A stretch of 64,000 bases of DNA, taken from assembly GCF_007750855.1 (NCBI RefSeq), contig NZ_CP036291.1:4216001-4280000 (forward strand). The letters run 5' to 3'. Source of the stretch: Pirellulimonas nuda (lineage in GTDB: Bacteria > Planctomycetota > Planctomycetia > Pirellulales > Lacipirellulaceae). The notes under the pieces are model-generated. The model was not told where the DNA came from. It saw nothing but the letters and a program-made list of their open reading frames with translations, and made no database searches. Both the position numbers and the translations under genes were made by a program. Positions 1-64,000 of this stretch are shown piece after piece; positions within the stretch are counted from its first letter, which is position 1; each line of letters starts with the position of its first letter.

Positions 1-639
1 CTCGACGACACGACTGGCGCGACCGCAAACGACTCGTCGGGCATGTCTCGACACGGGACGATGCTAGGTTCGCCGGCGAAGGGTCAGTCTGGCCCGAAGG
101 GATTGCTCGACGCCCTAGCGTTCGACGGCGTAGACGACGCAGTAATGCTGCCCCCCGTATCGGACTCCTTTTCCAACGGCGTCTCGATTGCCCTGTGGGC
201 CCGGCCGACCACTACCGCATTCAACTCCCGGTTCTTTCAGCTAGCGGAGTGGACTAGCAAGCCTATCGAGCTTGGCAGGAACCAGGGAACCGGTTCTCTG
301 CTCGGATTGGCCAATACCGGGCAGTCGCTCACTAGTTCGAATCAGATCATCAACGGCGTTTGGAGGCACTACGCGCTGACGGTCGATCGTACCGGCTGGG
401 CGAGGCTCTACCGCGATGGCATCTTGATGGTGGAGGGGCAGCGGCAGCTCCCCCTTGCCGGCTCTCGCAGGTCCAACACGATCGGCGACAGCCAGTGGTC
501 GGGCGACGCCTTGTTCATCGGCCGGATGCACGACGTACGCCTCTACAACCGCCCGATGTCGCCTGAAGAGGTCCGTACTCTCTTCTACGGCGCCTTCACC
601 CCCGGCGCTCGGATCATCTCCTGGCAAGAGATCCGCTGA
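1..639 (+). CDS. LamG/concanavalin-A-like domain protein, 3' end only
   Basis: The reading frame is open from the first base, and residues before the first ATG (position 43) already look like a LamG start (Leu-Asp-Asp, then a Gly/Asn-rich turn and a HGT motif). The true start therefore lies upstream of the window. About 212 residues are visible: FDGVDDAV, then ALWARP, WRHYALTVDR, ARLYRDG and the closing MHDVRLYNRPMSPEEV, the normal strand order of a LamG jelly-roll. The protein ends shortly after, at ISWQEIR. The family binds carbohydrate or other surface ligands and is usually extracellular in planctomycetes. It lies just ahead of the secretion operon on the same strand, so it could be a client of that machinery (inference). 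A 120-nt gap follows before the receiver gene. Confidence 0.85.
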   Translation, partial: LDDTTGATANDSSGMSRHGTMLGSPAKGQSGPKGLLDALAFDGVDDAVMLPPVSDSFSNGVSIALWARPTTTAFNSRFFQLAEWTSKPIELGRNQGTGSLLGLANTGQSLTSSNQIINGVWRHYALTVDRTGWARLYRDGILMVEGQRQLPLAGSRRSNTIGDSQWSGDALFIGRMHDVRLYNRPMSPEEVRTLFYGAFTPGARIISWQEIR

Positions 640-759
640 CCCTTCTCGGGGCAAACCCCGCCGGGCGTCCCTTATCCACCGCCGCTGCTTGACCGCGGCG
701 TAGCGCGACCTATGTTCCTCCGGGCGCTCCTTTGCCGCCCCGCCGTGCCTCTAACGCCT

Positions 760-1149
760 ATGACGGTTGCAATGGTTGCCGCAGTCAAACAAGTGCTACT
801 GATCGAAGAGGAGCCGACGCTCCGCGAGATCACTGCCTTCCGCTTGGAGCTCCTAGGTTATCAAGTCACGGCGCTCGAGTCGGCCGATGGGATCGTCGAA
901 CGCGTCTCCAACGACCGCCCCAACGCGGTCATTGTCGGGCACTTCCTCCAAGGGATAAGCGGGCTGGACGTGCTAGATCGGCTCAGCACCGACGTGCGCA
1001 CCGCCGGCGCCCCGGTCATGTTCCTTTCTCCGAACTCGGACCTCGAGGACGTTCAGAAGGCGTTCACTGCCGGAGCCGACGAGTACCTCGTTACGCCGTT
1101 CGACCCGATGGTGCTTGAGAAAAAGATCAACCGTCTAACTACCGCCTGA
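760..1149 (+). CDS. Degenerate response-regulator receiver protein
   Basis: Stand-alone receiver (CheY-like) fold of about 129 residues with no output domain. The first strand KQVLLIEEEP carries the acidic cluster as Glu, and the Ser before the last loop is present (VMFLSPNSD). The phosphoacceptor Asp, expected eight residues before the Gly of GISG, is Gly in the segment VIVGHFLQGISG. The usually invariant Lys before Pro-Phe is Thr (LVTPFDP). Phosphotransfer is therefore unlikely and a phospho-independent adaptor role is more plausible (inference). It lies 52 nt upstream of the secretion ATPase gene on the same strand. Start is uncertain: ATG at 712, 760 or 772 are all in frame with no clear ribosome site. 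760 was chosen because 712 only adds a non-receiver tail. Confidence 0.8.
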   Translation: MTVAMVAAVKQVLLIEEEPTLREITAFRLELLGYQVTALESADGIVERVSNDRPNAVIVGHFLQGISGLDVLDRLSTDVRTAGAPVMFLSPNSDLEDVQKAFTAGADEYLVTPFDPMVLEKKINRLTTA

Positions 1150-1201
1150 ACCGACCCCCTGGGCCTTCCCGCCCAGAACTCCCACCCACGTTGCTCTTGC
1201 C

Positions 1202-2890
1202 ATGGCCCGTCTCGGCGACATCCTCATCCAGCGCGGCTTCATCACCGAAGCGCAGCTCGAGGCTGCGCTGGCCGCGCAGGGCTCCGAGCGGGGGATGCTT
1301 GGACAGATCCTGGTGAAGCGGGGCCTGGTCACCATCGACCACCTCGGCGAGGCGCTGGCGGAGCAGTACGGGGTGCCCTACCTCGACCTCGTGCCACAAG
1401 GCGTGAACCCCCAGGTCACCCGGCTGCTCCCCGAGTTGTTCGCCAGAGAACATCAATGTGTGCCGGTCGGGATCAGCGGCCGCGATCTGCAACTCGCCAT
1501 GGTGGCGCCCGACGACATCGAGGCGATCTGCGAGACAGAGCTGATCACCGGGTACACCGTTGCCCCTGTGGTGGCGCTTCAGGGCCCCGTACAAGCGGCG
1601 CTGGACCGAGGCTTCGATGATCGCTTGGTGGCTCGGCAAACGATCGTCGACATGAAGATGGCCGACCTCGAGTCGAGCGAGCAACGGATCGAGCGATCGG
1701 AGATCACCGACGCGGCGCCCGAAGAAGAGCAGGCGCCGGTTGTGCGGCTTGTGCGCGCCATCCTGATGGGCGCCATCAATGCCAACACAAGCGACATCCA
1801 CCTAGAACCGCACGCGCCCGAGATGCGTGTGCGGTACCGCGTGGACGGCGAGCTACAGAGCGTGATGACGATCCCAAACCACATCGAAGAAGCGGTCGTG
1901 GCGCGGATCAAGGTCATGGCGGATATGGACACGACCGAGAACCGCCGACCGCAAGATGGGCGGTTAGGCGTGCACGAAGAAGGCGCCAAGGTGAACTTCC
2001 GCGTCAGCACCATTCCGACCGTCGGCGGTGAGAAGGTGGTCATGCGGCTGCTGGACGAAGGGAACCGCATCTTCGAGCTCAATCACCTCGGCTTAATGCC
2101 GCGGGACTTGAAGACGATTCAGGGGATGATCGACAAACCCCACGGGATGATCGTGGTCACCGGACCTACCGGTTCCGGAAAGAGCACCACGATGTACGCC
2201 GTGCTTTCCAAACTTAACGCGGTGAGCCGGAACATCGTGACGGTCGAAGACCCGGTCGAGTACCGTCTGTCCGGCATCAATCAAGTCGCGTCGGACAACG
2301 AGCACGGACTGGGCTTCGCGAACGCGCTGAAATACATCATGCGTCAGGACCCCGATGTGATCATGGTCGGCGAAATCCGCGACCACGAAACCGCTTCGAC
2401 GTCCATCCAGGCCGCCCTGACCGGACACCTGCTGATCAGCACCCTCCATACGAACGACGCGGTAGGAGCGGTGGCTCGCCTCAAAGACCTAGGCGTCGAT
2501 CACTTCAAGATCAGCGGCGCGTTGGTCGGCTCGATCGCGCAACGTCTCCTTCGCTCCATATGCCGCGAATGCATCGAACCGGCCGAGTCGAACCCGACGA
2601 TGCTCGCGTCGCTCACGAGGCAGCCGGAACGCTACTACGGCGAGGTCTTCTACCGTGGGCGCGGCTGCAAGAAGTGCCTGGGGACCGGCTATTCCGGCCG
2701 TCTCCCCGTGTTCGAGGTGATGTCGGTCACCCCGGCGGTGGCCGAAGCGATTGAGAAGGGAGTCCCCGCCTCGCGGATCCGAGAGATCGCCTCCGGGGAG
2801 GGGATGGTCGAACTCACCGACGCTGGCCTGGAACAAGCGGTTGCTGGGCGGACTACGCTCGAAGAAGTGTTCTACAAGACCTCGAGCTGA
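1202..2890 (+). CDS. gspE: Type II secretion / type IV pilus assembly ATPase (GspE/PilB)
   Basis: 562 residues, normal for GspE/PilB. The N-terminal MshEN/GspE-N domain begins MARLGDILIQRGFI. The P-loop GPTGSGKST lies at residues 321-329, followed by the Walker B region DVIMVGEIRD and the His box STLHTNDA. A tetracysteine zinc motif is formed by C454, C457, C489 and C492. These are the family's diagnostic elements. The protein is a cytoplasmic hexameric motor that drives pseudopilus assembly at the inner membrane. It is the first clear machinery gene of an operon running to about 11.6 kb, and is followed by gspF after 11 nt. Confidence 0.96.
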   Translation: MARLGDILIQRGFITEAQLEAALAAQGSERGMLGQILVKRGLVTIDHLGEALAEQYGVPYLDLVPQGVNPQVTRLLPELFAREHQCVPVGISGRDLQLAMVAPDDIEAICETELITGYTVAPVVALQGPVQAALDRGFDDRLVARQTIVDMKMADLESSEQRIERSEITDAAPEEEQAPVVRLVRAILMGAINANTSDIHLEPHAPEMRVRYRVDGELQSVMTIPNHIEEAVVARIKVMADMDTTENRRPQDGRLGVHEEGAKVNFRVSTIPTVGGEKVVMRLLDEGNRIFELNHLGLMPRDLKTIQGMIDKPHGMIVVTGPTGSGKSTTMYAVLSKLNAVSRNIVTVEDPVEYRLSGINQVASDNEHGLGFANALKYIMRQDPDVIMVGEIRDHETASTSIQAALTGHLLISTLHTNDAVGAVARLKDLGVDHFKISGALVGSIAQRLLRSICRECIEPAESNPTMLASLTRQPERYYGEVFYRGRGCKKCLGTGYSGRLPVFEVMSVTPAVAEAIEKGVPASRIREIASGEGMVELTDAGLEQAVAGRTTLEEVFYKTSS

Positions 2891-2901
2891 GGGCCTCGTA
2901 C

Positions 2902-4059
2902 ATGCGACAACGCAACAGCAAAGGGCTCTCGCCAATCAATGCGACCGCAGCCGCCGGCTCTCAACCCTTCGGAGTCGCGCGTCGCAGACAGGCGGCTCAC
3001 AAGGGCGTAGCCACCCGCCTCTCTAATCGTGAGATCACTCAGGTCTTCACGAACCTCTCAACGTTGCTCGAAAATGGCGTGAGCCTCCCCAAAGCCCTTG
3101 GCGCCCTCGCCGAGGAGCGATCGCTCGAACGGTGCCGCGATATCCTCCTCGGCGTCAGGAAGCGGCTGGAGAGCGGCGACCTGTTTAGCACCGCGATCGG
3201 CGAGTACAAGTCGTGCTTCGACACGATGACCGTCAATCAAGTCAAGGTTGGCGAGCGCTCGGGGGCGCTCGGCGAAGCGCTCACAAACATTGCGCAACAG
3301 CGGCAGAAGGCCGGGAAGCTTCGTGGCGAAGTGATCAAGAAGCTCGCCTACCCCGTCATCCTCGTGCTCGTTGGCGCGGCGGTCATCACCTTCCTGCTGA
3401 CCTACGTTGTCCCCGTCTTCGAAGAAACCTACAGCAATGCAAAGGTGCCGCTCCCTGGCGTTACCCAGGCGCTTATCCTGGTGGGAAGCATTGCTCGCAA
3501 CTACGGCTGGATGGTCGTGCTAGCCGGGGTGGCCGGCGCATTGGGCGTCGCACAGCTCCGTCGTCGCGAGGACGCCGCGCGCGCGATCGACACACAGATG
3601 CTCAGGCTTCCTATCCTGGGACCCTGGCTGCGTGATATTGCGGTCCTTGAACTGATGAACGTCCTGGGGAACCTGATGGAGGCCGGCTTCACGTTGGCAG
3701 ACGCCCTTTCGGAAGCGGCAGAATCGGTCAGCAACCGAGCGGTCAAGGGGAGCGTCAGAGATCTTCATCGAGCGGTCAATCAAGGTGAACGATTCAGCCG
3801 CGAAGTTGAGCGCCACAGCGAACTATTCCCACCCATGGTCAGCCAACTGGTCATCGTCGGCGAGCAGTCGGGCAAGCTTACCAAAGCAACGCAACACATC
3901 CGAGCGCATCTGCACGAAGAGATCGAGCGGAAGACCAACCTGTTTGTCGGCGTGATCGAGCCGGTGCTCACCATCTCGTTGGCCTCCGCGGTCGGCATGG
4001 TGCTCCTCGCGATTTACTTGCCGATGTTCGACATGATCAACGCGGTGGGCGGGCAATGA
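2902..4059 (+). CDS. gspF: Type II secretion inner-membrane platform protein (GspF/PilC)
   Basis: 385 residues with two T2SSF repeats (about residues 45-165 and 250-370) and three membrane segments: near 150-175 (ILVLVGAAVITFLLTYVV), near 200, and close to the C-terminus (TISLASAVGMVLLAIYL). Family knowledge: GspF couples the ATPase to pseudopilin polymerisation. The first ~40 residues (MRQRNSKGLSPIN and on) are poorly conserved, so the start could be further downstream. The 3' end overlaps the next pseudopilin gene by 4 nt (ATGA), indicating translational coupling. Confidence 0.95.
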   Translation: MRQRNSKGLSPINATAAAGSQPFGVARRRQAAHKGVATRLSNREITQVFTNLSTLLENGVSLPKALGALAEERSLERCRDILLGVRKRLESGDLFSTAIGEYKSCFDTMTVNQVKVGERSGALGEALTNIAQQRQKAGKLRGEVIKKLAYPVILVLVGAAVITFLLTYVVPVFEETYSNAKVPLPGVTQALILVGSIARNYGWMVVLAGVAGALGVAQLRRREDAARAIDTQMLRLPILGPWLRDIAVLELMNVLGNLMEAGFTLADALSEAAESVSNRAVKGSVRDLHRAVNQGERFSREVERHSELFPPMVSQLVIVGEQSGKLTKATQHIRAHLHEEIERKTNLFVGVIEPVLTISLASAVGMVLLAIYLPMFDMINAVGGQ

Positions 4060-4382
4060 AGCTAGCAACGCGGCGCCAAGGGTTCTCAATCATCGAACTG
4101 CTGGCCGTCTTGACGATTTTAGGGGTTGTTGCGGCTATCGCGATTGAGCGCACCGGCCAGGTGCGCACCGTCGGGAACTCAGCGGCTTGCGGTTCAAGCC
4201 GGGGAGACATCGAGCTCCAATGCCAGATGTGGCGGCGGGCCCATGGGACGTTCCCGGCCAGCGATTTGAGCGACATCGGGGCTAGCACCCTCTACTTCCC
4301 CGGTGGGTTGCCAACCTGCCCGATTGACGGATCGCCCTACGCGATTGACTCGGACGGTCGGGTTGTAGGCCACAGCCACTGA
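4056..4382 (+). CDS. Type II secretion pseudopilin, GspG-like
   Basis: 108 residues with a class III prepilin leader: after a short basic leader the cleavage site is QG|FSIIELL, with Glu at +5, followed by a hydrophobic helix. The rest (GDIELQCQMWRRAHGTFPAS, then ASTLYFPGGLPTCPIDGSPY) matches the globular half of the adjacent GspG-like protein and carries three Cys. It overlaps gspF by 4 nt. It is probably a minor pseudopilin or a divergent duplicate of the next gene. The leader has Gly at -1, unlike most prepilins in this operon. Confidence 0.85.
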   Translation: MKLATRRQGFSIIELLAVLTILGVVAAIAIERTGQVRTVGNSAACGSSRGDIELQCQMWRRAHGTFPASDLSDIGASTLYFPGGLPTCPIDGSPYAIDSDGRVVGHSH

Positions 4383-4518
4383 CAATTTTTTTGGCGGTTT
4401 GCCGGCGCGGCAGCAATGCAGACCTAGCCTTTCTTAAAGCCGAATTGGCAACCCAACTGCTCGGGGCGAAGTCCCTTGCAAGGCATCTGCTCGGTCCAGC
4501 GAAACAGGAAACTCAACC

Positions 4519-4839
4519 ATGCGTGCCCAACCCAAACGTCGTAGTGCCTTCTCACTGATGGAGCTCTTGGCGGTCGTCACGATCCTCGGCATCATTGCCG
4601 CAATCGTGATCCCGCGCGTCACCGTGTCGTCGGACACCGCGAAGCAGAAGGTGAACGCCCACAACAAGGCGACCATCAACGCCTCGATCGAACGTTGGTA
4701 CATCGAGAAGGGGAGCTGGCCGGCCACCTTGGCGGCGCTCGCCGCGGACACCAACTACTTCCCCGAAGGCATCCCGGTCAACCCGGTCACCGGCTCGGCG
4801 TACACGTTCAACGCCACCACCAAGCGCATCGAAGACTAG
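4519..4839 (+). CDS. gspG: Type II secretion major pseudopilin, GspG-like
   Basis: 106 residues. Leader MRAQPKRRSA is cleaved before FSLMELLAVV, with Glu at +5 and Ala rather than Gly at -1. A hydrophobic helix is followed by a small globular domain (ASIERWYIEKGSWPATLA, then NYFPEGIPVNPVTGSAYTF) typical of planctomycete GspG-type pilins. It is the best candidate for the main pseudopilus subunit, because it is preceded by a 136-nt gap that may hold its own promoter or a processing site (inference). A weak purine-rich site (ACAGGAAAC) lies upstream of the ATG. Confidence 0.88.
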   Translation: MRAQPKRRSAFSLMELLAVVTILGIIAAIVIPRVTVSSDTAKQKVNAHNKATINASIERWYIEKGSWPATLAALAADTNYFPEGIPVNPVTGSAYTFNATTKRIED

Positions 4840-4845
4840 CCTGCG

Positions 4846-5364
4846 ATGCAGCTCGCCACTTCGACTTGCGATCGCCGCGAGAACGCACGCCCGGAAGTCC
4901 CGCGGCGTGCGTTCACGCTCTTGGAGCTGCTGGTCGTCCTCACGATCGTGGGCGTCCTGAGCGGGATGGCCGCGGTGCGGTTCGGAGACGGCTTGCTCGG
5001 CCAGACATCGGCCGAAGGCTACGTCCGCCGGCTCGCCCTCGACCTCCGACAGACGCGCAGAACCGCGATCGCGACTGGCGACGTATGCCGGCTGGCGCTG
5101 TCCTCCACGGGCGGCGCCATCGTGTCCTACCGCATACTCCGCCAAGCAAGCGGGGGCGACGTTGCCGTTGACGAGGCGGTCGCAACGCCAGACGGCGTTG
5201 TCGTCGCTTCCGACTACGCCGCATGGAGCTTCGACTTCGACGGAGCGTTAACCGCCGCGAGTCCCAGCGGCTCACTACGCGTCGACGGCCCGAACTCCTA
5301 CTGGGTCATCACCCTCTTCGGCGCCGGCGGATCGGTAGAAACCGCCCGCTATTTGCAGCCCTAA
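4846..5364 (+). CDS. gspH: Type II secretion pseudopilin GspH-like
   Basis: 172 residues. After a 24-residue basic leader the prepilin site is RRA|FTLLELLVVL, with Glu at +5. The GspH signature follows: GYVRRLALDLRQTRRTAIAT, the helix-to-strand transition seen in GspH/FimT. The C-terminal half is beta-rich, as expected. The gene begins 6 nt after the GspG stop. Role: minor pseudopilin, periplasmic after processing by a prepilin peptidase not encoded in this window. Confidence 0.88.
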   Translation: MQLATSTCDRRENARPEVPRRAFTLLELLVVLTIVGVLSGMAAVRFGDGLLGQTSAEGYVRRLALDLRQTRRTAIATGDVCRLALSSTGGAIVSYRILRQASGGDVAVDEAVATPDGVVVASDYAAWSFDFDGALTAASPSGSLRVDGPNSYWVITLFGAGGSVETARYLQP

Positions 5365-5435
5365 TCGCGCCTTGCGGCGCGCGCCCGCGTGCTAGGTTTG
5401 AGTGCATTCCCGTGTACTCACAGACCCGCAACAGC

Positions 5436-5891
5436 ATGCGCAAGCGTCTCGGCCTCCAACGCCCAATAGCATCGCCACGGCAGGCATACTCCCTGCTGGA
5501 GGTTGCGTTGGCGGTCGCCTTGGTCGGAGGAACGCTGGTCCCGGCCCTGCGGGTGGTCCGCGATGGGCTCGAGCTTAGCCGAACGACCGACCGGCACCAA
5601 CTGCTGGCCAACTTCGCCGTTGCGAAGCTCGAGGAGCAACTGGGCGTGATCGCAACGACATGGACTTCGGGCCAAACGACGGGGAGCTTCACAGCCGAAG
5701 GGTTTGCATCGCTGCGGTACGTTGCGGTCCGCTCCGACTCGCCGGCCGACGGCGGGATCGCCTCGCGGCTCATGAATGTCACCGTCACGGTGTTCGACGA
5801 CGCTAACACGAACGCAACGCTCGACGCCGGCGAACGAAACACCGTCTTCCGCACCAAAGTCGCAAGACTGGCAACTTATGTCGCCTCATAA
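5436..5891 (+). CDS. gspI: Type II secretion minor pseudopilin GspI-like
   Basis: 151 residues from the ATG at 5436. The frame is open further upstream, but that part is Arg-rich shadow of gspH. The prepilin site is RQA|YSLLEVALAVA, with Glu at +5. The following NFAVAKLEEQLG is the usual GspI region after the transmembrane helix. A GTG at 5412 is a possible alternative start. It overlaps the next gene by 14 nt. Confidence 0.82.
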   Translation: MRKRLGLQRPIASPRQAYSLLEVALAVALVGGTLVPALRVVRDGLELSRTTDRHQLLANFAVAKLEEQLGVIATTWTSGQTTGSFTAEGFASLRYVAVRSDSPADGGIASRLMNVTVTVFDDANTNATLDAGERNTVFRTKVARLATYVAS

Positions 5892-6405
5892 GCAGATCAA
5901 GATCCGCCGCGGAGCGCTATCGCTCCTCGAGCTGATCACCGCAGCGGCCATTACTTCGTCGTTGATGACGGCGAGCTTGGTCGTGGTGCGCTCGAGCTAC
6001 GAGGCGTGGCGCCTGCACGACGCAGAGGCCGAAGCCGCTGACCAGACCTACGCCGTTCTGCGGCACATCGTGCGGTCGCTCCGACAGGCGCAGGCCGTCA
6101 CGGCCATCACGGGCCCAACCGATGACGCCGGCGAGATGTCCTTGATCAGCGTTTCCGGCGATCGAGTCGCATACATCCTTACCGGATCGGGGGTCGTCGA
6201 GTACTGGCTCAACAACGAGTCGACCAACACAAAACTGGCGCACGGCCTCACAGGCCTCACCTTCCAGGGTCTCGCGGCCGACGGCGTCAGCACGGCTCAA
6301 TCGCCTGGCGACGTTCAGGCCGTCCGGATCCTCGCGGCGTACAACTCGGGGTTCGGTGAGGCCGGCCGAACGGTCACCTGCCTAGCATGGATGAGGAGCT
6401 GGTGA
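5878..6405 (+). CDS. gspJ: Type II secretion minor pseudopilin GspJ-like
   Basis: 175 residues from the ATG at 5878, which overlaps the GspI end. The prepilin segment is RRGA|LSLLELITA: cleavage after Ala puts Glu at +5. The downstream part (SYEAWRLHDAEAEAADQTYA, then LRHIVRSLRQAQAV) resembles GspJ, which packs with GspI and GspK at the pseudopilus tip. The ATG upstream at 5776 lies inside gspI and is rejected. Confidence 0.8.
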   Translation: MSPHKQIKIRRGALSLLELITAAAITSSLMTASLVVVRSSYEAWRLHDAEAEAADQTYAVLRHIVRSLRQAQAVTAITGPTDDAGEMSLISVSGDRVAYILTGSGVVEYWLNNESTNTKLAHGLTGLTFQGLAADGVSTAQSPGDVQAVRILAAYNSGFGEAGRTVTCLAWMRSW

Positions 6406-6406
6406 G

Positions 6407-6772
6407 ATGCACCCGAAGAGACAGTCGGTCCGACGCGGCGGCGCGGCGCTCCTCATGGCGATCTTTACGATCTTCATGGTCAGCGTGCTTGCCGTTCACG
6501 TTCTTAGCACAGAGATGTCACAGCTCGCCACGGTGCGCAACGTGTTGGATTACGAGCGGGCCCTCTATCTCGCCAACGCCGGCGTCCATCACGCCTGCGC
6601 AGAGCTGGAGGCCAACTCGACCTGGCGAGGCACGGTCGCCGACGGTTCCTATCCGGCCAGCGGCGGGTACTCCGCAACCGCCGTCGATGGCATTGGAAGC
6701 CTCGTCGTTGTCACGAGCTCCGGCGTTTCCGGCTCGGTCACCCGAACGGTTCAGGCCACAATCGATCCCTAG
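6407..6772 (+). CDS. GspK/PilX-like pseudopilus tip protein
   Basis: 121 residues, far shorter than Proteobacterial GspK (about 300). The basic leader MHPKRQSVRRGG precedes a hydrophobic helix AALLMAIFTIFMVSVLAVHV with no Glu at +5, a feature of GspK and PilX. The segment YERALYLANAGVHHACAEL is the typical PilX/GspK helix. It starts 1 nt after the gspJ stop. The large inserted globular domain of classical GspK is missing, so it may be a minimal tip or a PilX-type minor pilin. Confidence 0.75.
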   Translation: MHPKRQSVRRGGAALLMAIFTIFMVSVLAVHVLSTEMSQLATVRNVLDYERALYLANAGVHHACAELEANSTWRGTVADGSYPASGGYSATAVDGIGSLVVVTSSGVSGSVTRTVQATIDP

Positions 6773-6781
6773 GCCATTGCA

Positions 6782-8335
6782 ATGAGCACATCGAATACAG
6801 ATCGCCGTGGCCCAGACCGCAGGCATGCGGGGGAGCGGCGTCGACAGGCTGACAACCGTCACGTCTACCTCGAGCTGGGCCGCCAAGAGCTCAGAGCGCT
6901 GGTGATCGTCGAGCGCGGCGAAGGGCAGAAGGACATCGCCATAACCCGAACCGTCCGCTGGGGGGAAGAAGCAGAAGCCGCCGCTGAGTACAACTGGGCC
7001 GCACTTGCCCAGGCGGTCAAGCAGGTCACCCTGGAGCTTCGCCTCAACGGCGGCCGAGCGACCGTGCTGCTCCCGGGCCAGATGTGCGTCACGCGCGTCG
7101 CCACCGGTTCAAAGCAGTCGGTCGACCGCGAACTAAACCATCTCCGTGAGCGAACGCAGCTCTACCTTTCGCTTGGCGCCGGCCCCAAGGCGCTCGCGCT
7201 CGGGCGTTCGGACCTGGACGCACGCAACGAGCATGCGCTGCTCTCCGTAGCCAGCTCCCGCAACCTTCACGCCGTCATCGAAGCGGTAGAGGCCGGCGGT
7301 CTTGCGGTCGTAAGGATCGAATCTGCACTCGTGGCCTTAAGCCGCCTGCACTTAGAAACCGCGGAAGAGAGCGACGATCCGACAGTCCTGCTGCAGCTCG
7401 ACCCGGTTGGCGTCGAGATCGGGCTGCTGCGCAACGGGCGCCTGCTGCTCGACTATCGTCCGAGCGGCGCCACGACGCCGACGGATTTGTTCCGGCTGCT
7501 CGATGAGCACCGCAATCGCCTGCTCCGCCTTTGCCAGAGGCAGGCGGGCCAGTCGAGCGCGACGCTCTCCCGCGTTCTAGCCACCGGGGATCCAGGAATC
7601 GTCGCGGCGGCTTCCAAGGCGGGCCGCACACGACCTTCGTGGAGTGTTTCCGCGATTGACGCGCAACCGATCGCGTCGGCGACGTGGGAGCTCAAAAGCG
7701 ACGAGCTGGGCGCCGAGTTCGCCGCGCTCACGGGCGCGGCGCTGCCGAGCAACGCGCGGTTAGACGCCCTGCCCCGACCGAACCTAATGGACCAGATTAT
7801 CGCAGACAGCCGGGCGCCGATGCGGCCGGTGCTGCTGCGTAGCCTCGCCCCGCTCGCGGCGACGCTGCTGGTATGGTTGACCTCTGCGCTGTTGCTGCAG
7901 GGGTACGAGTCTCGCGTTGACGGGCTGCGAGCCGAGCTGGCGGCGCTTGCGCCGCTGCAGACCCGCTCAACGCTCCTAAAGACGGAGCTCTTTGCGGCGG
8001 ACGCGAAGCTCGCCCAACTCACCAGCCTGTCGGAGGCGGCTCCGACCCCTCAGTTGACGCTAGCACTCGAGCGCGTCGCGGGGTGCCTTCCCGGAGATGT
8101 GTGGCTCGATCAGGTTCACCTGGAAGGCACCGGCGACGCTATCGTCGGCGGCGCCAGCTACTCCGACTCGAGCGCCTACGACTTCGTTCGGTACCTACAG
8201 GAGGCCCCCGACCTCGACGAAGTGGCCCTCCGCGGCACCAGGCTGACCAATACTCCCGAAGGCCCCGCCACGAGCTTTGACGTCCACTTTCAGCTGGCGC
8301 CGGGCAAACCCGCCAACCCGGAGGCCGGGACATGA
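6782..8335 (+). CDS. GspL-like protein: PilM-like actin fold fused to PilN-like membrane domain
   Basis: 517 residues. A very basic start (RRGPDRRHAGERRRQ) is followed by a PilM/GspL cytoplasmic actin-like domain (about 25-335), a single membrane helix near 352-372 (LAPLAATLLVWLTSALLL) and a coiled-coil plus ferredoxin-like PilN domain with LERVAGCLPGDVWLDQVHLE and YSDSSAYDFVRYLQEA. Family knowledge: PilM/PilN or GspL recruits the ATPase to the platform. Having both halves in one chain is the GspL arrangement, although the PilN part looks pilus-type. It overlaps the next gene by 4 nt. Confidence 0.85.
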   Translation: MSTSNTDRRGPDRRHAGERRRQADNRHVYLELGRQELRALVIVERGEGQKDIAITRTVRWGEEAEAAAEYNWAALAQAVKQVTLELRLNGGRATVLLPGQMCVTRVATGSKQSVDRELNHLRERTQLYLSLGAGPKALALGRSDLDARNEHALLSVASSRNLHAVIEAVEAGGLAVVRIESALVALSRLHLETAEESDDPTVLLQLDPVGVEIGLLRNGRLLLDYRPSGATTPTDLFRLLDEHRNRLLRLCQRQAGQSSATLSRVLATGDPGIVAAASKAGRTRPSWSVSAIDAQPIASATWELKSDELGAEFAALTGAALPSNARLDALPRPNLMDQIIADSRAPMRPVLLRSLAPLAATLLVWLTSALLLQGYESRVDGLRAELAALAPLQTRSTLLKTELFAADAKLAQLTSLSEAAPTPQLTLALERVAGCLPGDVWLDQVHLEGTGDAIVGGASYSDSSAYDFVRYLQEAPDLDEVALRGTRLTNTPEGPATSFDVHFQLAPGKPANPEAGT

Positions 8336-8967
8336 ACATGAAAGACGACCTGCTTTACCGATTCTGCCAACACCCCCGACGCTGGGCAATCGTTATCACC
8401 GTTACATCGCTTGTGGGGCTTGCGATCCTCCTTCCACATGCCGATCACTACAGTGCGCTGGCAACCGAACAAGCAGAACTTACGGAACAACTGGACGAAG
8501 CCAGCCGCGTGGCGGGCGAACTCCCGAAGTACGAACAACTGCTAGCGTCAAAGCGGGAGCAGCTTGCCGCGATCGAAGCGCGGACCGTTCCGCAGTCGAA
8601 CGTGGCGACGCTCCGAAAAGAAATCGTAGACCTCGTACGCAAGTCGGATTGTCAGGTGCTTCGCTTCAACGTGGGCGAGGCGCAACAGCGGGCTTGGCGG
8701 GAGGGCGACTCGCCGCTCCCCGATTCGATAGACGTCGCACCCTCGCCGGGGGCTGCGACCGGGTTCGTGCTTGAGACTCGGCCGGTCGCGGTGACCGTGA
8801 GTGGATCGACCGCAGCCGTGCGTTCGTTCCTAACGACCGTTGAGCAGCAGGGAAAGCTGCTCTACCCGAAACTGCTAGACCTACGTCCGACCGGTTCGAG
8901 CCGGAAGTCGGTAGAACTGACGATCGAGCTCTGGTACTTCGCGCTAGAGCGAGTCGGAAAAGTGTAA
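8332..8967 (+). CDS. PilO/GspM-like inner-membrane assembly protein
   Basis: 211 residues. One N-terminal membrane helix (WAIVITVTSLVGLAILL, about residues 18-35) is followed by a coiled coil (YSALATEQAELTEQLDEASR) and a periplasmic ferredoxin-like domain (VTVSGSTAAVRSFLTTVEQQ). This is the PilO/GspM layout. Its gene overlaps the PilM/PilN gene by 4 nt and precedes the secretin, which is the expected order. Confidence 0.83.
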   Translation: MNMKDDLLYRFCQHPRRWAIVITVTSLVGLAILLPHADHYSALATEQAELTEQLDEASRVAGELPKYEQLLASKREQLAAIEARTVPQSNVATLRKEIVDLVRKSDCQVLRFNVGEAQQRAWREGDSPLPDSIDVAPSPGAATGFVLETRPVAVTVSGSTAAVRSFLTTVEQQGKLLYPKLLDLRPTGSSRKSVELTIELWYFALERVGKV

Positions 8968-9007
8968 TCCAATCAGCGTGACGCATCGATCGGGTCAAGG
9001 AGGGCCA

Positions 9008-11026
9008 ATGATCGTCCTTCGCCACACCCGGCGTAAGGGAATCCGAACCGCGATCGCTGCGCTTGCGCTCGGCTGCGCCCTGTGCTGCTGCGCGGCGAAG
9101 GTAGCGGCCGAGCCCTCGACCGCGGTCGCCGACGCGCTCACCCGCCGCGGCGATCTGACGCTCCGCGACTCCTCCCTCGAGGGCGCGCTGTTCACCATCA
9201 GCGAGCTCTGGGGGATCAATATCGTTTCCGGCGAATCCCCCGGAACGGTAAACGGCGTTTTCAAGAACGCGCCGCTGGCGGACATCCTCGACGCCATCCT
9301 GCTCAGCAACGGCTACAGCTACCGCCCCGTGGGCGACAGCCTGGTAATTAGCAAGCTGGCGGACATGGGCCAGCTCAGCCCGTTCTTCACGTCCGCCACG
9401 ATCCCGGTGATCCACGCCGAGGTCGCCGATGTGCTCGAGGGGGCTCAGATGCTGCTCACCCCCAAGGGTCAGGTGCGGACACTCCCGTCCGCCAACAGCC
9501 TGTTTGTGCTCGACTTCCCCGACCGAGTCGAGATGGTGCGCGACTTCGTCAAGAGCGTGGACGAAGCGGCCGCACGACGGCACTCGACCACCCCGGGCGC
9601 CGGGGGCCAGGGCCCCAGGGCGCTGGAGGTTGCGTACATGAAGACGCACTTCATCTCTGCAGAATCGGCCCGAGCGCCGATCGAGGCGCTGCTGGGGCCC
9701 GACGGCAAGGTCGCCGTGATGGCCGCGGAAGACCGCCTGCTCGTGATCGATTACCCCGAGATACTTCAGGTGGTGCAGGCCGCGCTCGAGCGGCTCGACC
9801 GCCCGCGGCCGCAGGTCAAGATCCGTGCGTTGATCTACGACATCAGCCTGTCCGACATCGAGCAGCTCGGCCTTAATTTTGGCGGCACGCAGGGGTTCGG
9901 CTGGAACGGCGACGGCGAGAAGACAAGCTTTTTCCGCGCCAACTCCGTCACCAAGGTCCCGTTCGCGGAGAGCGCTACCGGCAGCAGCTTCACGCTTGCT
10001 AGCCTCAGCCACTCGATCGACATCAACGCGGTAGCCGTGGCCTTGCAGAGCGCGGCCGACAGCCGGCTGTTGGCCGACCCCAACATCACCGTGATGGAGA
10101 ACGAGCAGGCGTCGATTCAGAGCGTGCAGGAGATCCCCTACCAGCAGCTCCAACAGACCGCCGCGGGGGGCTCCATCGGCACCACGGCGTTCAAGCCGGC
10201 GGGCGTTGTGCTGCGGGTGACGCCGAAGATCGCCTACGACAACACGATCGAGATGCAGGTCGAGCCGGAGTTCAGCCGCCTCACCGGGTTCACCCCCGGC
10301 GACAACCAACCGATCATCGACAAGCGGGTCGCCAACACCACGGTCCGCGTCGCCAACCGACAGACGTTTGTGCTGGGCGGCCTGAGGCAGCGGAGCGACG
10401 TCGGCGACTTTCAGGGCGTGCCTGGCTTGAAGGACATCCGCTACTTCGGCCACCTGTTCCGGTCTCGCAAGACCGAGATCCGTGAGAGCGAGCTGGTCGT
10501 GTTCATCTCTCCAGAGATAACCGGCTACGAGTCGTGCCCGTCGCCCCGCGATCAGTTCGCCGCCGACGCCGTCGCCTGCCGCCTCGACCGCATCCCGCAC
10601 GCCGAAGGGTGTCCGACGGGCTGCGTCGCTGGCTGCGAGCCCGGGTACGAGCCGCAGATCGGGACGCCGGCGCCCGTCGAGGCAAGCCCGCCGGACATCA
10701 CGCCGATCCCCGAATACGTCGAGCCCCTGCCGGCGCCGCAAGGCCCGGAGCTGAACTACCCGGCGGAGGCGCGACGCCGGGCCGCATCGCAGGGCAAGCC
10801 CCTCCGGTTGCCGGCGCCCGATGGGTCGACCATCTCGGAACAACTCGCCCCGACCCGCGACAGCGACATGCGGCTGCGGCCCGACTTCGACTCGCGTTAC
10901 CGGTCGACCGGCGGCGTCTACGCCTCGCAGCAGCGAGAGCTGCGGGGTGAGATGCCGGCCGAGAAGACGGCGGAAGCGGTGAAGGCCGAAGAGCAAGGGG
11001 GCCGTTTCTGGCAGTTCTGGAAGTAG
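9008..11026 (+). CDS. gspD: Secretin, outer-membrane channel (GspD/PilQ)
   Basis: 672 residues. The ATG at 9008 is chosen over the in-frame GTG at 8978 because a strong AAGGAGG site lies just before it and a signal peptide follows directly (IRTAIAALALGCALCCCAAK, cleavage near residue 34). An STN-like region (LEGALFTISELWGINIVSG) and N-domains precede the secretin core (about 280-510), with SRLLADPNITVMENEQASI and the closing QTFVLGGL. The C-terminal 160 residues are a Pro/Glu-rich tail with a cysteine cluster near 512-545 (CRLDRIPHAEGCPTGC) and a final FWQFWK. That tail is not part of the channel and may bind a pilotin or the cell wall (inference). Confidence 0.95.
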   Translation: MIVLRHTRRKGIRTAIAALALGCALCCCAAKVAAEPSTAVADALTRRGDLTLRDSSLEGALFTISELWGINIVSGESPGTVNGVFKNAPLADILDAILLSNGYSYRPVGDSLVISKLADMGQLSPFFTSATIPVIHAEVADVLEGAQMLLTPKGQVRTLPSANSLFVLDFPDRVEMVRDFVKSVDEAAARRHSTTPGAGGQGPRALEVAYMKTHFISAESARAPIEALLGPDGKVAVMAAEDRLLVIDYPEILQVVQAALERLDRPRPQVKIRALIYDISLSDIEQLGLNFGGTQGFGWNGDGEKTSFFRANSVTKVPFAESATGSSFTLASLSHSIDINAVAVALQSAADSRLLADPNITVMENEQASIQSVQEIPYQQLQQTAAGGSIGTTAFKPAGVVLRVTPKIAYDNTIEMQVEPEFSRLTGFTPGDNQPIIDKRVANTTVRVANRQTFVLGGLRQRSDVGDFQGVPGLKDIRYFGHLFRSRKTEIRESELVVFISPEITGYESCPSPRDQFAADAVACRLDRIPHAEGCPTGCVAGCEPGYEPQIGTPAPVEASPPDITPIPEYVEPLPAPQGPELNYPAEARRRAASQGKPLRLPAPDGSTISEQLAPTRDSDMRLRPDFDSRYRSTGGVYASQQRELRGEMPAEKTAEAVKAEEQGGRFWQFWK

Positions 11027-11029
11027 CGG

Positions 11030-11062
11030 TTCGGCCGGTCGTAGCGGGGCTACGGGGCCGAA
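11030..11062 (+). terminator. Hairpin after the secretin gene
   Basis: Starting 3 nt after the secretin stop, TTCGGCC pairs with GGCCGAA and inside it CGTAGC pairs with GCTACG around a GGG loop. This makes a 13-bp stem with small interior loops. There is no U-tract directly after it, so it may be a weak terminator or a processing/stability element between gspD and the lipoprotein gene. Confidence 0.45.
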
Positions 11063-11162
11063 GCAGACCGGGCGTGGGGCCGCGTCCGCCGCGGGTCTGC
11101 CTCCGGCGGCGTACGTTTTTGGGCGGGAACCCTCTCCCGCTGCGTACCCGCGGAGCCCCATC

Positions 11163-11630
11163 GTGAACCCCCTGCTGCTAAGAAAAGTCCTGTGCTGGCC
11201 CGTGTGCGTCGCCTGCGCGGCGCTTGTCGGTTGCTCGGGCGGCACGGAGCAAGCCGCCACAGCGCCGGCAGAGACGGCCGTCGCGGTGGACGCCGCGCAG
11301 GCCTCCCCGGCCACGGAGGTCGCGGCGTCGCCGCCTCCCGCTCCCGCCGCGGCAGAGCCGTACGCGCCGCCGTTCGGAGACCGGGCCGACCTGTTCGCCC
11401 CGCCTACGCGCAGCCAAGCAGCGGTCCGAAGCGACGACGGTTCGGGCGAGTCGATCGAGCTGAAGGGGTTTGTCGATGTCGGCGGCCTGCACGCGGTGCT
11501 GGCCATCGGCGGCGTCGTGGCGCCGGTCCCCGCGGGGGCGGAGAAGTACGGCGTGCAAGTCATCTCTATCTCTCCCCCCACCGCGGTGCTTCAGCGCGGC
11601 CGGACCCGCTGGACCGCCTCGCTGCACTAA
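11163..11630 (+). CDS. PilP/GspC-like lipoprotein
   Basis: 155 residues, GTG start. Signal sequence ends in a lipobox LVGC (Cys24), followed by a long Ala/Pro linker. The C-terminal 80 residues (DRADLFAPP, then IELKGFVDVGGLHAVLAIGG and GVQVISISPPTAVLQ) have the short beta-domain pattern shared by PilP and the GspC HR domain, which contacts the secretin N0 domain. Position at the end of the secretion operon supports that role. Its TAA stop shares four bases (CTAA) with the TAG stop of the convergent ABC permease gene. Confidence 0.75.
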   Translation: MNPLLLRKVLCWPVCVACAALVGCSGGTEQAATAPAETAVAVDAAQASPATEVAASPPPAPAAAEPYAPPFGDRADLFAPPTRSQAAVRSDDGSGESIELKGFVDVGGLHAVLAIGGVVAPVPAGAEKYGVQVISISPPTAVLQRGRTRWTASLH

Positions 11631-13330
11631 CCGGGCGCCGGTTCGTCCCAGGGGCTCTTCGGCGCCTCGGCCGGGGCCGGGTTGAGCGCCGCCAGCTCGG
11701 CGAGCACCCGCTCTGGGGTCGCGGCGGCGCCCTGGTGCAGCTCCCGCCACGTGGGCCGGATGTTCAGCAGCACGGCGCAAGCCGCAGCGCTGCCGACCGC
11801 CGCGACGACTACGATCAACTCGTCGTCGCTGATCGCCCCCGCGCCCATCCCGCCGACGGTCCAGAACGGGTTGGTTAGCTGCAGGAACGAGTAGTCCAGG
11901 TAACGCAGCGACTGCATGTTGATCTGGATCAAGAACGGCGCCGCCGACCCGGCAAGCAGCAGCAGCAAGTGGATCAACACGCACGCCCCCGCGGTGACGG
12001 GGGTCACGGCGCGTGCCAGACCGATCAGCAGCTTGCCGACGCCAAGATAGGCCGCCACGTACGAAATGGCGACCAGCAGCATGACGATGGTGTAGATGTC
12101 GACACTCTGGCTGTGGTACAGCATCATCCCCAGCGCGGTCGCCATAACGATCGCCAGGTTGCTCAGCACGAAGAAGTAGCCGGTCCCCGGCCCCGGCGTG
12201 AGCCACGCGCCGAACGTCCGGCCCAGGCCGGTGGTGGGCAGCGAGCGTCGCACGCGGCTCGAGAGCACCGGCGACTCGCTGGTGAGCATGGCGCCCCCGA
12301 TCCACCAGTAGCAGCAGGCGAGGACCCCCATCGCCTGGGCCACGTCGTCGTCCATCCCGCTCGCACCCCACAGGCAGACCATCCACCCCAGGTAGAAGGC
12401 ATGCTGCACCGAAGCCGCCACGCGCAGCGCCGTGCTGCGGTTCGAGCTGGGAAAGGAATTGAGCGCCACCGCGCCGAAGTACAGGATGGCGAAACTCGTG
12501 GCGAAGGTGGTCGCCGAGTAGGCGATCATCGTCCCGAGGCCTTCTTCGGGAACCATGCCGCCAAACTGCACCAGCGAGGCCCCCAACACAGAGCCGCCCC
12601 AGAAATTGCTGAACAAGATCCCGATCAAGATGATCGAGATAAATACCTGGGAGAACTTCTGCCGGAACGCGGACGCCAGGAAGATGCCCACCATCGACAG
12701 CCCAAGCGAGTTGAGCACCGCGTAGGCCAGCAGCATCACGATCGTCATCACGTCGACGCCGCGCAACAGGTAGGTAAACGCCAAGCAGGGCGCCAGCGCC
12801 GAAAAGTAGATCCCTACCTGCACCGCCGCGCTGGCCAGCTTGCCCTGCACCACCTGCGCCGGCGAGAGGGTCGAGACGGTCAGCAGGTCTCGGGTGTTCT
12901 CGTCCTGCTCGGCCGCCACGGAGCGGAAGGCCGCGAAGGGGGCCACCACCAGCAGTGGGAACAACAGCACGCAGTAGTAGGCGCTGAACAGCACGCCCCC
13001 GGCCGCGCCGTAGCGGACGCCGGGCCCCAACAACGCGACCCCGCCGATGGTCACCACCCAACAGCCGACCAGCAGCAACAAGAACCACAGCGTGAACTGC
13101 CGGCTCTTGAGGGCCTGGCGGGTCTCTTTGACGACCAGCGGGTTGAGGCAGTCACTGGCCCACTCGGTGAACGCGTCCACGCGCCCCGCCCACGCCTTCC
13201 AGCGCGAACCGGGGGCGGCTGCCGGGGGGTCGATCGGCGTGTCGAGGGCGGCTTGGCTCACGGGCGGCTGGTCGGTGGGGTGATAGTTTTGTCTGCTGTC
13301 CACTCGTTCGGGAGGTTCGTTTTCGGACAA
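11627..13330 (-). CDS. ABC-2 type transporter permease
   Basis: 567 residues with about ten to twelve hydrophobic segments. The N-terminus contains NPLVVKETRQALKSRQF, a segment characteristic of planctomycete ABC-2 permeases. It is followed by FLLLLVGCWVVTIGGVALL and the ABC-2 segment SVAAEQDENTRDLLTVSTLS, which precedes the second and third helices. Family knowledge: with a dimeric ATPase it exports or extracts an unknown substrate. The ATPase is encoded upstream on the same strand (13656-14609), separated by a 325-nt gap with repeated motifs. The stop overlaps the convergent lipoprotein stop by 4 nt. Confidence 0.88.
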   Translation of the reverse strand: MSENEPPERVDSRQNYHPTDQPPVSQAALDTPIDPPAAAPGSRWKAWAGRVDAFTEWASDCLNPLVVKETRQALKSRQFTLWFLLLLVGCWVVTIGGVALLGPGVRYGAAGGVLFSAYYCVLLFPLLVVAPFAAFRSVAAEQDENTRDLLTVSTLSPAQVVQGKLASAAVQVGIYFSALAPCLAFTYLLRGVDVMTIVMLLAYAVLNSLGLSMVGIFLASAFRQKFSQVFISIILIGILFSNFWGGSVLGASLVQFGGMVPEEGLGTMIAYSATTFATSFAILYFGAVALNSFPSSNRSTALRVAASVQHAFYLGWMVCLWGASGMDDDVAQAMGVLACCYWWIGGAMLTSESPVLSSRVRRSLPTTGLGRTFGAWLTPGPGTGYFFVLSNLAIVMATALGMMLYHSQSVDIYTIVMLLVAISYVAAYLGVGKLLIGLARAVTPVTAGACVLIHLLLLLAGSAAPFLIQINMQSLRYLDYSFLQLTNPFWTVGGMGAGAISDDELIVVVAAVGSAAACAVLLNIRPTWRELHQGAAATPERVLAELAALNPAPAEAPKSPWDEPAPG

Positions 13331-13655
13331 AACCCCTACCCCGAACCCGGTTTCCCCGGGGTTTTCGCTCGTTGCTTCGACCCATCACGGTGCCGAACTG
13401 GTCTTTGGGCTCGCTCAGCGGACATCAGGTGGACAAAACCCCCGTCCAATCGCCGCCTAGCGGACACCTGCGGGACAAAACCCCGCGCTCCCCGGAAACC
13501 CACTTCGACGAAAACGAGCCCGACCCCGCATTCTCGCGGACCGCGTGGCTATTTGCTACCGAAAACCGGGTCCTCCGCTTTGCTTTACCGTGGGGTCACT
13601 CCCGTCATAGCCTTCCGGGTCCCTGCGCGTGGCGGCGCCGACCCCGGGTCGGCGG
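13325..13655. repeat. Intergenic gap with three GGACAAAACCCC copies
   Basis: The gap between the ABC permease start (13330) and the ATPase end (13656) holds no gene. The 12-mer GGACAAAACCCC occurs at 13325, 13431 and 13473. The last two are inside longer direct repeats that also share AGCGGACA shortly before the 12-mer. All lie upstream of the minus-strand permease, the first just inside its coding start. They could be operator copies or dispersed repeat debris. The remaining 170 nt show nothing I recognise. Confidence 0.5.
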
Positions 13656-14609
13656 CTACTGGATCCTTCCTTTGGTGACCTCCAAGAACACGTCTTCGAG
13701 CGACTTGGTCTTGCAGGTGAACTCGATCACCCGGAAGCCGGCGCCGATCAGTTGGGCCAGCAGGTCGGCCTGAGCCGCCTCGTCGCCGGCGTGGCGGAAG
13801 GAGACCCGCTCGCCGTTGACCGCCAGCTCTTCGAGGTGGTCGTGCTGCGACAGCCACTCCCCCGCGGCGGCGGCGCCCCCCAGCACGCGGAGCCGCACCT
13901 GGCTGGTGGCCTCAAACTGGCCCGAGATCTCGTCGACCGTGCCGACGGCCAGCAGCCGCCCCTGCTCGATGATGCCGACGCGGTCGCACATCTCGGCCAG
14001 CTCGGTGAGGATGTGCGAGCTCACCAGCACCGCCTTGCCCAGGTCGGCCAGGCGGCCGATCATCTCGCGCAGCTCGATCCGGGCGCGGGGGTCGAGGCCC
14101 GCGGCCGGCTCGTCGAGCACCATCACCGACGGGTCGTGGATCATGGTCCTGCCCAGGCAGAGCCGTTGCTTCATCCCCTTGCTGAGCCCGTCCATCGGCT
14201 TCTTGGCCAGCACGTCGAGCCCGGTGAAGTCCATCGCGAACGAGATCGCCCGCCGCCGGTCGGCGCCGCGCAGGCCGTAGGCGCGGGCGAAGAAGTCGAG
14301 GTACTCGCGGACGTTCACGTTCTGGTAGGCGCCGTAGTAGTCCGGCATGAACCCAAGCCGGCGGCGGACGTGCTCCGGGTCGTCGATCACGCTGAAGCCG
14401 TCGACCCGGGCGTCGCCCCAGGTAGGCTCATCCAGCGTGGCGAGGATCTTCATGCTGGTGGTCTTGCCGGCCCCGTTGGGGCCGATGTAGCCGAACACCT
14501 CGCCGGCGTGCACGGTGAACGACACGCCGTTCACCGCGTGCGTATCGCCGAACACGCGGTGCACGCCGCGGAGCTCGATCTTTGGCTCGTCGTTGGGGAT
14601 TTGGATCAT
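13656..14609 (-). CDS. ABC transporter ATP-binding protein
   Basis: 317 residues. Walker [10 protein letters not shown] (residues 43-51), signature region DGLSKGMKQRL, Walker B VMVLDEPAAGLDP and the H-loop VSSHIL are all intact. The C-terminal 80 residues form the extra domain typical of ABC-2 (CcmA/DrrA-like) exporters. It is the ATPase for the permease encoded downstream. The 706-residue membrane protein encoded upstream on the same strand is likely a third component (inference). Confidence 0.94.
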   Translation of the reverse strand: MIQIPNDEPKIELRGVHRVFGDTHAVNGVSFTVHAGEVFGYIGPNGAGKTTSMKILATLDEPTWGDARVDGFSVIDDPEHVRRRLGFMPDYYGAYQNVNVREYLDFFARAYGLRGADRRRAISFAMDFTGLDVLAKKPMDGLSKGMKQRLCLGRTMIHDPSVMVLDEPAAGLDPRARIELREMIGRLADLGKAVLVSSHILTELAEMCDRVGIIEQGRLLAVGTVDEISGQFEATSQVRLRVLGGAAAAGEWLSQHDHLEELAVNGERVSFRHAGDEAAQADLLAQLIGAGFRVIEFTCKTKSLEDVFLEVTKGRIQ

Positions 14610-14618
14610 TGCAAAGCT

Positions 14619-14646
14619 TTCAGCGTTCAGCTTTCAGCGTTCAGCT
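14619..14646. repeat. Heptanucleotide tandem repeat (TTCAGCK x4)
   Basis: Four exact 7-nt units alternate TTCAGCG and TTCAGCT, ending 10 nt upstream of the minus-strand ABC ATPase start codon. Two units of the same family (GCTGAAA, the complement of TTTCAGC) recur at 36411-36424. Confidence 0.9.
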
Positions 14647-14769
14647 TTTTCGGGCTTTGGGATGTTTGATGGTCGTGGGGTGCGATCCAGGGCAAGCGGA
14701 ATCGCTGGTTCGGCGGTTCAAGCGGGTCAGCCGTAGCAGTGCGACCGAGTCTTCGGCTCTATCCCGCCC

Positions 14770-14839
14770 GACTACTGACTACTGACTACTGACTACTGAC
14801 TACTGATCGCTGATCGCTGATCGCTGATCGCTGATCGCT
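14770..14839. repeat. Two adjacent heptanucleotide arrays (GACTACT x5, GATCGCT x5)
   Basis: Seventy bases made of ten perfect 7-nt units, five GACTACT followed directly by five GATCGCT. They sit 4 nt beyond the stop of the 706-residue membrane protein gene and 160 nt from the ATPase start. The switch of unit sequence with preserved 7-nt phase is striking. It is not a CRISPR array: there are no spacers. Confidence 0.95.
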
Positions 14840-14843
14840 TTTC

Positions 14844-16964
14844 TCACCACTCGCCCACCGTGACGTGCATGCTGGCTTGTTCGTCGGCCCCCTGGAGCCC
14901 CATCGGCGCCAATGGGCTGGTCGCCGAGATGGCGACGAACGATCCGGGGGGGATTTCTGTGTTCGAGCCGTCCGCCCCGCGCAGGGCAGAGATGATCGTG
15001 TTCATCCGGTTGGTGCTGAGCTGCGGGTCGATGCCGGCGTAGCTGCGGCGCCCGCCGTACATCCGCCGGCGTTGGCTCGCCGTTTCGCCCAGGAACGAAC
15101 GGTCGTCGAGGCCGGGGGGTGGTTCGGGGGCCTGCTTGCCGGTCTGGTCGCGGATGGCGCCGACCGCGAAGGAGCGCGTCGTCGCAGCGAGCGCTACGGT
15201 TTCGTCCGCCGGGCACCCTTGGGCCATCCAGTAGGCGCCTGCCGAATCACGCGCGACCAATAGTTGCAGGTCGGCGCCCAACGCGTTGGCGGCCAGCAGC
15301 CCCTTCGCGCTGGGGCGGATGCTGATCCGCTGCTTGGCGTCGCGCGCCGTGACCGCCAGCATCTGGATGGGGGTGCGCGCTTGCAGCCAGCCGCGCGAGA
15401 GCCGCTGGGAGTCGGGGGTCATCTCGACGTGGCGGTCTGCGGCGGGCGACCCGCCGAACATATTCTCGTCCCAATCTGCAGAGATGGGGTAACAGGCGGT
15501 CGACTCGGGGAACGCGAGCCCCCCGCCGGGCGTCAGGCCCGCGTAGTAGCTCATACGGGCCCAGGTGATCGCCTCGCCCCGCTGCTGATCGAGCATGGTC
15601 AGGCTGCGGACCCGCACGCGGGCGCCCAGCCCGTCGGCCACCACGGCGTAGGTGAGCAGGCCCACGGTGAACAGCGCCGCGAGCGCGGGTACCGTGATCA
15701 CCAACAAGTGCAGCCGGCCGTAGGCGCTCAGCAGCCAGTAGTTGAGCGGGCCGATCACCACCACGAACAGCGTGAGCAGCACGCGGAACAGCGTGACCGG
15801 GGCGGCCCCGACGCCGGGGATCAGCCAGTCGGAAAACTCGTCGACGCTGCGCGCGGGGTCGAACCCGTGCCGCTGCACCCAACTGCGCTGCACCAAGAAC
15901 GCGGCGAGCGGGCTGACCTGGACCCCCGAGTTGCGCCTCGATCGGGCCGGCCAGACGGGGGACTCGAAGCCAGCGGGAAGCGCCAGCACGCAGCCGAAGC
16001 CGGCGTCGAGCAGCCGGGCGTCGCTCGGGGCGGATTGGTTGGGAGCGCTGCGGAGCTGTTGGAGAACCGAATCGGGGTCGTAGAAAGACGACGCGTCAAA
16101 ATCGACCGGCCCGGGGAGCTCGAGCGCCCGCCACGGGGCATCGGAAGGCGCGGCCCGTGTGCGGATGAACCCCGCCACCGCGTCGCGCTTGGCGTCTTCT
16201 GCGCCGCAGCCCTCGACAATGAGCTGGCCACCCGCCTGCACCCAGCGCCTCAGGGCAACGGCCTGCTGCGAATCTTTCAGGCCGACCAGATTGTCAAAGC
16301 CGATCACGACCGAATCGAAGCAGCTCAGCCGGCGCCAAGTCGCGGGGAGCGGACCGCCGATCGACTGGACGATGTTGGGCCCCTGCTGGGGGCCCTGCTG
16401 GGGGCCCATCGCGGCGCCCGCGCTGTTCAGCGGCGCCTCGTCGTACCCCTGCTGATCTGGGTCGGCGTACAGCACGTTCCAGAGCGCCTGGTTGGTCACC
16501 GCGTGCCCTGCAAAGCTGTCGAGGCGGACCGAAAGGTCTCGGTCGTGCCGGCCGTTCACCCACACGTCCCAGTGCACGAAGTTCCACACCGCGTACTGCG
16601 GCACGTCGATCACAAACTCGGCCTTCGCCGCGCCGGCGGGGAAATCGTACTCCTGCTCTACCGTGATGGTCTGCTGGCTGTTGTTGTAGCTGCGGGCGCT
16701 AAAGCGTAGCGCGATCCGTAGCGGCGACGCCACCGGCGTGGGGTTGGTGAGCGTAAGGCGGACGGGGCGGTAGCCGAAGCCCTCGACCCAGGTGGTGTCA
16801 AGCGACAGCTTCAGCCCGCTGGTGGGCGAGGCGCCCAGGGCGGTCGCCCTGCCCTGCTCCGGCAGGTTGAACACCTGCCCCCCGCCAAGACATGGCCCGG
16901 CCCCGATGAACAACAGGGCAGCGACGGCCAAAGGCCACGCGCCGGCGGTGATGCGGCTTCTCAC
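14844..16964 (-). CDS. Large membrane-anchored protein associated with ABC-2 transporter
   Basis: 706 residues, not confidently assigned. An N-terminal signal segment (AVAALLFIGAGPCLGGG) is followed by a beta-sandwich region (VRLTLTNPTPVASPLRIALR) and a Rossmann/glutamine-amidotransferase-like stretch (FDSVVIGFDNLVGL, then LRRWVQAGGQLIVEG). Two membrane helices lie near 388-410 (LFRVLLTLFVVVIGPLNYWL) and 416-438. The C-terminal 260 residues are exported or cytoplasmic depending on topology. Similar proteins neighbour gliding/ABC-2 exporter genes in other bacteria, and here it overlaps a small membrane protein gene by 4 nt and precedes the ATPase. Probably an exporter accessory or substrate-binding component (inference). 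Confidence 0.7.
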   Translation of the reverse strand: MRSRITAGAWPLAVAALLFIGAGPCLGGGQVFNLPEQGRATALGASPTSGLKLSLDTTWVEGFGYRPVRLTLTNPTPVASPLRIALRFSARSYNNSQQTITVEQEYDFPAGAAKAEFVIDVPQYAVWNFVHWDVWVNGRHDRDLSVRLDSFAGHAVTNQALWNVLYADPDQQGYDEAPLNSAGAAMGPQQGPQQGPNIVQSIGGPLPATWRRLSCFDSVVIGFDNLVGLKDSQQAVALRRWVQAGGQLIVEGCGAEDAKRDAVAGFIRTRAAPSDAPWRALELPGPVDFDASSFYDPDSVLQQLRSAPNQSAPSDARLLDAGFGCVLALPAGFESPVWPARSRRNSGVQVSPLAAFLVQRSWVQRHGFDPARSVDEFSDWLIPGVGAAPVTLFRVLLTLFVVVIGPLNYWLLSAYGRLHLLVITVPALAALFTVGLLTYAVVADGLGARVRVRSLTMLDQQRGEAITWARMSYYAGLTPGGGLAFPESTACYPISADWDENMFGGSPAADRHVEMTPDSQRLSRGWLQARTPIQMLAVTARDAKQRISIRPSAKGLLAANALGADLQLLVARDSAGAYWMAQGCPADETVALAATTRSFAVGAIRDQTGKQAPEPPPGLDDRSFLGETASQRRRMYGGRRSYAGIDPQLSTNRMNTIISALRGADGSNTEIPPGSFVAISATSPLAPMGLQGADEQASMHVTVGEW

Positions 16965-17266
16965 GCGGCGGGTTCCCCCTGCGGACCGGCGGGGTCTGCC
17001 AGAGGGGCGTCCGGGTCCCCCAGCGAGCCGGCGGGTCGCCGGCCGGCAGGGAGCCGTTCCGCGGTCCGCATCACTTGGCTGAGCGCGGTGAACGCCAAGT
17101 AGCTAGCGGCGAGCACAACCGGAGTGACCAGCACGAACCCCAGCCCGACGAGCAGCCCGATGGCCCAAAACTCTTGCCGGCTCGCCGCGGCGACCAGCAC
17201 CAGCAGCAGCGACACGACCGGCAACGCGAGCAGGGCCGTGCGGATGCTGAATCGGAACGAAGGCAT
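16961..17266 (-). CDS. Small two-helix membrane protein
   Basis: 101 residues. Two long hydrophobic segments (TALLALPVVSLLLVLVAAAS and the stretch from AIGLLVGL to ASYLAF) are followed by a hydrophilic Pro/Gly-rich tail. No family recognised. Its stop overlaps the start of the 706-residue gene by 4 nt (ATGA), so it is probably the first gene of the exporter operon. Confidence 0.65.
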   Translation of the reverse strand: MPSFRFSIRTALLALPVVSLLLVLVAAASRQEFWAIGLLVGLGFVLVTPVVLAASYLAFTALSQVMRTAERLPAGRRPAGSLGDPDAPLADPAGPQGEPAA

Positions 17267-17322
17267 GGCCCGATTCTCGCAGATTGCCCGTGAGATGCAA
17301 CAAACGTGGGGCGGAAACGGCT

Positions 17323-17532
17323 AACCACCAAGGACACCAAGGGACACGAAGGACGGCCGCAAGAAAGAATAGGGCAGGTGTCGGCGATGAGCTCGTTGAG
17401 GAGCGCGGACAATTTCCATCGAGTTTTCTATCCCTTTCGATCCGCTTTCTCCGCGATCATCCGCGTCCGAATCTTGCTTATCTTCTTTTCTTTCTCTTGC
17501 GTCCTTTGTGTTCCTTCATGTCCTTCGTGGTT
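17323..17532. repeat. Mosaic inverted-repeat element, 3' of lipA
   Basis: The left arm (from 17323, AACCACCAAGGACACC onward) is complementary to the right arm ending at 17532 (GTCCTTCGTGGTT), over about 40 nt with mismatches. The interior carries another dispersed unit, ATCCGCGTCC near 17460. The right arm reaches into the lipA stop codon. The element fills most of the gap to the next gene. Confidence 0.8.
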
Positions 17533-18479
17533 CAACCTTTCTCGGCGCCAAACGAGACACGCTCGCCGCTGCGGGCGGCGGCAACCAGTTCGCCGGCGCG
17601 GAACGAGCTACGCACCAGCGGGCCCGCGGCGACGCCGCCGAAGCCGAGGTCGTAGGCCGCCTCGGTCCACTGGGCGAACGTGTCGGGGTGGACGTAGCGC
17701 TCGACCGGCACGAACCGCTCGCCGGGGCGGCCCGGGGCCAGGTATTGGCCCAGGGTCAGCAGGCTGACCCCCGCGCCGCGGAGCAGGCGCATCGCGTCGA
17801 TCACCTCGTCGTCTGTTTCGCCCAAGCCGACCATGATGCTGCTCTTGGTCAGCAGGTCGGGGCGGAGCCGACCCGCTTCGGCCAGCATCCGCAGGCTCAG
17901 GTCGAACGAGGCCCGCGGGTCGCGGACGTGGCGGTCGAGCCGCGGCACGCACTCGACGTTGTGGGCGTACACCTGCAGCGGGGCGCCGTCGAGCAGCGCC
18001 GCCAGCGCCGCGAAGTCGCCGGCCAAGTCGCTCCCCAGCAGCTCGATGCCGACCATGGGCAGCCGGCGGTGGATGGCGTCGACGCACGCGCGGTAGTGCC
18101 CGGCCCCGCCGTCGAGAAGATCATCGCGGTTGACGACAGTGATCACCACAAAGTCGAGCCCCATCCGCTGGACCGCGTCGGCGAGCCGCTCGGGCTCCTG
18201 GGCCTCGGGGGGCTCGGGCGCTTTGAGCGTTTGGACCGAGCAGAACCGGCAGCCGCGGGTGCACTCCTTGCCGGCGACCATGAAGGTGGCGGTCCCCCGC
18301 CCCCAGCAGTCGTGCAGGTTGGGGCAGCGGGCCTCTTCGCACACGGTGTGCAGCGCGCCGGTCTCGACCGCGCCGGCGGTCTTGTTGTAGATCGCTAGCG
18401 CGCTGTTGGCGGGCAAATCCCGCCGCAGCCACTCGGGCAGGCGGGGACGGGTGGGCTTATTGGGGGCGAGGTTTTCCAC
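17532..18479 (-). CDS. lipA: Lipoyl synthase
   Basis: 315 residues, close to the usual length. The auxiliary cluster motif has C47, C52 and C58 (CEEARCPNLHDCW), and the radical-SAM motif CTRGCRFC has C73, C77 and C80. SIMVGLGE and LTLGQYLAPG are LipA-specific. It inserts two sulfurs into protein-bound octanoyl groups to make lipoyl cofactor. The stop codon is embedded in the end of an inverted-repeat element. Another such element lies between its start and cysK. Confidence 0.97.
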   Translation of the reverse strand: MENLAPNKPTRPRLPEWLRRDLPANSALAIYNKTAGAVETGALHTVCEEARCPNLHDCWGRGTATFMVAGKECTRGCRFCSVQTLKAPEPPEAQEPERLADAVQRMGLDFVVITVVNRDDLLDGGAGHYRACVDAIHRRLPMVGIELLGSDLAGDFAALAALLDGAPLQVYAHNVECVPRLDRHVRDPRASFDLSLRMLAEAGRLRPDLLTKSSIMVGLGETDDEVIDAMRLLRGAGVSLLTLGQYLAPGRPGERFVPVERYVHPDTFAQWTEAAYDLGFGGVAAGPLVRSSFRAGELVAAARSGERVSFGAEKG

Positions 18480-18521
18480 GTAGGCATGCTACGAACCAAC
18501 CGGCCGACTGACAATCCGATG

Positions 18522-18732
18522 GACGGACGGCCAACCACGTAGGACACTAAGGAACACACAGGACGGGCGGAAGAATAGGACGCCGATGATCGCAGATTGA
18601 CGGGATTCTACAGATCCGCGTCGCCGCTTCCACAATCCGTTCTTAATCCGCTGAATCCGCGGCAATCTGCGTCCTATTCTTCCGTCCTGCTCCTTCCTTT
18701 CTTGGTGTCCCTTCGTGGTTAGACCGTCCGTC
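18522..18732. repeat. Mosaic inverted-repeat element between cysK and lipA
   Basis: Clearest member of the family. Arms of about 80 nt start at 18522 (GACGGACGGCCAACCACG) and end at 18732 (CGTGGTTAGACCGTCCGTC). Both arms contain AGGACAC-type units and GGAAGAATAGGACG or its complement. The element ends 1 nt before the cysK stop and starts 43 nt from the lipA start, so it occupies nearly the whole gap. Confidence 0.88.
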
Positions 18733-18733
18733 G

Positions 18734-19672
18734 CTAGCCCGTTAGCCCCTCGAAGAGCGGGGTCGACAGGTAGCGTTCGCCGAGGCTGCACATGATGGTG
18801 ACGATCCGCTTGCCCCGCATCTCGGGGCGGGCCGCTACCTTGGCGGCGGCGCACATGTTGGCGCCGCTGCTGATGCCGGCCATGATGCCTTCTTCCTTGG
18901 CGAGCCGGCGGGCCCATAGGAAGGCCTCCTCGTTACTCACCAGCACCGTCTCGTCGACGATACTCATGTCCAGGTTCTTGGGGATGAACCCGGCGCCGAT
19001 CCCTTGGATCTTGTGCGGCCCGGGGCTGCCGCCGGAGATGACCGGCGACGAATCGGGCTCGACCGCGATCGCCAGGAAGTTCGGGTTCTGCTTCTTCAGG
19101 TAGCGGGCCGCGCCGGTGATCGTGCCGCCGGTGCCGACGCCCGAGACGATCACGTCGATGTCGCCCCCCGAATCCTCCCAGATCTCCGGGCCGGTGGTCG
19201 CCTCGTGGATCGCCGGGTTGGCCGGGTTCTCGAACTGCTGCGGCATCCAGTGGCCCGGCTGGCTGGCCATCTCCGTGGCGCGGCCGATGGCGCCCTTCAT
19301 TCCTTCGGCGGCCGGGGTCAGCACCAGCTCGGCGCCCATCGCCCGCAGCAGCGCGCGTCGCTCGAGCGACATCGACTCCGGCATGGTGAGCGTGAGCTTG
19401 TACCCCTTGGCGGCGCAGACGAACGCGAGCGCGATGCCCGTGTTGCCGCTGGTCGGCTCGACGATCATTGTGTCTGCCTTGATGTGGCCGTCGCGCTCGC
19501 CCGCCTCGATCATCGCGGCGCCGATGCGGTCCTTCACGCTGTTCAGGGGCTGAAAGAACTCGCACTTCGCGAAGACCGTCGCGTGCCCCTGCGGCACGAG
19601 CCGATTGATGCGGATCATCGGCGTGTCGCCGATGCAGGTGGCGGCGTTGTCGTAGGTTCGGTTACGCGGCAT
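18734..19672 (-). CDS. cysK: Cysteine synthase (O-acetylserine sulfhydrylase)
   Basis: 312 residues, normal for CysK/CysM. The PLP lysine is K47 in NSVKDR, the substrate loop PTSGNTG is at 73-79, and the PLP phosphate loop is [10 protein letters not shown]. It makes cysteine from O-acetylserine and sulfide in the cytoplasm. CysK fits slightly better than CysM or cystathionine beta-synthase by length and lack of extra domains. It may be co-transcribed with lipA, with the inverted-repeat element between them. Confidence 0.95.
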
Positions 19673-19823
19673 GGCGGGCGCCCTCGATCGAGTGGATGAG
19701 TCTGCCAGCGATTATCGGCAAAGCCCTCCCAGGAACAAGGTCTGTCGCCAAGGCGCGAAGAAGCCAAGGAAAATCCGAAAGTCCTTCGGGCCTGGCGGGC
19801 TCATACGGCTTCGTCGCGGAACG

Positions 19824-19857
19824 AAAAAAGCCTCGGCCGAACGTTTCGGCCGAGGCT
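19824..19857 (-). terminator. Rho-independent terminator
   Basis: A perfect 13-bp stem AGCCTCGGCCGAA / TTCGGCCGAGGCT around a 3-nt loop. On the minus strand it is followed by a run of six T (AAAAAA at 19824-19829 on the plus strand). It lies 29 nt beyond the stop of the 19886-20515 gene. This is the only textbook terminator I see in the window. Confidence 0.92.
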
Positions 19858-19885
19858 GCTCGCGGGCGGTGGGTGAGCGGGGGCG

Positions 19886-20515
19886 TTAGTGGAACTGGCG
19901 GTGCAGCTCGATGGCCAGCACGTGGAGCCGGGCGACGCCGTCGCGGAGGGCGCACAACTCGTGGTCGACCCCCTGGGGCGCCGGGGCGTAGCCCACGCTG
20001 TGGCGCCGCAGCGGAGCGCCGACGAACGCCGGCTGGCCAAGTGCGATCGCCCCACGGCTGCCGCTCAGGCTCACCGCGAATCCGGGCTGCCCGAAGCCGA
20101 CCCGCTGGACGACCACCGGCCGGGAGTAGGCCACGACGCGCCGCTGCGGCTGGCGACGCTCGAGCCAAGCGACGGCGGCGCCGATCTTCTCTTCGATCAC
20201 ACAGGCGTGCTCGTCGATGTGGTGGGCCAGGTCGGCCAGCCGCTCGAGCTGCCGCCGGGTGCGGACCCCCGCAGCCAGCCCGGCGTCCAGGCGGTTGAGG
20301 TCGTCACGCAGTTGCCCCAGTTCGCCGAGGATGATGTGTCGGTCGGCACAATCCACCAGCAGCCGCGAGGCCTGGAACTCCAGCACGCCCACCTGCTGGC
20401 GGAGGGCGTCGGTGGGGCTCGCCGGGCGGTAGGCGTGGTGGTGATGGTCCGCACGCGCCGAACCGGCCGAAACGAGGGCCAACGCAGCGACAGTAAGCAT
20501 GGATTGCTTGAACAT
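19886..20515 (-). CDS. Secreted helical protein of unknown function
   Basis: 209 residues. A signal peptide (SMLTVAALALVSAGSARA, cleavage near residue 22) is followed by a His cluster DHHHHAY. A helical stretch with regularly spaced Leu/Arg follows (LGELGQLRDDLNRLDAGLAA, RRQLERLADLAHHIDEHACV), then a Val/Gly-rich region. No family recognised. It stands alone, with a strong terminator downstream and a hairpin-rich 5' leader upstream, and is probably transcribed as a single gene. Confidence 0.7.
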   Translation of the reverse strand: MFKQSMLTVAALALVSAGSARADHHHHAYRPASPTDALRQQVGVLEFQASRLLVDCADRHIILGELGQLRDDLNRLDAGLAAGVRTRRQLERLADLAHHIDEHACVIEEKIGAAVAWLERRQPQRRVVAYSRPVVVQRVGFGQPGFAVSLSGSRGAIALGQPAFVGAPLRRHSVGYAPAPQGVDHELCALRDGVARLHVLAIELHRQFH

Positions 20516-20868
20516 CAGGATTCTCCCTGGGCGGCAGTGCCGCCCCGCAGTTAGCGCGCCCGTGACGGGCCTGACAGAACCGCGTGCCGGGCGCCACCGC
20601 CCGACGGTTCTGGTGACGCAGGGAGAGAATGCGCGTTCGGCGCCAATGGCCGCAAAGAAGTTTGCGAAATGAAGTAAGCCGTTTTATTGAAACAACTTAC
20701 GAACACTCATAAAAAGAACTGGGCCAGTCGCGAAGCCCGACGACAGACATCAATCGGACCACAGCGCCATCACCTTGACACATACAGCCAGCTCGCAGAG
20801 GCACCCAGTCGCGGGGGGACAGCATAGACCCTCCCCTGCGTCTGGGCGCCTCCGCGAGGGGCCCTCGT
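20516..20868 (-). promoter_or_regulatory. Structured 5' leader and intergenic gap
   Basis: 353 nt without a gene. On the minus strand, upstream of the secreted helical protein gene, three perfect stems occur. CGCAAA/TTTGCG is at 20650-20665. CAGAACCG/CGGTTCTG is at 20575-20612, enclosing CGGGCG/CGCCCG. GGGCGGC/GCCGCCC is at 20529-20545, just before a GGGAG ribosome site. A locally AT-rich stretch (20640-20730) could hold the promoter. The part near 20842-20862 has a weak GC hairpin after the 20869-21885 gene. No known riboswitch class recognised. Confidence 0.4.
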
Positions 20869-21885
20869 TTAGCGCTGCGACCGCGTCTGGCGGCTGGCCG
20901 AGGCGTTGGTGCGTGGCTGCGAAGCAACGCCGGTGTTGGGGCGGTACTTGCTGTTGCGGTAGAGCTGGGCGACGTTGGCGCCCTGCGGCGGGTTGACGAA
21001 GATCTTCGGGTCGTCGATCACCCACGGGGTCGACCAGCTCCGGCCGTTGTCCCAGTTGGCGACGTTGAAGAAGAAGTTGTTCATCGTCTCGCAGCGGTAG
21101 CTGTAGGCGAAGTTCGAGGCGAGGTAGTCGTCGGCCGTGAGGTCGTCGACGCCGGGGCTGGCGTAGTAGTGGATCTGGCCGTCGCTGGTGAAGCTCATGC
21201 CGAAGGTCCACCAGCCGGGCTCGGTGATCTCGGGGCCCTTCATGTCCTGGCCGCGCGAGTTGGAGCGGACGGTGATGTAGGCGGAGTCGACCTCGTTCCG
21301 CTTCGAGTTCTTGCTCTTGAACACAATGAACATGCCGGGCCAGTAGGGCTCGTACTCGCCGTCGGGGGTCTTGCCTCGGCAGTCGCAGCGGACGCCGAAG
21401 GAGCTCCCAGAGCGCTGCTCCCACTGCTCAAACGGCGGCAGGTACACACGCACCGTGCAGCTGGGCTGCCACGAGACGGGGATCGAGCGGCCCAGGCGGC
21501 GGTCGAACTTCATCAACAGGTCGTCCTGCTGCTGCTCGCCGCTGAGGCGTCCCGGGATGCCGGAGTAGCGCGTCGCCATGTAGAGCGCCCCGGTGCTGCC
21601 GGGGATGCCGTCGGGCGGGGTGGCGATGCGTTTCACGCTATCGGGCGTGCCGCGCTTGGCGCCCTCGTGCCACAGGCCGTTGTTGCTGTAGCCGCCCGGG
21701 GCGCGTTGGTACTCGTCTTGTTCGTAGCTGCTCTTGGGCAGGTTGGTGCGGTAAGACCAGTTCTCGCTCTCGAAATCGTCCGAGCAGTTCTCGAGCCAGG
21801 TCCCCGCGCCGGGAACGAACGGCGCGGCCCCCCAAGCGGGCGTGGCGAGGCAGGTAAGGATGGCGAAGACGTGGAAGGAGCGCAT
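20869..21885 (-). CDS. Secreted protein of unknown function
   Basis: 338 residues. The signal peptide (VFAILTCLATPAWGA) is cleaved near residue 20. The mature part is rich in Trp, Tyr and Asn, with DFESENWSYRTNLPKSSYEQ, DSAYITVRSNSRG and EPGWWTFGMSFTSDGQIHYY. This pattern suggests a beta-jelly-roll like those of extracellular glycan-binding or lyase proteins, but I do not recognise a family. The C-terminus is a basic Arg/Ser/Thr tail. A GGAGG-like site lies before the ATG. Confidence 0.72.
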   Translation of the reverse strand: MRSFHVFAILTCLATPAWGAAPFVPGAGTWLENCSDDFESENWSYRTNLPKSSYEQDEYQRAPGGYSNNGLWHEGAKRGTPDSVKRIATPPDGIPGSTGALYMATRYSGIPGRLSGEQQQDDLLMKFDRRLGRSIPVSWQPSCTVRVYLPPFEQWEQRSGSSFGVRCDCRGKTPDGEYEPYWPGMFIVFKSKNSKRNEVDSAYITVRSNSRGQDMKGPEITEPGWWTFGMSFTSDGQIHYYASPGVDDLTADDYLASNFAYSYRCETMNNFFFNVANWDNGRSWSTPWVIDDPKIFVNPPQGANVAQLYRNSKYRPNTGVASQPRTNASASRQTRSQR

Positions 21886-21999
21886 GGCTCTTGCCTCCCT
21901 GGCGGTGCGGTGTGACGGTGCGTTGTCGTCACCATCGGCACAACCGGCACGGGGGCTCCAGCGGAAACCGCCCGCACGAGGGCGCCCTCCCCGCTTGCT

Positions 22000-22476
22000 C
22001 TACGATCCGCGACAACGCCCGCCGTCGCCGCAAGCGTTGCAAGCAGCCTCCGCGCCCGCTGCGTTGGTCAGGCAGACCGCGATGCGGTCTTCCATCACGG
22101 CCGCGATCAGCGGGTCGATCCCCAGCGGCGCGGTGACGAGATGGCTCACGCCCGGGTGCCGCGCGGCCGCCTTGGCCGACAGGGCCGGGATGTCCTGGTC
22201 CCAGTGCCGGCCGGGGCCGAGGAAGTAGGGCATCACCACCACCCGCTTGGCGCCGCGCTCCACACAGCGGTCGAAGGCCGTGGCGATCGACGGCTCCGCC
22301 AGCTCCATGTGGGCCGGCTCAACGATCTCCATGCCGCTCTGCCGGCGGAAGAGCTCGGCGACCTCCAGCAACAGCGCATTGCTGGCGTCACGGCGTGAGC
22401 CGTGGTCGACCACGATGATGCCGACCGACTCGTCCGCACCGACCCGCGCCTTAAGCGTCTCTCGCGGGGCGTTCAT
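22000..22476 (-). CDS. Sirohydrochlorin chelatase-like protein (CbiX/SirB family)
   Basis: 158 residues, single-domain length like SirB/CbiXS. The metal-binding His is in IIVVDHGSRRD (H25), with a second His-containing region VVMPYFLGPGRHWDQDIP. The C-terminus is unusual in carrying CNACGDGGRC, a cysteine cluster like those that bind an iron-sulfur centre in some CbiX proteins. Family role: insertion of Fe or Co into sirohydrochlorin for siroheme or cobalamin. The start overlaps the M16 peptidase gene by 4 nt, an odd neighbour. The metal cannot be decided from sequence. Confidence 0.85.
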   Translation of the reverse strand: MNAPRETLKARVGADESVGIIVVDHGSRRDASNALLLEVAELFRRQSGMEIVEPAHMELAEPSIATAFDRCVERGAKRVVVMPYFLGPGRHWDQDIPALSAKAAARHPGVSHLVTAPLGIDPLIAAVMEDRIAVCLTNAAGAEAACNACGDGGRCRGS

Positions 22477-23714
22477 ACGCGCGGCGTGGCGATGTCGTCA
22501 CGGGGTCCGACGGTAAGCGTCGCGGACTTTGCCAGCGGGAACCGCCCCAGCACGCGGGCGATGTCGTCCGGCGTGAGGGCGTCGATCGAGCGTAGGTCGT
22601 CCCGCACCGCGCGGTACTCGCGGCGGTGTCCCCAGTTGCCGCCGACGCTGAACATCCGGCTGCGGGGGCGTTCGCTCCCCAGCACCACGCGCGAGCGGAG
22701 CTTGGCCTTGGCCAGCTTGAGCTCGTCGGCCGTCACCCCCTGGGCGTCTACCTGTTGCAGCACCTTCTCGATGCGCTCGAGGATCTCCTCGGCGTCTTCG
22801 GGCATCGCGCTGAGCCAGGCGTAGTACATCCCCAGCCCCTGGTACTCGTAGTGGCCCAGGCTGGCGGACTCGGCGATCCCCGGGTCGATAAACTCCCAGT
22901 AGAACCGGCTGCCGGAGTCGTCGCCGACGATGGTCGTCAACAGCTTCGCCGCGAAGCGGTCTGCGTCTTCGGCGTCCGGCGCGGCGCCCAGCCGGAGCAC
23001 GTACTGCTGCGTCGCCGAGGGCTGCGTGACCGCCTCGAACCCGGTGCGGCCCGACAGCTTCTCGATCTGGCGCTGCACGCTCGGGCCGGTCCAGGCGCCG
23101 CAGCGCTGGTTCAGGTCGTCCACCAATTGCTCAAAATCAAGTCGGCCCGCGGCGGCGACGTACAGGTTGCTGGGGGCGTAGCGCTGGGCAAAGTACTGGG
23201 CCATCTGGTCGCGCGAGAGCGCGGCGATGCTGGCGTCGGTGCCCAGCACGCTGCGGGTGATCGCGTGACCGCCGAAGGCCAGTTGCTTCACGCGGTCGTC
23301 CATGCCGTACGGGGGCTGGTCGAGATACATCTGGATCTCTTCCTGGATGACCTTCTTCTCCATGTCGAAGTCGTCCACCCGCAGGCTCGGCCGCATGATG
23401 TCCGCCAAGAGGTCGATGCAGGAGGTCTGGTGCTCGGGCAGCACCGACGCGTAGTAGACGGTGCTCTCTTCGCTGGTGAAGGCGTTGTAGTGGGCGCCGA
23501 TCTCGTCGAACTCGCGGTTCACGTCGTCTGCGCTGCGGCGCTCGGTCCCCTTGAACAGCATGTGCTCCAAGAAGTGGCTCACCCCGGCGACATCGTCGGT
23601 CTCGTCGCGCGAACCGGCGCGTACGAAGAAGCCCATCGCCAGCGAGTGGGCGTCCGGGTCGCACTCGGCGACCAGTTCCAGCCCGTTGTCCAAACGCTCT
23701 TTACGAAACTCCAC
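22473..23714 (-). CDS. M16 family zinc metallopeptidase, catalytic subunit
   Basis: 413 residues. The inverted zinc motif HFLEH is at residues 47-51 with the downstream Glu region ESTVYYASV, as in processing-protease and PqqL-type peptidases. The two M16 halves (about 1-210 and 220-413) are both present. It overlaps the upstream M16 gene by 14 nt, and that partner lacks the zinc motif, so the two probably form an active/inactive heterodimer. Cytoplasmic or periplasmic location is unclear because no signal peptide is seen. Confidence 0.93.
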   Translation of the reverse strand: MEFRKERLDNGLELVAECDPDAHSLAMGFFVRAGSRDETDDVAGVSHFLEHMLFKGTERRSADDVNREFDEIGAHYNAFTSEESTVYYASVLPEHQTSCIDLLADIMRPSLRVDDFDMEKKVIQEEIQMYLDQPPYGMDDRVKQLAFGGHAITRSVLGTDASIAALSRDQMAQYFAQRYAPSNLYVAAAGRLDFEQLVDDLNQRCGAWTGPSVQRQIEKLSGRTGFEAVTQPSATQQYVLRLGAAPDAEDADRFAAKLLTTIVGDDSGSRFYWEFIDPGIAESASLGHYEYQGLGMYYAWLSAMPEDAEEILERIEKVLQQVDAQGVTADELKLAKAKLRSRVVLGSERPRSRMFSVGGNWGHRREYRAVRDDLRSIDALTPDDIARVLGRFPLAKSATLTVGPRDDIATPRV

Positions 23715-24945
23715 GGGGCGCCTCCAGCGGTTGGGGTCCGAGGGTGACGATCGTGAAATCTCGCGGCGGCAACGCCTTGAGGAACGCGTTGATCGATTCG
23801 GCGGTCACCGCGTCAAACGCCACGGCAACCTCTTCGAGGCTGCGGGCCCGACCCAGGTGCTTCCAGTCGCGGGCCAGCGAGGCGGCGCGGCTGCTGGTTG
23901 ATTCTTGCTGCATGATCAGCGAGCTCTTCACCCGGGCCTTGAGGCGGTCAAGCTCTTCTTTGGTCACCCCTTCGGCCAGTCGCACCAGCTCCTGGCAGGT
24001 GACGTCCAGCGTCTCTTGGGCGCGCTCCGCGCTGGTGCCGGCGTGGCAGAACACCGCCGCGCGGTCCACCTGCGACTGCAGCGACGCGCTCACCGTGTAG
24101 CACAGACCGCGCTTCTCGCGCACCTCCGTGAACAGACGGGAGCTCGACCCCCCAGACAGCACCCCAACCGCCGCCCACGCTTGAAAGTAGTCGGCGTGCT
24201 TGTAGGGAACGGTGTTAAACGCCAGCCCCAGGTGGCACTGGCTCGAATCGAGCGGGATGTGCGTGATCGGCGGCGGCGGGTCTTCTTCTCGCTCTTTGGC
24301 CATCGGGTCGACGTGCCAGTCCCCCAGCAGCGACTGGACATGCTCCAGCGTCCGGTCCCAATCAAACCGGCCCGCGACCGCCAGGATGGCGTGGTCGGGG
24401 CGGTAACGCTGGGCAGAGAACCGCTGGATGTCGGCCGCGGTCACGGCCTCGATCCCCTCTACGTTCCCGTGGCTGGCCCGGCCCCACGGCGCGGGGTAGT
24501 GCTGCCGGCGGACCACTTCGATCACCTTCTGCGCCGGCTCGTCCTCCATGCCGCGCACCTCTTGCAGGCAGACCTGCCGGCCCGCCTCAAGCTGGTCGCC
24601 CGGTAGGTGGGGCCGGCGGACGATGTCGGCGTACACCGCCAGCGCGTCGTGCAACTGCTCCGCCACGCACGCGGCCGAGAACACGGTCTGCGTGACGCCG
24701 ACCGATTCGCCCCGCTCGACCCCCAGCCCGTCGAGCGCCTCGACCAGCGCCCGGTTGTCTCGGCTCCCCGCGCCCCGCAGCGTCATCTCGCAGGTGAAGT
24801 TCGCCAGACCGAACTTCCCGACAGGGTCGAGCGAGCAACCCGCCGGGATCAGCAGGTTAAAGGCCGCGGAGTCGCGTGATTCGACCGGCTCGCCGATGAG
24901 CGTCAGGCCGTTCGGGAACGTATGGCTGTAGATCGTGGCTGGCAC
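23701..24945 (-). CDS. M16 family peptidase-like protein, non-catalytic subunit
   Basis: 414 residues, homologous in layout to the neighbouring peptidase, with the Arg/Tyr region of the second half kept (SRLFTEVREKRGLCYTVSAS). At the zinc site HxxEH is replaced by NFTCE (residues 49-53), so it cannot bind the catalytic zinc. Paired M16 genes with one inactive member are common (mitochondrial MPP, bacterial heterodimers), and the inactive chain helps bind substrate. It is translated just before the active subunit with a 14-nt overlap. Confidence 0.92.
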   Translation of the reverse strand: MPATIYSHTFPNGLTLIGEPVESRDSAAFNLLIPAGCSLDPVGKFGLANFTCEMTLRGAGSRDNRALVEALDGLGVERGESVGVTQTVFSAACVAEQLHDALAVYADIVRRPHLPGDQLEAGRQVCLQEVRGMEDEPAQKVIEVVRRQHYPAPWGRASHGNVEGIEAVTAADIQRFSAQRYRPDHAILAVAGRFDWDRTLEHVQSLLGDWHVDPMAKEREEDPPPPITHIPLDSSQCHLGLAFNTVPYKHADYFQAWAAVGVLSGGSSSRLFTEVREKRGLCYTVSASLQSQVDRAAVFCHAGTSAERAQETLDVTCQELVRLAEGVTKEELDRLKARVKSSLIMQQESTSSRAASLARDWKHLGRARSLEEVAVAFDAVTAESINAFLKALPPRDFTIVTLGPQPLEAPRGVS

Positions 24946-25129
24946 AGGGGAGCGGTTGGCCTTTGTCAGTGGTGGGCGCCCGGGTCGAGGCGGAGCGGAG
25001 CCCCCAGGCGGTCGCGATCGAACGGCCGGGAGTGACGCTGGGGGCTGCGGCTAGCGCCTACGACCCCAGCCACCCTAACCCGTGGCCATTGAGCCTCACA
25101 GCCTACGGCCGCGGCCTGCAAGCCGCAAG

Positions 25130-25684
25130 TCAAACCAGCGCCCGCTCAACGGCGCGGTAGAGCGTGCCGGTCATCCGGAACCCCAGCTTGTGGTACAGCC
25201 GGATGGCGCCCTTGTTAGCGCCGGTGACCTCAAGGTAGGCGTTGGGGAGTCCGGCAAGCTGCATGCCGCGCAGCGCCGCGGCCACCAGCGCCGCCCCGAC
25301 CCCCCTGCCACGGTGAAACGGGGTGACCCCCACGTTCTGGATGGCGCCGAAGCTGGGAGAACTACGGACCCCTTGGATGGCGCCGCACACCTCGGGCTTG
25401 TGGGGCGCCCCCTCGTACACCGCCAGCCAGGTCGCGTCCGGCAAGAATCCTACGCGGCCAAAGACGGCCTCCATCAGGCGGTGGGCCGAGGCGCGGTCCG
25501 CCAAGCAGTCGAACAGCGACGCGTCGATCTCGCCCTGAAAGCTGGCGAAGGTCGCCTCGGCGTGGCCGGCCAGCGCGTGCTTGTTCCAGGGGACCAGACG
25601 GTACCCGCGCCGGAGACGCGGCGCCGCGATCGGCTCGTGCAGATCGATCTCCATCCGGTACCGCTTGAAATACTTCAGGCTCAT
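25130..25684 (-). CDS. GNAT family N-acetyltransferase
   Basis: 184 residues. The acetyl-CoA loop is HRGRGVGAALV, followed by the C-terminal GNAT strand-helix NAYLEVTGANKGAIRLYHKL and GFRMTGTLYR. The N-terminal part is less conserved and contains FQGEIDASLFDCLADR. The substrate cannot be inferred. It lies alone between an M16 gene and a repeat-containing gap. The downstream gap (24946-25129) shows nothing recognisable. Confidence 0.9.
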   Translation of the reverse strand: MSLKYFKRYRMEIDLHEPIAAPRLRRGYRLVPWNKHALAGHAEATFASFQGEIDASLFDCLADRASAHRLMEAVFGRVGFLPDATWLAVYEGAPHKPEVCGAIQGVRSSPSFGAIQNVGVTPFHRGRGVGAALVAAALRGMQLAGLPNAYLEVTGANKGAIRLYHKLGFRMTGTLYRAVERALV

Positions 25685-25985
25685 CGACCGATCCCGGAAA
25701 CCAGCGGCGCCAAAGGGTATTTAGAATCTACCCCCCGGTTCATGGGGGGTCAAACAAACCGGCGCGGATCAGAAACCGCCCCCAAACGATGCCCAATAAC
25801 CGACGGGCTCCGCCCCGTCGCCGGGTAGGGATCGATTGATTCCTGTGGTTCGTCTCTGCGGGGGGACCGGGATTCAAGTTCGGCGACGGGGCGGAGCCCG
25901 TTGGCTAGTTGTGGGGGCTGGGTCCTGGGTGGGGATGGGATCGACACGGGTTGACAGCCAGATGCGTTGCAGCGAAGATTTTTTG
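25685..25985 (+). promoter_or_regulatory. Upstream region of the metal ABC importer operon
   Basis: About 300 nt between divergent genes. It contains a perfect 7-bp hairpin ACCCCCC/GGGGGGT (25730-25750). It also has an inverted pair of a GC palindrome seen elsewhere in the window (CGACGGGCTCCGCCCCGTCG at 25801-25820 and its complement-like copy at 25884-25903). A candidate -35 TTGACA at 25951 has a weak -10 (GAAGAT) 17 nt later. The promoter assignment is tentative. Confidence 0.35.
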
Positions 25986-26000
25986 ATGAGTCAAAAAATC
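25977..26000. promoter_or_regulatory. AT-rich palindrome at the start of the metal ABC operon, candidate operator
   Basis: A perfect 10-bp inverted repeat, GATTTTTTGA and TCAAAAAATC with a 4-nt TGAG spacer, overlaps the ATG at 25986 and ends just before an in-frame GTG at 26001. It stands out in a GC-rich neighbourhood. Shape and position fit a metalloregulator (DtxR/MntR or Zur-type) operator. An RNA hairpin covering the start codon is the alternative. Confidence 0.5.
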
Positions 26001-27002
26001 GTGGCCGTTTGCTCAAATGCACGCATTCTGCTGGCCCTTGGCGTCGCAGTGAGCGCCGGCGTCGGCTGCGGGGGGGGCCAGCCCGGCCCCCGGGCGACGC
26101 GGTTCCAGGGCGAACCGCCGCTGCAGATCGTCGCCACCACGGGGCCGGTGGGAGACGCCGTCCGGCACGTGGCCGGCCAGCACGGCGAGGTCACTACCCT
26201 GATGGGGCCCGGGGTCGACCCCCACCTCTACAGCCAAGAGCGGGACGACATGGTCCGCTTGGAGAACGCGGACGTCGTCTTCTACAACGGCCTGCACCTC
26301 GAAGGCCGGCTGGCCGACGTGCTGGAGGGGCTGGCCGCGCGACGCGCCGTGTTCGCCGTCACCGATCGGCTGGTAGAAGAAAACGATCCTCGGCTGCGGC
26401 AGGTCGAGGGGTTCTACGGATTCCCCGACCCCCACGTGTGGCACGACGCCGCGTTGTGGGCCGATTGTGTGCGTCAGGTGGGCGAAGACCTAGCAGAGTT
26501 CGATCCGGAACGCGCCGCCGACTACCGCAAGAACGCAGCCGACTACGCCGCACAGCTCGACGCCCTGGACGCCGAGGTGCGCGAGAAAATCGCCTCGATC
26601 CCACCGAAGCGTCGCGTGCTGGTGACCGCTCACGACGCGTTCGGCTACTTCAGCAAGACGTACGGCATGGAGTCGCTGGGCCTCAAAGGGATTAGCACCG
26701 AAGACCAAGTCGACCTGGCGCGGATGAACGAGGTCGTCAATACGCTGGTCGACCGCGACGTCCCCTGTGTGTTCGTCGAGTCGGCCGTTGCGCCCAAGAT
26801 CATGGAAGCGCTGGTCGAACCCTGCGAGGCGCGTGGGCACACGGTGCGTATCGGAGAAGAACTGTACGCAGACGCGCTGGGGCGACCGGCCGACGGCGCC
26901 GACACCTACGTCGGCATGATCCGAGCGAACGTCGCGGCGATGGTCGACGGCCTGAGGGGCGGCGAACCATCGGAGCCGGAGGAGGGCGCCGACGCGCCAT
27001 GA
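25986..27002 (+). CDS. Metal ABC transporter substrate-binding lipoprotein (ZnuA/MntA/TroA family)
   Basis: 338 residues from the ATG at 25986 (a GTG at 26001 is also possible). A short signal sequence ends in the lipobox-like VSAGVGC. The cluster A-I pattern is complete: [30 protein letters not shown] with a metal His, [10 protein letters not shown] with two further His, and [17 protein letters not shown]. The long flexible His-rich loop of zinc-type ZnuA is absent, which leans towards Mn/Fe binding, but metal identity is not settled. It delivers metal to the permeases encoded downstream and overlaps the ATPase gene by 4 nt. Confidence 0.93.
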
Positions 27003-27790
27003 GCGATTCGCCCCAGGCCAACGGCGGCGGCGTCGCGGCCCTCGAGGTCCACGACCTGACCGTTGCGTACCACCGCCGCCCCGTGCTGTGGAACATCGAC
27101 TTTGAGACGGCGCCGGGCCGGCTGGTCGGCATTATCGGCCCCAACGGCGCCGGCAAGACCACCCTCATTAAGGCCATCTTGGGCCTGGCGCCGCTCGCCA
27201 GCGGCCGGGTCGAGATCTACGGCAAGCCGTTCCGCCAGCAGCGCCGGCTGGTGGGCTACGTGCCGCAGCGTGAGTCGGTGGACTGGGATTTCCCGGTGAA
27301 CGCCCGCGACGTGGTGCTGATGGGCTCCTACGGCCGGCTCGGCTGGTTCCGCCGTCCCGGGAAGAAAGAACGCCAACTGGCCGAGCAGGCGCTGGCGGAC
27401 GTCGGCCTTGCGGGGCTCGAAACGCGGCAGATCAGCGAGCTCTCCGGGGGGCAGCAGCAGCGCGTGTTCCTGGCGCGGGCGCTCGTGCAAGACGCGTCGG
27501 TGTACTTCATGGACGAGCCCTTTGCCGGGGTCGACGCCGCTACCGAGCAGACGATCTTTGCCCAGCTCAAACAGCTCCGCTCGGCGGGCAAGACGGTGTT
27601 CGTGGTCCACCACGACCTGCAGACGGTGCGCAAGTACTTCGACGACGTCGTGCTGCTCAACCTCCGCCTCGTGGCGGCCGGGCCGGTCGCCACAACGTTC
27701 ACCAACGACAACCTGCAACGCACCTACGGCGGCCGGCTAACCATCCTCGAACAAGCCGCCGAAGCGGTCCGCCGCGGGGAAGGCGCCTGA
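26999..27790 (+). CDS. Metal ABC transporter ATP-binding protein
   Basis: 263 residues. Walker [11 protein letters not shown]-loop [13 protein letters not shown], signature LSGGQQQRV, Walker [13 protein letters not shown] and H-loop VHHDL are all intact. [16 protein letters not shown] is typical of Mn/Zn/Fe importer ATPases. It overlaps the binding-protein gene by 4 nt and is separated from the first permease by a 185-nt gap holding an inverted-repeat element. Confidence 0.95.
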
Positions 27791-27809
27791 AGAAGCAGCG
27801 AGGAAGATT

Positions 27810-27954
27810 GCCACGAAAAGGCACAAAAAAGCACAAAGACGGACGGAGTACAGTTTTCACCTTGAGGATTGCTTGCGTCAATTTTCAATTTGCAATCCTG
27901 CCTTCGTTCTTGTGCTTTTTTGTGCCTCGTCGTGGCCAAGATCGTCCGTCCGTC
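27810..27954. repeat. Mosaic inverted-repeat element inside the metal ABC operon
   Basis: The left arm (CCACGAAAAGGCACAAAAAA, 27811 on) and the right arm (27901-27954, TTTTTTGTGCC then CGTGGCC) are complementary over about 30 nt. GACGGACGG units lie at both ends in opposite order. The element starts 19 nt after the ATPase stop and ends 21 nt before the permease GTG. Confidence 0.85.
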
Positions 27955-27975
27955 TAGCACCAAGATAGTTCGACC

Positions 27976-29328
27976 GTGATCCTCGACCCCATCGTCTCGA
28001 AGCTGCTCGTCGGCGCCGGCTTGCTGGGCGCCTCGGCGGGGATTGTTGGCGCGCTTGCGGTGCTGCGGCGGCGGGCGCTGGTGGGCGACATGCTGGCCCA
28101 CGCGGCGCTGCCGGGCATCTGCCTGGGCTTCTTGGTGGTGGGCACGCGCAGCGCCCCGGCGCTCACGCTGGGCGCGCTGGCCACCGGGCTGCTGGGGGTG
28201 GGGCTGGTGGCCCAGATCCGCCGCTTCACCCGCACCGGCGAGGACGCGGCGCTCGCGATCGTGCTGAGCACCTTCTTCGGCGCCGGCGTGGTGCTGCTGT
28301 CGATCATCCAGCGGAACCCCTCCGGCGAGCAAGCGGGGCTCAACCAGTACCTGTTCGGCGAGATCGCCGCACTGACGCGTCGGGATGTCGACGTGCTGGC
28401 CGTGCTGCTGGTCTGCGTCGTCGCGGTTACCGTGCTGCTGCACAAAGAAGTGAAGACATGGCTCTTTGACGAGGGGTTTGGCCGCACGCTGGGGCTGCCG
28501 CTGCTGTGGCTCGACTGGGGGGTGATGGGGCTGGTGGCGCTGGTGACCGTGGTGGCGCTGCCCATCTGCGGCGTCGTGCTCACGGCCGGCATGCTGATTT
28601 ACCCCGCCGCGGCGGCGCGGTTCTGGACCGGGCGTTTCGGCGCGCTCGTGGCGCTGGCCGGGCTGATCGGCGCGGCCGTTGGGGCGGTCGGCATCGTCCT
28701 GGCGTCGCTGGCCGGCAGCGCCACGGGGCTGCTGGGCACGGTGCTGCGTGGCGACCACGGTTCTCCCCCGCCCCCGGGACCGGTGATCGTGCTGCTGGGG
28801 GGCTTGGTGTTCTTGGCGTCGATGCTGTTCGCGCCGCGCCGCGGGGCGGTGGTGCGTGCCGTGCGGATGGCCCGGCTGCGGCTGCGGATGGGCTCCGACC
28901 ACCTGCTGCGCAGCCTGTTTGAGCTCGTCGAGCCGAACCTGCCCGCGACCCCGGACGTCGTGCTTTCGCAGGCCACCGAGTCGCTCCCCGAGTCGGGCAT
29001 GCTCGAACGCCTGGTCGTGCGAGACGCGATGGCGCGGGACTGGATCCGCTCCACCAGCCCCGGCAGGGTGCAGTTGACCCCCGCCGGCCTGGCCGCGGCG
29101 GCCGACGTGACGCGCAAGCACCGGCTATGGGAGCTGTACCTGCTGGAGCACGCGGACATCGCCGCGGACCACGTGCACCGCGACGCAGACGACCTCGAAC
29201 ACCTGCTGCCGGCCGAACTGGTAGCGGGCCTAGAGCGGGCCCTGGCGGCCGAAGGGAAGCTGCCCGACTCGCCCGACAACCTGCGTGTCCCTACTTCTCC
29301 CCACGCACTCGAGGCGGGCGATGCTTGA
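27976..29328 (+). CDS. Metal ABC transporter permease with C-terminal DtxR-like domain
   Basis: 450 residues, GTG start, versus about 280-300 for a plain ABC-3 permease. Residues 1-290 hold 8-9 membrane helices with VGDMLAHAALPGICLGF, the hallmark of the family. Residues about 305-440 are soluble. A winged-helix-like segment ending VQLTPAGLAAAADV is followed by HRLWELYLLEHADI and VHRDADDLEHLLP. This matches the metal-binding and dimerisation helices of DtxR/MntR (His of HRL; Asp, Glu, His of DDLEH). A metal sensor fused to the transporter is inferred. The stop overlaps the next start by 8 nt. Confidence 0.92.
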   Translation: MILDPIVSKLLVGAGLLGASAGIVGALAVLRRRALVGDMLAHAALPGICLGFLVVGTRSAPALTLGALATGLLGVGLVAQIRRFTRTGEDAALAIVLSTFFGAGVVLLSIIQRNPSGEQAGLNQYLFGEIAALTRRDVDVLAVLLVCVVAVTVLLHKEVKTWLFDEGFGRTLGLPLLWLDWGVMGLVALVTVVALPICGVVLTAGMLIYPAAAARFWTGRFGALVALAGLIGAAVGAVGIVLASLAGSATGLLGTVLRGDHGSPPPPGPVIVLLGGLVFLASMLFAPRRGAVVRAVRMARLRLRMGSDHLLRSLFELVEPNLPATPDVVLSQATESLPESGMLERLVVRDAMARDWIRSTSPGRVQLTPAGLAAAADVTRKHRLWELYLLEHADIAADHVHRDADDLEHLLPAELVAGLERALAAEGKLPDSPDNLRVPTSPHALEAGDA

Positions 29329-30601
29329 GGGATGGAACAGCTTCGACACACGCGCCGTGATGCTGGCGCTGGCCACCAACGTCTGCTGCGCGCTCGTCGG
29401 CACGTTCCTGGTGCTGCGCCGCAAGAGCATGGTGGGGGACGCCCTCTCGCACGCCGTGCTGCCCGGGCTGGCGGTGGCGTTCCTATTGAGCGGCAGCCTC
29501 GGCAGCGGCTTTATGCTGCTTGGCGCCGTCGGCGCCGGGCTGACCGCGACGCTGCTGACCGAGCTGGCCGAGCGACGCGGCGGCGCCATCGCCGACGCCG
29601 GGCTGGGGGTGGTGTTTACCTCGCTGTTCGCGCTGGGCGTGCTGCTGATCAAACGCTACATCAGCGGCGTTCACTTTGATATCGCCTGCGTCTACGAGGG
29701 GTCGCTGCTGTCCGCGGCGCTCGACACCGTGCACTCCGGCCCGCTGCAGGGGATGCCGACGGCGCTGTTGACCAGCGTGCCGCTGGCATTGGGGGTAGCG
29801 CTGCTAATCGGCTTGTTCTGGAAGGAACTGATGATCACGTCGTTCGACCCGGTGCTGGCCAGCAGCATGGGGGTGGGCGCCGGCCTGCTGAACTACGCCC
29901 TGATGGGGGTCGTGTCGTTGGCCGCGGCGGTGTCGTTCCAAACAGTCGGCTCGGTGCTGGTGGTGGCGATGCTGATTATCCCGGCCGCCACGGCGCAGTT
30001 CCTTTCGAACCGCGCCACGCGCGTGCTGGGGATCGCGGTGCTGCTGTCGGCCCTCAGCACCGCCGCGGGGTACGCCCTGTCGCTGGCGTGGCGGGCCTCG
30101 CCCGCGGGATCGATGGCGCTGGCCGCCGGGGGCGTCTACGCCTTTGTGGCGCTGGCTGCGCCGCGCCGCGGGGTGATCGCCAAGCTGGTCGCCAGCATGA
30201 GCCTCGCCGCCCGGGTGCGTGGAGACGACCTGCTGACCCGGCTGTACCGGGACGAAGAGCACCCCGGCCCCGAGGGCGCCCCGCACGCGCTCGACTGGAT
30301 CGACCGCTTCGTCCGCTGGCGGCTGGTGAGTCAGCAGAGCATCGCCCGATCCGCCGGCGGGTACGCCCTGACCCCCTCGGGCCGAGAACGGGCCGGGCGG
30401 ATCGTCCGCGCCCACCGGCTGTGGGAGAGCTACCTGGTGGGAGAGGTCGGGCTGCCCGCCGACCACGTGCACGAGCCGGCCCACGCGATGGAGCACTTCC
30501 TCGACCACGGCCTGCGGCAAGAGATCGAAGCCTCACTGGGCGCGGCCGCTACGGACCCCCACGGTCGTGAGATCCCAAAAGACAGCGGCGCCGGCGACTA
30601 A
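29321..30601 (+). CDS. Second metal ABC transporter permease with C-terminal DtxR-like domain
   Basis: 426 residues from the ATG at 29321, which overlaps the previous stop; an upstream in-frame start at 29285 is less likely. The ABC-3 permease part (VGDALSHAVLPGLAVAF) is followed by a soluble region of about 130 residues with YALTPSGRERAGRIVRAHRL and HEPAHAMEHFLDH. The HRLWE and MEH motifs of the DtxR/MntR metal site are kept, although the acidic residue before MEH is His here. With the first permease it probably forms a heterodimeric channel. Its TAA stop shares the bases CTAA with the convergent tsaB stop. Confidence 0.92.
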   Translation: MLEGWNSFDTRAVMLALATNVCCALVGTFLVLRRKSMVGDALSHAVLPGLAVAFLLSGSLGSGFMLLGAVGAGLTATLLTELAERRGGAIADAGLGVVFTSLFALGVLLIKRYISGVHFDIACVYEGSLLSAALDTVHSGPLQGMPTALLTSVPLALGVALLIGLFWKELMITSFDPVLASSMGVGAGLLNYALMGVVSLAAAVSFQTVGSVLVVAMLIIPAATAQFLSNRATRVLGIAVLLSALSTAAGYALSLAWRASPAGSMALAAGGVYAFVALAAPRRGVIAKLVASMSLAARVRGDDLLTRLYRDEEHPGPEGAPHALDWIDRFVRWRLVSQQSIARSAGGYALTPSGRERAGRIVRAHRLWESYLVGEVGLPADHVHEPAHAMEHFLDHGLRQEIEASLGAAATDPHGREIPKDSGAGD

Positions 30602-31374
30602 CGCGCCGCTGCGTCGGCGACTTCTTCTGCGGCGCTCTTGCGGTAGTACTTTGGCGCCAGCGCGAACGCGTCGGTCGACTCTCCCTTTGCGGCCAGCGAC
30701 CAGCCTAGCTGGCCGATGGTGGCGGCCAGCGGCTCCGACTCGATCAGCTCGACCCCCGAAGGCATCTGGCCAGTAAGCCTCGCCAGCGGCGTGCCCGCCA
30801 CGCGGTCGCCGGGCCGAACGAGGCCCGCCAGGGCGGCGTCGGAGAGGATGCGGACACGGTCCCCTTCGTCCGGCGGCCCGTCGCTGGGGTAGCGGCTCGC
30901 GAACCACTCTCCGCGCTGGGCGTCCAGCACCCCCCACACCGGCCCGGCCCCGAAGCCGGCCTGGCAGGCCAGGGCGTCGAGGGTGTTCACCCCCACCACC
31001 GGCGCCCCCGCCACGTAGGCCAGCATCTTGGCCGCGGTGACGCCGATCCGCAGGCCGGTGAACGACCCCGGCCCCACGGCCACCGCCACCAAGCCGATGG
31101 CCCCATCGGCGAGCCCCCCCGCGGTGATCCGGGCCTCCGCCAGCAGGGCTTGAACGCTCGCCGGCAGGGTCTGTGCGGTGCGGCGGTCCCGCGGCAGTGC
31201 GACCTCTGCGACCGTCGTAACCGACCCGGCCCGCGGCTCGAGCAGCGCGAGCGAACCGAAACGACCCGAGGTTTCGAGCGCAAAGACGTACCCGGGCAGA
31301 CCGGGTTGCGGGGGCTGCGGGTTGACCGAAATCTCCGTGCGTCCTAGGTTTAGGGGTTCTTTCGGCGTCCCCAA
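30598..31374 (-). CDS. tsaB: tRNA threonylcarbamoyladenosine biosynthesis protein TsaB
   Basis: 258 residues of the ASKHA fold. ALETSGRFGSLALL is the N-terminal strand pair, and AVAVGPGSFTGLRIGV is the family-diagnostic segment, followed by VGVNTLDALA. Family role: scaffold for TsaD/TsaE in making t6A37 of ANN-decoding tRNAs. Its last four bases overlap the convergent permease stop. The N-terminus is about 25 residues longer than usual, so a downstream start is possible. Confidence 0.9.
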   Translation of the reverse strand: MGTPKEPLNLGRTEISVNPQPPQPGLPGYVFALETSGRFGSLALLEPRAGSVTTVAEVALPRDRRTAQTLPASVQALLAEARITAGGLADGAIGLVAVAVGPGSFTGLRIGVTAAKMLAYVAGAPVVGVNTLDALACQAGFGAGPVWGVLDAQRGEWFASRYPSDGPPDEGDRVRILSDAALAGLVRPGDRVAGTPLARLTGQMPSGVELIESEPLAATIGQLGWSLAAKGESTDAFALAPKYYRKSAAEEVADAAAR

Positions 31375-31472
31375 GGCGAGCCGTCGGCTACAGTTGCCGG
31401 AGGTCGAGTGTCGAACCCGGGCGACCAGACAAGACCATGCGGTGTTAAACGAAGCGTCGGGCCATTCGAGGC

Positions 31473-32234
31473 GTGCCGAACTTGAAACGTGCGATCATCA
31501 GCGACATCCACGCCAATCTAGAGGCGTTGGAATCGGTCCTCGAACACATCCGCGACCAAGGGGTCACGGAGATCTTCTGCCTGGGAGACGTGATCGGCTA
31601 CGGCCCCAACCCGTGCGAATGCCTCGATCGCGTCATCAAGCACACCAGTGTAAGCCTGCTGGGGAACCACGACCAAGGGGCCTTGTTCGACCCTGAGGGC
31701 TTCAATTCTGGCGCCGAGCGGGCCATCTTCTGGACCCGCGACCAGCTAGAGAACTCCCGCGGCAACCGCGACGACATCGACCGCCGGTGGGACTTCCTGG
31801 GCGGGCTGCCCCGCATCCACCGCGACGCCGACTGGCTGTACGTGCACGGCTCGCCCCGCAACCCGGTGAACGAGTACGTCTTCCCCGAAGACATCTACAA
31901 CCAGAAGAAGATGGAGAAGCTGTTCAGCCTGGTGCCGCACGGCTGCTTCCAAGGCCACACCCACGTGCCGGGCGTCTTCACCGAGAGCCGCAACTTCACC
32001 TCGCCCGACGAGATGGGTTACGTCTACAAGATCACCCCGGAAAAGTTCATGGTGAACGTCGGCTCGGTAGGCCAGCCGCGCGACGGCGACCCCCGCTCGT
32101 GCTACGTGGTGCAGGAAGACGACAAGATCACCTTCCACCGCGTCGACTACGACCGCGGCGTGACCGCCAACAAGATCTACGGAATCCCCGACCTCGACGA
32201 CTTCCTCGGCGACCGCATCAAGCAGGGACGCTAA
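31473..32234 (+). CDS. Calcineurin-like metallophosphoesterase
   Basis: 253 residues. All five metal motifs are visible: SDIHANLEA (D11, H13), LGDVIGYG (D39), GNHDQG (N65, H66), LYVHGSPR and FQGHTHVPG. The YfcE/bacterial single-domain type fits. The likely activity is a phosphodiesterase on a small substrate, but the substrate is unknown. The 106-nt gap to yidC shows nothing distinctive. Confidence 0.92.
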
Positions 32235-32340
32235 CCCTCGGCGGCCCCGCCCGGGCCATCGCGACCGCCCCTCGGCGCCCTCCCCAATCCGCGCCCCCAA
32301 TAAGCGCACCACCGCGCCACCCTCTACCGCCACGACTCGC

Positions 32341-34695
32341 ATGACGCGGATTTCTCCCCAGTCGAAGGAGCAACCCTTCGACCAGCGGCTGCTTACTTTT
32401 GTGCTGCTTAGCGCCGCGGTGGTGATGCTGTGGTCGCAGTCGATGGCGCCCAAGCCCCCCGTCGAACCCAAGGACAAGCCGGCCGCCGACGCCGTGGCCC
32501 GGCAGGACGACGAGCTGGATGAAGAAGGCTCCGACGCCGCAGACGGCGAAGCGGCCGACCCCGACAAACCAGACGCCGAGGCCCCGCTGGTAGAAGACCA
32601 GCCCGCGGTCGATCCGGCCCGCGTCACCTTCGGCTCGCTGGCCTCGGACGGCCCCTACCGGATGCTGGTGTCGGCCAACAACATCGGCGGCGCCATCGAG
32701 CGGATCGAGCTCTCCTCCGAACAGTACCGCGATCTTCATGACCGGGCCGGCTACCTCGGTTCGCTCGAGCTGAGCGAAACGATGACCGTCCGGCAGGTCG
32801 GCGCCGGCACCCCCGCGGCGCTGGCGGGGATCGAGGTCGGCGACACGCTGGCGTCCGTCGCCGGCAAGACGGTCGATTCACCCCAGGCCGTGGCCAAGGC
32901 GCTCGCCGAGACCAAGCCGGGCGACACGCTCAAGGTCGGCGTCCGGCGGGGCGACGCCGACAAGCAGCTCGAGGTCAAGCTCGAACGCCGGCCGCTGGAC
33001 GTGATCCGGCCCGAGCTGGAGAACATCCTGCTCTTTGCAGACAAACCCCCGGCCGACTTCCGGCCCACCCCTTCGTTCTTGCTGCGTCTGGAGAGCGTCG
33101 GCGACCGCGGGACCGACAGCACCGCCATCCGGGCCGCGAACCGCCAGCTCACGCGCGAAGCGTGGAAGGTGGAATCCACGACCGACGCCTCCGTGACGTT
33201 CACCATGCGGCTGGCGAAGCTGGGGCTCGATGTCGTCAAGCGATTCACGCTGGTCGAGGTCCCCGAGGCCCAGCGCAGCGACCCGCTCACCCCCGCCTAC
33301 CACTTTGTGCTGGGGGTCGAGGTCCGCAACCTCCTCGACGCGCCGCAAAAGGTCGCCTACCGGCTCGAAGGGCCCAACGGGCTGCCGATCGAGGGGTGGT
33401 GGTTCAGCAACAAGATCGGCCAGGGGTGGGGCCAGTACGGCATCCGCGATGTGGTGGCTAGGCTCGCCGGCAATCAGGTGGTGCAGCAACGCGCCAGCAG
33501 CATCGCCGAGGGGGACGGCGAGGTCATGGAGGGCGCCCCGGTAGCGTTCGCCGGGGTCGACGCCCAGTACTTCGCCGTAGTGATGCTGCCCGAGAAGGAG
33601 ACGCTGGAGCAGGTCTGGTTCGACAAGGTCGAGCCGGTGCTCGCCACGCCGCTGCTGGAAGCCGGCCCCAAGGACGGCTGGAACAAGCCGGCCGCCACCT
33701 GGAACAACCCCACCATCTCGCTGGTGCACGAACCGGTCGAGCTGGCCGCCGCCGGGGCCGAGGGAGACACCCTCAGCGAGGGCTTCAAGGTCTTCGCGGG
33801 CCCCAAGCGGCCCGACCTGCTGGCCAAGTACTACGCCGCCGACCAGCCCGCCTACAACCTGCAGGGCATCCTCCAGTACGGCTGGTTCGGCCCCGTGGCG
33901 AAGGTGATGCTGGCCATCCTGCACGTGTTCAACTCCGTGGTGGGCAACTACGGCGTTGCGATCATCATGCTCACCGTGCTGGTCCGCGGCATCATGTTCC
34001 CGCTGAGCCGCAAGCAGGCGCAGAACATGGTGCTGATGCAGACGCTCAAGCCAGAGATGGACCGCATCGCGGAGAAGTACAAGACAGACATGGACAAGCG
34101 GGCCAAGGCCCAGCAGGAGCTGTTCCGCAAGCACAAGTACAACCCCATGGGGGGCTGCCTCCCCATGTTCATCCAGCTCCCGATCTTCCTCGGGCTGTAC
34201 CGCGCGCTGGCGGTGGATGTTGAGCTGCGTCAGGCGCCGCTGTTCACCGAGTCGATCCGCTTCTGCTCGAACCTGGCCGCGCCGGACATGTTCTACGACT
34301 GGTCGGCGATGGTGCCGCGCTGGTTCCAGAACGGCCAAGGGATCTTCGCCCTGGGGCCCTACTTCAACCTGCTGCCGATCCTCACGATCTGCCTGTTCCT
34401 GCTGCAGCAGAAGATGTTCATGCCGCCGGCCGCCAACGAGCAGGCAGCGATGCAGCAGAAGATGATGAAGTACATGATGGTCTTTTTCGGCCTGATGTTC
34501 TTCAAAGTCCCCAGCGGCCTGTGCCTGTACTTCATCGCGTCGAGCCTGTGGGGCATCGCCGAACGCAAACTGCTACCCAAACCGGCGCTCCCGGCCGACG
34601 CTGCCCCGGTCATGAGCAAGCCCACCAGCGTCTCGCCAAACCGCAACGGCTCGTCCGGCGCCGCGCGGAACGCCAAAAAGAAGAAACGGCGATAG
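32341..34695 (+). CDS. yidC: Membrane protein insertase YidC with an inserted PDZ-like domain
   Basis: 784 residues, longer than the usual 550-600. The N-terminal helix (FVLLSAAVVMLWSQSMAP) is followed by a Glu/Asp-rich linker. Residues about 140-222 look like a PDZ domain (VRQVGAGTPAALAGIEVGDT, then VDSPQAVAKALAETKPGDTL). A periplasmic beta-sandwich and the conserved C-terminal insertase core follow, with the hydrophilic-groove Arg in LVRGIMFPLSRKQAQ and YNPMGGCLPMFIQLPIF. The tail KKKKRR is typical for ribosome contact. It inserts membrane proteins with or without SecYEG. Confidence 0.95.
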   Translation: MTRISPQSKEQPFDQRLLTFVLLSAAVVMLWSQSMAPKPPVEPKDKPAADAVARQDDELDEEGSDAADGEAADPDKPDAEAPLVEDQPAVDPARVTFGSLASDGPYRMLVSANNIGGAIERIELSSEQYRDLHDRAGYLGSLELSETMTVRQVGAGTPAALAGIEVGDTLASVAGKTVDSPQAVAKALAETKPGDTLKVGVRRGDADKQLEVKLERRPLDVIRPELENILLFADKPPADFRPTPSFLLRLESVGDRGTDSTAIRAANRQLTREAWKVESTTDASVTFTMRLAKLGLDVVKRFTLVEVPEAQRSDPLTPAYHFVLGVEVRNLLDAPQKVAYRLEGPNGLPIEGWWFSNKIGQGWGQYGIRDVVARLAGNQVVQQRASSIAEGDGEVMEGAPVAFAGVDAQYFAVVMLPEKETLEQVWFDKVEPVLATPLLEAGPKDGWNKPAATWNNPTISLVHEPVELAAAGAEGDTLSEGFKVFAGPKRPDLLAKYYAADQPAYNLQGILQYGWFGPVAKVMLAILHVFNSVVGNYGVAIIMLTVLVRGIMFPLSRKQAQNMVLMQTLKPEMDRIAEKYKTDMDKRAKAQQELFRKHKYNPMGGCLPMFIQLPIFLGLYRALAVDVELRQAPLFTESIRFCSNLAAPDMFYDWSAMVPRWFQNGQGIFALGPYFNLLPILTICLFLLQQKMFMPPAANEQAAMQQKMMKYMMVFFGLMFFKVPSGLCLYFIASSLWGIAERKLLPKPALPADAAPVMSKPTSVSPNRNGSSGAARNAKKKKRR

Positions 34696-34702
34696 AGATT
34701 GG

Positions 34703-34880
34703 CTTGACCACGGATAGCACGGATTTCACGGATAGACGTTGGCCACGAAAAGGCGCGAAAAAGCACAAAAAGGAAACGTGGCGTATCGACAGCTCAAGAA
34801 CCTAGCCCTTCGGTTCTTTGTGCATTTTGTGCCTCTTCGTGGCTATCGTCCGTCTTCCGTGAAATCCGTGGTCAAACAAG
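34703..34880. repeat. Mosaic inverted-repeat element between yidC and mnmE
   Basis: Nested arms. The outer pair shares a CCACGGATTTCACGG-type unit (left 34707-34733, right ending near 34875). The inner pair is GCCACGAAAAGGCGCGAAAA (34742 on) and its complement near 34820-34845. It starts 7 nt after the yidC stop and ends 16 nt before mnmE. The outer unit recurs near 63238-63264. Confidence 0.85.
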
Positions 34881-34896
34881 CGTCTGAGCAACCGCT

Positions 34897-36234
34897 ATGC
34901 TCCCAGACCAGCGCGACACGATCGTCGCCATCGCCAGCCCCCCCGGCGGCGCGTTGCGGGGTGTTGTGCGGGTCAGCGGGCCCGAGGCCATTGGCTGTGT
35001 CGCCCGCTGCGTTGAGTCGCCCGACCGCGTCACACGGGTGTCGTCCGCCCGCTTGGTTGAGGCGCTGCGGCTCCCCATCCAGGGGCTCGCAACGCCGCTG
35101 CTGGTCGACGCGATGGTGTGGCCCGACGCGCGCAGCTACACCGGCCAGCCGTCGGTAGAGCTCCACCTGCCGGGGTCGCCGCCGCTGTTGGCCGCGGTGG
35201 TCGAGCGGCTGATCGCCGCGGGCGCGCGGACGGCCCAGCCGGGCGAGTTTACGCTGCGGGCCGTGCTGGCCGGTCGGATCGACCTGGTGCAGGCCGAAGC
35301 GGTGCTGGGGGTGATCGACGCCCGCGGCGACGCCGGCCTGCGGGCCGCGCTGGTGCGGCTGGCCGGGGGTTTGTCGCACCCGCTGGCCGAGCTGCGTGAG
35401 ACGCTGCTGATGCTGCTGGCCGAGCTAGAAGCGGGCCTCGACTTTGTCGAAGAAGAAGACGTCAGGTTCATCGAGCCCGCGGAGCTCGCCGCCCGCCTCA
35501 CCGCGGCGCAGCAACAGGTCGCGGCGCTAGGCGAGCAGCTCGCCCGCCGCGGCGAGCAGGCGGGCCTGCCCCGCGTGCTGCTGACCGGCCCGCCCAACGC
35601 GGGCAAGAGCAGCCTGCTGAACGCCCTGGCCGAACGCTACGCCGAGTCGCCCGGCGGGTGGTCCCCCGCCCTGGTGTCCGACCAGGCCGGCACCACGCGC
35701 GACGCGGTGGTCGTGCCGCTCAACGCCGGGGGCCTGCGGTGGGAGCTGGTCGACTCCGCGGGACGGACCCGGACGCCGCTGGGAGAGATCGACGCGGTGG
35801 CTCAAAGGCTCGCCCAAACCGAGCGAGACGAGGCCGACCTCATCCTCTACTGCTACGCCGAAGAACCGATACCCGAGGCGCCTGCCCCTCATCTAGCCAT
35901 TGCGACGAAGTGCGACGCGCGCCCGTCAATCGCCGGCGCCATCGCCACCAGCGCCCATACCGGCGCGGGGCTCGCTGAGCTGGTCGAGGGGGTCGTTGAG
36001 CGGCTGCGACGGGTCGATCGCGACGAGGACCAGCCGCTGATCCGTTGCCGCGAGTCGCTCCAAGAGGCGCAAACCTCGCTCTCCGCCGCCCTGGCCCTCG
36101 CCGCGACCGGGGCCGATGAGTTGACCGCGGCAGAGCTACGCGCCGCGCTCGACGCGCTCGGTCGGGTGACCGGCGTGGTAGTGACCGACGACGTGCTGGA
36201 CCGGGTGTTCAGCAAGTTCTGCATCGGGAAGTGA
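34897..36234 (+). CDS. mnmE: tRNA modification GTPase MnmE
   Basis: 445 residues. The N-terminal tetrahydrofolate-binding domain (RDTIVAIASPPGGALRGVVR) is followed by a helical domain and a G domain with P-loop GPPNAGKSS (231-239) and DQAGTTRD. The C-terminus is FSKFCIGK, the invariant MnmE end with the catalytic Cys. The G domain is somewhat compressed, with G4 written TKCD instead of NKxD and G3 as DSAGRT. With MnmG it modifies the wobble uridine of tRNAs. It is separated from yidC by an inverted-repeat element. Confidence 0.95.
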   Translation: MLPDQRDTIVAIASPPGGALRGVVRVSGPEAIGCVARCVESPDRVTRVSSARLVEALRLPIQGLATPLLVDAMVWPDARSYTGQPSVELHLPGSPPLLAAVVERLIAAGARTAQPGEFTLRAVLAGRIDLVQAEAVLGVIDARGDAGLRAALVRLAGGLSHPLAELRETLLMLLAELEAGLDFVEEEDVRFIEPAELAARLTAAQQQVAALGEQLARRGEQAGLPRVLLTGPPNAGKSSLLNALAERYAESPGGWSPALVSDQAGTTRDAVVVPLNAGGLRWELVDSAGRTRTPLGEIDAVAQRLAQTERDEADLILYCYAEEPIPEAPAPHLAIATKCDARPSIAGAIATSAHTGAGLAELVEGVVERLRRVDRDEDQPLIRCRESLQEAQTSLSAALALAATGADELTAAELRAALDALGRVTGVVVTDDVLDRVFSKFCIGK

Positions 36235-36376
36235 GCGGACGCACAGCGCCCAGTCGCACGACGAGGGCGCTTCACGAATCTGCAATTAGCCGCGGGGCTA
36301 CACCCCCGCGGAGCGGGGGAAATAGCGCTCAAAATGGGTCAAAGCATCCAAAGAGCAATGCATCGATCGTGGGTCC

Positions 36377-36397
36377 CTGCGGGGCGGAGCCCCGCAG
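36377..36397. repeat. GC-rich palindrome, GGGGCGGAGCCCC family
   Basis: CTGCGGGGCGGAGCCCCGCAG folds into a 9-bp stem and is followed by CTATTGGGG. It has the same core and trailing GGCTATTGG-like tail as the copies near 25801, 25884 and 60505. It lies downstream of the convergent mnmE and POT transporter genes and could act as a bidirectional hairpin. Confidence 0.6.
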
Positions 36398-36410
36398 CTA
36401 TTGGGGGACT

Positions 36411-36424
36411 GCTGAAAGCTGAAA
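36411..36424. repeat. Heptanucleotide tandem repeat (GCTGAAA x2)
   Basis: Two exact 7-nt units directly 2 nt before the minus-strand POT transporter stop codon. Their complement, TTTCAGC, is the same unit type as the array at 14619-14646. Confidence 0.6.
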
Positions 36425-36426
36425 GC

Positions 36427-37845
36427 TTAATCCCCCTCTCCCTGGATGTAAGTCTGGCCGCGGTAGAACTGGCTCCAGAGGACGTACAGCACCGCGGTCC
36501 CCAGCATCGCCGCAGCAAAGAACCAGTAGTAGTTCTCGCCCTCAAGGATCTCGACCCCGGCTGCCCGCTGAGACTGGATCACTTCGTTCACGAAAGCGGT
36601 GAACTTGTTGCCCAACGCTACCGACAGCAAGAACAGCCCCATGATGAACGACTTAAGCGTGCGGGGCGCCTGGGTGTAGGAGAACTCCAGCGCAGTAATC
36701 GAGACCATGATCTCGGCGGCCGTGATCACCAGGTAGGCAAGGATCTGCCAGCCGATGTGGGGCGTTTCGCCCGCGTCGATCCAGCGCTGCACGTAGGCGG
36801 GGATGACGAACGAAGGGACCGTCAAAAACAGCCCGATGCCGATCTTCCGCAGCGGCGTCAGCGTGACAAGCCTGCCGAGTTGTGGGTAGATCACCAGGCC
36901 AAACACGGGGATCAGCAAGAGGATCAGTATCGGGTTGGTCGCCTGGTTCTGCGACGGGTTGAGCTCCAGGCCGAACACGCTGCGGTCCATGTGCTTGGCC
37001 TGCTCGACCCAGGTTGAGGAAGTCTGATCAAAGAGCGACCAGAACACCGCGATGAGGATGAAGAGTGGCGTCAGGTTCGCAATGGCGCGGAGCCCATCGC
37101 GGCTCACGATCTCTGCAAACAGCCGATTCCCGGTCGGCGGGACGTGGACGAAGCGGTTTCTCCCCGACCAGAAGAGCACCGTCGCCATGAACATCAACAC
37201 GCCGGGAACGCCAAACGCCACCCCGGGGCCGTACCATTCCAGCAGCTTGGGCGTCAACAGGGTCGAGATCGCCGACCCAAAATTGATCGAAAAGTAGAAC
37301 CACGTGAACACACGCGCCATCAGCCCCTTGTTGCGTGGGCCAAACTGGTCTCCCACATGGGCAGAGACGCACGGCTTGATCCCGCCGGTCCCCACGGCGA
37401 TGAGCGTCAGCGCCATCACCAGCATCGTTTTGGGTGAAATACCGGTCTGGCTAGGAAAATCGACCATCGCCATCGCTGCGTGACCCACGCAATACACCAG
37501 CGACAACAAGATGATGGTGCGGTATTTTCCGAGCAGCCAATCGCTCAGCAGCGCCCCCATCACAGGGAAAAAATATGCGGCCGTCACAAAGTTGTGGTAC
37601 CAGATGTTCGCGGTGGTTTCGTCGAGCGCCCCGGACGATCCATCCGATCGGAGCAGATACTCCGTCATGAAGACGTAGAGGATGGCCCGCATGCCGTAGA
37701 AGCTGAACCGCTCGGCCGCCTCGTTGCCAATAATGTACGGAATGCCCGGCGGGATCCCCGCGGTGTCGTCGGGCGTGGTGCGGTAGCCGCCCGTCGGTGC
37801 GGCAGCGGGCTCCGTTTGCGGCGGGTCGTACGGAGAGTCGCTCAT
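36427..37845 (-). CDS. Proton-dependent oligopeptide transporter (POT/PTR2, MFS)
   Basis: 472 residues from the ATG at 37845. An upstream in-frame ATG at 37908 adds a Pro-rich stretch and is less likely. The POT motif [16 protein letters not shown] provides the proton/peptide-coupling ExxER, and [17 protein letters not shown] is the second family signature. It has about 12-14 membrane helices. It imports di- and tripeptides with protons. It is divergently oriented to the RsmB-like gene across a REP-like doublet. Confidence 0.93.
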
Positions 37846-37932
37846 CGGCCGTTCGTGTGGGGTGGGTGGCGCCGGCGCCTTGGCGGGATGAGGGGAGTGT
37901 ACCAACACCCGAGCCTCAGGTCAGGACAACTA

Positions 37933-38048
37933 GGCGACCGGTCGGCGTCAGTTGCCGGAGCGACCCGCGCCGGAGCGCCGCTCATGAGGTAGTTTGGGTG
38001 GCTGTGGTTGCGGTTACGCACTCCGGCGGCTGACGCCGACCGGTCGCC
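37933..38048. repeat. REP-like hairpin doublet (inverted pair of 28-nt units)
   Basis: Unit 37933-37960 and the complement of unit 38021-38048 differ at only 2 of 28 positions. Each starts GGCGACCGG and ends CCGGAG. Each folds alone into a short stem with a GTCA tetraloop (CGGC GTCA G..G). The two are separated by 60 nt, and six T follow shortly after. The same unit type occurs at 49440 and 49608. Confidence 0.8.
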
Positions 38049-38065
38049 TGTGGGTTTTTTGAGAT

Positions 38066-39001
38066 ATGCAGCAGACTTTGTTCTTGCGCCGGCTTGAAGA
38101 GGTGCTTGGGCCCCTCGCCGCGGCCGCGATCGCGTGCATGGGCGCCGACCGCCGTGTGGGGCTGTGGGGGAATCCGCTGCGGGGAGAACCGGAAGAGTCG
38201 TTGGCGTCGATCTCGCAGCAGGTCCCCGGCGTTGAGCGGACACCGTGGCACGCACAAGCCGCCACGGCGCCCCCCGAGTCCCGCACGGCCATCACGCACT
38301 CGCCGCTGGTGGATTGCGGCGCGGTCTACGTGCAGTCGCTCTCGAGCATGCTCGCGCCGCTGGCCCTGGGCGTGCAGCCGGGAGAAGAAGTGCTCGACCT
38401 CTGCGCCGCCCCCGGCGGCAAGACGCTCCACCTGGCCGCCGCCCTGCGGGGCGAGGGCTACCTGGCCGCCGTGGAGGCCGTCCGGGGCCGGTTCTTCAAG
38501 CTGAAGGACAACCTGGCGCGTTGCGGCGCCGAGGGCCTGGTGCGGCTGTTCCAGGCCGATGGGCGCGACGTGGGACGCAAGACGCCGGGGCGTTTTGACG
38601 CGGTGCTGCTGGACGCCCCCTGCTCGAGCGAGACGCGGGTCGACCTACGCCAGAGCGATGCTCTGGGCTACTGGAGCGAGAAGAAGATCGCGGAATCGGC
38701 CCGCAAGCAGAAGGCGCTGTTGCGGTCGGCGATCGACGCCACACGGCCCGGGGGCCGGGTGCTGTACTGCACCTGCACGTTTGCGCCGGAGGAGAACGAG
38801 CTGGTCGTCGCCCACGTGCTGCGGCGATTGAAGGGGAAGGTCGGATTGGAGCCCATCGCTCTGCCGATCGCCAATCAGGCGCCCGGGCTGACGCACTGGC
38901 GGGGGAAAGAGCTGCCGGCCGAGCTCGCCCACACGGCGCGTGTGCTGCCGACGGACAAGATGACCGGGTTCTTTTTGGCCTTGCTGCGTGTGATAGACTA
39001 G
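38066..39001 (+). CDS. RsmB/NOP2-like rRNA m5C methyltransferase
   Basis: 311 residues with the SAM fold of the NOL1/NOP2/Sun family. Motif I is DLCAAPGGKTLHLAAAL, motif IV is LDAPCSSETRVDLRQ with its Pro-Cys, and motif VI is YCTCTFAPEENELVV with the catalytic Cys. The N-terminal NusB-like domain of classical RsmB is absent, leaving only a short N-terminal region, so RsmB, RsmF or a related specificity are all possible. Likely target is 16S rRNA. Confidence 0.9.
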   Translation: MQQTLFLRRLEEVLGPLAAAAIACMGADRRVGLWGNPLRGEPEESLASISQQVPGVERTPWHAQAATAPPESRTAITHSPLVDCGAVYVQSLSSMLAPLALGVQPGEEVLDLCAAPGGKTLHLAAALRGEGYLAAVEAVRGRFFKLKDNLARCGAEGLVRLFQADGRDVGRKTPGRFDAVLLDAPCSSETRVDLRQSDALGYWSEKKIAESARKQKALLRSAIDATRPGGRVLYCTCTFAPEENELVVAHVLRRLKGKVGLEPIALPIANQAPGLTHWRGKELPAELAHTARVLPTDKMTGFFLALLRVID

Positions 39002-39088
39002 GCCGATTGCCGTAGGCCGGCCACGGCGCCCGCAGCGCTTGCCCGCCGCGGCCTACGACCTGCATGAGCCCGCCCAATCCGAGAAACT

Positions 39089-39919
39089 ATGTCTGCCGAT
39101 CAAGAACCATCGCTCGCCCCCGCCGGCGGCGGCTGGCACTGCAGCCACCTGTACTACCGCTTCGATCGTGGGGCGCTGGCGCAGCGTTCTGCGGAGCAGC
39201 GCTCGACCATCGCAGCGGTGTTGCGCGAGACGCTCGACCCCCAGTCCGCGTGGGCGCCAACCCGGCTACAAACCACGATCATCAGCGGCCAGAAGGCCGA
39301 TTTCGGCGTGATGATGATGGACCCCGACCCGCTGAAAATCGACGCGGTCCACCAGCGGCTGATGTCTGGCCCGGCTGGCGGGGTGCTGCAACCCGCATAT
39401 TCGTTTGTATCGGTAACCGAGATCAGCGAATACGTTCCGACGGTGGAGCAGTACGCCCAGCGGTTGGCCCAGGAAGGAGACCCCCCCGAGAGCCCCGCCC
39501 ACCAGGCCAAGGTGAAGGCCTATGGCGACCGGCTGGAAGGGATGAACAGGCAACGACTTACGCCGGAATTCCCGCCGTACAAGGCGACCTGTTTCTACCC
39601 CATGAACAAGGCCCGGCACCCCGCGGCGAACTGGTTTACGCTCTCCAAAGAGGAGCGGGGCAAGCTGATGGGGGAGCACGCCCGCAGCGGGATGGCCTTC
39701 GCCGGGCGTGTCAGCCAATTAATTACTGTTGCATTAGGTTTTGACGATTGGGAATGGGGAGTTACACTGTGGGCAGGCAACCCAGAGTACCTGAAAGACA
39801 TCGTCTACCAGATGCGTTTCGACGAAGCCAGCGCCCGGTACGCCCAGTTTGGGTCGTTTTACGTGGGCTACGTCGCGACGCCGCAAGAGATCCTAGAGCA
39901 CTGCCGAGTCTTGTCCTAA
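39089..39919 (+). CDS. Chlorite dismutase family protein, HemQ-like (coproheme decarboxylase)
   Basis: 276 residues. The segments CFYPMNKARHPAANWF, RGKLMGEHARSGMAFAGRVS and WGVTLWAGNPEYLKDIVYQM match the HemQ/ChdC branch, with a His in the expected heme-axial helix. The closing YAQFGSFYVGYVA is also typical. Likely role: last step of the coproporphyrin-dependent heme pathway. A stretch near 39717-39771 uses AT-rich codons (TTA, ATT, ACT, GTT, GCA, TTA, GGT, TTT), unlike the rest. A short Ala/Pro-rich N-terminus precedes the domain. Confidence 0.9.
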   Translation: MSADQEPSLAPAGGGWHCSHLYYRFDRGALAQRSAEQRSTIAAVLRETLDPQSAWAPTRLQTTIISGQKADFGVMMMDPDPLKIDAVHQRLMSGPAGGVLQPAYSFVSVTEISEYVPTVEQYAQRLAQEGDPPESPAHQAKVKAYGDRLEGMNRQRLTPEFPPYKATCFYPMNKARHPAANWFTLSKEERGKLMGEHARSGMAFAGRVSQLITVALGFDDWEWGVTLWAGNPEYLKDIVYQMRFDEASARYAQFGSFYVGYVATPQEILEHCRVLS

Positions 39920-40002
39920 TGCGCGATTGACGATCGACCCCCGCACGCCAACGGCGCCCTTTGTGGCTGTTGCGTGCGTGTCACTCGCCCTTCTTGACTA
40001 CA

Positions 40003-40131
40003 CGGGACGTCCCGGGGTGAAAGCCTCGGGCTGGAATCACTGGTCCGGCGTTGCTGGTTCGGTAGACCCACTCCCGAAGCCCAAAGCAGCGCGACCCAAG
40101 CTGGGCATCTACTCCCGTTTTGCGAAACGGG
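40003..40131 (+). promoter_or_regulatory. Hairpin-rich leader upstream of the haloperoxidase gene
   Basis: This gap shows a perfect 12-nt palindrome CGGGACGTCCCG (40003-40014). A CCGGGG/CCTCGG stem around TGAAAG follows (40012-40028), and a perfect 7-bp stem CCCGTTT/AAACGGG lies at 40114-40131. A 70-codon reading frame across it has no protein-like features. It could be a structured leader RNA, but no known class is recognised. Confidence 0.3.
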
Positions 40132-40187
40132 GGCCCTAGGGGGAGACGATCGTCAGTTGCGAACCACTCCCCAATGGAATCGCAAGC

Positions 40188-41585
40188 GTGACTAGTTACA
40201 CCAAGAAGATGCTCCCTATCGTCGCCGTGTTTGCTCTAGCTGTGGGGCACAGCGCAGCCAGAGCCGACATCGTGCTGGACTGGAACGCTACCGCGAGCGG
40301 AATGCTGGCGGCCGACACCCAGTACCAGAACCCCGGCATGGCGTCGCGGACGATGGCGATGATGAACCTCGCTATCTACGACGCCTACGCGATGACCTCG
40401 CCGGGAGGGACGATGTTCTACGACTACGGCGGCGGGCATTCCTCGCCGGGCATGACGGCCTCCTCCAAGGCCGCCGCGGCCCAGGCCGCCTACACCGTGC
40501 TGAGCTCGATCTACTCCGGCCAGGACTCGCTGCTCTCTGGCCAGTTGGCGGCAAGCCTGGCGCTGGTGTCCGACGGCGCCGAGAAGGCCGAGGGGATTGC
40601 GATGGGGACCATGATCGGCCAGTCCATCATCAACAGCCGCGCGGGTGACGGCTTCGACGCCTCCTCGCAGTACATGCCCACCAACGCGCCGGGGCACTGG
40701 CAGTCCGACCCACTCAACCCCGGTCAGCAGGCCTGGGGCCCCGCGTGGGGCAGCATGCAGACGTTCGCCATAGGCAGCACGGCGCCCTTTGCGCCGGGGC
40801 CCCCGCCCAGCCTCGACAGCGCGGAGTACGCCGCTGCCTTCAACGAAGTAAAGTCGCTCGGCGCCGTCGACAGCGTGACGCGAACCGCGGATCAAACAGA
40901 GATCGGCGTCTTCTGGGGCTACGACCGCCTGGGGATGGGCACCCCGATGCGGATGTTTGAGCAGGTGCTGAACAACGTCGCGATCAGCCAAGGGAACACC
41001 GACAAGCAGAACGCCGAGCTGTTCGCCAAGGCGTCCGTCGCCATGGCGGACGCGGGCATCGTGGCCTGGGACTCGAAGTTCGAGCACGACCTCTGGCGTC
41101 CCGTGACCGGCATCCGCGAGGCCGACACGGACGGCAATCCACTGACCATCGCCGACCCCAACTGGGTCCCCCTCGGCGCCCCCGGCGGGTTGGGCCCCAA
41201 TGGCGAAACGATCGACAACTTCACCCCACCCTTCCCCACCTACCTGTCCGGTCACGCCACGTTCGGCGGCGCCCTGTTCGAGGTGTTGGCGGACTTCTAC
41301 GGGCGGGACGACATCTCTTTCTCGCTTACCTCCGACGAACTCCCGGGCGTGACCCGCAACTACACGTCGTTCTCCGAAGCGATGGCGGAGAACGGTCGCA
41401 GCCGCGTCTACCTCGGCATCCACTGGAACTTTGACGACGCGCTGGGCCAGCTCGCCGGGTCGCAGGTCGCCCGGGCGATCATGCAGGGCCAGTTCATCTC
41501 GGCGCCGGCGGTGCCAGAGCCGGCGGCGGCGACGTTGGCGATCGCCGTGGCAGGCCTGGTTTGTTTGCGGCGTCGCAAGGCGTAG
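40188..41585 (+). CDS. Vanadium haloperoxidase / PAP2-type phosphatase with PEP-CTERM anchor
   Basis: 465 residues, GTG start (ATG at 40209 possible). Signal peptide PIVAVFALAVGHSAARA. The three vanadate/phosphate motifs are present: KFEHDLWRPVTGI, PFPTYLSGHATFGGA with the SGH, and RVYLGIHWNFDDA with the active-site His. The C-terminus VPEPAAATLAIAV then LRRRKA is a PEP-CTERM sorting signal for exosortase export. It acts outside the cytoplasm, either as a vanadium haloperoxidase or as an acid phosphatase; sequence alone does not decide. The 3' end overlaps a convergent nuclease gene by 92 nt. Confidence 0.92.
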   Translation: MTSYTKKMLPIVAVFALAVGHSAARADIVLDWNATASGMLAADTQYQNPGMASRTMAMMNLAIYDAYAMTSPGGTMFYDYGGGHSSPGMTASSKAAAAQAAYTVLSSIYSGQDSLLSGQLAASLALVSDGAEKAEGIAMGTMIGQSIINSRAGDGFDASSQYMPTNAPGHWQSDPLNPGQQAWGPAWGSMQTFAIGSTAPFAPGPPPSLDSAEYAAAFNEVKSLGAVDSVTRTADQTEIGVFWGYDRLGMGTPMRMFEQVLNNVAISQGNTDKQNAELFAKASVAMADAGIVAWDSKFEHDLWRPVTGIREADTDGNPLTIADPNWVPLGAPGGLGPNGETIDNFTPPFPTYLSGHATFGGALFEVLADFYGRDDISFSLTSDELPGVTRNYTSFSEAMAENGRSRVYLGIHWNFDDALGQLAGSQVARAIMQGQFISAPAVPEPAAATLAIAVAGLVCLRRRKA

Positions 41586-42780
41586 CGGGCAGCTCGAGAT
41601 CGAGCCACACCAGCCGGTGGTCGGTGGCGCCGATCGCCTCGGCGCCCGGCTCGCCCGCGACGGGCCAGTACACGCCGCCGTCGATCACCCTGATCCCTCG
41701 CGTCGGCAGCACGTAGTCGACGCGCAGATTCGCGTAGCCTTCGCCGCCGAAGTTGGCGGTGTCGGCCGCCGGATCGCCGCGGTGCGCCCCGTTCACCTCC
41801 GGCGTCGCGAGCGACGCGGCAGCGCCGCCCCGGCTGGTGGGGGTAAACGAGCTGTCGATCCGCGGGTGCTCTAGCAGTTGCTGGATGGCGCCCGCCACGC
41901 CGTCGCCGTCTACGGGGTCGGCGTTCAGGTCTCCCAGCACAACGCACGGCTCGTCCGTCGGTGGCGTGACTCGCTTCCCCTCGTCGTCCACAAACAGGTC
42001 GGGCAAGCCCGACAAGTACTTCGCGACCAACCCAATCTCATCGAAGTTGCGCTTGCCGTTGCGGTCTTCAGGGCCGTCGAACACCGGCGGCGCCGGATGC
42101 GAACATAACAGGTGCAGCGGCTGGCCGCCCGAGCCAGGGACTCGGACGCAAACGTCCCAGAAGCTCTTCGACGGGAGCCGGAAGACGTTGAGGGCCTCTT
42201 CGGAGTAGTAGTGTTCCCCTGTTTCGGAGTCGATCGGCAGCTTCGCATCGGAGGTATCGATCCAGCGCAGCTTGGAGAATGCGTGGCTCGCCTCGTGGTC
42301 GATCGGAAAACGCGACAGCAGCAACATGCCGTACTGCCCGGGATAGCGACCGAAGCCGAAGGCGTCGTTGGGGCCACGGACTTGGCCATCGCGGTCAAGA
42401 TCGATGCCAGAAGAAACCCCGGTATTGACGGGAGCGTAGTAGAAATGGGGGTAGACAATCGGCTCCAATCCAGCTTGCGGCCGCTGGAGATAACGGCGCC
42501 CCATAAAGCCTCTACGGGCCCAATCTTTCTCGTAGTCTCTATCGAACTCGTTGAGCAACACAATGTCGGGCCGGACCCGCTGTAGGACCTCGGCGATCCT
42601 GGTCGCTTGCGCGGACCCTTCTTGAAACAGTTCGCTGGCCAGCTGAAACGGGCCATCCCGGTACATCGACACGTTGTACGTAGCTACCCGCAGTCGAACT
42701 GGCTTCGATTCTTCTCCGCGGACCGGCGTCGCGGCGGCTAACAACGTCGTCATAGCAGCGAGAAAGATGCGGCTTGGCAT
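41494..42780 (-). CDS. Secreted endonuclease/exonuclease/phosphatase (EEP) family protein
   Basis: 428 residues. The signal peptide (AAMTTLLAAATPVRG) precedes RLRVATYNVSMY, DIVLLNEFDRD (metal Glu), LCSHPAPPVFDGPEDRNGK, CVVLGDLNADPVDGDG, VDYVLP and the closing TDHRLVWLDL. These are the EEP catalytic set. The last ~30 residues beyond the domain are coded inside the convergent haloperoxidase gene, so the tail is probably incidental. Likely a secreted nuclease or phosphodiesterase feeding the salvage genes next door (inference). Confidence 0.9.
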   Translation of the reverse strand: MPSRIFLAAMTTLLAAATPVRGEESKPVRLRVATYNVSMYRDGPFQLASELFQEGSAQATRIAEVLQRVRPDIVLLNEFDRDYEKDWARRGFMGRRYLQRPQAGLEPIVYPHFYYAPVNTGVSSGIDLDRDGQVRGPNDAFGFGRYPGQYGMLLLSRFPIDHEASHAFSKLRWIDTSDAKLPIDSETGEHYYSEEALNVFRLPSKSFWDVCVRVPGSGGQPLHLLCSHPAPPVFDGPEDRNGKRNFDEIGLVAKYLSGLPDLFVDDEGKRVTPPTDEPCVVLGDLNADPVDGDGVAGAIQQLLEHPRIDSSFTPTSRGGAAASLATPEVNGAHRGDPAADTANFGGEGYANLRVDYVLPTRGIRVIDGGVYWPVAGEPGAEAIGATDHRLVWLDLELPATPCDAANKPGLPRRSPTSPPPALAPPAPR

Positions 42781-42897
42781 GGCTAGTCCTCGGCGGGTCG
42801 CATTTTGGGGCGGGCTTCACCTACAATGCCGCCAACTTACCAGGCGATCCCCCGTGTCCACCACTGTGCCGAAGAGCTCCTACCCAGAGCCTTGCCG

Positions 42898-43536
42898 ATG
42901 AGTCATCCGCCGGTGTGCGCCGTCGATCACCCGCTGGTCGCCCTGCATTTGTCGCAATTACGAGACAAGGCGACCCCTCCCCCCGAGTTCCGTCTGCTGG
43001 TCCGCCGGCTCGCCATGCTGCTCGCCTACGAGGCGACGCGCGACCTGGCGACGGCGCCGGTGACCATCGAAACCCCGCTGACTTCCACCGAAGGAAAGAA
43101 GCTGGGCGAGACCATCGGCATCGTGCCCATCCTGCGGGCGGGCCTCGCGATGGTCGACCCGCTGATCGACCTCATCCCGGACGCCCAGGTGTGGCACCTG
43201 GGGCTTTATCGCGACGAGGAGACGGCCCAGCCGGTGGAGTACTACAGCAAGCTCCCCGACCGCCGGCCGGTAGACGTGGCCATGGTGGTCGACCCGATGC
43301 TGGCCACCGGCGGGTCGGCCGTTGCGGCGCTCGACACGCTCAAGCGTTGGGGCGTCAAGCGGACGATGCTGCTCTCGATCATCGCCTCGCAGCCGGGCGT
43401 CGATCGCCTACGCGAGGAGCACCCCGAGACCCGCTTGTTCGTCTGCTGCATCGACCCGGAGCTAAACGACCAGCAGTACATCGTCCCGGGCCTCGGCGAC
43501 GCCGGCGACCGAGTGTTCAACACGCTGGTGTCGTAG
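42898..43536 (+). CDS. upp: Uracil phosphoribosyltransferase
   Basis: 212 residues from the ATG at 42898, the usual length. The longer frame from 42805 is not needed. The uracil site LRAGLAMVDPL and PRPP loop VDPMLATGGSAVAALD are clear, as is the C-terminal QQYIVPGLGDAGDR. It converts uracil and PRPP to UMP. It is the first gene of the nucleoside salvage island, followed by the CNT transporter after 88 nt. Confidence 0.95.
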   Translation: MSHPPVCAVDHPLVALHLSQLRDKATPPPEFRLLVRRLAMLLAYEATRDLATAPVTIETPLTSTEGKKLGETIGIVPILRAGLAMVDPLIDLIPDAQVWHLGLYRDEETAQPVEYYSKLPDRRPVDVAMVVDPMLATGGSAVAALDTLKRWGVKRTMLLSIIASQPGVDRLREEHPETRLFVCCIDPELNDQQYIVPGLGDAGDRVFNTLVS

Positions 43537-43624
43537 GGCAGGCCCCGCCCGCCGACGTGCAGAGAAGAACGTCGAACCCGCTTTGCCGCAGGCGAGCCCT
43601 GCCCCTGCCCTACCGAGCCCGCCC

Positions 43625-44950
43625 ATGCCGCCCCAATTGATCAGCTTCTTCGGCCTGTTCGTGATGATCGGCCTGGCGTGGCTGATGAGCGCCCACAAGA
43701 CGCGGGTGAGCTGGCGGGTGGTGATCGCGGGGCTGGCGCTGCAGTTCGTCTTTGCACTGCTGATCCTGAAGACCCAGTGGGGCGTTTATCTGTTCGAACA
43801 ACTGGGGGAGGTGTTCAACCGGTTGCTGCTCTACATCGAAGAGGGCGCCTCGCTGATGTTCAGCGTGAACGCCCGCCAGGAAGACCCAGAATTGCCCCCC
43901 AGGTTCCTGCTGCTGCGGACGTTCGCCTTCGGCGTGTTGCCGACCATCATCGTGTTTTCTTCTTTGATGTCGATCCTTTACCACCTGGGGATCATGCAAC
44001 GCGTGATCGGCGCCCTTGCTTGGGTGATGCGGAGAACGCTCGGAACCTCGGGCGCCGAGACCCTCTCCGCCGCGGCCAACATCTTCGTTGGCCAGACCGA
44101 GGCGCCCCTGGTGATCCGGCCGTACGTGGCCACGATGACCATGTCGGAGTTGATGGTGGTGATGGTAGGGGGTTTCGCGACGATCGCCGGCGGCGTGCTG
44201 GCGATCTACGTCCAACTGCTGGGCCCCGGGTACGCGGGGCACCTGCTGACCGCGTCGGTCATCTCTGCCCCGGCCGCGCTGCTGATCGCCAAGGTCTTGC
44301 AGCCCGAGGTCGACCACCCGGTGACGGCCGACCCTTCACGGGCCGGGCTCGTGGAGGAGCCCACTCCAGCAGGCCCAACCGCCAGCAGCGAGCCGGAGAC
44401 CCCTAAGCCCGAGATGCCCCGTGCCGGCAACGTGCTGGAAGCCGCGGCCGAGGGCGCCTCGTCTGGCATGGCGCTTGCGCTGAACGTCGCGGCGATGCTC
44501 ATCACGTTTGTGGCGCTCGTGGCGATGCTTAACGGCATCGTCGGCTGGGCGGGAGGCCGGTTCGGCTTCACCGGCGACGACGCCTGGACCCTGCAGCAGG
44601 GCTTCGGGTACGGCTTCGCTCCGCTCGCCTGGGCGATGGGCATCCAGTGGTCCGAATGCGTCGCTGCGGGGGCGATGCTCGGCGAGAAGATGGTGCTTAA
44701 CGAGTTCTACGCCTACCTCTCGCTCTCCAACGCCGTAAAGCAAGAAACCCTTAGCCCCCGCACCATCACTATCCTTACCTACGCGCTGTGTGGCTTCGCC
44801 AACTTCAGCTCCATCGGAATCCAGCTCGGCGGCATCGGCGGCATCGCCCCCCAGCGACGCAGCGACCTGGCCAAGCTCGGCCTCCGCGCCATGCTGGGCG
44901 GCACCCTGGCCGCCTTCATGACCGCCTGCATCGCGGGCATCTTGCTCTAG
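43625..44950 (+). CDS. Concentrative nucleoside transporter (NupC/CNT family)
   Basis: 441 residues from the ATG at 43625. About eight to ten membrane helices. The CNT signature FVGQTEAPLVIRPY, the GFATIAGGVLAIYV segment and NFSSIGIQLGGIGGIAP close to the C-terminus are conserved. It imports nucleosides with Na+ or H+. A hydrophilic insert around 240-270 (EEPTPAGPTASSEPETPKPE) is an oddity. Its position between upp and hpt fits nucleoside uptake. Confidence 0.92.
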   Translation: MPPQLISFFGLFVMIGLAWLMSAHKTRVSWRVVIAGLALQFVFALLILKTQWGVYLFEQLGEVFNRLLLYIEEGASLMFSVNARQEDPELPPRFLLLRTFAFGVLPTIIVFSSLMSILYHLGIMQRVIGALAWVMRRTLGTSGAETLSAAANIFVGQTEAPLVIRPYVATMTMSELMVVMVGGFATIAGGVLAIYVQLLGPGYAGHLLTASVISAPAALLIAKVLQPEVDHPVTADPSRAGLVEEPTPAGPTASSEPETPKPEMPRAGNVLEAAAEGASSGMALALNVAAMLITFVALVAMLNGIVGWAGGRFGFTGDDAWTLQQGFGYGFAPLAWAMGIQWSECVAAGAMLGEKMVLNEFYAYLSLSNAVKQETLSPRTITILTYALCGFANFSSIGIQLGGIGGIAPQRRSDLAKLGLRAMLGGTLAAFMTACIAGILL

Positions 44951-44952
44951 TT

Positions 44953-45073
44953 GTCCGTGGTCAGTGGTCCGTCGTCAGTTGGACGTGGGGAAGCTAACGC
45001 CGGCTTGAGTCACTCTGAGAATCTAAGAATCTACGATCGACCGACAACGGGCGACGGACAACTGACAACGGAC
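44953..45073. repeat. Inverted heptanucleotide arrays between the CNT gene and hpt
   Basis: Left array (44953-44980) is four 7-nt units of the form GTCCGTG/GTCAGTG/GTCCGTC/GTCAGTT. The right array (45039-45073) has five units of the complementary form (GACCGAC, AACGGGC, GACGGAC, AACTGAC, AACGGAC). They start 2 nt after the transporter stop and end 6 nt before the hpt ATG. If read as protein they give a false N-terminal extension of hpt. Confidence 0.85.
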
Positions 45074-45079
45074 CATTCC

Positions 45080-45616
45080 ATGAAAACGCTTCTCTCCGAA
45101 CAACAGCTCCACGACGGCGTCCAGCGGATGGCTCGCGAGATCGCCGAAACCTACGCCGATCGGCACCTGACCATCATCGCGGTGCTCACCGGCAGCCTGG
45201 TCCTGGTGGCAGACCTCATCCGGCTCATCGACCTGCCGATGCGGCTCGGCGTGATTAGCGCCAGCAGCTACCGCGGCGCCACGACCACTCGCGGCGAGCT
45301 GGTGATCAACGCGGAGAAGATGGTCGACATCGCCGATCGCGACGTGCTGCTGGTCGACGACATCTTCGACACCGGCCACACGCTGGTGAAGGTGATGGAG
45401 AAGATGCAGGACCACGGGCCCACGTCGCTCCGCAGCGCGGTGCTGCTGCGCAAGGCGGCCCGCCAAGAAGTGGACTACACCCCCGACTTCATCGGCTTCG
45501 ACATCCCCGACGAGTTCGTGGTCGGCTACGGCCTCGACTTCGAGGACCTGTACCGCAACCTCCCGTCGCTGGTGGCGCTCGAGCCCATCGACCTGGTCCA
45601 GCACCACGCAGACTAG
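45080..45616 (+). CDS. hpt: Hypoxanthine phosphoribosyltransferase
   Basis: 178 residues from the ATG at 45080, a normal HPRT length. The frame extends upstream to 44951, but that part is translated repeat. LTGSLVLVADLIR, SYRGATTTRGEL and the PRPP motif VLLVDDIFDTGHTL are diagnostic, as is FIGFDIPDEFVVGYG near the C-terminus. It makes IMP or GMP from hypoxanthine or guanine released by the purine phosphorylases encoded nearby. Confidence 0.95.
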   Translation: MKTLLSEQQLHDGVQRMAREIAETYADRHLTIIAVLTGSLVLVADLIRLIDLPMRLGVISASSYRGATTTRGELVINAEKMVDIADRDVLLVDDIFDTGHTLVKVMEKMQDHGPTSLRSAVLLRKAARQEVDYTPDFIGFDIPDEFVVGYGLDFEDLYRNLPSLVALEPIDLVQHHAD

Positions 45617-45649
45617 TAGCAGCGCGTCGCTGCTCAACGCCCAATAGCA

Positions 45650-45666
45650 GCCGACCTAAGGTCGGC
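45650..45666. terminator. Bidirectional hairpin between hpt and cdd
   Basis: GCCGACC/GGTCGGC with a TAA loop, a perfect 7-bp stem lying between the convergent hpt and cdd genes and covering the cdd stop codon. No T-tract follows on either strand. It would be a weak terminator, or an mRNA 3'-end element. Confidence 0.45.
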
Positions 45667-46072
45667 GCGTCCCACCCAGCGCCGCCGGACCAAAGCTCTC
45701 GGGAAGCAGCTCCGAGAGCAGGACTTCGCGCGTCACCCTTCCCGAGGCAGAGTCGACGCACAGCACGGTCATCGCGCTGCCAAACTCATTGAGAAACTGC
45801 CGACAAGCCCCGCACGGCGCCGCGCCCCCCTCGGTGGCGACCGCGACGGCCACGATCCCGCGCGCCCCCGCGGCGACCGCCGCGCCCGCCGCCACGCGCT
45901 CGGCACAAAGCGTCAGCCCGTAGGAAGCGTTCTCCACGTTGGCGCCGGCCACTACGCCTCCGTTGTCCGTTAGCAACGCGGCGCCGACCAGGAAGTTGGA
46001 GTACGGGGCATACGCGTTTCCGCGCGCGGCGATCGCGGAGTCGATCAGGGTTTGTTGCTGCTGGGGGGTCAT
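45656..46072 (-). CDS. cdd: Cytidine deaminase
   Basis: 138 residues, homotetrameric length. ANVENASYGLTLCAERVAAG carries the first zinc Cys and catalytic Glu, and PCGACRQFLNEF the other two zinc Cys. It deaminates cytidine and deoxycytidine to uridine forms. The start is 61 nt after the end of deoA in the same direction, so deoA and cdd are likely co-transcribed. Confidence 0.95.
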   Translation of the reverse strand: MTPQQQQTLIDSAIAARGNAYAPYSNFLVGAALLTDNGGVVAGANVENASYGLTLCAERVAAGAAVAAGARGIVAVAVATEGGAAPCGACRQFLNEFGSAMTVLCVDSASGRVTREVLLSELLPESFGPAALGGTRRP

Positions 46073-46132
46073 CGAGGGTCCGCTCCGGCGGCTTGAGTGC
46101 TTGGCGGCTTGGGGTCTTGGCGGTTTGGGGGC

Positions 46133-47416
46133 TTACGCCGTGACCCGCTGAATCACCAGCGGCGGGGGCGACGTGGTTTGGTCGGCGATCGTGATTGCCC
46201 GGCGGACAGCGGCCGTGGCGCCCGTCTCATCTTTCTTGCGGGCGAACAAGCCGACGATCGGCTGACCCGCCTCGACGCGGTCGCCGATCCGGACCAGCAT
46301 CTCCAGCCCGACCGCCGGGTCGATGGCGTCTTCTAGCTTCTGCCGCCCCCCCCCCAGGCCGATGATCGCCCAGCCGAGCTTCTCGGTATCGATCCTGGCG
46401 ATCGTTCCCGCACGCTCGGCGGTCACCATCGTTTCGGGCGCCCGCGGCAGCTCCGCATCAGGGTCGCCATCCTGACAGATGACCATCTCGCGGTACTTCT
46501 GCATCGCCGTGCCGTCGTCCAACGAGCCGGCAAGCGCCGCGCGACCCTCCTCCAGGGTCCCCTTGCCGGCGAGCGAGAACAGCTCGGCGCCAAGCTCGAC
46601 CGTCAGCTCCCGCAGGTCGCCGGGCCCGGCGCCCGCGAGGCACGCGACCGACTCCTGCACCTCCACCGCGTTGCCGCACATCCGTCCCAATGGCTGGTTC
46701 ATGTCGGTCACCAGCGCGGTGCAGGCCACCCCCATCCGCGCCGCGGTGGCGGTGAGCGATTCGGCCAGCGCCAAGGCGTCCGCGGTGGTCTTCATGAACG
46801 CCCCGCTGCCGCACTTCACGTCCAGCACCAACGCGTCGAGCCCCTCGGCCAGCTTCTTGCTCATGATGCTGGCGGTGATCAGCGGGATCGAGGGCACGGT
46901 GCCTGTTACATCCCGTAGGGCGTACAGTTTGCGGTCCGCGGGGGCGAGCTGGCTGGACGCGGCGCAGATCACGCAGCCGACCTTGTCAACAACGCCGCGC
47001 GCCTCGTCCATGGAGAGCCCCGTGCGGAACCCCGGGATCGCTTCGAGCTTGTCGAGCGTCCCCCCGGTCGCGCCGAGCCCCCGGCCAGAGATCATCGGCA
47101 CCGCCATCCCGCACGCCGCCAAGGCGGGCGCCAAGATCAACGAGACCTTGTCGCCGATGCCGCCGCTGGAGTGCTTGTCGACCTTCGGCGGCCCCCCGGC
47201 GGGCCAAGAAAACACCTCGCCGCTGCGGAGCATCGCCTCGGTCAGCGCCGCGGTTTCTTCGGCCGTCATCCCCCGGCAAGCCACGGCCATCGCCCAAGCC
47301 GCCATCTGGTAGTCGGGCACGTCACCGACGGCGTAGCCGGCCACCAGCCCCGCGATCTCTTCGCCTGCCAGCTCGGCGCCATCGCGTTTGCGGGCGATTA
47401 GTTCGACGATGTTCAT
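46133..47416 (-). CDS. deoA: Thymidine/pyrimidine-nucleoside phosphorylase
   Basis: 427 residues. DKHSSGGIGDKVSLILAPAL is the phosphate-binding signature, followed by LDKLEAIPGFRTGLS and VLDVKCGSGAFMKT. It cleaves thymidine or deoxyuridine (and maybe uridine) to base and pentose-1-phosphate. Whether it is deoA or pdp type cannot be separated by eye. It lies after an inverted-repeat element downstream of the purine phosphorylase. Confidence 0.93.
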   Translation of the reverse strand: MNIVELIARKRDGAELAGEEIAGLVAGYAVGDVPDYQMAAWAMAVACRGMTAEETAALTEAMLRSGEVFSWPAGGPPKVDKHSSGGIGDKVSLILAPALAACGMAVPMISGRGLGATGGTLDKLEAIPGFRTGLSMDEARGVVDKVGCVICAASSQLAPADRKLYALRDVTGTVPSIPLITASIMSKKLAEGLDALVLDVKCGSGAFMKTTADALALAESLTATAARMGVACTALVTDMNQPLGRMCGNAVEVQESVACLAGAGPGDLRELTVELGAELFSLAGKGTLEEGRAALAGSLDDGTAMQKYREMVICQDGDPDAELPRAPETMVTAERAGTIARIDTEKLGWAIIGLGGGRQKLEDAIDPAVGLEMLVRIGDRVEAGQPIVGLFARKKDETGATAAVRRAITIADQTTSPPPLVIQRVTA

Positions 47417-47444
47417 GGCAGAACCTGATTCAAACGCCTAAGAA

Positions 47445-47640
47445 GACGGACGGAAGATGGCCACAAGAAGGCACAAAAAGCACAAAGAAACAATCGCCGA
47501 TTTATGGCCCCCCTTACGCAGAGAAAGCAGTGGGGTGCTTGTAGGCACATCAGGACCTTGCCGTGATCGCTTCCTAAGCTTCTTTGTGCTTTTTCGTGCC
47601 TTTTTGTGGCCACCGTTCGTCCGTGCTATCCTTGGTCAAA
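47445..47640. repeat. Mosaic inverted-repeat element between punA and deoA
   Basis: The left arm (GACGGACGGAAGATGGCCAC, 47445 on, then AGAAGGCACAAAAAGCACAAA) is complementary to the right arm (47579-47625, CTTTGTGCTTTTTCGTGCC and TTTTGTGGCC), over more than 35 nt. It ends 6 nt before the phosphorylase stop and lies 28 nt from the deoA start. Confidence 0.86.
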
Positions 47641-47646
47641 TGTGAT

Positions 47647-48456
47647 TTATCTTGTGGCAATGACGCCGAGGATCACGGCCCGCACCCGCTCGGCCGCGGC
47701 GGCCGCGGCGTCGGCGACCTGCTCGCCGGTTGTCTCGCCGAGGTCGTCGGGCGAGCAGGCGTTGGTGATCACGGAGAGGCCCAGCACGCGCATGCCGGCG
47801 TGGACCGCGGCGATCACCTCGGGGACGGTCGACATCCCGACCGCGTCGGCGCCCAGTTGGCGGACCATGCGGTACTCGGCCCGCGTCTCGTAGGTGGGTC
47901 CCAGCATGCCGGCGTAGACGCCTTGCTGGAGGGGGATGCCGGCGGTCATCGCCGCCCGTAGGGCGGCGGCTATGAGCGCCTTGTCGTAGGGGGCGCTCAT
48001 GTCGGGGAATCTTGGGCCGATCGACTCGTCGTTCTCGCCCACCAGCGGGTTGCGGAACTTCAGGTTGATCTGGTCGTCGATCAGCATCAGGTCGCCGACA
48101 CGGTAACGCGGGTTCACCCCCCCCGCGGCGTTGGTCACGACCAGCGTGCCTGCGCCCAGGCGGTGCATCAGGCGCACGGGCAGAACAACCTTCTCGATCG
48201 GCCACCCCTCGTACAGGTGGAACCGCCCCTGCATGGCCACCACCGGCTTGCCGCCAAGCCAGCCACAAATCAACCGGCCGGCGTGGCCGATGGCGGTCGA
48301 ACGCGCGAAGCCCGGAACCTCTGCGTAGGGGACGACGACCGGTTCAGCAATCGCATCGGCCACCGCGCCCAGGCCCGAGCCGAGTATCAAGCCGAGGTCC
48401 GGTTCATGCGGCCAGCGCGAGCGAACGGCGTCGAAGGCGTGTTGGAGGGGGTTCAT
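47647..48456 (-). CDS. Purine nucleoside phosphorylase (trimeric, first copy)
   Basis: 269 residues from the ATG at 48456. An ATG at 48480 adds eight residues. GLILGSGLGAVADAI is the phosphate loop, LVVTNAAGGVNP the base-site loop and ADAVGMSTVPEVIAA the ribose/purine segment of NP-I trimeric enzymes. It releases purine base and ribose-1-phosphate or deoxyribose-1-phosphate. It is a clear paralog of the adjacent gene, probably by old tandem duplication. Confidence 0.93.
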   Translation of the reverse strand: MNPLQHAFDAVRSRWPHEPDLGLILGSGLGAVADAIAEPVVVPYAEVPGFARSTAIGHAGRLICGWLGGKPVVAMQGRFHLYEGWPIEKVVLPVRLMHRLGAGTLVVTNAAGGVNPRYRVGDLMLIDDQINLKFRNPLVGENDESIGPRFPDMSAPYDKALIAAALRAAMTAGIPLQQGVYAGMLGPTYETRAEYRMVRQLGADAVGMSTVPEVIAAVHAGMRVLGLSVITNACSPDDLGETTGEQVADAAAAAAERVRAVILGVIATR

Positions 48457-48481
48457 GAAACAGCTCAGATTGCGAGTCAAA

Positions 48482-48555
48482 GAATGGAACGCGGGGCGCC
48501 GCAGATGAAACGGATCCGCGCGGATTAGTCATCCGCTGTCATCCGCGTCCTATTC
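48482..48555. repeat. Short inverted-repeat element between the two phosphorylase genes
   Basis: GAATGGAACGCGG (48482) is nearly complementary to CCGCGTCCTATTC (48543), with paired GGATCC/GGAT-type sequence between. The right arm unit (ATCCGCGTCCTATTC) also occurs inside the elements at 17323, 18522 (as ATCTGCGTCCTATTC) and 54696. It ends 21 nt before the second phosphorylase stop. Confidence 0.6.
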
Positions 48556-48576
48556 GTAGACCGGCCAGATGATTAT

Positions 48577-49410
48577 CTAGTGCGTCGCCGCTTCGTAGGC
48601 CAGAACGCCCTCGACCAGCATCCGCAGCTTCGGCTCGGCGCTATTGGCCGTGGCGATGATCTTCTGCACATCCGCTACTTCCAGCGAATCGGGGAAACAG
48701 AGGTCGGTCACCACGCTCATCCCCAGCACCCGCATGCCGCAGTGAACCGCGACGATCACCTCAGGGACGGTCGACATCCCGACCACGTCGGCGCCCATTT
48801 GCCGCAGCATGCGGTACTCGGCGCGGGTCTCGAGGTTGGGCCCGGTCACGGCAACCATCACGCCCCGCTGGGCGACGAAGTCGTTCTTGCGCGCCACTGC
48901 CAGGCCCGCCTCGATCAGCTCCGCGGTGTAAGGGGCCGCCATGTCCGGGAAACGCGGGCCGAGGCGGTCGTCGTTCACGCCGACCAGCGGGTTGTCCCCC
49001 ATCAGGTTGATGTGGTCGTCGATCAGCATGACGTCGCCCAGCTTGTAGAGCGGGTTCATCCCGCCGACCGCCTGGGTGACGATCAGCAGGTCGGCGCCCA
49101 GTTCTTTCGCCACCCGCACCGGCAGCGTGATCTGCTTGAGCGGGTAGCCCTCGTACTGATGGAAACGCCCCTCCATGGCGATGATCGGCACCCCCTGAAG
49201 CGTGCCGCACACCAGCCGGCCGGCGTGGCTGATTGCGGTCGAGACCGGGAAGTGCGGAACTTCCTCGTAGGGGATCGCGGCCTCGACCTCGATCCGCTCT
49301 GCGAACGAGCCCAGGCCGGTGCCAAGGATCACCAGGGCGCGGGGCGGGGTCGGCCATTTCTCGCGGATCGCGGCGGCCGATTCTTGGATCTTGTCGTACA
49401 GGTCGAGCAT
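48577..49410 (-). CDS. Purine nucleoside phosphorylase (trimeric, second copy)
   Basis: 277 residues. The same signatures appear as in the neighbour: LVILGTGLGSFAERIE, LLIVTQAVGGMNP and ADVVGMSTVPEVIVA. In the base-site loop the first copy has NAAGGVNP and this one QAVGGMNP (Asn-Ala replaced by Gln-Ala-Val), so substrate preference may differ. Both copies keep STVPE. It lies after a REP-like doublet downstream of deoC. Confidence 0.93.
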   Translation of the reverse strand: MLDLYDKIQESAAAIREKWPTPPRALVILGTGLGSFAERIEVEAAIPYEEVPHFPVSTAISHAGRLVCGTLQGVPIIAMEGRFHQYEGYPLKQITLPVRVAKELGADLLIVTQAVGGMNPLYKLGDVMLIDDHINLMGDNPLVGVNDDRLGPRFPDMAAPYTAELIEAGLAVARKNDFVAQRGVMVAVTGPNLETRAEYRMLRQMGADVVGMSTVPEVIVAVHCGMRVLGMSVVTDLCFPDSLEVADVQKIIATANSAEPKLRMLVEGVLAYEAATH

Positions 49411-49439
49411 AGCAAGCGTCGCAGTTCTCTGATGATCCG

Positions 49440-49635
49440 GGCGAGCCGCCGGCGTCAGCCGACGGAGTTCTTCAACGAGGGAAACCCTCCCCAGAGAAAG
49501 CGTACCAAATGGCTGGCGGATTTCGAGGCTTGGCGCCAGCCCACGGGGTCGCCCACAGCAAGTGAGTCGACGTGCGCGCGATCGCTGGGGGGTGTTTGAG
49601 GCTTTGCCTCTGGCGGCTTACGCCGACGGCTCGCC
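49440..49635. repeat. REP-like hairpin doublet between deoC and purine phosphorylase
   Basis: Unit 49440-49467 and the complement of unit 49608-49635 share GGCGAGCCG, a GGCG-T(A/C)A-GCCG stem-loop, and a final GAG. In the left unit eight positions pair around a GTCA loop with one mismatch. The right unit ends 1 nt before the deoC stop. The same unit type forms the doublet at 37933-38048. Confidence 0.78.
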
Positions 49636-49636
49636 T

Positions 49637-50344
49637 TTAGTACGCGGCGTCCGAGCGCTCGCCGGCGGCGATCGCCTGGGTGGCGCTGGTGCCCAGCCTG
49701 GTGGCGCCCAGCGCCACCAGCCGCTGCGCGTCTGCCAGCGAGCGGATGCCGCCCGACGCCTTGACCGCCACGGCCGGCGAGCAGACGCGACGCATCAGCG
49801 CGATGTCGTGCTCCGTGGCCCCCGTAGCGACCAGGTTCCCCGCGGCGTCCTTCACCATGCCGAAGCCGGTTGAGGTCTTTACAAACGCGGCGCCCGCCCG
49901 CTCGGAGAGCTCACACAGCTTCGTTTTTTCTACGTCGGAGGGGAGCAGCCCCGTCTCGAAGATCACCTTGGTAATCGCGTCCAACTCCCCGGCCGCTTCG
50001 ACAACGGCGCGGATGTCGGCCAGCACGTAGTCCCAGTCGCCCGAGAAGACGCGTCCCAGGTTCACCACCACGTCGACCTCGCCGGCGCCCGCGCGGCACG
50101 CCTCGCGCGTCTCCGCGACCTTTACGGAAGTGGTGGTGCCGCCGTGGGGGAAGCCGATCACCGTGCTGGGAACCACGTCCGATCCGGCCAGCAGTTCCGC
50201 CGCCAGCCGCACGTACGACGGCTTCACGCACACGCTCGCCACGCCCAGGCGCGTGCAGAGCTCGCAAGCGGCACGGAGCTCGGCCTGACCGTGTGTGGGG
50301 TGGAGCACGGCGTGGTCGATCATAGAAACAAGGGACTGGCTCAT
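49637..50344 (-). CDS. deoC: Deoxyribose-phosphate aldolase
   Basis: 235 residues. MIDHAVLHPT is the N-terminal strand, TKVIFETGLLP contains a catalytic-site Lys, and FVKTSTGFG contains the Schiff-base Lys. KASGGIRSLADAQRLVALGA is the phosphate site. It splits 2-deoxyribose-5-phosphate to glyceraldehyde-3-phosphate and acetaldehyde. No phosphopentomutase (deoB) is seen in the window. Its start overlaps the stop of a secreted EEP nuclease gene by 4 nt (ATGA). Confidence 0.94.
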   Translation of the reverse strand: MSQSLVSMIDHAVLHPTHGQAELRAACELCTRLGVASVCVKPSYVRLAAELLAGSDVVPSTVIGFPHGGTTTSVKVAETREACRAGAGEVDVVVNLGRVFSGDWDYVLADIRAVVEAAGELDAITKVIFETGLLPSDVEKTKLCELSERAGAAFVKTSTGFGMVKDAAGNLVATGATEHDIALMRRVCSPAVAVKASGGIRSLADAQRLVALGATRLGTSATQAIAAGERSDAAY

Positions 50345-51423
50345 CCTCCGGCCCCCCTTACGACGGTCCCGTTGCTGACCGGGGGGAGCAGCAGATCGAG
50401 CACGACCGGGAAGTGGTCGGACGTGTCGTGCGGCGTGCAGTGGCTGATGAACGCGCGATTGACGAACGGTTTGAGGTCTTTGGCGAACAGGATGTGGTCG
50501 ATCATCGTGTGCACGTCCCCCGGGTCGTCGAAGCCGTTCTCGTTGAAGTCCCAGTTCGAGGAGTAGCGGTCCTGCTTCCTCGGGATCAGCGCTGCGGCAT
50601 TAATTAGCTCATCGCCGGGGCGTTTGGGGTCGAAGTCCTTTAGATTGCGGATCACCTTGGTCACGGTGTCGCGTGAGTCGTCGCCGTCCGCGACTTCGGC
50701 GTCGTAGTCGTTCAGGTCTCCCATCACGATCGGCTCGTAGCCCCGGCGGACGATCTCGCTCTGCAAGATCCGCTGGGCCACGATCGATTCCGCCATCCGC
50801 TTGCTGTTGGCCGCTTCATCGGAGGGGTTCGACTTGAGGTGCAGCCCCAGGAAGCCCAGCTTGTGCCCCGCCACCGTGAAGTAGTAGACGGCGTTGCGTG
50901 ATACAGAAGTCGACTGCCGGCGGGGCGATTCGCCGTTGTAGCCCGGCGCCGAGTACCACGCGCGCCAGGTGGGGTCTTCGGCCTCGGAGTTGATCGTGCG
51001 GATCTTCTCCCCCTCCACCACGTCCGGCTTGAGCCGCGTGATGTAGCAGACGTCCATGCCGGAGTAGGTGTCGCTGTTCTCTACGTGGTAGCCGCGGTAG
51101 TCGGTCATCCCCTTGTCGTGGAGGATGCCCAGCAGCATGTCGACCGACTCGCGGCTGATGACTTCCTCGAGGCCGATAATGTCGGGCGAGAGCGTCTCGA
51201 TGACTGCGGCCACCCGCTCGTGGTGGGCGATGCGTGCGGGGTCGAACCGGTAGCGATCGAACTGCCCCTGCCGCACGCCTGGCGCCTTGAGCACCTCGCA
51301 GTTGAAGGCGACGATCCGCAGCGGCGTGGCCTGCTCCGCCAGCGATGCGTGGCACGCCAGGAGCGAAAGCAGCAGGGCGTAGATTGATTTCACAGAGGGG
51401 TCCAGGCGTTTCGGGTTACTCAT
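50341..51423 (-). CDS. Secreted endonuclease/exonuclease/phosphatase (EEP) family protein, second copy
   Basis: 360 residues. The signal peptide (IYALLLSLLACHASLA) is followed by RIVAFNCEVL, DIIGLEEVISRE (metal Glu), LGLHLKSNPSD, IVMGDLNDYDAE, TMIDHILFAKDLKP and the closing TSDHFPVVLDLL: the complete EEP catalytic set. It overlaps the DUF1559 gene by 8 nt upstream and deoC by 4 nt downstream, so the three are surely co-translated. A secreted DNase feeding deoxynucleoside catabolism is a reasonable inference; phosphodiesterase on other substrates is the alternative. Confidence 0.9.
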   Translation of the reverse strand: MSNPKRLDPSVKSIYALLLSLLACHASLAEQATPLRIVAFNCEVLKAPGVRQGQFDRYRFDPARIAHHERVAAVIETLSPDIIGLEEVISRESVDMLLGILHDKGMTDYRGYHVENSDTYSGMDVCYITRLKPDVVEGEKIRTINSEAEDPTWRAWYSAPGYNGESPRRQSTSVSRNAVYYFTVAGHKLGFLGLHLKSNPSDEAANSKRMAESIVAQRILQSEIVRRGYEPIVMGDLNDYDAEVADGDDSRDTVTKVIRNLKDFDPKRPGDELINAAALIPRKQDRYSSNWDFNENGFDDPGDVHTMIDHILFAKDLKPFVNRAFISHCTPHDTSDHFPVVLDLLLPPVSNGTVVRGAGG

Positions 51424-52429
51424 CGATAAACAATTCGTCGCCGGCCATCGTCAGCAGCGACACGAACGACTGCGGCGACGCGTCGTCGTTATAGAACCGC
51501 ACCGACCCGTCGGCCAGCGCCATGTTGACGCCGCCGGGGTGCCAACTGTAGACGCGGCTGCGGTTCGAGCAGTTTACCAGCTGCTGAGTGTTGCAGTAGA
51601 ACTGGAGCTCCATCACGGTGTCTTGGCTCGCCCAACGAAACTCGTTGTTGGCCGACGAGTTCTCGTCGCGGAACTCGCCGAGGACATAGATTTTTGGCTT
51701 GCCGGTCGACTCTAGGTACAGGAAGGTCTTCGAGAGGCCATCGGTCACCTTGCCCGGGGTGACCTTGCGTCGGTCGTTCAGCGAGACCTGACTGCCGCTC
51801 ATGGTGACCCGGTTGAGCTGCAACACGTTATCGAGCACACGGTCGCGGTTCTTGGCGGCGCCGTAGCTTGAGACGAGGGTCGATTTGATCAGGTCGGTCA
51901 CCGGCCCGCCGGGGGCGTCGTAGGTTAGGTTCGGCTTCTTCGAGGCGTCGATCTCCATCCGCGACATCGCCACGTAGTCGGTCACGTGGAAGCGGCCCCG
52001 GTCGGCCTCGGTCGACGGACAGAGCAGGATGCCCGCCAGGTCTTGCTTGGTGTAGGTCTCGTTGTCGGAGTGGGTGCTGTCGTTCCAGTCCCAGTCGTAG
52101 TCGATGCGATCGAAAGTGGCGCCGTTCTCGTAGTAGGGCAGCAGCAGCGACAGCCCGTTGTGCCGCGCCATCGGCGGCGGCGTCGTGCCGCTCCAGGCGC
52201 TGCCGTCGCGTTCCTGCGCCGCCGGCGGGAACTGGTTGCGGGCCGACTCGAAGTTCAGCGCGGCCAGCGCCAGGTTCTTCATGTTCGCCTGACAGTTGGC
52301 CCGCCGGGCCGACTCGCGGGCCGCCTGCACGGCGGGGAGCAACAGCGCGATCAGAATGCCGATGATGGCGATCACCACCAACAGCTCTACCAGCGTAAAG
52401 GCTCTGCGCACGCGTGTCGCCCCAAGCAA
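51416..52429 (-). CDS. DUF1559 pseudopilin-like protein
   Basis: 337 residues. A prepilin leader ends RRA|FTLVELLVVIAIIG with Glu at +5, followed by LLLPAVQAARESARRANCQA, the DUF1559 signature. The globular part ends with the family's C-terminal signature SWHPGGVNMALADGSVRF. DUF1559 proteins are highly expanded in planctomycetes and are thought to form surface or pseudopilus fibres. The stop overlaps the start of a secreted nuclease gene by 8 nt. Confidence 0.96.
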   Translation of the reverse strand: MLGATRVRRAFTLVELLVVIAIIGILIALLLPAVQAARESARRANCQANMKNLALAALNFESARNQFPPAAQERDGSAWSGTTPPPMARHNGLSLLLPYYENGATFDRIDYDWDWNDSTHSDNETYTKQDLAGILLCPSTEADRGRFHVTDYVAMSRMEIDASKKPNLTYDAPGGPVTDLIKSTLVSSYGAAKNRDRVLDNVLQLNRVTMSGSQVSLNDRRKVTPGKVTDGLSKTFLYLESTGKPKIYVLGEFRDENSSANNEFRWASQDTVMELQFYCNTQQLVNCSNRSRVYSWHPGGVNMALADGSVRFYNDDASPQSFVSLLTMAGDELFIDE

Positions 52430-52516
52430 CGATGGCAGGCTCCCTCCCGGCGTATCAGGTCCCGAGGCAAGCAGGATAAGCTGCCGGTTTGGGGATGTCC
52501 ACCAAGTGGGCGAACC

Positions 52517-52987
52517 TCAAGCGAGCGCCGCCAAGAAATCGCCCGCCAGCCGCACCAGCACGGCCTTGGTCAGCTCGGCCGCCACCGGGCGGCGGAGGGC
52601 GCCGGGCTCTTTGCGGTAGCGGGTCAGCGCGATCGACCCGCCGGACTTCACCAGAATTTCATAGTAGGCGCGGGCGTCGCCGTCTCGTTCTGGCTGCGTG
52701 CTGCGTAGTTGCACCACGCACGTCAACTGGTCCGTCTCGCACTCGGTCAGCGGCTCCAGCAAGTAGGTCACCCGCTGCGTGATCTGCTGGGCGACCCGCT
52801 TGACCCGAGAGACCTCGGCCGCGCGGAGCCGATCGGTGTGCAGTTCCAGCGACCAGAAAGAAACGGCCAGCCGGTCGTCCTGCTCGATCCCCACCGTTAG
52901 CCGATCGCCGCCATCAACGACCCCCACCACCCGACCCGCGAGGGAGGGCGACCGCAGTTCGTCGGCGAATTGGTCGGTGAGGGACAT
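52517..52987 (-). CDS. Conserved-looking protein of unknown function
   Basis: 156 residues from the ATG at 52987 (an ATG at 53008 adds seven residues). A beta-rich N-terminal part (GRVVGVVDGGDRLTVGIEQD) is followed by a helical segment (EVSRVKRVAQQITQRVTYLL) and more strands (TCVVQLRSTQP). No family recognised. It has no signal peptide and is probably cytoplasmic. It stands alone between the DUF1559 gene and an inverted-repeat gap. Confidence 0.6.
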   Translation of the reverse strand: MSLTDQFADELRSPSLAGRVVGVVDGGDRLTVGIEQDDRLAVSFWSLELHTDRLRAAEVSRVKRVAQQITQRVTYLLEPLTECETDQLTCVVQLRSTQPERDGDARAYYEILVKSGGSIALTRYRKEPGALRRPVAAELTKAVLVRLAGDFLAALA

Positions 52988-53034
52988 GCAAACTAATCTC
53001 TGATTCACAAGGAGACGGACTGGAAACGACTAAG

Positions 53035-53095
53035 CTCTCGCAGAGGCGCAGAGGCGCTGAGTTAGTGACTCATCGTCTCTGCGTCTCCGCGAGAG
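53035..53095. repeat. Inverted repeat, CTCTCGCRGAG family
   Basis: CTCTCGCAGAGGCGCAGAG (53035-53053) and the complement of 53077-53095 agree at 17 of 19 positions. An inner TGAGT/ACTCA pair (53058-53072) extends the fold. It lies 69 nt beyond the spoVR stop. Confidence 0.75.
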
Positions 53096-53164
53096 AACTC
53101 GTCCTGCCTCCTCGATACGCTTGATAGCTCAGTGGATAGACTCTATTGAAAAACACACCGCTCC

Positions 53165-54691
53165 CTAGAAAACACCTTGCTGATTCTCGACCGGCTCGCC
53201 GGCGTCGATCTCGTACTCGTCGCCGTCGAGCGAGATGACCGCCCGGGCGTCTTGCAGCACGGTCTCGATGTGCACCGGGCGGCCCCACAAACGTTGCAGG
53301 TTGTCGAGCGTGGCGCGGGCGTACGCCAGGTCGAGCTCGACCCCCGTGTAGCGGTGCGTCAGGTACAGCTCGCCGCGGTTGCGGTAGTTGCCGTCGACCA
53401 CCTCGATCAACGGCCGGCCGGCGTTGGTGAGGTTCTGCAGCAGTTGCTGCTTCACCTTGGGGAACGCCCGGCTCTCGATCTCGTAGTACTCGGTCGCCTC
53501 GTTGTAGCCGAACTTGAACATCTTGTGCCGACGGCAGAAGTCGAGCGTCAGGAACTCGTCGATGAACGTCAGGTCGTTGTGGATCCGGCGGACCTCGAAG
53601 ATCTTTTCGCGCCCGATGCCGAGCTTCTTGTCCCAGTGCTGACGCTCGCGGTGGTCGTCGCAGTCGTCGAACTCTTTGCCGAAGGCGCCGCGGTCCCAGC
53701 GGTCCTCGATGTCGCGCAGCAGCTCGATCCCCAGCTTGTAGGGGTTGAGCCGCGTCGGCGAGCTGGCCATCGTGCCGGAGTGGTGGTCGGCGAAGCAGAC
53801 AAACTCTGCGTCGGTCAGCACCTGGCGGGTCATGATGTGGGAGTGCCAGTAGCTGGCCCAGCCCTCGTTCATGATCTTGGTCTGGGCCTGCGGGGCGAAG
53901 TAGTACGCCTCGTCGCGGATGATCGTCAGCACGTCCGCCTGCCAGGCGCTCAGCGGGGCGTGCTCAAGCAGGAACCGCAGCACGTCGCGCTCCGGGTGCG
54001 ACGGGAGCTTCTCTGGCGCCTTGGATTCCGACTCGGTCTTCTCCCCGTCTGCTCCGCGCGGGTTAACGTAGCGGTCCATGTACCCCTTGGACGCGAACTT
54101 CGCCGGCCCCTTGGGCTCTTCTTCCTTCTCGCGCTGAAAGTCGTAGCGGTCTTTCTCTTCGCGCCGCTTGACGAACGGGGCGTGGATGTCAATCAGGTCT
54201 TCTAGGCTCAGGCAGGCGTCGATGAACTCCTCCACCGGCTCGACCCCCACCTCGTCCATGTACCGCCGGACACGGGCGCCGTGGTTGGCCATCTCGTCCA
54301 TCATCTTGCGGTTGGTCTTGCTGAACCAGGCGTTCTGCTTAAAGAAGTCGCAGTGCCCGTACACGTGGGCCATCACCAGCTTCTGGTCGACCACCGCGTT
54401 GCTGCGCATCAGGTAGGCGTAGCACGGGTTGTTGTTGATCACCAGCTCGTAGATCTTCGAGAGTCCGTGCCCGTAGCTCTTGGAGAGCTGCTCGTACTCC
54501 ATCCCAAACCGCCAATGTGGGTACCGCACAGGAAAGCCCCCGCGGGCCGCGATGGCGTTCAGCTCGTCGGCGTCGACCACCTCGAAGATGGTCGGAAAAA
54601 AATCGAGCCCGTGCCCACGCGCAAAGCCCTCGATCTCGACCTGCCAGGCAGCGAGTTCGGGGGGGAGCGCGGTGTTGGGGGTGGATCGCAT
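53165..54691 (-). CDS. SpoVR family protein
   Basis: 508 residues, typical for SpoVR/Ycg[35 protein letters not shown] and the [14 protein letters not shown] region with its His cluster are diagnostic. The family's biochemical role is not settled, but it is consistently linked to the PrkA kinase and YeaH and to stationary phase or sporulation. Here it is encoded downstream of both, separated from yeaH by an inverted-repeat element. Confidence 0.95.
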
Positions 54692-54695
54692 AAAG

Positions 54696-54908
54696 GTCTA
54701 ACCACGAAGGGCACAAAGGAACACGGCGGTTAGTGAGAAGTCGAAGAATGGGAAGCGGATGTCGCAGACGAAGCGGATTAAAAGGGATAGTAAACAGCCC
54801 TTTCCCTAATCCGAGTTCATCCCTTCAATCCGCGATGATCCGCGTCCTATTCTTTCTCCTTTCATTGCTGCCGGGATTCGTGCCTCTTGGTGTCCGTAGT
54901 GGGTAAAA
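54696..54908. repeat. Mosaic inverted-repeat element between yeaH and spoVR
   Basis: The left arm (AACCACGAAGGGCACAAAGG, from 54700) is partly complementary to the right arm (54878-54906, GCCTCTTGGTGTCC on). The interior carries AATCCGCGATGATCCGCGTC and CTATTCTT units near 54825-54855, also found in other elements. It fills the gap from 5 nt of the spoVR start to 4 nt from the yeaH stop. Confidence 0.75.
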
Positions 54909-54912
54909 GTCG

Positions 54913-56022
54913 TCACCGTCCTTTCCCCAGGAAGGCACGGATTGATTCGTAGATCGCTTCGCGATCCGGGATCTCGCTCAGCACCATCTGGTCCAGCTCG
55001 CCGAACCGGCTTTCGAGCTGGTTCAGGTACTCGCCGCTGCCGTACGGGCTTTCGACTTGGCCGTAGCAGTAGAGGTTTACCGCCGGCAGGATGCTGTCGC
55101 TGAGGATCGACAGGGCCTGCTGGTTGTCCTCGCCCCAGTTGTCGCCGTCGGAGAACTGGAAGACGTACAGGTTCCAGTCGGCCGGCGGGAAGTGGTTCTT
55201 GATCAGGTCGGCGCACACCTTGTAGGCGCTGCTGATCCGCGTGCCGCCGCTCTCGCGGGTGTGGTAGAAGGTGTGCTCGTCCACTTCTTTGGCCACCGCG
55301 TCGTGGATGATGTAGCGGGTCTCGATGCCGTCGTACTGGCTCGCGAGCCACGCATCGATCCAGAACGCCTCGGTGCGGACGATCTGTTTCTGCTCGTCCG
55401 TCATGCTGCCGGAGACGTCCATCAAGTAGAAGACCGCGGCGTTCACCTGCGGCTGGTCGATGGTGGTCCAGCTCTTGTAACGTTTGTCCCCCTTGATCGG
55501 GATGATGCGCGGGTCGTCGGGGCGGTACTCGCCGGTCGAGATCTGGCGTTTGAGGGCTTGCAGGTAGGTGCGCTTCTTGTGACGCAGGGCCTCGGGGCCG
55601 ACGTGGCGGACGGTGTCGTACTTGTTCTTTTGCTGGGTGATCGACGCGGCGCCGCGCGGCTCGATGCGCGGCAGCTCCAGCTCCGCGCCCAGCAGCTCCG
55701 CGAGCTCCTCCAGCGAGATATCGACCTCCATCAGGTGGCCGTCCCCCGGGTCGCTGCCGGCCTGCCCCTGGCCCGGCTGGGGCTGTCCCCCTTTGCCAAC
55801 AGGCTGGCCCTCTTCCCCCTCGCCGCTGGCGACCCCCCCCGCCCCGTTGTCGCCGAAGCGGAACCGCGGCAGGTCGAGCTGCGGCAGCGGGATCGACACC
55901 AGGTCCTTCCCCTTCCGCCCGATCATCTCCCCCTGCGTCACAAACTGCTTGAGGTTCTGGCGCACCTTCCCCTTCACGATCTGCTTGAAGCGGCGTTGGT
56001 CGCGTTCAATCTTTACAGTCAT
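54913..56022 (-). CDS. YeaH/YhbH family protein (DUF444)
   Basis: 369 residues. An N-terminal basic helix (RFKQIVKGKVRQNLKQF) is followed by a Gly/Gln/Pro-rich linker (residues about 60-95). DUF444 comes next, with a von Willebrand-A-like core whose MIDAS motif is MDVSGSMTD (D202, S204, S206). It acts with PrkA and SpoVR in stress and stationary-phase physiology; mechanism unknown. It lies 218 nt after the end of prkA in the same direction; that gap shows nothing recognisable. Confidence 0.94.
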   Translation of the reverse strand: MTVKIERDQRRFKQIVKGKVRQNLKQFVTQGEMIGRKGKDLVSIPLPQLDLPRFRFGDNGAGGVASGEGEEGQPVGKGGQPQPGQGQAGSDPGDGHLMEVDISLEELAELLGAELELPRIEPRGAASITQQKNKYDTVRHVGPEALRHKKRTYLQALKRQISTGEYRPDDPRIIPIKGDKRYKSWTTIDQPQVNAAVFYLMDVSGSMTDEQKQIVRTEAFWIDAWLASQYDGIETRYIIHDAVAKEVDEHTFYHTRESGGTRISSAYKVCADLIKNHFPPADWNLYVFQFSDGDNWGEDNQQALSILSDSILPAVNLYCYGQVESPYGSGEYLNQLESRFGELDQMVLSEIPDREAIYESIRAFLGKGR

Positions 56023-56240
56023 GGGGGGGTCAGGAAGGGAGAGGTGGAGATAAAAGGAGATGTGGGGATAGGTTTCTCAGCAGTTGCGATCGCTCGTTGA
56101 CAGAAGAACTCCGAGAAAATCAAACAGGACACAATGAGCTTTGGTAGACAAATCGTTACGCACTGGCCTACGAAGAGAAGGCCGAGCTACCGAGAGACCA
56201 TCCCCCCATCTCCCGTCATCTCCACCTCCCCCTTCCGTCA

Positions 56241-58304
<2,064 letters not shown>

Positions 58305-58802
58305 CCTAGAGTCCTCGGGGCCGACCCTGCGGGCCGGCCTGGTTGCATGGGGTACTGTTCCTACGCGTCCGCTGGAGGTCCTCGTTCACTTTGTGGCGCG
58401 GAATTCCGCAAATAGCCTGCGCCGACGCAGCGCGTACAGAGTCGCCGGTGGCGGAGGCGGGGCCCGAGCCGCAAGAGAACAAGGGGCTTATACCAAGCGG
58501 AGTTGGCAAAGAGCACAGGCGGGGGGCGTGTGGGAACCGCCGCGGGTGTCGGTCGCCGATCTTACGACGGCGGCGATACTCGCACACGGTGAGCCACGCC
58601 TTCTTCAGTATCCGTTGCAATCCGGGAACGGGCAACACCGCATTTTGACTATCTGGCGCGACCGTTACGTTTTTCGCACGGTTTCTCGCCCGGGGCCGGC
58701 AGATTTTTGGCCCTAGAAATTGCGCAGAAGGTGTCTACGAAGCCCTTGCGGCGCCCCCCGAAAGCCGGCGCGTGGGCGCCGGCTTTCGGGGCGCCTTGGG
58801 CG
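58305..58802 (-). promoter_or_regulatory. Gap upstream of prkA, with strong hairpin
   Basis: 498 nt without a convincing gene. At 58756-58791 a perfect 16-bp stem (CCCCGAAAGCCGGCGC / GCGCCGGCTTTCGGGG, loop GTGG) lies 11 nt after the stop of the disordered-protein gene, and is the likely 3' end signal for it, without a T-tract. The rest (58305-58750) probably contains the prkA promoter. I see no clear -10/-35 pair and no other structure. Confidence 0.5.
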
Positions 58803-60314
58803 TCACTCGGCCGGTTTGCGCCGCCGCCCGCGTCCGCCACGGGGACGCGAGGCGCCCCCGCGTCCGGCGCCGCGACCGCTGCGTTGCCGTTCGCTCCGAG
58901 CCCCCAGGTTGGCGTCGACAATCACGCCAATGGCGTCTGCCCACGAGGGGATATTCTTGTGCGACGTCTTGCTGCCGTCGCCGTCGAGTTCGTCCTCGTC
59001 TTCGGCGTCTTCGCCTTCGATCGGCGGGCCGTCCGGCAGGCTCGCGTCGAACGAGTCGTCGTCATCGTCGTCGTCTTCTTCATCGGCGGCGCCGTCTTCG
59101 CCGGCAACGGCGTCTGACGTTCGCTCTTTGCCGGCCCCACGTCGGCGGCGGCGCCGGCGACGCTTCGGACGGTCCGCGCCGTCGCCCGACTCTTCTGAAT
59201 CGTCTGCATCGGTCTCGTCCGCGCCGTCCAGCAACTCTTGCGGCGGCGGGTCGTCCGACTCAGCAGGATCCTGCGGCGTTGGTTGGAGCGCTGCTGGCGC
59301 CTCGACCACCGCCGGCGGTGGCGGCGGCGTGCGGGGCTTGCGACCGGCGAACGGGAACCAGTCGGGCAGGCTCAACGAGGCGCCCGGCCACCCGGAGGTA
59401 ATGGGGGGCGCTGGCGGCGTCACCGGGGCCGGCGCCGGCGGTGGCGGCGTTACTTCGGCCGCTTCCGGCGTATTCTCTTCCACGGTGGCGGCGGGGCGAG
59501 CGCGTCGACGCGGGGGGCGGTCGCCGGCCGGTTCGGCGGAGTCTTCGCTGTCGGATCGTTCTGCCGGCGCATCGTCGCTCGACGCACCGTCGGCTGCTTC
59601 GGTCCCACGCCCCCTGCCCCGTCCACGGCCACGGCGACGCCGGCGGCGTGGCCTTTCTTGGCCCTCGCCCTCGCCCTCGCCAGAATCTGACTCGCTATTG
59701 TCGCCTCCTAAGTCGTCAGCGGACGACTCGGCGTCGGCCGCGTCAGCATCGCGATCGGAGTCGGAACCGTCGCCGCCCGACTCGCTATCGACGCGTCCCG
59801 ATCGACCTCTGCCGCCGCGTCTGCGGCGCCTGGGGCGGCGCGTCGGCTCCTCTGCATCGTCTCCGCCTGCGTCGCTCGTCGCCGAGTCCGATGCTTGGGC
59901 GCCGTCCGTCTCTACTTCATCCGCCGGCTTCGCGGTCCTTGCCGTGCGCCGCCTCGATTCCTCGGGCTGTTGCTGCTCCTCGGGGGGCGCAACCCGCTTC
60001 GTGGCCGCGGGCGTGGCGTCAGCGGGTTTGGCCGCAGGGGATTTGGGCGCGGGGGATTTGGGCGCAGGGGGCCGCACGGGCGCGGGGGGCGGCTCGAGTC
60101 CGAATTCGCTCTGCAAGTCGTCCCACCCGCTGCGGGCGGGCTTGGGCGGGGCGGCCGGCGGGGCCGGGGCGGCTTGCGCCTTGGGCGCCTCGGGGGGCGG
60201 AGCGACCGCCTCCGGCGGGGCTTGGTTGGAGGATTGTTCGGGGCCCGATTCGGGGTTCTCGACTACGCCAAAATCGCGGAGGAGATCGTCCCAACTGCTC
60301 TTGGATTCAGCCAT
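58803..60314 (-). CDS. Acidic/arginine-rich disordered protein with WDDL repeats
   Basis: 503 residues from the ATG at 60314. The frame runs further up to 60782, but that part has no supporting features. Two related motifs begin the protein, SSWDDLLRDFGV and SGWDDLQSEFGLE, separated by Pro/Ala linker. The middle alternates Arg runs ([13 protein letters not shown]) with Ser/Asp/Glu tracts (DEEDDDDDDD). The C-terminus is IPSWADAIGVIVDANLG followed by an RGG-like basic tail. No enzyme domain. It resembles nucleic-acid-binding or scaffold proteins (inference). Confidence 0.75.
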   Translation of the reverse strand: MAESKSSWDDLLRDFGVVENPESGPEQSSNQAPPEAVAPPPEAPKAQAAPAPPAAPPKPARSGWDDLQSEFGLEPPPAPVRPPAPKSPAPKSPAAKPADATPAATKRVAPPEEQQQPEESRRRTARTAKPADEVETDGAQASDSATSDAGGDDAEEPTRRPRRRRRGGRGRSGRVDSESGGDGSDSDRDADAADAESSADDLGGDNSESDSGEGEGEGQERPRRRRRRGRGRGRGRGTEAADGASSDDAPAERSDSEDSAEPAGDRPPRRRARPAATVEENTPEAAEVTPPPPAPAPVTPPAPPITSGWPGASLSLPDWFPFAGRKPRTPPPPPAVVEAPAALQPTPQDPAESDDPPPQELLDGADETDADDSEESGDGADRPKRRRRRRRRGAGKERTSDAVAGEDGAADEEDDDDDDDSFDASLPDGPPIEGEDAEDEDELDGDGSKTSHKNIPSWADAIGVIVDANLGARSERQRSGRGAGRGGASRPRGGRGRRRKPAE

Positions 60315-60504
60315 GAATGCTTGCAACGAGGGCCGCCACGCGGCGGGCGGAAAGGGGGCAAAAAGCGTGTAACCCCAGAGAGTATAAGGGTTTCTCGCGG
60401 TATTCGGAAGCGCGGACACCGCGTCCCAAAAATGCCCCGCGGCGCTGGCCGACGGGGTGGGCCCCGCCGGGGTGGGGCGAACGACGAGCGGTTTCGCGGC
60501 GCGT

Positions 60505-60524
60505 CGACGGGGCGGAGCCCGTCG
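60505..60524. repeat. GC-rich palindrome, GGGGCGGAGCCC family
   Basis: CGACGGGGCGGAGCCCGTCG followed by GCTGTTGG, matching the copies near 25801, 25884 and 36377. It sits 50 nt beyond the nuoD stop, in the gap before the disordered-protein gene. The rest of that 260-nt gap holds only a similar degenerate GC palindrome near 60440-60475. Confidence 0.55.
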
Positions 60525-60574
60525 GCTGTTGGCTTTGTTTGGGTCGACGGCGCTTCGTTTGATCTGGAGCCGGT

Positions 60575-61777
60575 CTAGCGGTCGATCTCGCCCATCACGA
60601 TGTCCAACGAGCCCACCACCGCGGGGACATCGGCCAGCAGCACGCCGCGGCACAACTCGGGCGCCACGCTTAGGTTGCTGAAGCAACTGCTGCGGGCCCG
60701 GGCCCGCCAGGGGATCGCGTCGCCGGTGGTCACCACGTAGAAGCCCATCTGGCCGCGGGGGGCCTCGGTCTCCAGGTAGCACTCGCCCGGCGGGAGCTTC
60801 TCGAACAGCTTGATCGGCTGGCCATGGTCGCCGGAAGAGGCCGCGTATTTGCGGATCGACTCACGGACCAGCCGGACCGACTGCACGACTTCCAGCATCC
60901 GCACGTAGAACCGGTGCCAACAGTCGCCGAGGACCGCCTCGCCAGGCACGGCTGGGTAAGGCTGGTCGTTGGGGTAATGTCCGTTGCGCTCGCAAATGAT
61001 CTCGTACGCCAGGTCGGCGTACATGCGGGTGTAGAGGGGATCGCCGTCGCGGCGGAGGTCGAAGTCGACGCCGCTACCGCGGAGCACCGGGCCGGTGCAG
61101 CCGTAGCCGACGGCCATCTGGGGCGTCAGCACGCCGATGCCGGCCGTGCGTTTGATAAAGATCGCGTTGGTGGTGAGCAGCGTGTGGTAGTCGGCGATGA
61201 TCGGCTCGAACTGGTCCAGGAACGCCAAGCAGGCGTCGGTCCAGCCGACCGGCAGGTCCGCGGTGGCGCCCCCGGGGGTGAGGTAGCTGTAGGTGAGCCG
61301 GGCGCCGCAAGCCTGCTCGAACAGGTCGAGGATCTTCTCGCGCTCACGGAAGGCGTATAGGAACGGGCTGAAGGTCCCTAGGTCGAGCCCGTAGGCCCCC
61401 ATCCCCACCAGGTGGCTGGCGATGCGTCCCATCTCTGCAATGATCACCCGCAACCGCTGGCCGCGTTCGGGCGCCTCGACGCCCAACAGCTTCTCGACGC
61501 ACAGGCTCCACCCCAGGTTCATATTCATCCCCGCCAGATAGTCCATCCGGTCGGTGTAGGGGATCCACTGCCTGGGGGTGAGGTTCTCGCCGATCTTCTC
61601 TGCACAGCGGTGCAGGTAGCCGATGTGGGGCGTGACCTCGGAGACGACTTCGCCATCGGTGCGCAGCACCAGCCGTAGCACGCCGTGCGTGCTGGGGTGC
61701 TGCGGCCCCATGTTGACGAGCATCTCGTCCGTCCGGACGTCGAACTCGACGATGCGTGATTCGAGGGTGCTGGTCAT
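60575..61777 (-). CDS. nuoD: NADH-quinone oxidoreductase subunit D
   Basis: 400 residues from the ATG at 61777, which matches the usual NuoD start. The open frame continues to 62020 through repeat sequence and is not coding there. NMGPQHPSTHGVLRL, GYLHRCAEKIGE, RIASHLVGMGAYGLDLG and the C-terminal GEIDR are all present. It forms the quinone-binding module with NuoB. It lies 148 nt after nuoC, with an inverted-repeat element in that gap. Confidence 0.96.
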   Translation of the reverse strand: MTSTLESRIVEFDVRTDEMLVNMGPQHPSTHGVLRLVLRTDGEVVSEVTPHIGYLHRCAEKIGENLTPRQWIPYTDRMDYLAGMNMNLGWSLCVEKLLGVEAPERGQRLRVIIAEMGRIASHLVGMGAYGLDLGTFSPFLYAFREREKILDLFEQACGARLTYSYLTPGGATADLPVGWTDACLAFLDQFEPIIADYHTLLTTNAIFIKRTAGIGVLTPQMAVGYGCTGPVLRGSGVDFDLRRDGDPLYTRMYADLAYEIICERNGHYPNDQPYPAVPGEAVLGDCWHRFYVRMLEVVQSVRLVRESIRKYAASSGDHGQPIKLFEKLPPGECYLETEAPRGQMGFYVVTTGDAIPWRARARSSCFSNLSVAPELCRGVLLADVPAVVGSLDIVMGEIDR

Positions 61778-61794
61778 GATCCGTTGTAAGAGAG

Positions 61795-61912
61795 TTAACC
61801 ACAAAGGACACGAAGTCGCACGAAGGAAGAAAGGAGGCTCCTTGCCCGACGCTTGCCTTTCTTGCTTCTTCGTTCCCTTCTTCGTGGACCTTCGTGCTCT
61901 TCGTGGTTCAAT
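61795..61912. repeat. Mosaic inverted-repeat element between nuoC and nuoD
   Basis: The left arm (TTAACCACAAAGGACACGAA, 61795 on) is complementary to the right arm (61880-61912, TTCGTGGACCTTCGTGC then TTCGTGGTT). Translated, it gives Asn-His-Glu-Glu-His-Glu-Gly, a peptide typical of spurious repeat-derived proteins. It starts 17 nt from the nuoD ATG and ends 13 nt before the nuoC stop. Confidence 0.88.
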
Positions 61913-61925
61913 CTTCGTAGCGCTA

Positions 61926-62447
61926 TCAGCGGCCGCGGATGCCGTGGTACTCGAGCGGCATCTCGTAGTCTTTTCGTAAGGGGTGACCCTCCCAGTCTTC
62001 GGGGCAAAGGATCCGGACAAGATTCGGGTGGCCGACGAAGCGGACCCCCATCAGGTCGTACACCTCGCGCTCGTGCCAATCGGCGGTGGGCCACAGGCCG
62101 GTTAGTGAGGGCGCCTCCGGCAGTTGCTGCGCCGCTTCGTCCTGCCAGCGGGGGAGGATGAGCTTGAGTGTGATGCGGTGCTTCAGGCGGGTGCTGGACA
62201 GGTGGTAGACCAGCTCGATGCCGGGGCCGCGTCCCTGCGGCGGGCGACGCTTCGGGTCGGCTTGCAGCGTGTCGACCCCCGAGACGCAGTTGAGCATGTC
62301 GCACCCGAAGGCGGCGTCGTCCCGCAGGTACTGGCAGACAGCGACCAGCCGGTCGGCGTCGACCTCGAACCATGGGTCGCCGCGCTCTGCCGCAACCGGC
62401 CGCACGGCGTCGCCGAACTTTTGCAGGAGTCGATCGGTCGGCGACAC
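61926..62447 (-). CDS. nuoC: NADH-quinone oxidoreductase subunit C
   Basis: 173 residues. The 30-kDa subunit signature TADWHEREVYDLMGVRFVGH, then LCPEDWEGHPLRKDY, is intact, and the N-terminal ferredoxin-like part is short but present. It is separate from nuoD, as in non-enterobacterial complexes. The start lies 28 nt after nuoA. Confidence 0.94.
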   Translation of the reverse strand: MSPTDRLLQKFGDAVRPVAAERGDPWFEVDADRLVAVCQYLRDDAAFGCDMLNCVSGVDTLQADPKRRPPQGRGPGIELVYHLSSTRLKHRITLKLILPRWQDEAAQQLPEAPSLTGLWPTADWHEREVYDLMGVRFVGHPNLVRILCPEDWEGHPLRKDYEMPLEYHGIRGR

Positions 62448-62475
62448 AGCGATCTCGGCTAAGAGGAAAACCTGG

Positions 62476-63123
62476 TTAGACCCCGACCAACGACTCGGCG
62501 CGGGTCGCCGGGCCGGGCTGCTCGGCGGGGGGCGGGCGGTCGCTGCGTGTGGCCGCGGCGCGCACCCAATCGAGATCGCCCCGCTTCCACACGTACGCGA
62601 AGCCGACCATCAACACCGCGAAGAAGACCAGCATATCGACAAGCGAGGCCCGCGCCATGACGCCGGCGGCGTCCGCTGCCGCGCCGCGGCGGGCGTCGCT
62701 CCCCTGCCGCAGGCTCATCGGGCCCGGCTCGACCGAGTCGAGCCGGGCCAGCGGCGACCGGTAGCCGACCAGCTCGCGCAGCCGGGCCTCGATCTCGGCG
62801 TCGGCGGCGACGGCCATCGCCGGGGGCGCCGCGTCGGCCGCGACGATCTGATTCGCCTTCCCAAAGACGGTCGCCCAGGGAAAGAAGAAGGCGACCTCAA
62901 CGTCGAAGATGATGAACAGCAGCGCCACCACATAGAACCGCAGGTCGAACTGCACAAAGCTCGAGCCGATGGTGGGCTCGCCGCACTCGTAGATCTCTAG
63001 CTTCTCGGCCGTCGGCGCCTTGGGCCGCAGCAGCCGTCCCACCAAGAGGTTCACGAACACGAACCCCATCGCGACAGCAACGAATGCCGCAAGTGTGCCG
63101 ACGATTAGCGTGGGAGTAGCCAT
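62476..63123 (-). CDS. nuoA: NADH-quinone oxidoreductase subunit A with a large insertion
   Basis: 215 residues versus about 120-150 usually. TM1 (TLIVGTLAAFVAVAMGFVFV), the conserved loop AEKLEIYECGEPTIGSSFVQ, and TM2 with FIIFDVEVAFFFPWA are all normal. About 65 extra residues follow (Ala-rich, EIEARLRELVGYRSP, ending near GVMARAS). TM3 (LVDMLVFFAVLMVGFAYVW) and the KRGDLDW end then resume. The insert lies in the loop between TM2 and TM3. It is probably a lineage-specific extension rather than an artefact, because the frame stays open and the ends match. Confidence 0.93.
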   Translation of the reverse strand: MATPTLIVGTLAAFVAVAMGFVFVNLLVGRLLRPKAPTAEKLEIYECGEPTIGSSFVQFDLRFYVVALLFIIFDVEVAFFFPWATVFGKANQIVAADAAPPAMAVAADAEIEARLRELVGYRSPLARLDSVEPGPMSLRQGSDARRGAAADAAGVMARASLVDMLVFFAVLMVGFAYVWKRGDLDWVRAAATRSDRPPPAEQPGPATRAESLVGV

Positions 63124-63237
63124 AACGAGTTCTTAACCGCGGACACAAGCTGGCATGATGACTGATAACCAAGGTTCAATGACAAAGTGATTCCCAAGTT
63201 CTGCTTCGTGGCCACTGCGTCGGGCCTACTCTTCCGT

Positions 63238-63264
63238 CATCCGTGAAATCCGTGCTACCCGTGG
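63238..63264. repeat. Single-arm copy of the CCACGGATTTCACGG unit
   Basis: The complement of this stretch matches the outer left arm of the element at 34703 almost exactly (AACCACGGGTAGCACGG, then ATTTCACGG). It lies 7 nt from the nuoI stop, in the gap before nuoA. A possible weak partner (TTAACCGCGGACAC) is near 63134. Confidence 0.6.
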
Positions 63265-63271
63265 TTCTCTT

Positions 63272-63835
63272 TCAGGAAGGCTGGTTCGGTCCGCCGTGGA
63301 CCGGTTCAACGATCACCTTCGACTCCGCCACGGCCGTGGGATTGAGCGTGGCGCGTCCCCAGGCCACGTCCAGCGGCAGCCGAGCAAAGTCGACGATGCA
63401 CCCGTCGCGGCTGTAGCAGCTCAGGTCGTGCGTGGCGCCCATGAAGATGCAGTCTACCGGGCAGGGCTCAACGCACAGCGCGCAGAACATGCACTTGCTG
63501 TAGTCGATGGCGTAGCCGGTGACGACAAAGCCCTTGCCCCCCTCGACCTTCTCCTTGCCGATGTAGATGCAGTCTACCGGACAGGCTTTGGCGCACAGGT
63601 CGCAGCCGATGCAGGTAGTGAGGTCGAAGCGGTGGAAGCCGCGGTAGCGCGCCGCGACGGGGACGGGGAGCTCTGGGTACTCGAACTGTTCGGTGAACGT
63701 CCGCCGGCCGGTTCGGTAGGTCTTCAGCCACACGCCGAGCGTCGTGCCGAGCCCGTCAGCGACGGTCGCGACCGTTTCTGCGATATTTCCGGCCCAGGGC
63801 CAGGCCCGTTTCAGGGCAGCGATCATGGCGGACAA
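63272..63835 (-). CDS. nuoI: NADH-quinone oxidoreductase subunit I
   Basis: 187 residues. Two 4Fe-4S motifs, [17 protein letters not shown] and [17 protein letters not shown], are separated by the usual 30-40 residues and preceded by the membrane-peripheral helix. C-terminal [12 protein letters not shown] is a short extension. It relays electrons between the NuoG clusters and N2. It is the first nuo gene of the visible cluster; the 165 nt upstream to the window edge contain no gene. Confidence 0.95.
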
Positions 63836-64000
63836 CGCGCGGTTTGAGCGGCGCCAGGGCGTAGCGGGCGCCCGCCAGGGGGCGCGACCGGTCGACCTAA
63901 CTCGTTAACTTGGTTGGGATTGTAACACCTGAGGGCAGCGCGGCAATGCGTCTGCCTGGGCTGCCGAGCGGCTCGCGCAAACGCGCTGCTGAGCAAATGG

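Follow-up and report, generated by a model that had tools for sequence, protein, structure and literature searches.

Feedback control of high-affinity manganese, iron and zinc ABC importers is as a rule looked for at the level of transcription. The tro operon of Treponema encodes two permeases. Its repressor TroR is described as a separate protein in a review (PMC5599777). In Chlamydia trachomatis, YtgCR (CT069) of the two-permease metal-importer operon ytgABCD joins a permease to a C-terminal DtxR-like domain (excerpts of PMC5599777, PMC7755916 and PMC6504234). This C-terminal part is cleaved off, binds the ytg promoter and acts as an Fe2+-dependent repressor (excerpts of PMC5599777 and PMC6504234), and orthologous fusions have been found in 11 phyla according to the same review excerpt (PMC5599777). 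In MetNI and ModABC, dimerising substrate-binding C-terminal domains shut the transporter, as stated in the excerpt of another review (PMC10710835).

Here we analyzed a window of 64,000 nucleotides from Pirellulimonas nuda, in which both permeases of a metal ABC importer had been proposed to carry metal-sensor domains. YtgCR as described in these excerpts is a known case, so the permease-DtxR fusion as such is not new. The locus shares with YtgCR the C-terminal DtxR-like domain on a permease and the two-permease metal-importer operon. However, as far as the excerpts describe it, the YtgCR fusion is one-sided, whereas both permeases are fused in the window; YtgR binds DNA once cleaved, whereas the DtxR DNA-binding domain is unrecognisable here; and the palindrome of the window operon tracks stand-alone regulators. 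No published account of a two-permease fusion or of cases in Planctomycetota was found in listings of open-licence PMC papers.

A metal importer with two fused permeases

The features of the operon are as follows.

25977..26000, no strand: palindrome GATTTTTTGA-TGAG-TCAAAAAATC with 10-bp arms, spanning the start codon of the substrate-binding protein (SBP) gene; probable operator
25986..27002, plus strand: TroA-type substrate-binding lipoprotein (Pfam ZnuA, E 1.6e-78)
26999..27790, plus strand: metal-type ABC ATPase (ABC_tran, E 4.6e-30)
27976-29328, plus strand: perm1, ABC-3 permease with C-terminal DtxR/MntR core; 450 aa, GTG start at 27976
27976..28830, plus strand: perm1 ABC-3 permease domain, residues 1-285 (Pfam ABC-3, E 9e-47; model against PsaC 7kyp, Z 31.1 over 263 residues)
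28873..29076, plus strand: perm1 winged-helix-like domain in the AF2 model, about residues 300-367; DtxR DNA-reading helix unrecognisable
29077..29244, plus strand: perm1 metal-binding/dimerisation domain, residues 368-423 (Fe_dep_repr_C, 48.4 bits, E 9.3e-13)
29321-30601, plus strand: perm2, ABC-3 permease with C-terminal DtxR/MntR core; 426 aa
29321..30157, plus strand: perm2 ABC-3 permease domain, residues 1-279 (Pfam ABC-3, E 1e-41; PsaC 7kyp, Z 31.6 over 266 residues)
30203..30370, plus strand: perm2 winged-helix-like domain, about residues 295-350 (AF2 secondary structure)
30371..30580, plus strand: perm2 metal-binding/dimerisation domain, residues 351-420 (Fe_dep_repr_C, 75.1 bits, E 4.3e-21)

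With one SBP, one ATPase and two different permeases, the operon is, judged by sequence, a TroABCD-type (cluster A-I) divalent-metal importer. The transported metal would be manganese, iron or zinc, three candidates that sequence cannot separate. Among solved structures the SBP is closest to TroA (1toa, E 3e-67), and the columns of the TroA metal ligands H, H, H and D are identical in the alignment. The best NCBIfam match of the ATPase is MntA of Deinococcus, with 234.8 bits against a model cut-off of 400. Although the operon thus resembles Treponema troABCD in its SBP and its two permeases, it differs in that the counterpart of TroR is fused, and fused twice.

Both permease reading frames and the motifs LTPAG/LTPSG, HRLWE and LEH/MEH are present. 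For perm2, the ATG at 29321, which overlaps the perm1 stop, is preferred over a GTG at 29285. The extensions past the final membrane helix of the AF2 models comprise 165 aa in perm1 (286-450) and 147 aa in perm2 (280-426). Each protein combines an N-terminal ABC-3 domain (PF00950) and a C-terminal PF02742 domain in one chain, both over the cut-off, and the Fe_dep_repr_C scores lie above the Pfam cut-off of 27 bits in both. In phmmer searches of the PDB, perm1 matched SloR, DtxR, ScaR and IdeR (best E 2.2e-8) and perm2 matched repressors dependent on manganese or iron, among them 5zr4 and 8pvt (best E 1.2e-13). The predicted folds align to DtxR/MntR structures with Z up to 12.8 (perm1) and 16.6 (perm2), and the DtxR-family assignment is confirmed. 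The original prediction, which read the extensions as a wing end plus the metal-binding and dimerisation helices, identified the latter part correctly but claimed too little: profiles and models show that the entire two-domain DtxR/MntR core, including helix 1 of the winged-helix domain, has been fused.

In the AF2 model, the winged-helix-like domain of perm1 consists of helices 291-321, 330-334 and 342-353 and wing strands 357-361 and 364-367, while residues 314-325 of perm2, the expected site of the first HTH helix, are modelled without a helix at a pLDDT of about 70. Mapping on the stand-alone IdeR-type protein L001 places the metal-ligand positions at H382, E386, H401, D405, E408 and H409 of perm1, and at H365, E369, H384, H388, E391 and H392 of perm2, together with D303 in the preceding domain. 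No match to the DtxR DNA-binding family (PF01325) was obtained in either permease of the window, and the extension is best called a DtxR-derived domain and not a DtxR repressor. A missing Pfam HTH match is not proof of lost DNA binding, as a winged-helix fold is still predicted. The extensions share with DtxR, IdeR and MntR the two-domain core, the metal ligands and the dimerisation domain, but differ in being membrane-fused and HRLWE-marked, with a DNA-reading helix that is not conserved.

An Arg-rich stretch precedes each extension (K/R versus D/E of 8:1 in 30 aa for perm1, 6:2 for perm2), and the extension is predicted to lie on the same side of the membrane as the coupling-helix loop, which agrees with the cytoplasmic placement expected from the outset. 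In-frame ATG codons where permease and extension meet (perm1 residues 298 and 305, perm2 residue 293) were considered as internal starts of a free DtxR protein; this idea was rejected because these methionines are not common to the aligned relatives.

Conservation of the fused domains in Planctomycetota

As had been suggested, we determined how often the fusion occurs in Planctomycetota. Among the matches listed, a few of which contain a stop codon, a fused permease is found in at least 50 of 148 genomes and two fused permeases in at least 35, both numbers being lower bounds. A single scan of genome contigs gave six loci, all in Planctomycetota records. A related permease is present in 1272 plasmid records; among the best 40 the matches mostly end with the permease part and no product name denotes a fusion. 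Four plasmid matches (H2, H12, H25 and H26) are weak, with 25-31% identity, and extend beyond the permease part.

Three alignments were compared: perm1-type proteins (all 26 found), perm2-type proteins (26 of 28; L045 and L027 were omitted for a wrong or partial frame) and stand-alone proteins (36 of 42, three rows duplicating another row; L046, a cut-off perm1 piece sorted with this set, was omitted). The claim that the extensions carry metal-binding residues holds: the positions of H79, R80, E83, E105 and H106 show no variation among the 71 fused domains examined, 26 of perm1 and 45 of perm2. The latter comprise the 21 aligned proteins with an extension and 24 further loci, at least two of them repeating other rows. 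At the H98 position, His is found in 45/45 perm2 domains, while 16/26 perm1 domains have Asp (the perm1 of the window has His). Fe_dep_repr_C was detected in 26/26 perm1 and 21/26 perm2 types; the five perm2-type proteins of other Planctomycetota without the dimerisation domain are joined by one genome (G318) in which both permeases lack it.

In contrast to the 36/36 stand-alone controls, in which both PF01325 and Fe_dep_repr_C are recognised, PF01325 was matched in only one of 26 perm1 proteins (E 0.038) and in none of 26 perm2 proteins. In the recognition helix, the stand-alone consensus (T55 in 33/36, M57 in 35/36) is not conserved among the fused domains, and single fused relatives match other HTH families weakly. 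HRLWE is found in 70/71 fused domains, whereas the Trp position is I, L or V in 35/36 stand-alone proteins. In a tree, the perm1 and perm2 extensions share one side of a branch (98/91), apart from the other DtxR domains sampled.

Proteins with a hydrophobic stretch at the N-terminus also contain the HRLWE-marked module; the one scanned has two FeoA domains. This suggests that membrane-tethered DtxR proteins form a wider branch in Planctomycetota. An 806-aa frame in L040 was considered as a FeoB-IdeR fusion and dismissed: an ordinary IdeR at the end of the frame is all that Pfam finds.

Palindromes and stand-alone regulators

The absence of a separate DtxR-type regulator gene holds for the neighbourhood of the operon but not for the genome, which encodes L001 (231 aa, IdeR type) and L004 (171 aa, MntR type) elsewhere. 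The palindrome TTTTTTGAN4TCAAAAAA is unique in the 6.6-Mb genome even with up to two mismatches allowed. Exact copies of TTTTGAN4TCAAAA number 29 in 18 of 39 relatives, compared with three copies in two genomes for the reversed control, and nine of the 17 copies fetched sit at the 5' ends of SBP genes. Among 25 genomes with a fused permease, the palindrome was found in 9/13 with a stand-alone IdeR and in 0/12 without (p 0.0005, a value that covers the matches listed only and ignores the kinship of the genomes); in eight of these nine, a copy lies at the SBP gene of the operon. L001 has the recognition helix GTVTSM and no palindrome at its own start, while GTAT is found in the seven IdeR genes that have one there. 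In G304, a genome without a fused permease, the palindrome occupies the same place before an NRAMP gene (Pfam Nramp) with the M16-M16-GNAT neighbours seen in the window, and the sole Fe_dep_repr_C match is a stand-alone protein.

A different palindrome, TGTAGCCN2GGCTACA, precedes the operon in five genomes of another genus. In three of these it was seen in the locus, and in two its place is deduced from its lying about 2 kb ahead of perm1. In the genome of the window it lies at the stand-alone mntR; its reversed control, with one mismatch, was as frequent as the pattern itself in several genomes. Upstream of 26 SBP genes, including that of the window, the TTTTGA palindrome was found in six cases (at most one mismatch), TGTAGCC in four and neither in 16. 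A third pattern, TGAGACN3GTCTCA (L056, L058 and L059; L055 with one mismatch), was tried as the operator of IdeR-less genomes and dropped, because, of the 12/39 relatives in which it occurs, only G310 has a copy (3253094) some 2 kb ahead of a perm1.

A possible metal valve and its alternatives

Two functions had been envisaged for the extensions, allosteric gating of the transporter and a membrane-tethered regulator, of which the former is favoured. Since the metal-binding residues are kept while the recognisable DNA-reading part is lost, the extensions most likely throttle the pump and not genes. That they are a cytoplasmic metal sensor which acts on the transporter itself by feedback inhibition, with transcription left to stand-alone repressors, is in our judgement an evenly balanced proposition. 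Somewhat more tentatively, a repressor minus its DNA-reading part may have become a valve that acts after translation on the two halves of an ABC importer, the DtxR protomers of one transporter forming a metal-controlled pair beneath the membrane. In the feedback-inhibition scheme, a whole DtxR/MntR core would have joined the cytoplasmic end of the ancestral permeases and been kept as a metal sensor instead of a gene regulator. Sufficient cytosolic metal would occupy the conserved H79/E83/H98 and C102/E105/H106-type sites, upon which the extensions of one transporter, natural DtxR protomers, would pair or stiffen beneath the membrane and lock the importer in a non-cycling state, a feedback or trans-inhibition like that of MetNI and ModBC. 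Control of transcription would be a separate matter, exerted at the palindrome by stand-alone repressors of the DtxR family. With the MetNI and ModABC add-on domains, as described in the review excerpt (PMC10710835), the extensions share a C-terminal, cytoplasmic position and may also share dimerisation and substrate binding, with which their fold and ligands are consistent; in MetNI and ModBC, however, the sensor sits on the ATPase, whereas here it is on the permease, has the DtxR fold and is a putative inhibitor.

The regulator reading, in which one or both DtxR domains are cleaved or tethered and repress the operon via the palindrome when metal is plentiful, finds a precedent of identical domain order and operon type in the excerpts on ytgABCD (PMC5599777, PMC6504234); the predicted winged-helix fold and a palindrome unique in the genome, as a dedicated autoregulator would predict, are also consistent with it. 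Nevertheless, we consider it unlikely, because the DtxR DNA-binding family is unrecognised in 51/52 family members and the palindrome tracks the stand-alone regulator: it is missing from all 12 IdeR-less fused genomes among the matches listed and present in G304 without a fused permease, while another genus has a different palindrome before the operon. DtxR-type metal sites are sensors with micromolar affinity. This argues against the extensions taking the ion from the permease and passing it on or storing it, as a chaperone, buffer or ratchet without control of the pump; ligands retained despite the lost DNA-binding signature and a domain predicted on the cytoplasmic side would suit such a role, but the dimerisation core and the remaining fold are also retained, beyond the needs of a metal sink, and we regard it as improbable.

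The reverse effect, in which metal-bound or apo extensions join the two permeases or turn the importer on, finds a parallel in CDF exporters, whose C-terminal domains activate upon metal binding (excerpt of review PMC10710835), and two protomers per transporter would suit a dimer. Since 5/26 perm2 proteins and both permeases of G318 do without the dimerisation domain, it is dispensable for assembly in general, and an activating or assembly role appears rather improbable. That the extensions are degenerate passengers without function would fit the lost DNA-binding signature but hardly five ligand-region residues invariant in 71/71 domains, and is highly improbable.

If the valve reading is correct, it would add fast post-translational control to a transporter that bears the cell's metal-sensor fold on both permeases, and a repressor would clearly have been converted into a regulator of a transporter. 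This reading may also bear on the origin of YtgCR, as a fused sensor could have acted first on the pump and later, in some lineages only, on DNA, or the reverse. The window operon offers a compact system for mutant tests of the ligand residues.

The fused permeases of the metal importer operon

The metal ABC importer operon of Pirellulimonas nuda comprises four genes, with a palindrome at its 5' end.

25977-26000, palindrome with 10-bp arms, spanning the start codon of the substrate-binding lipoprotein (SBP) gene
25986-27002, SBP, operon gene 1
26999-27790, ABC ATPase, operon gene 2
27976-29328, ABC-3 permease perm1, operon gene 3
29321-30601, ABC-3 permease perm2, operon gene 4

The closest solved structure to the SBP was TroA (E 3e-67), and the columns that we take to hold TroA's H, H, H, D metal ligands are identical in the SBP alignment. 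The modeled membrane parts of perm1 and perm2 fit PsaC with Z scores of 31.1 and 31.6, and each is followed by ~150 further residues; identity between the two permeases is 39% in these extensions and 31% in the membrane parts. The interval 27791-27975, which separates perm1 from the ATPase gene, forms a long imperfect inverted repeat, with a predicted RNA folding energy of -72.9 kcal/mol (z -6.4). Its core, GGCACAAAAAAGCACAAAGA, has further copies at 34752 (3 mismatches) and 47581 (1 mismatch), and the interval is probably a dispersed repeat within the operon.

The Pfam domain Fe_dep_repr_C, through which iron-dependent repressors bind metal and dimerise, was matched by perm1 with 48.4 bits and by perm2 with 75.1 bits (cut-off 27). 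With best E values of 2e-19 (perm1) and 2.2e-24 (perm2), profiles of the extensions, built from 26 perm1-type and 26 perm2-type proteins, aligned with MntR, DtxR and IdeR chains from helix 1 of the winged helix through the whole dimerisation domain. The AF2 models (mean pLDDT 88.5 for perm1 and 88.8 for perm2) matched DtxR-family structures in their extensions with Z up to 12.8 for perm1 (2.8 Å, 128 residues) and 16.6 for perm2 (2.3 Å, 130 residues). The domain matches, profiles and fold confirm the original prediction of DtxR/MntR-like sensor domains on both permeases. Since profiles and models span helix 1 to the dimerisation domain, however, the fusion comprises the entire two-domain DtxR core, which is more than the wing end plus helices that had been proposed. 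The 30 residues past the last membrane helix hold 8 K/R versus 1 D/E in perm1 and 6 versus 2 in perm2; this charge excess, and a position on the same membrane side as the coupling-helix loop, place the extensions in the cytoplasm.

Metal-ligand positions, DNA-reading part and spread of the fusion

We aligned 26 perm1, 45 perm2 and 36 stand-alone DtxR proteins, all from Planctomycetota, using what we take to be the DtxR residue numbering (H79, R80, E83, H98, C102, E105, H106), mapped through L001, the stand-alone IdeR-type regulator of the P. nuda genome. The H79, R80, E83, E105 and H106 positions were invariant in 71/71 fused domains. The H98 position is His in 45/45 perm2 and 10/26 perm1, including the window's own, and Asp in 16/26 perm1; at C102/E99, perm1 proteins have Asp or Glu and most perm2 proteins have His or Glu. 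In the H-R-L-x-E motif, Trp replaces I/L/V in 70/71 fused domains versus 1/36 stand-alone proteins. The DNA-binding family PF01325 was matched by 36/36 stand-alone proteins, 1/26 perm1 (E 0.038) and 0/26 perm2, five of these 26 perm2 also missing the dimerisation domain. The recognition-helix consensus of the 36 stand-alone proteins is unconserved in the fused domains, and the AF2 model of the window's perm2 has no helix at 314-325, the expected place of the first HTH helix (pLDDT about 70).

Among the matches listed for 148 Planctomycetota genomes (completeness floor 90%), at least 50 genomes have one or more full-length fused permeases, and two are present in at least 35. A strict perm2 fusion (full-length, 450 bits or more) was present in 25 of 39 near relatives, 21 of these 25 having a second permease frame with Fe_dep_repr_C; in loci L037-L041 the dimerisation domain is kept in perm1 and missing from perm2. 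In an arbitrarily rooted tree of DtxR domains, a branch with 98/91 support separates the perm1 and perm2 extensions from the stand-alone and other DtxR domains, and a single origin of the fusion would fit this topology; support for a perm2-only grouping was just 59/79.

HRLWE also occurs in seven other DtxR-domain proteins and two single fused permeases, and four ABC ATPases carry a DtxR-like domain.

HRLWE frames with DtxR metal domain, 340-395 aa: L095 2409-3443; L096 2995-4017; L097 2700-3731; L098 2768-3808; L105 2241-3275; L109 2836-4023; L094 2807-3841
HRLWE-bearing permease-DtxR fusions whose tail is longer: L110 1872-3416; L111 2652-4682
ABC ATPases with C-terminal DtxR-like metal/dimerisation domain: L100 2735-3838; L101 2224-3315; L102 1882-2979; L103 1983-3071

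Six of the seven frames show an N-terminal hydrophobic stretch by eye, and the one scanned (L095) contains two FeoA domains and no match to a DtxR HTH; these proteins are possibly membrane-anchored sensors of another transporter. L100, the one ATPase scanned, combines ABC_tran and Fe_dep_repr_C, with no HTH match. In L100-L103 the sensor is carried by the ATPase rather than by the permease. No second permease was found within the stretches viewed of L110 and L111; the L110 fusion is flanked on both sides by SBP-like genes.

Palindromes and candidate regulators of the operon

The palindrome at 25977-26000 is unique in its genome at up to 2 mismatches. Exact TTTTGAN4TCAAAA occurs in 29 copies in 18/39 relatives versus 3 copies of the reversed pattern, and 9 of the 17 copies fetched are at SBP gene 5' ends. 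It also precedes the IdeR gene in 8/36 stand-alone rows (seven genes, one with one mismatch), with a divergent SBP gene across the palindrome in 5/7. With shared ancestry ignored, the palindrome was present in 16/22 genomes with an IdeR-type regulator versus 2/17 without (p 0.0003), and in 9/13 versus 0/12 of the 25 fused genomes (p 0.0005). The operon's SBP gene has a copy in 8/9 fused site-bearing genomes, the copy fetched from G323 lying elsewhere. Of the nine palindrome-bearing genomes that are not in the strict fused set, four (G121, G319, G321 and G329) have partial or single fusions. In G304, a genome of the same family as P. nuda, Fe_dep_repr_C is matched by a single protein, which is stand-alone. 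The locus L148 5-5359 of G304 nevertheless has this palindrome, with the M16-M16-GNAT neighbours of the window on one side and, on the other, an NRAMP transporter in place of the entire ABC operon. The recognition helix of L001 is slightly unlike that of the seven palindrome-bearing IdeRs, and no TTTTGA palindrome was found at its own gene. A Fur-family gene in G321 (L128 1664-2164) has the palindrome upstream. Two Phenol_MetA_deg-type genes, with probable outer-membrane products, lie one behind a TTTTGA palindrome and the other between mntR and the importer (L115 1580-2551; L055 366-1364).

In five genomes, all of one other genus, TGTAGCCN2GGCTACA takes the place of the TTTTGA palindrome at the operon; this was read directly from the loci of three of them and inferred from distance for the other two.

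TGTAGCCN2GGCTACA palindromes: L004 (stand-alone MntR-type locus of the window's genome) 1178-1221; L135, L136, L144, L145, L146

At the mntR of L004 it occurs twice, one copy with one mismatch. Since, with one mismatch allowed, the reversed control reaches roughly the same frequency as the pattern in several genomes, the evidence for this motif is its positions, not copy numbers. Neither palindrome was found upstream in 16/26 SBP genes read. Tandem copies precede a pilin-like gene (DUF1559 in L144, as scanned), and in L004 the copies lie between such a gene and mntR; in one genus the motif is common to the pilin-like gene and the fused operon, which would place a DUF1559 gene in a metal regulon. 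From these sequence patterns, transcription of the operon is apparently served by proteins other than the extensions, although the 16 SBP genes with neither palindrome, and the deviating helix and missing site of L001, fit this picture poorly.

Proposed action of the extensions on the transporter

The nearest known system is Chlamydia YtgCR, which has the same architecture, a permease with a C-terminal DtxR-like domain (PMC5599777, PMC7755916, PMC6504234). According to one of these, the domain is cleaved off and then represses with iron, and orthologues of the fusion occur in 11 phyla (PMC5599777), so on these accounts the architecture was already known. No description of a double fusion with the DNA-binding signature lost was found among the open-licence papers listed by literature searches.

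The original prediction offered allosteric gating or a membrane-tethered regulator. The loss of the DNA-binding signature, with transcription apparently served by other proteins, leads us to disfavour a tethered repressor. Because metal sensing is apparently kept as well, allosteric action on the transporter is the reading we favour, giving it an even chance of being correct. Passages on MetNI and ModABC describe dimerising substrate-binding domains that stop the transport cycle (PMC10710835), a likeness to what is proposed here. The mechanism we settle on is feedback inhibition. Metal would fill the perm1 and perm2 extensions, which would then pair in the manner of DtxR protomers, and the paired extensions would halt the transport cycle, presumably switching transport off rather than on.
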